A stretch of 13,108 nucleotides of DNA, from positions 1 to 13,108 of the forward strand of contig JASHXZ010000352.1 of the NCBI GenBank assembly GCA_030043285.1, in the 5' to 3' direction. Positions 1-13,108 of this stretch are shown here, piece after piece. Below the pieces are notes generated by a model. The model did not search any database, had not been told where the DNA came from, and saw only the letters and a program-made list of their open reading frames with translations. Position 1 is the first letter of the stretch. Each line of letters starts with the position of its first letter. This stretch comes from Xanthobacteraceae bacterium. Its GTDB lineage: Bacteria; Pseudomonadota; Alphaproteobacteria; Rhizobiales; Xanthobacteraceae. The position numbers were made by a program, and so were the translations under genes.

Positions 1-1081
<1,081 letters not shown>

Positions 1082-1114
1082 GAATACTCCGAGCCCCCTT
1101 CTTTAATGGATGTG

Positions 1115-1179
1115 GTCCCGAACATGCGGCAGCCGCCGGGTGCACCGGCGGTGGGGCCGAGTTACCAAACGTTCGGGAC
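1115..1179 (-). promoter_or_regulatory. Nested stem-loop in the rpsA leader
   Basis: In the 166 bp between cmk and rpsA there is a perfect 9-bp inverted repeat, GTCCCGAAC at 1115-1123 and GTTCGGGAC at 1171-1179. It encloses a second perfect 7-bp stem, CCGCCGG (1133-1139) and CCGGCGG (1145-1151), with a 5-base loop. The structure ends about 33 bases upstream of the rpsA ATG. No U-run follows on the transcribed side, so an intrinsic terminator is unlikely. S1 is known to autoregulate its own mRNA in E. coli through a structured leader, so a regulatory RNA element is a reasonable inference, though no described motif is recognised. Confidence 0.5.
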
Positions 1180-1237
1180 GAAGTTTCGGCATCCGGTGCA
1201 TCGCTACGAGACGGTGAACGGGCTTTACCTCCAATGA

Positions 1238-1262
1238 CGAAAGCGTCTTAACCACGCTTTCG
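1238..1262 (-). terminator. Hairpin over the cmk stop codon, possible attenuator
   Basis: CGAAAGCG (1238-1245) and CGCTTTCG (1255-1262) form a perfect 8-bp stem with a 9-base loop that contains the cmk stop codon TAA. No clear T-run follows on the minus strand. It could slow or partly terminate transcription, or mark an mRNA processing site between cmk and rpsA. It is recorded because it is a perfect stem at a gene end; the function is a guess. Confidence 0.3.
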
Positions 1263-1886
1263 GCCCGTTCGGACGGCCTCGATGATGGCGACAGCGGCCC
1301 GGAACGCTGCGTCTATATCTAAATGGGTGGTATCGAGCAAGTGCGCATCGGCGGCCGGCTTGAGCGGGGCCGCTTCACGCTTCGAATCGCGTTGGTCCCG
1401 CCGCAGCAAGTCGGCCAGGACGTCCCGCTCGTCGGCTCGCACGCCGCGGGCCTTCTGTTCGGCGACCCGGCGCGCGGCGCGCACCTGCGGGCTCGCGGTG
1501 ACGAACAGCTTTACGTCGGCCGCGGGCGCGATGACGGTGCCGATATCGCGCCCGTCGAGCACGGCGCCCGGCGGCCGCGCCGCGAAGGCGCGCTGGTAAT
1601 CCAACAACGCCTGACGGACCTGCGGAATGGCGGCGACCACCGACGAGGCTTCGGTCACGGCCTGCGCCTTGAGCGCGCCTTCATCGAATTTTTCCGGGTC
1701 GATCGCGGCAGCCGCGGCAGCCGCGTGCGCCGCATCGTCTGCCGCATGCCCGGCATCGAGCACCGCCTTGGCGACCGCCCGGTAGAGAAGCCCGGTGTCG
1801 AGGTGATGCAGCCCGTAACGCGCCGCGATCCGCCGCGCCAACGTGCCCTTGCCCGACGCGGCCGGCCCGTCAATGGCGATGATCAT
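1248..1886 (-). CDS. cmk: Cytidylate kinase
   Basis: Phosphorylates CMP/dCMP to the diphosphate with ATP, salvaging cytidine nucleotides in the cytosol. The 212-residue protein starts [15 protein letters not shown] with the P-loop GPAASGKG at 7-14. Next is [11 protein letters not shown] at 29-39, which binds the nucleoside monophosphate, then DGRDIGTV at 111-118 and the lid region with RDQRDSKR at 163-170 followed by APLKPA and LDTT. All are standard Cmk motifs. The protein is short for the family (usually 215-230) and the insert domain is reduced to an alanine-rich stretch around 48-61. Only 8 bp separate the stop of the upstream zeta-family gene from this ATG, and the ribosome binding site is weak (AGGTCGG). 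Its translation is therefore probably coupled to that gene in this genome. Confidence 0.96.
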
Positions 1887-1894
1887 GACCCGAC

Positions 1895-2524
1895 CTAAGC
1901 CCCGATCCTGGCGACTGCAGCCTTCATCGCATCAGGCGCAGTCGGATCGAGGGTCAGGACGCCGTCCGTTTTCCGACCGACAAGGCGGAGTTCCTCAGAA
2001 TTATCGAACAATAAAGCCCAATCCGCCTGATCAAGGAACCAAGGCAACTGATCCAACGAGCGCTTCCATCGCGTGGCAATCTTATCGGCCGGCACCCCGT
2101 GGCCTCCTTTCGACACGCGCATTTGCACACGCTTCACATTCAGTTCGGGACTGGAGAGAATCACATAAACGAACCGGATCTCGAAGCCCCTTCTTTTCGC
2201 GGCCAACACCAAAGGCCGATATTTGTCGGTCGAAAGCACGGTCTCGACGCCGACAGATTGATGGGCGTCAATCGAAGCTTTCAACCAGGCCTCGATGCGT
2301 TGCACCGCTTCCAAGTTAGCCTGCTCGAGGCCTTTGTGCTCGGCGTCGCGAATACGCTGCGTCAGCAGATCGGGATTGATGATCCAGAACGAATGAGCGG
2401 GATCGGCAATATTGGTATCGACGTAAATCGGACTTTGGTGCGAGCCGTAGAGACTGCTCTTCCCGGAGCCATTCGGCCCAGCGATAAGCCACAACGATGG
2501 AGAGGTGATTGTCGCGAACGCCAT
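1895..2524 (-). CDS. Zeta-toxin-family P-loop kinase
   Basis: A 209-residue protein of the zeta toxin/PezT-like family. Characterised members phosphorylate UDP-N-acetylamino sugars and poison cell-wall synthesis; whether this one does is unknown. Visible motifs are Walker [10 protein letters not shown] at 16-24, INPD at 49-52 (position of the catalytic Asp), ETVLST at 94-99, and the family block R132...R136 followed by GGHGVP at 140-145 and R152/R155. DNS at 174-176 precedes the C-terminal strand. The purine-rich GGAGGG abuts the ATG with no spacing, which is poor; the TTG at residue 10, before LWLIAGPNG, is an alternative start. It follows the small basic gene by 27 bp and lies 8 bp before cmk. 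Its G+C is visibly lower than that of aroA or cmk, suggesting acquisition. Family assignment is firm, toxicity inferred. Confidence 0.85.
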
Positions 2525-2551
2525 CCCTCCGTTCCAACTCTTAAGATTTAA

Positions 2552-2794
2552 TCAGGATTCCTTAGGGCCGTCGGGCGAGCCAAAAATAGCAGTATTTGCG
2601 CGCCGTTCGGCGGTAATATTGGCCTTGAAGGCGCCGACCAAATCGTCGTCAAAGGTTTGGCTGCCCGAATCGACGATATAAACCATCGCTTGCACGCCAT
2701 TTTTGATGCGCCGGACGCGCCTGATTGTCGCCTTGCTCTTTTTGCTCTTTTTCGACGATGCGGAGCGCAGCCTTTTGACGATGACTTTGGTCAC
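2552..2794 (-). CDS. Small basic protein upstream of the zeta-type kinase, candidate antitoxin
   Basis: An 80-residue protein that I do not recognise. The first ~30 residues are strongly basic (a KKSKKSK cluster around 15-21, then RRVRRIK), and the rest is mixed with an acidic FDDDLV segment and a final SPDGPKES tail. The start is a GTG at 2794 supported by GAGG six bases upstream. A good promoter lies just before it, giving a short leader. It precedes the zeta-type kinase by 27 bp in the same orientation, the usual antitoxin-first order, but it does not resemble the helical epsilon or PezA antitoxins. The next upstream stop in the kinase frame is this gene's own TGA. Alternatives are a DNA- or RNA-binding accessory protein or an unrelated small protein. 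Its being a gene is likely; an antitoxin role is inferred from position only. Confidence 0.6.
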   Translation of the reverse strand: MTKVIVKRLRSASSKKSKKSKATIRRVRRIKNGVQAMVYIVDSGSQTFDDDLVGAFKANITAERRANTAIFGSPDGPKES

Positions 2795-2816
2795 GTTTTA
2801 CCTCGTCGGATGTCTG

Positions 2817-2846
2817 ATTTTACAAGTAATCACGGTCGGGCGTCAA
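2817..2846 (-). promoter_or_regulatory. Sigma-70-type promoter for the small basic gene and zeta kinase
   Basis: Reading the minus strand, TTGACG (2846-2841) is followed after 18 bases by TAAAAT (2822-2817). Each differs from the TTGACA/TATAAT consensus at one position. The predicted start of transcription is about 2810, some 15 bases before the GTG of the small basic gene, with its GAGG in between. It lies in the 101-bp gap after aroA and would let the inserted pair, and cmk beyond it, be transcribed independently of aroA. Confidence 0.6.
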
Positions 2847-2895
2847 AGCTAGATTTGCGATGACGGCTCTATTAAACGCTAATCGAAATGGGCCG

Positions 2896-4230
2896 TTAGC
2901 CAGACAGCGCTGCCCCGAGCGAACCCATCAGCTCGACGAATCCCGGAAAGCTGGTCGCAATAAAGCTGCCGTCGTCGATCTTGACCGGACGCTCGCTGGC
3001 CAAGCCCATGACCAGGGCAGCCATGGCGATGCGGTGATCCATGTGGGTGGTGACCAGCCCGCCGCCCGGCACGCGGCCCCTGCCCTGCACCAGCAAGTCG
3101 TCGCCTTCGATCGCGACTTCGACGCCGTTCGCTCGAAGAAGCGCGGCGGTCGCGGCGAGCCGATCGGATTCCTTGACCCGCAATTCCTTCAGCCCGCGCA
3201 TCGCGGTCGTGCCTTCGGCAAACGCGGCGGCAACGGCCAGGACCGGATATTCGTCGATCATCGACGGCGCACGCGACGCCGGGACCTCGACGCTGCGCAG
3301 CGCGGAGCCCCGCACCAGAAGATCGGCAACCTCCTCGCCGCCTTCGGTTCGCCGCTGCACGGCCTCGATCGCGGCGCCCATGTCCTCAAGCGTCGTCAAA
3401 AGGCCGCTGCGCAGCGGATTGAGCATGACGCCCTCGAGGATCACCTCGGAGCCCGGCGTCAGCAGTGCCGCAACCAGCGGGAAGGCCGCCGAGGACGGAT
3501 CGGCCGGCACCACGATCGGCGCCGGAGCGAGCTCCGGCTGGCCGGTAAGCGTAATGCGGCGGCCGTTCTCGCCCGCCGCCTCGACCCGCAGCTGCGCGCC
3601 GAAATGGGTCAGCATTTTTTCGGTGTGGTCGCGCGTCGCCTCGCGCTCGATCACGACGGTTTCACCGGGTGCGTTCAGGCCGGCGAGCAGCACGGCCGAT
3701 TTGAGCTGCGCCGAGGCGACCGGCGGCTCGAACACGATCGGCAGCGGATCGCGGGCGCCGGCGAGCGTCAGCGGCAGCCGGCCATCGGCCGAAGCCAATG
3801 TCCGCGCCCCGATTCGTTCCAGCGGATCGAGCACGCGGCGCATCGGCCGCGTGCGCAACGAGGCATCGCCGTCGAATTGCGCCGTCACCGGGCAGCCGCC
3901 GACCGCGCCCAGCATCAGGCGGCAGCCGGTGCCGGAATTGCCGAAATCGAGCGGCGCGGCCGGGGTCGCAAAGCCGCCGACCCCGACCCCACGGAGCAGC
4001 CACCGCCGGCCGCCGCATTGCTGCAGCGTCGCGCCGAGTGCCCGCAGCGTCTGCGCGGTGCTCAGCACATCCTCGCCTTCCAGCATGCCGGCAACCTGGG
4101 TTTCGCCCACGGTCAGCGCGCCGAGGATCAGGGCCCGGATCGAGATCGATTTGTCGCCCGGGACCCGCGCGCGGCCGCGCAACGGCCCATTGCGGCGCGC
4201 GATCAGAGGACGAGGCTCGACGGAATGCAT
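2896..4230 (-). CDS. aroA: 3-phosphoshikimate 1-carboxyvinyltransferase (EPSP synthase, class II)
   Basis: Joins phosphoenolpyruvate to shikimate-3-phosphate in aromatic amino acid synthesis, in the cytosol. The 444-residue protein follows the Agrobacterium CP4-type pattern throughout. It has GDKSIS at 25-30 with K27/S28/R32, LLEGEDV-like MLEGEDV at 49-55, [11 protein letters not shown] at 94-104, [12 protein letters not shown] at 173-184 and TRDHTEKML near 199-207. It also has APSMIDEYP with the catalytic D326/E327, RVKESDR at 351-357 and DHRIAM near the C-terminus. Residue 100, equivalent to CP4 Ala100 and E. coli Gly96, is Gly, so the known CP4 tolerance substitution is absent. Residue 31 is Ile where relatives usually have His; E. 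coli has Asn there, so it is not invariant. The ATG has GGAGAG five bases upstream. The gene is divergent from the FYDLN-acid gene. Confidence 0.97.
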
Positions 4231-4306
4231 TGGGGCTCTCCAACGCGGCGCTGTATCACGCGGTGCCGCACGGCGTCACCTGGGCACACCAATTTCGGCC
4301 GCGAGC

Positions 4307-4326
4307 GGCGCCGCCGCGGCGGCGCC
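4307..4326. repeat. Perfect 20-bp GC palindrome between aroA and the FYDLN gene
   Basis: GGCGCCGCCGCGGCGGCGCC is identical to its reverse complement over all 20 bases. It sits in the 199-bp intergenic region shared by two divergent genes, 77 bp from the aroA ATG and 103 bp from the FYDLN ATG. It could form a cruciform or hairpin, or be a symmetric protein site. High G+C makes such words more likely by chance, but 20 bp without a mismatch is notable. Confidence 0.6.
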
Positions 4327-4429
4327 TCGGTTCGCCCACACAAGCGCGATTTACGCTATTGACAGCGCCATTCCGACTAGCCAAGTGAAGCCCTCAAATC
4401 GGACATCGCCGCATTTAAGGTGCAACCTC

Positions 4430-4846
4430 ATGGCCAAACCCGAACTTGGCACCAAGCGCATCTGCCCGGAGACCGGGCGTAAATTCTACGACCTCAACAA
4501 GGACCCGGTGATCTCGCCCTATACCGGCAAAGTCGTGCCGGTGGAGGCCGTCGTTTCGCGGGCGCGCCCGGAAACTGTGGCAGCCGCCCCCCGCGTCGTA
4601 CCGGCCGAAGAGGTCCCGGCGCCCGAGCCGGCCGAGGCCGAATTCGTCTCGCTCGAAGAGGCCGATGCCGAGGCGCAGGGCGGCGCCGCCAAGAAGCCGG
4701 CCGAGCCGGCCGAGGCCGAGGTCGAAGAGGATGTGGAAATGGATGAGAGCCTCGACGACGCCGCCTTCATCGAGGAGCAGGAAGAAGAGGACGCCGACGT
4801 CACCGATATCATCGGCGGCGACATCGAAAACGAGGAGGAGAACTGA
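4430..4846 (+). CDS. FYDLN-acid family protein (TIGR02300 type)
   Basis: A 138-residue protein of unknown function that is widespread in Alphaproteobacteria. The N-terminus, MAKPELGTKRICPETGRK, followed by FYDLNKDPVISPYTGK at 19-34, is the defining conserved block. It resembles a zinc ribbon in which only C12 of the cysteines remains. From about residue 45 the chain is low complexity: Ala/Pro/Glu-rich, then strongly acidic (EEDVEMDES, EEQEEED) to the end, and probably disordered. The ATG has AAGG nine bases upstream. A tRNA-Ala gene follows 115 bp later on the same strand. The family assignment is firm; the function is not known. Confidence 0.93.
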   Translation: MAKPELGTKRICPETGRKFYDLNKDPVISPYTGKVVPVEAVVSRARPETVAAAPRVVPAEEVPAPEPAEAEFVSLEEADAEAQGGAAKKPAEPAEAEVEEDVEMDESLDDAAFIEEQEEEDADVTDIIGGDIENEEEN

Positions 4847-4871
4847 TAATCAGGACTGAAGGACACAGTCG

Positions 4872-4960
4872 CCAGGGATCAGGAAGCGCAAGCGTCCAGT
4901 TGGGATGCTGCTCTGCGTTAATTGATCTCCGGTTACTGATACCTGAAACCTGATCCCTGG
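4872..4960. repeat. 12-bp inverted repeat and degenerate 7-bp tandem repeat before tRNA-Ala
   Basis: CCAGGGATCAGG (4872-4883) recurs as its exact reverse complement CCTGATCCCTGG (4949-4960), 65 bp apart. The right copy is the end of a heptamer array: CTGATAC (4936), CTGAAAC (4943), CTGATCC (4950) and a partial CTGG (4957). The array ends one base before the tRNA 5' end, so it forms the 5' flank of the tRNA and would lie in the precursor or in its promoter region. No clear promoter boxes were found in this gap. Confidence 0.6.
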
Positions 4961-4961
4961 A

Positions 4962-5037
<76 letters not shown>

Positions 5038-5373
5038 AATTCAAAATTGTTGATTTTACCGTGAAATAGACTCGAGCGAATTCAGCCTTTTGGCACAGCC
5101 GCGGTCACAGCCCCTTCAGCTCCGGCGGGGGGAGCGGCTCTATTATCTACCGACGCGGCGCGCGGCGACACACGGTGGTTCCGAAAGCGATTCCCTATCT
5201 CCAGGACGCATCCGTCACACCCTGCCTCAAGCTGAAAACCCGGCAACAGGAGCGGCAGCGCTCGGCACACGGCGCGGATCGACCAACACCGTCTGCAGCA
5301 GCGTCGTTATCGCCTTTACCAGGATCGCGGCTGTGCGAGGCTGCTGTCGCCGCTCAGAGCATCGCGCTGCTCT
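5038..5373. other. Intergenic stretch after tRNA-Ala with no recognisable gene
   Basis: About 336 bp between the tRNA and the end of the TauD-type gene. Short open frames exist on both strands but none has a recognisable motif, a convincing ribosome binding site or gene-like composition. The first 50 bases after the tRNA are AT-rich. Near the right end GAGCA/TGCTC (5357-5361 with 5368-5372) lies inside GGCTGCTG/CAGCAGCC (5339-5346 with 5375-5382). This nested stem, at the stop of the minus-strand TauD gene, could be a weak terminator without a T-run. No integrase fragment or tRNA 3' duplicate was seen. Confidence 0.5.
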
Positions 5374-6345
5374 TCAGCAGCCTATTCGCAAGTCGCCGAA
5401 GATGTTCTCGTCCACAGGAGCCAGTCTGGACATGCCCACGGCCGGATCGGACGGCGTGACGGCCGAACCCATGGTCGTCAACCTGAGCAGGCGCCGGACC
5501 TTTTCCTCCGACAGAGTTTTCGTAGTGCCGGAGTGCAGCAAACAATGATTGTCCCAGACCACAACGTCGTGCCGCTGCCATCGGTGTCGATAAACGAACT
5601 TTTCGCTGGTGATATGCGCGATCAGTTCGTCCACCAAGGCATTGCTGGCGGCTTCGTCCATCTCCGCGATACCTATGACGCTGCCGATGACCCGAGGCTG
5701 AAGGAACAAGGTTTCACGACCGGTGTCCGGATGGCGTCGCACCAGCGGATGCGTTATTTCCGGCGTCGCATCTCGTTCTTCCTGCCCGATATATTTCCAG
5801 CGCGCCCAAGGGTCATCTTTGTCCGGGGACCAGCGATATTGATGGCGAACGCGAAGCGTGCGCAGGTGTTGCTTCATCTTTTCCGGCAAGTCCTCGAACG
5901 CCGCCTCGGCGTCGGCGAACAACGTATCGCCGCCTTCATCCGGTATGTCGATGCCGAGCAACATCGTCGCGCTGGCCGGAACAAGCTTATAAGAATAATC
6001 GGAATGCCAACCGTCTCCGGAGTATTTCATGACCGGATTGCGGTCGAGCTCGTCCTGGTTCGATAGATACGTCAGCGTCGGCTCGTCGGGGTGCCGCAGC
6101 TTGATAACGTGATGCTGCTCTGGCTCGCCAAATACCCGACCGAACGCCGCAAATGTACGTGGCGACAAATCCTGATCATGCAGGACCAGCACCTTATGTT
6201 CCAGATAAAGCTCGTAGATCCATCGCTTGCGCTTCTTTATCGACTGTTCCGTTATCTCGAAACCAGCCAATTCGGCGGCAAACGTCGGCGCCAGCCGCTT
6301 AATCGTTGTGGCCTCGATGGCAATAGGTTTGCCCACAATATTCAC
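5374..6345 (-). CDS. TauD/TfdA-family Fe(II)/2-oxoglutarate dioxygenase
   Basis: Enzymes of this family hydroxylate small acids, sulfonates or amino acids, using O2 and 2-oxoglutarate; the substrate here is unknown. I place the start at the GTG at 6345, preceded by GGAGG and a six-base spacer. The frame is open further upstream to an ATG at 6462, but that part does not look like family sequence. This gives 323 residues, somewhat longer than E. coli TauD (283). The iron site is intact: WHSD with H114 and D116, and the distal H271 in LLHSGT. The 2-oxoglutarate-binding arginine is probably R288 in LLRLTT. GGDTLFAD at about 138-145 is typical for the family. It lies downstream of the PhyH-type gene on the same strand with a 132-bp gap, so the two are probably expressed together. 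It could hydroxylate or desaturate the same intermediate as its neighbour. Confidence 0.88.
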   Translation of the reverse strand: MNIVGKPIAIEATTIKRLAPTFAAELAGFEITEQSIKKRKRWIYELYLEHKVLVLHDQDLSPRTFAAFGRVFGEPEQHHVIKLRHPDEPTLTYLSNQDELDRNPVMKYSGDGWHSDYSYKLVPASATMLLGIDIPDEGGDTLFADAEAAFEDLPEKMKQHLRTLRVRHQYRWSPDKDDPWARWKYIGQEERDATPEITHPLVRRHPDTGRETLFLQPRVIGSVIGIAEMDEAASNALVDELIAHITSEKFVYRHRWQRHDVVVWDNHCLLHSGTTKTLSEEKVRRLLRLTTMGSAVTPSDPAVGMSRLAPVDENIFGDLRIGC

Positions 6346-6477
6346 GGTCGACCTCCGATCCACTCGATCTCGCCTTCCTGCCAGTGCCGGGGGTGATTGC
6401 TGCTGTGACACTGAAGCCGCGGCCTTCACGATCCAGGCGATTGCCGTGCCATCAGGGCGCAACTCCTCCGAACATGC

Positions 6478-7443
6478 TTACGCAACTTCCGTGGTCGCGG
6501 GCATCCTTCGTCTCTCGGGCGCCTTCGGGCCGGCCGGCGATACTGTGCGTTGCTCACGCGTCCGGTCGAAATATGGACTATCGAAGACGCGCTCGCCGTC
6601 GCGGGAACAGACAATTTCGTTGAAGTCGCTGCCGACGTCGTAATTGAATAGTCGCCGCGGCGTCGCCAATGCAGCAACGCGTTTCTGATCGTATCGCGCT
6701 TCAACCGAACAAAACCGGAGCGCATAGGCCAGACGCGATGGAATCGGCCCCTCTCCCAGCTTGATGCTTTTATGCAGCACATACTTGTCGAACAACAGCG
6801 CGTCGCCCACTTCGAAATCGTCCTCCACGGCGTAGAATTCGAGCACTTCGCGCATGCCTGGCGCGTTGAGCACGTCGTTTTTCTGCGCGTCGAATTCTGC
6901 AAATCCGTACGGTGCACCGCTTTTGATCTTGGCCTCGATGTAGTCCGGGAGCATGTTGATGTGCTGGTAGATGAACGCGCCGGAGAGCACGTCGGTGGGG
7001 ACATACGCCATGCCTCCCCGCTGGCCCTTGGCGTCGATCTTGCAAAGCGGAGTCCAGATCGTACAGGCGTAATCCTCGAGCCGCTGAAAGCCGAAGCTCT
7101 GGGTACCGACGTGCCACGGGAAGCCGGTGCTTTTGTTCTTCTCCAGCTCGAAGCCAAGACCCTGGGTGAAAAACAGCTTTTGGCCGGTCAGCTCGCTCAA
7201 GGCGGCGGCAAATCGTTCGTCCTTCATCAGGTCAAGGACATACGGATCATCGTTGCCGATATCGTATTTCAGCTTGCTGAAGCCGGTTCCATAATTGTCC
7301 GCCGGAGCCACCACCGCCGGCCGGCTCAAGCTGGCCATATGGTCGATGGTCTCCTGTGAAAATATCGAGCGCAGCTTTACAAAGCCGTGTTTTTTGAAGA
7401 ACGAGAGATCGTCACGGGTGACCTTGAATTTTTGCGACAGCAT
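6478..7443 (-). CDS. PhyH-like Fe(II)/2-oxoglutarate enzyme with HxG site, candidate halogenase
   Basis: A phytanoyl-CoA dioxygenase-superfamily protein. The start at 7443 (MLSQKFKVT) has AGGG five bases upstream; an in-frame ATG at 7461 would add six residues. With 321 residues, the proximal metal motif is FPWHVGTQSF: H111 is followed by V112 and G113 where hydroxylases have Asp or Glu. The rest of the fold matches: IWTPL at 129-133, GGMAYVP at 143-149 (cf. NGxLxVxPGSH), GDALLFDKYVLH with distal H224, and the 2-oxoglutarate-binding R237 in PSRLAYALRF. Loss of the carboxylate, as HxA in SyrB2 and HxG in WelO5 and BesD, frees a coordination site for chloride and defines this enzyme class. No carrier protein or NRPS is nearby, so a free-standing type acting on a small molecule would fit. 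An inactive or differently liganded homologue is the alternative. The C-terminal ~30 residues are polar and probably disordered. Confidence 0.8.
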   Translation of the reverse strand: MLSQKFKVTRDDLSFFKKHGFVKLRSIFSQETIDHMASLSRPAVVAPADNYGTGFSKLKYDIGNDDPYVLDLMKDERFAAALSELTGQKLFFTQGLGFELEKNKSTGFPWHVGTQSFGFQRLEDYACTIWTPLCKIDAKGQRGGMAYVPTDVLSGAFIYQHINMLPDYIEAKIKSGAPYGFAEFDAQKNDVLNAPGMREVLEFYAVEDDFEVGDALLFDKYVLHKSIKLGEGPIPSRLAYALRFCSVEARYDQKRVAALATPRRLFNYDVGSDFNEIVCSRDGERVFDSPYFDRTREQRTVSPAGPKAPERRRMPATTEVA

Positions 7444-7475
7444 TGTTGCCCTGCCCTTCATTCATTCAGCGGCGG

Positions 7476-7503
7476 AGTATTCACGGATCGAATGATCTCA
7501 CAA
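7476..7503 (-). promoter_or_regulatory. Possible promoter for the PhyH-TauD pair in the divergent intergenic region
   Basis: The 150 bp between the PhyH-type start (7443) and the GNAT start (7594) must hold the promoters of both divergent genes. On the minus strand TTGTGA (7503-7498), a 16-base spacer and AATACT (7481-7476) match consensus at four of six positions each. Between the two boxes lies GATC-GAAT-GATC (7486-7497). Nothing better was found for the plus strand. This is a weak call. Confidence 0.25.
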
Positions 7504-7593
7504 CTCTCAACTTCGATAGGTGCCGTAGCCGCGCGCCGCGCAGTAAAAGCAATCACCCGTGGCAGCCGACGAATGTCCAGCGAGGTCCAAAAA

Positions 7594-8163
7594 ATGATCC
7601 GCACCGCCGAGATGGCCGACGCACCTGCGATGAAGCACATTGCGGCGCAGGCATATGACAAATACGTCGACCAACTTGACCAGCCCCCGCTTCCTCTTCT
7701 GCACGACTATGACGAAGTCGCACGAGCAGGCAACACTTACGTCCTGACCATAAGGCAGCAGGTCGTCGGCATGGTCACGTTTCTGAGCTACCCCGATCAT
7801 TTGTTGCTGAGAAACCTGGCCGTTCTTCCGGCGTATCAACGGCAGGGCCTGGGCCGGATGCTGGTCGATTTCGTCGAAGCCGAGGCGCGTCGGCGCAACC
7901 TCACGGAAGTAAGGCTCTGGACTCGCGAAGAGATGAGCGACAACATCCGGTACTATCAGGACCTTGGGTACAGCCTCACCAAGAAGGCGGTCGTGGACGG
8001 CTGCGGGCGCGTCTACTTCTGTAAAACCCTGCAAAACGCCAATGGCGACGCCGGTCATCGCGTCCTGTCGGAGCCGATCGCGCCGTCTCGGCGCCAAACC
8101 AAGCCCCAGCGCGCCGCAAAAAATGCCGGCGAGGGTCAAAGCAAAGCTCGTCAACGCGGCTGA
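7594..8163 (+). CDS. GNAT-family N-acetyltransferase
   Basis: Transfers an acetyl group from acetyl-CoA to an amine; the acceptor is unknown. The frame is open well upstream, but the start at 7594 (MIRTAEMADAPAM) is chosen because it is the usual family N-terminus and has GAGGT upstream of a seven-base spacer; an ATG at 7573 is possible. The 189 residues show the GNAT core: beta strand and QVVGMVTFL, LLRNLAVLPAYQRQGLGRML with the acetyl-CoA loop QRQGLG, EAEARRRNLTEVRLWT, and the closing NIRYYQDLGY motif. The last ~40 residues after FCKTL are a polar, basic tail outside the fold. It is divergent from the two dioxygenase genes and heads the plus-strand accessory genes. In a biosynthetic locus such an enzyme often N-acetylates the product for self-protection; that role is inferred. 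Confidence 0.9.
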   Translation: MIRTAEMADAPAMKHIAAQAYDKYVDQLDQPPLPLLHDYDEVARAGNTYVLTIRQQVVGMVTFLSYPDHLLLRNLAVLPAYQRQGLGRMLVDFVEAEARRRNLTEVRLWTREEMSDNIRYYQDLGYSLTKKAVVDGCGRVYFCKTLQNANGDAGHRVLSEPIAPSRRQTKPQRAAKNAGEGQSKARQRG

Positions 8164-8545
8164 GCACCTTGCACGCCGCATCGATGCGGCCTGGATCGCG
8201 ATACGGCTGAAGCCGTCCGTCACCGGCGCCGATTCACCACTGCCGAAATAGGCGGAACTAAGAAAGCCCAGCGCTCGACCAACCGCAGGCGTTTGAGCAA
8301 AAACACTTTCAAGGGCGCGCCAGCGCTGCTCGCCAAGGTTTTCTTCGCACCGTTTTCAGCTCGCCGTTTTCAGCTCACCAAGGCTATGTGAAATGATAGT
8401 TGTCGCATATAAAATTTCTTTTTAGGTTGACGCCTGTAAGCGCGCAATTACTTGCCTGAACACGCGAATCGAAGAGCGCGCCTGCCGTGCAGTTTCCGTG
8501 CTCGGTCTTCGTGGAGACCGGCATTGTCGCGAAACGGAGTCTATT
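8164..8545. other. Intergenic stretch between GNAT and M20 genes
   Basis: About 380 bp with no convincing gene. Just after the GNAT stop lie two palindromes: GCCGCATCGATGCGGC (8175-8190, perfect over 16 bp) and ACGGCTGAAGCCGT (8203-8216, perfect over 14 bp). They may end GNAT transcription, though no T-run follows. Further on is a 14-bp tandem duplication (8350-8377), then an AT-rich stretch around 8380-8430. TTGACG at 8427-8432 there might be a -35 box, but no good -10 lies at the right distance. The M20 operon promoter is presumably in this AT-rich part. Confidence 0.45.
8350..8377. repeat. 14-bp tandem duplication upstream of the M20 gene
   Basis: CCGTTTTCAGCTCG (8350-8363) is followed directly by CCGTTTTCAGCTCA (8364-8377), differing only at the last base. 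It looks like a simple slippage duplication. It lies about 170 bp upstream of the M20 start, so it could duplicate a regulator half-site, but nothing else supports this. Confidence 0.6.
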
Positions 8546-9946
8546 GTGAGTAGTCGAAATTCTCCGCAGAAGCCGGACCGAAAAACGGGTGCGCTTCTCA
8601 AAAGCCTGATTACATTCGACACATCCAATCCACCCGGCGATACCCGGGCACTTGCGCGTTTTTTGGCGACGCAATTCAAAATGCTTGGCGCCGAAGTGGA
8701 GATCGTGACCGCGCCGAACGAAAAAGCCGCTCATTTTTTCGCGCGACTGCGCGGCGACGGGTCGAAGAAACCGATCTTGCTTGCGGCGCACGCCGATGTG
8801 GTGCCGGTCGAGCGGCAAGTGTGGACTGTGGCGCCGTTCCTGGGCGTCGAAAAGGACGGCTTCATCTATGGGCGTGGCGCGCTCGATTTCAAAGGCGGCC
8901 TGGCGGTGTTCGCGCGAGCCGTGATGATGCTCGCCGAGCGGAAAGTGCCTTTGGCACGCGACGTGATCTTGCTTGCCGAGGCCGACGAGGAACAGGGCGC
9001 ATTCAATACCACGTGGCTCGCCAAGGACCACTGGGACAGCATGGACGCCGAATTCGCGCTGAACGAAGGCGGTTACATCTTCACGGATCTCGACTGCAAG
9101 GTCCGGCAGGTGAATATTACCGTCGCCGACAAGCTCTCGGTCACCTTGGCGCTGACGACGACGGGCCCCGCGGGTCATTCCTCTCGGCCGTTTCCCGTAG
9201 ACGACACGGCGACCGGGCGGCTGATTGCTGCGCTCGCAAGACTCAACGCGCACAATCCAAGAGTAAAGTTGGTGCGTGCCGCGGAAACGTATTTCAGGGC
9301 TCTTCTACCCATCAGCTCCGACAAAATGGCGGCGGACATCAGAGCCCTGCTGGATGCAGAAGATGAAGACGCTCGCGAGGCGGCTTGCCGGGGATTGACC
9401 GACAACACCATCAGGGGCGGACTGTTGCCCAACGCGCTGCTGCGCGACACGATGATGGTGACGGTTCTGGAATCGGGGAGCAAGCCAAACGTCATCCCGT
9501 CCGAGGCCAAAGCGATGGTGAACACCCGGCTGCTGCCAGGCACCAGGATTGAGGATATAATCCAGCAGATCAAAACGATCATTGACGATCCGCGCGTCGA
9601 GATCCGCATCGTCACGCCGATGAGTCAGGAAGAGGCGGCATCCCATTACCTGATGCGTACCCAGCTTCCGGAATCACCGGTTAATACGCCGCTCTACAGT
9701 GCGTTGCGCCGCAATGCAAAATGCGTTTGGCCGGAATCGACGATTGTTCCCACCATGTTCGAGGCCGGCACCGATGCAACGGCGTGGCGTGAGCGGAACG
9801 TTCCGGTCTACGGCGTCTATCCATATCCGATTGATGACGACGTGCTCAGCCGGATGCATGGTCCGGACGAAAAGATCGCCATGGAGGCGCTCGGTCAAGG
9901 CACCGAGTGGATCTACAACACGTTGCTCGAGGTGGCGGCGAAATAG
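8546..9946 (+). CDS. M20-family zinc metallopeptidase/deacylase
   Basis: Family members hydrolyse peptide or N-acyl bonds of amino acids (ArgE, DapE, carboxypeptidase G2, aminoacylase); which one applies here is not visible. I choose the GTG at 8546, with GGAG and a six-base spacer, over the GTG at 8498. This gives 466 residues without a signal peptide, so cytosolic. The two-zinc site is complete: H82 and D84 in AAHADVVP, bridging D114 in GRGALDFKGG, catalytic E148/E149 in AEADEEQGAF, E174 in ALNEGG, and H438 in RMHGPDE. The dimerisation (lid) domain lies between, with the conserved GPAGHSSRP at about residue 223. It begins the same-strand series peptidase, racemase, GGT-like enzyme, MFS transporter, with 72 bp to the racemase. 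It could remove an N-acyl group or release an amino acid from a peptide precursor, or serve peptide catabolism. Confidence 0.92.
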   Translation: MSSRNSPQKPDRKTGALLKSLITFDTSNPPGDTRALARFLATQFKMLGAEVEIVTAPNEKAAHFFARLRGDGSKKPILLAAHADVVPVERQVWTVAPFLGVEKDGFIYGRGALDFKGGLAVFARAVMMLAERKVPLARDVILLAEADEEQGAFNTTWLAKDHWDSMDAEFALNEGGYIFTDLDCKVRQVNITVADKLSVTLALTTTGPAGHSSRPFPVDDTATGRLIAALARLNAHNPRVKLVRAAETYFRALLPISSDKMAADIRALLDAEDEDAREAACRGLTDNTIRGGLLPNALLRDTMMVTVLESGSKPNVIPSEAKAMVNTRLLPGTRIEDIIQQIKTIIDDPRVEIRIVTPMSQEEAASHYLMRTQLPESPVNTPLYSALRRNAKCVWPESTIVPTMFEAGTDATAWRERNVPVYGVYPYPIDDDVLSRMHGPDEKIAMEALGQGTEWIYNTLLEVAAK

Positions 9947-10018
9947 ACAAAAAGTTTCGCGCTGCACGTCGGCACACTCCCGACCATCGATCGTGAATCA
10001 GGCGCAGGCGCTCCACCC

Positions 10019-10768
10019 ATGAAACAAAATCGGAAAAAGACAGTCGGCGTGCTCGGCGGCATGGGGCCCGTCGCCACGGCAAAATTCTTCCAACGGCTCG
10101 TCGAATTAACCCCGGCGAAAGCCGAAGCCGAGCACCTGCGGATCTTCGTGGACAACAATGTCGACATTCCGCCGCGCGCGCCGTTCTTCTTCAAGGGCGG
10201 GGCGAACCCGGTTCCGGGCATCGTAGCGGCAATAAATCAGCTGAGCGCCATTGGCGCCGATTTTGTTGTGCTGCCCTGCAATTCAGTTCACGTCTTTTAC
10301 GACGAGGTATCGCCGCAAATCACCATTCCGTGGTTGAGCATGGTGGACGCTGTTTCGCAGGATCTGGGAGCGTCCGGATTGGCAGCGCCGGTCATTCTGG
10401 GTGCCAGGGTTACGGTGCAGATGCGCTTGTACAGCCGGCTGCTTCCGCGGTGCGTCTACCTCGCGGAACCGACCTATAACTACGTGTATGAAGCGATAGA
10501 CCTGATAACAGCGAACCAGCGCGTTCCGGAACGGGTCATGAAGCCCATCGTTCAGGGCATATTGGACCATAGGCACCTGGCAGACGGCATTTTGCTGGCC
10601 TGCACCGAGCTTTCGCTGTGTGCCGACGACCTGAGAAAGCTCGGTCTTGCCGTGTTCGATTCCACCGAGATATACGCCGGACACACGGTCAAGTGCGCGC
10701 TGGGGACGAGCTCCGCGGGATGCGCCGTTCCGAACAGAGAACTCGGGCAGCAAGCCGTGAACGGATAA
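10019..10768 (+). CDS. Aspartate/glutamate racemase family protein
   Basis: A cofactor-independent, two-cysteine amino acid racemase of the aspartate racemase (RacD/YgeA) branch. The 249 residues begin with TVGVLGGMGPVAT at about 8-20, the family signature. Both catalytic cysteines are present: C87 in LPCNSVH and C195 in LACTELSL. FVDNN at 43-47 belongs to the substrate pocket, and the length is normal for the branch (230-250). The ATG at 10019 lacks a strong ribosome binding site, but the signature starts right after it. The C-terminal 30 residues after FDSTEIYAGHTV diverge from the core fold. With the flanking M20 and GGT-type genes it suggests handling of acidic amino acids, possibly supplying a D-amino acid. 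Hydantoin or maleate-type relatives lack this exact pair of motifs, so a racemase is the best call. Confidence 0.9.
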   Translation: MKQNRKKTVGVLGGMGPVATAKFFQRLVELTPAKAEAEHLRIFVDNNVDIPPRAPFFFKGGANPVPGIVAAINQLSAIGADFVVLPCNSVHVFYDEVSPQITIPWLSMVDAVSQDLGASGLAAPVILGARVTVQMRLYSRLLPRCVYLAEPTYNYVYEAIDLITANQRVPERVMKPIVQGILDHRHLADGILLACTELSLCADDLRKLGLAVFDSTEIYAGHTVKCALGTSSAGCAVPNRELGQQAVNG

Positions 10769-11034
10769 TTCCAACAGGCCCTCCTGCCGATGAACCTTCG
10801 GCGCGGTTACGCATGCTCAAACCGATCGACTTCGCTGGGCACTGCAACGCCCCTTTAGGTTCGAGATCGATCGCCTGGCCGCGGCGCTTGCAAAGTCAAT
10901 TTTTACAACCCATACATCAAGTTGGCAGCCATCGTACAACACCCGGCTCGAGGCAGTAGAGAGACAGACCCGGAAGTTTCGCACCACCCGTTATCGATCG
11001 TCACACATCGCTGTCATGACTGAGGAGACGTCCA

Positions 11035-12822
11035 GTGCAACAGAACCAATATTCGACGCGTCAGGAACTTTCCGGCACGTTCGGCACCGCCTCCTCAACC
11101 CACTGGATCGCCACCCAAATAGGAATGAGCATCCTGGAGCGTGGCGGTAATGCGTTCGATGCGGCAGTCGCCATGGCATTTACTCTCCACGTCGCCGAGC
11201 CTCATCAAAACAGCCTTGGCGGCGAAGTGGTGATGCTCATCCGGCCGGCTGGCGCGTCGGCTCCACGCGTTGTATGCGGCCAGGGTGTCGCGCCGGCAAA
11301 AGCGACGATTCCTCACTTCAGATCTCTCGGTTTGGAGCTGATCCCGCCCAATGGGCTGTTGCCTGCAGTCGTGCCGGGTGCATTTGACGGCTGGATGCTG
11401 ATGTTCCGAGACTATGGAACGCTGCCGCTCGAAACGGTCCTCGAGCCCGCTATCGCGTATGCAGCCAAAGGCATTCCACTCCTGACCGAGGCGAAGCTGC
11501 GCATCGACAAGGCGGCGGCGCTGTTCAGGGAGCATTGGACGTCCTCCGCACGAATTTACCTCCCGGGAAATTGCACGCCCGACGCCGGCGACCTGTTCCG
11601 CAATCCCGAGCTGGCGGAGACCTTTCAAAGGATATTGCGTGAAGCCAACAGCGCCGGCGGCGATCGGACCCGGCAAATTGAAAAGGCTCGCAAGGCCTTC
11701 TACGAAGGCTTCGTGGCGGAGCAAATCTGCAAGTTCTGCGCCCAGACCGCCGTCTGGGATGCAAGCGGCACAGCGCACACCGGATTGCTGGATTTAGAGG
11801 ATCTGAGCTCCTGGCACGCCACTTATGAAGAACCGGCTGCGGTAGACTTTTGCGGTTTTCGCGTGTTCAAGCCCGGTATTTGGACGCAAGGCCCCGCTTT
11901 CTTGCAGTTTCTTGCGCTTGTGAGCGGTCTTGATCTTTTCGCCCTCAATCCGTTCGAAGCCGAATACATCCACTTGGTCGTCGAGGCCTTTAAGCTCGCC
12001 TACGCGGATCGCGAGGCCTGGTGCGGAGATGCGGAACGCAACGACGCCTTGGTCCCGGCGCTGCTGGCGGCCGATTACATCGCCGAACGAAGACGTCTCA
12101 TTGCATCCGACGCGTCGCTGGAGCTTCGGCCCGGAAGTATCTGCAATCGCCCGCCGCGCTTGCCCCGCTTCGCCGTCAACGTTTCAGGAGGTCTTGGCGA
12201 ACAGCTGCCGCCGCTCGTCTCCGCCGTTCCGTTCGGCGAGCCCGGAGCAGGTGACACATGTCACCTCGATGTAATCGACCGTTGGGGCAACGTGGTCGCG
12301 GCGACGCCTTCCGGCGGCTGGTTCTGGGGTTCTCCCGCGATTCCCGAACTTGGTTTCTCGCTCAATACCCGCGCCCAAATGTTCTGGTTGCAGGAGGATC
12401 TGATGTCCAGCCTGGCGCCGCGAACGCGCCCCCGCACCACGTTGTCGCCGACGATTGCGCTCAACGAAGATCACGCCATCGCGTTCGGGACTCGCGGCGC
12501 GGATTACCAGGATCAGTGGAGCGCGCAGTTCCTTCTCCATCACCTGGGATTTGCCATGGATCTTCAGGCGGCTTGGGACGCGCCCAACTTCCACAGCGAT
12601 CATTATCCGCGATCCGATTTTCCGCGGGATGCCTCGCCGGGGAAGCTGACGCTCGACCAGCGCTATGGCGACGCGACCGCCGACGCTCTGCGCAAGCGAG
12701 GCCACACGGTGGGCCTGCACCGGGGCCGACGCGGGCGGGGTTGTGCTGCGAAGAAAAGCGCCTTACTGTTGCGGGCGGCTGCATCCTCGTCAGTGCCGGC
12801 ATCCTTGGCTCTTGCGCGCTGA
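11035..12822 (+). CDS. Gamma-glutamyltransferase-family Ntn hydrolase with disordered 3' end
   Basis: GGT-family precursors cleave themselves before a threonine that becomes the nucleophile for gamma-glutamyl (or acyl) transfer and hydrolysis. The start is the GTG at 11035 with GAGGAG seven bases upstream. In 595 residues the fold is clear: ERGGNAFDAAVAMAF at 35-49, NSLGGEVVMLI at 59-69, AVVPGAFDGW at 111-120, YADREAWCGD at 323-332, then GDTCHLDVIDRWGN with probable nucleophile T408. Then come RTTLSPT at 467-473, the TT replacing the Ser-Ser oxyanion pair of E. coli GGT, and FGTRGADYQDQW. No signal peptide is visible, unlike periplasmic GGTs. After LRKRGHTVGL (about residue 561) the usual tail (roughly LRAAANPRGMQGYAxGR) is scrambled: fragments appear in different frames, as from small indels. 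It follows the racemase by 266 bp. True gamma-glutamyl specificity is uncertain. Confidence 0.85.
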   Translation: MQQNQYSTRQELSGTFGTASSTHWIATQIGMSILERGGNAFDAAVAMAFTLHVAEPHQNSLGGEVVMLIRPAGASAPRVVCGQGVAPAKATIPHFRSLGLELIPPNGLLPAVVPGAFDGWMLMFRDYGTLPLETVLEPAIAYAAKGIPLLTEAKLRIDKAAALFREHWTSSARIYLPGNCTPDAGDLFRNPELAETFQRILREANSAGGDRTRQIEKARKAFYEGFVAEQICKFCAQTAVWDASGTAHTGLLDLEDLSSWHATYEEPAAVDFCGFRVFKPGIWTQGPAFLQFLALVSGLDLFALNPFEAEYIHLVVEAFKLAYADREAWCGDAERNDALVPALLAADYIAERRRLIASDASLELRPGSICNRPPRLPRFAVNVSGGLGEQLPPLVSAVPFGEPGAGDTCHLDVIDRWGNVVAATPSGGWFWGSPAIPELGFSLNTRAQMFWLQEDLMSSLAPRTRPRTTLSPTIALNEDHAIAFGTRGADYQDQWSAQFLLHHLGFAMDLQAAWDAPNFHSDHYPRSDFPRDASPGKLTLDQRYGDATADALRKRGHTVGLHRGRRGRGCAAKKSALLLRAAASSSVPASLALAR

Positions 12823-12937
12823 GGACGATGACCGGATCGTGCCTGGTGGCGGAACTGGCGAGCCGGCGGGAGCCCGCTCATCCTGTGGCTTGCCGGCGAC
12901 AACCTCGGATCACGTCTTTCAAGCATCGGGCGCGAAC

Positions 12938-13108
12938 ATGAGCTTCCGCCGGCGATTTGGGACGATCGGCTCCGCCGCGCGACGCAACCTCGCCGGCTAC
13001 ACGTCTGCGCACATCGATTATCGCCTTTTAGTTCCGCTGCTCATCAATTCGGTGCTGTTCCAAGTGGTGATTACGCTGGCCCGGCTGATGACCTCGTATC
13101 GCGCGCTG
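12938..13108 (+). CDS. MFS transporter, N-terminal 57 residues (cut by right edge)
   Basis: The last 171 bases are open from an ATG at 12938 and encode 57 residues. After a basic N-terminus (MSFRRRFGTIGSAARRN), a hydrophobic segment at about 34-52 (LLVPLLINSVLFQVVITLA) looks like the first transmembrane helix. The following RLMTSYRAL is the turn typical of one group of MFS permeases, which reads about R-x-T-S-Y-R-A-L. The frame is also open upstream into the end of the GGT-type gene, and no clear ribosome binding site precedes the ATG, so the start is uncertain. Its position at the end of the plus-strand series would suit an exporter or importer for the compound handled by these genes. Confidence 0.6.
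   Translation, partial: MSFRRRFGTIGSAARRNLAGYTSAHIDYRLLVPLLINSVLFQVVITLARLMTSYRAL

Follow-up and report, generated by a model that had tools for sequence, protein, structure and literature searches.

The window analysed here, a 13,108-nucleotide stretch from a Xanthobacteraceae bacterium, encodes a 321-residue protein (6478..7443, minus strand) for which we favor, with moderate confidence, a role as a carrier-independent Fe(II)/2-oxoglutarate (2OG) aliphatic halogenase with an N-acetylated amino acid, glutamate leading, as its substrate, encoded in a cluster on an island at tRNA-Ala. The parts of this reading differ in strength: halogenation itself is, in our judgment, very likely, an amino-acid-type substrate is reasonably probable, and glutamate or N-acetylglutamate as that substrate is a tentative choice. 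Judged from its sequence, the candidate halogenase is real, conserved and carrier-free, belongs to the CurA/BtnX lineage in a clade of its own, and is part of an amino-acid-type cluster.

Translation of 6478-7443 places PWHVGTQSFG at residues 109-118, with His224 and Arg237 present; an in-frame ATG at 7461, 18 bases upstream, is an alternative start. The predicted HxG iron/halide site, located by translation and alignment, consists of His111, Val112 and Gly113 (codons 7105..7113, minus strand), His224 (codon 6772..6774, minus strand) is the predicted distal iron ligand, and Arg237 (codon 6733..6735, minus strand) is the expected 2OG-binding residue, a role that we assume from knowledge of the family. 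In an alignment of the window protein with P0003-P0072, the closest homologues among the best 120 of 245, H111, V112, G113 and R237 occur in 71 of 71 rows and H224 in 70, the remaining row being aligned with proline. Because HVG is kept across all 71 rows, and in view of the family census described below, Gly113 is a conserved feature of the clade; a sequencing error or chance glycine at this position is ruled out by the same rows. An earlier note, made from the DNA alone, had read glycine at the metal-binding position of a PhyH-type enzyme with His224 and Arg237 retained, and translation and alignment confirm it. The PhyH assignment, which draws on the translation, the homologues, a fold match and PF05721, is likewise upheld by a Pfam score of 24.3 bits, slightly over the cut-off of 22. 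The structure prediction that the note had suggested, an AlphaFold model (pLDDT 88, pTM 0.87), matched Fe/2OG enzymes and would place the protein closest to the halogenase domain of CurA, its top fold match; BtnX is absent from the fold lists, which carries no weight.

The halogenase gene does not stand by itself: it belongs to a conserved cluster on an apparently acquired island. Downstream of the halogenase gene lies that of a conserved partner, a TauD/TfdA dioxygenase with intact H114-S-D116 (5374..6345, minus strand, from a GTG start; the longest ORF begins at TTG 6462), and divergent from the halogenase gene is a GNAT N-acetyltransferase gene (7573..8163, plus strand). Also on the plus strand are genes for an M20 metallohydrolase/deacylase (8498..9946; PRK09133-like, below the cut-off of that model), an Asp/Glu-type amino acid racemase (10019..10768; TIGR00035 above cut-off) and a gamma-glutamyltransferase (GGT) family protein (11035..12822; assigned by family match, with a 93% homologue known), and the start of a further ORF (12938..13108; 57 aa, no Pfam match) that is interrupted where the contig stops. 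Such a set of genes points to an amino group being protected and then deprotected, with N-acetyltransferase and deacylase placed around two Fe/2OG enzymes. Linkage in other genomes was approximated by taking an equal size of the longest contig in the halogenase and TauD homologue lists to mean the same contig. By this proxy 25 of 54 TauD homologues of at least 64% identity match one of P0003-P0072 exactly in contig size, or 25 of 39 if only contigs of 3 kb or more are counted, and none of 33 at 50-63% identity and none of 14 below 50% do so. Since P0003, the halogenase homologue of 90% identity, and P0225, the GGT homologue of 93%, share a contig size of 137,424 bases, the arrangement of the window probably exists, by the same proxy, in a second genome; the matches listed include no TauD homologue on a contig of that size.

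Comparison of seed proteins against the ORFs in 58 neighborhoods (L001-L058) revealed that six of nine clade loci (L002-L006, L055) share the order halogenase, GNAT, TauD, ArgE-like M20 enzyme, 469-aa protein, ATP-grasp protein (L-amino-acid ligase type), and Na/H antiporter; in L002-L006 the ArgE-like gene is followed by that of an MFS transporter. The ATP-grasp protein of L004 is above the cut-off of PRK07206 and scores 200 bits with DdaF, below the cut-off of 840. The 469-aa protein (P0123; L004:15398-16807 and relatives), 72-79% identical in five cluster loci, is matched by neither Pfam nor NCBIfam and only weakly by PDB entries (E 0.23, 0.39); it presumably resembles a permuted ATP-grasp ligase. 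In L055 the GNAT and TauD are fused into one protein, and two further fusions of this kind (P0145, P0177) were recognized by their Pfam domains. L055 also encodes a glutamate-racemase-like protein (109 bits, cut-off 147), to which L007 has a 47% relative, and a dipeptide-epimerase-like protein. The Streptomyces loci L007 and L008 have ATP-grasp ligases and the antiporter and lack the GNAT and TauD, and their M20 matches are weak (L008) or absent (L007); because neither holds a GNAT, a TauD or a good ArgE match, the substrate may not be the same throughout the clade. Two clade members occur in Streptomyces cyaneus, and the second, that of L007 (motif HVGNKSFG), has a weakly radical-SAM-like protein, three ATP-grasp proteins and the glutamate-racemase-like protein as neighbors.

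The window has the halogenase, the TauD (68-71% identical to the cluster TauDs, HSD kept) and the GNAT (44-47% identical to the cluster GNATs of six Streptomyces/Kitasatospora loci) in common with the clade cluster, whereas its M20 enzyme is of another subfamily, not close to the ArgE-like enzyme (37% over 81 aa), whose role it perhaps fills. At 1e-5 the window racemase does not match the racemases of L055 and L007 (at most 23% identity over 167 aa, E 0.009), so that what recurs is an enzyme class, not an orthologue, and L042, a locus outside the clade, is the only other one with a match to the GGT. ATP-grasp ligases are absent from the window and none was found in the genome, an empty result that by itself shows little at 66% completeness. 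The context supports the amino acid or peptide substrate that the earlier note had envisaged, through the N-acetyltransferase, M20 hydrolase, Asp/Glu-type racemase and GGT of the window and through the ArgE-like deacetylase and ATP-grasp amino-acid ligases in Streptomyces.

Glutamate is, we infer, the leading substrate candidate, and the product would be a 3-chloro-(dehydro)glutamate comparable to the amino acid described from Streptomyces xanthocidicus. FR-900148 is a valyl dipeptide of a chlorinated amino acid, a product that the DdaF-like ligase would fit. The literature searched, with most subscription journals outside it, yielded no FR-900148 gene cluster and nothing useful on an acivicin-type product. 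In the available part of PMC8659048, which cites two FR-900148 papers, a chlorinated five-carbon amino diacid is attributed to S. viridogenes and also to S. xanthocidicus; read as an amino acid, the name given there would be 3-chloro-3,4-didehydroglutamate. In current taxonomy S. xanthocidicus is Kitasatospora xanthocidica, whose strain JCM 4862 (locus L002) carries the halogenase-GNAT-TauD-ArgE-ligase cluster with a halogenase 65% identical to the window protein. The link to the FR-900148 pathway is by species and not by producer strain, and the ligases are found in K. xanthocidica and not in the window, which has the halogenase, TauD and GNAT in common with it. Seven PhyH matches were found in the K. 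xanthocidica genome; on visual inspection six of them have HxD, and the cluster protein alone has HxG. Because one of its six matches to the flavin halogenase family PF04820 (also present in 5 of 14 control genomes) is strong, the cluster halogenase is a good candidate without being the sole one. Searches of the same genome with TIGR01762 and PF10014 gave no match; the former matched no control genome either, which makes its empty result uninformative, and the latter matched 1 of 14. Mutants of glutamate racemase can eliminate HCl from 3-chloroglutamate, according to the accessible text of PMC8142540, and on that account a racemase near such a pathway could, speculatively, serve tolerance or processing.

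Alternatively, the amino acid halogenated might be some other one, such as N-acetylornithine or lysine; the true substrate would then be indicated by the ArgE-like enzyme, and the connection to K. xanthocidica would be accidental. We consider this reading unlikely, though worth keeping in view. The M20 protein of L004 passes TIGR01892, the acetylornithine deacetylase model (324 bits, cut-off 297.7), which that of the window fails to reach, and that of L055 is annotated argE, so the ArgE-like kinship in Streptomyces could equally indicate N-acetylornithine. A LysE-type exporter, which this alternative can also claim, adjoins HIG proteins in 10 of the 58 loci, all outside the window clade (L009, L015, L016, L018, L020, L021, L022, L054, L057, L058); the other HIG loci have none beside the halogenase. 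The product reported for K. xanthocidica, as the part of the source at hand describes it, is by contrast a chlorinated five-carbon amino diacid, and the Asp/Glu-type racemase and GGT of the window and the glutamate-racemase-like protein of L055 also count against this alternative. The pairs of HIG protein and LysE-type exporter, found in Pseudomonas, Pantoea, Acinetobacter, a cyanobacterium and others, may represent a two-gene unit for making and exporting a halogenated amino acid.

Motif counts over 179 family rows, comprising the best 120 of 245 homologues, locus ORFs that reach 200 aa, and stretches of BtnX and CurA, gave HVG 120, HIG 34, HIE 22, HVD 2 and HVE 1. The conservation of HxG that the earlier note had proposed to check among homologues holds for the 71 closest rows, and HxE or HxD appears only in the wider family (25 of 179 rows: L012, L017, L025, L033, the second copy of L042, L045, and 19 of P0084-P0120). 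A tree was built from 107 rows after masking of the motif residue; it places the window protein in a 62-row clade that is entirely HxG (SH-aLRT 98) and BtnX in a different group, and it nests an HxE clade of 14 rows (support 89) next to HIG rows. With L045 left out, at least three state changes between HxG and HxE/HxD are required on this tree, whose root is unsure because the tree is a quick one and the CurA fragment that serves as outgroup has a very long branch. Tandem family copies occur at L042:9920-12120 (an HVG copy, then an HVD copy) and at L034:8934-10990 and L038:8618-10674 (two consecutive HVG copies each), and two Klebsiella isolates have relatives of 43% identity on large plasmids (NZ_CP042531.1, NZ_CP044049.1).

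The natural switching of the family between HxG and HxE/HxD bears on whether the window enzyme halogenates in vivo or is instead a hydroxylase, desaturase or epimerase with two histidines, like AspH, or binds another anion. HxG alone is not proof of halogenation, because AspH, with HXG...H, is a hydroxylase, and an Asp-to-Gly variant of FIH remains partly active (both from the consulted portion of PMC10947486); a 2026 preprint, in the portion available, takes HXG/A as the mark of halogenation (PMC12871659). A non-halogenating enzyme is nevertheless improbable, considering that HVG is invariant over the 71 rows, that the cluster already contains a separate HxD oxygenase, and that the two convincing solved relatives, BtnX and CurA, are both named halogenases, one of them solved with chloride. 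Aligned with these two, both WHVG at this point, the iron site of the window protein appears to hold no substitute carboxylate. Clade-wide HVG and the two solved relatives lend support to the halogenase that the earlier note had predicted.

CurA and BtnX, rather than the note's comparisons SyrB2, WelO5 and BesD, appear to be the closest kin. SyrB2-type enzymes share the Fe/2OG halogenase logic with Asp replaced and require a carrier-bound substrate, but their model TIGR01762, the sole NCBIfam match of the window protein, gives 21.5 bits against a cut-off of 226.3. Most such halogenases act on carrier-bound substrates, and the lysine halogenase family of BesD has the same carrier-free amino acid halogenase logic as proposed here (both from the available part of PMC8407142). 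The CurA halogenase domain (PDB 3nnf and others), the best fold match, has WHVG and a glutaryl-type substrate, listed in that same part of PMC8407142 as a carrier-bound hydroxymethylglutaryl compound; its five-carbon diacid chain resembles the glutamate-type candidate. Unlike carrier-dependent CurA, the window protein stands alone, as the earlier note had held: none of the 10 matches to carrier domain PF00550 in the genome (66% complete) is on the window's contig (C76), which ends at 13108.

BtnX, a biotin halogenase (PDB 9pv1, 9q04), is the closest solved sequence, free-standing, with WHVG and near-full-length similarity to the window protein (~39% identity, a value taken from its 95% relatives L030/L031), and could suggest that the latter is a second biotin halogenase. 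BtnX is known here by its PDB name only, no paper on it having been found in the literature searched, which most subscription journals lie outside. It is 95, 95, 80 and 78% identical to the proteins of L031, L030, L027 and L026, and in all four loci, as in L056, BioY and two ECF transporter genes adjoin the halogenase gene; in roseobacters BtnX-type genes with this biotin transporter set are also found on a plasmid. The window protein belongs to a separate clade with an amino-acid-type cluster, in which BioY was matched in none of nine loci when ORFs were compared with seed proteins. At 41 positions (one a gap), moreover, the residue conserved in more than 90% of 79 clade rows differs from that of more than 80% of six BtnX-group rows, including Q94/F, G95/E, D124/E and D219/N. 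Biotin chlorination of the BtnX kind is highly improbable and was set aside on clade, gene context and residue differences.

The cluster seems to lie on an island integrated at tRNA-Ala (GGC) (4962..5037, plus strand), the 3' end of which is the likely integration point, and this genome very probably gained it by horizontal transfer. Six congeners (L080-L085) keep synteny over cmk, aroA, the gene that follows (its conservation shown by DNA alignment) and tRNA-Ala(GGC), and in all six the DNA similarity ends between 5037 and 5040, where the tRNA has its 3' end; rpsA, cmk, aroA and FYDLN/TIGR02300 are the names that we take these sequences to bear. The congener stretches beyond the tRNA (~1 to 13 kb) contain no match to the island proteins, and G+C is 57-62% in the island genes and 64-66% before the island. 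A genome search for a second copy of the tRNA 3' end matched only the tRNA itself, so that no attachment repeat was found for the far end of the island, and no integrase was recognized in the island up to the contig end at 13108. Among 391 genomes of the host family, only the window's own has the halogenase above a weak match, which occurs in one other genome (23% identity over part, E 4e-4), and in a set of relatives it is again found only there (1 of 61 genomes). Between the genes named cmk and aroA, which adjoin directly in six congeners, the window also holds a zeta-toxin/AAA-like protein and an 80-aa ORF (1895-2794). That only a remnant of the acquired cluster is left, broken or not expressed, as the contig end inside the island and the ligases not found in a 66%-complete genome might suggest, can hardly be maintained when all six cluster ORFs are open and homologues of equal length are known for the halogenase (90% identity), TauD (98%) and GGT (93%).

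With the conservation of HxG, the kinship with halogenases, the conservation of the cluster and the break in synteny computed, we infer chlorination, the order of the steps, the substrate and the product as follows for the favored halogenase of an N-acetylated amino acid. Gly113 would replace the metal-binding carboxylate and leave the iron site open for chloride; as in the known family, O2 and 2OG would give a chloro-ferryl that abstracts hydrogen from an sp3 carbon and transfers chlorine to it. The substrate would most likely be an N-acetylated amino acid, acetylated by the GNAT and chlorinated by the halogenase, after which the TauD partner would oxidize or desaturate the chlorinated amino acid and the M20 hydrolase would take off the acyl group. 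Doubtful, but conceivable, is a streamlined cluster, without dipeptide ligases and with racemase and GGT instead, that entered this unrelated genome horizontally at tRNA-Ala and makes a free or gamma-glutamylated chloro-amino acid.

Halogenases acting on free small molecules are few and are useful for selective C-H chlorination. The clade, 71 listed sequences with the window included, has invariant HVG and would represent a new, testable substrate class, the members examined being mostly in a conserved amino-acid-type cluster. The natural switches from HxG to HxE/HxD in the wider family are useful for the study of the interconversion of chlorination and hydroxylation. Lastly, if the glutamate reading is true, it would point the way to the genes behind a chlorinated amino acid antibiotic known from reports of the 1980s, and this testable link is the part most worth following.
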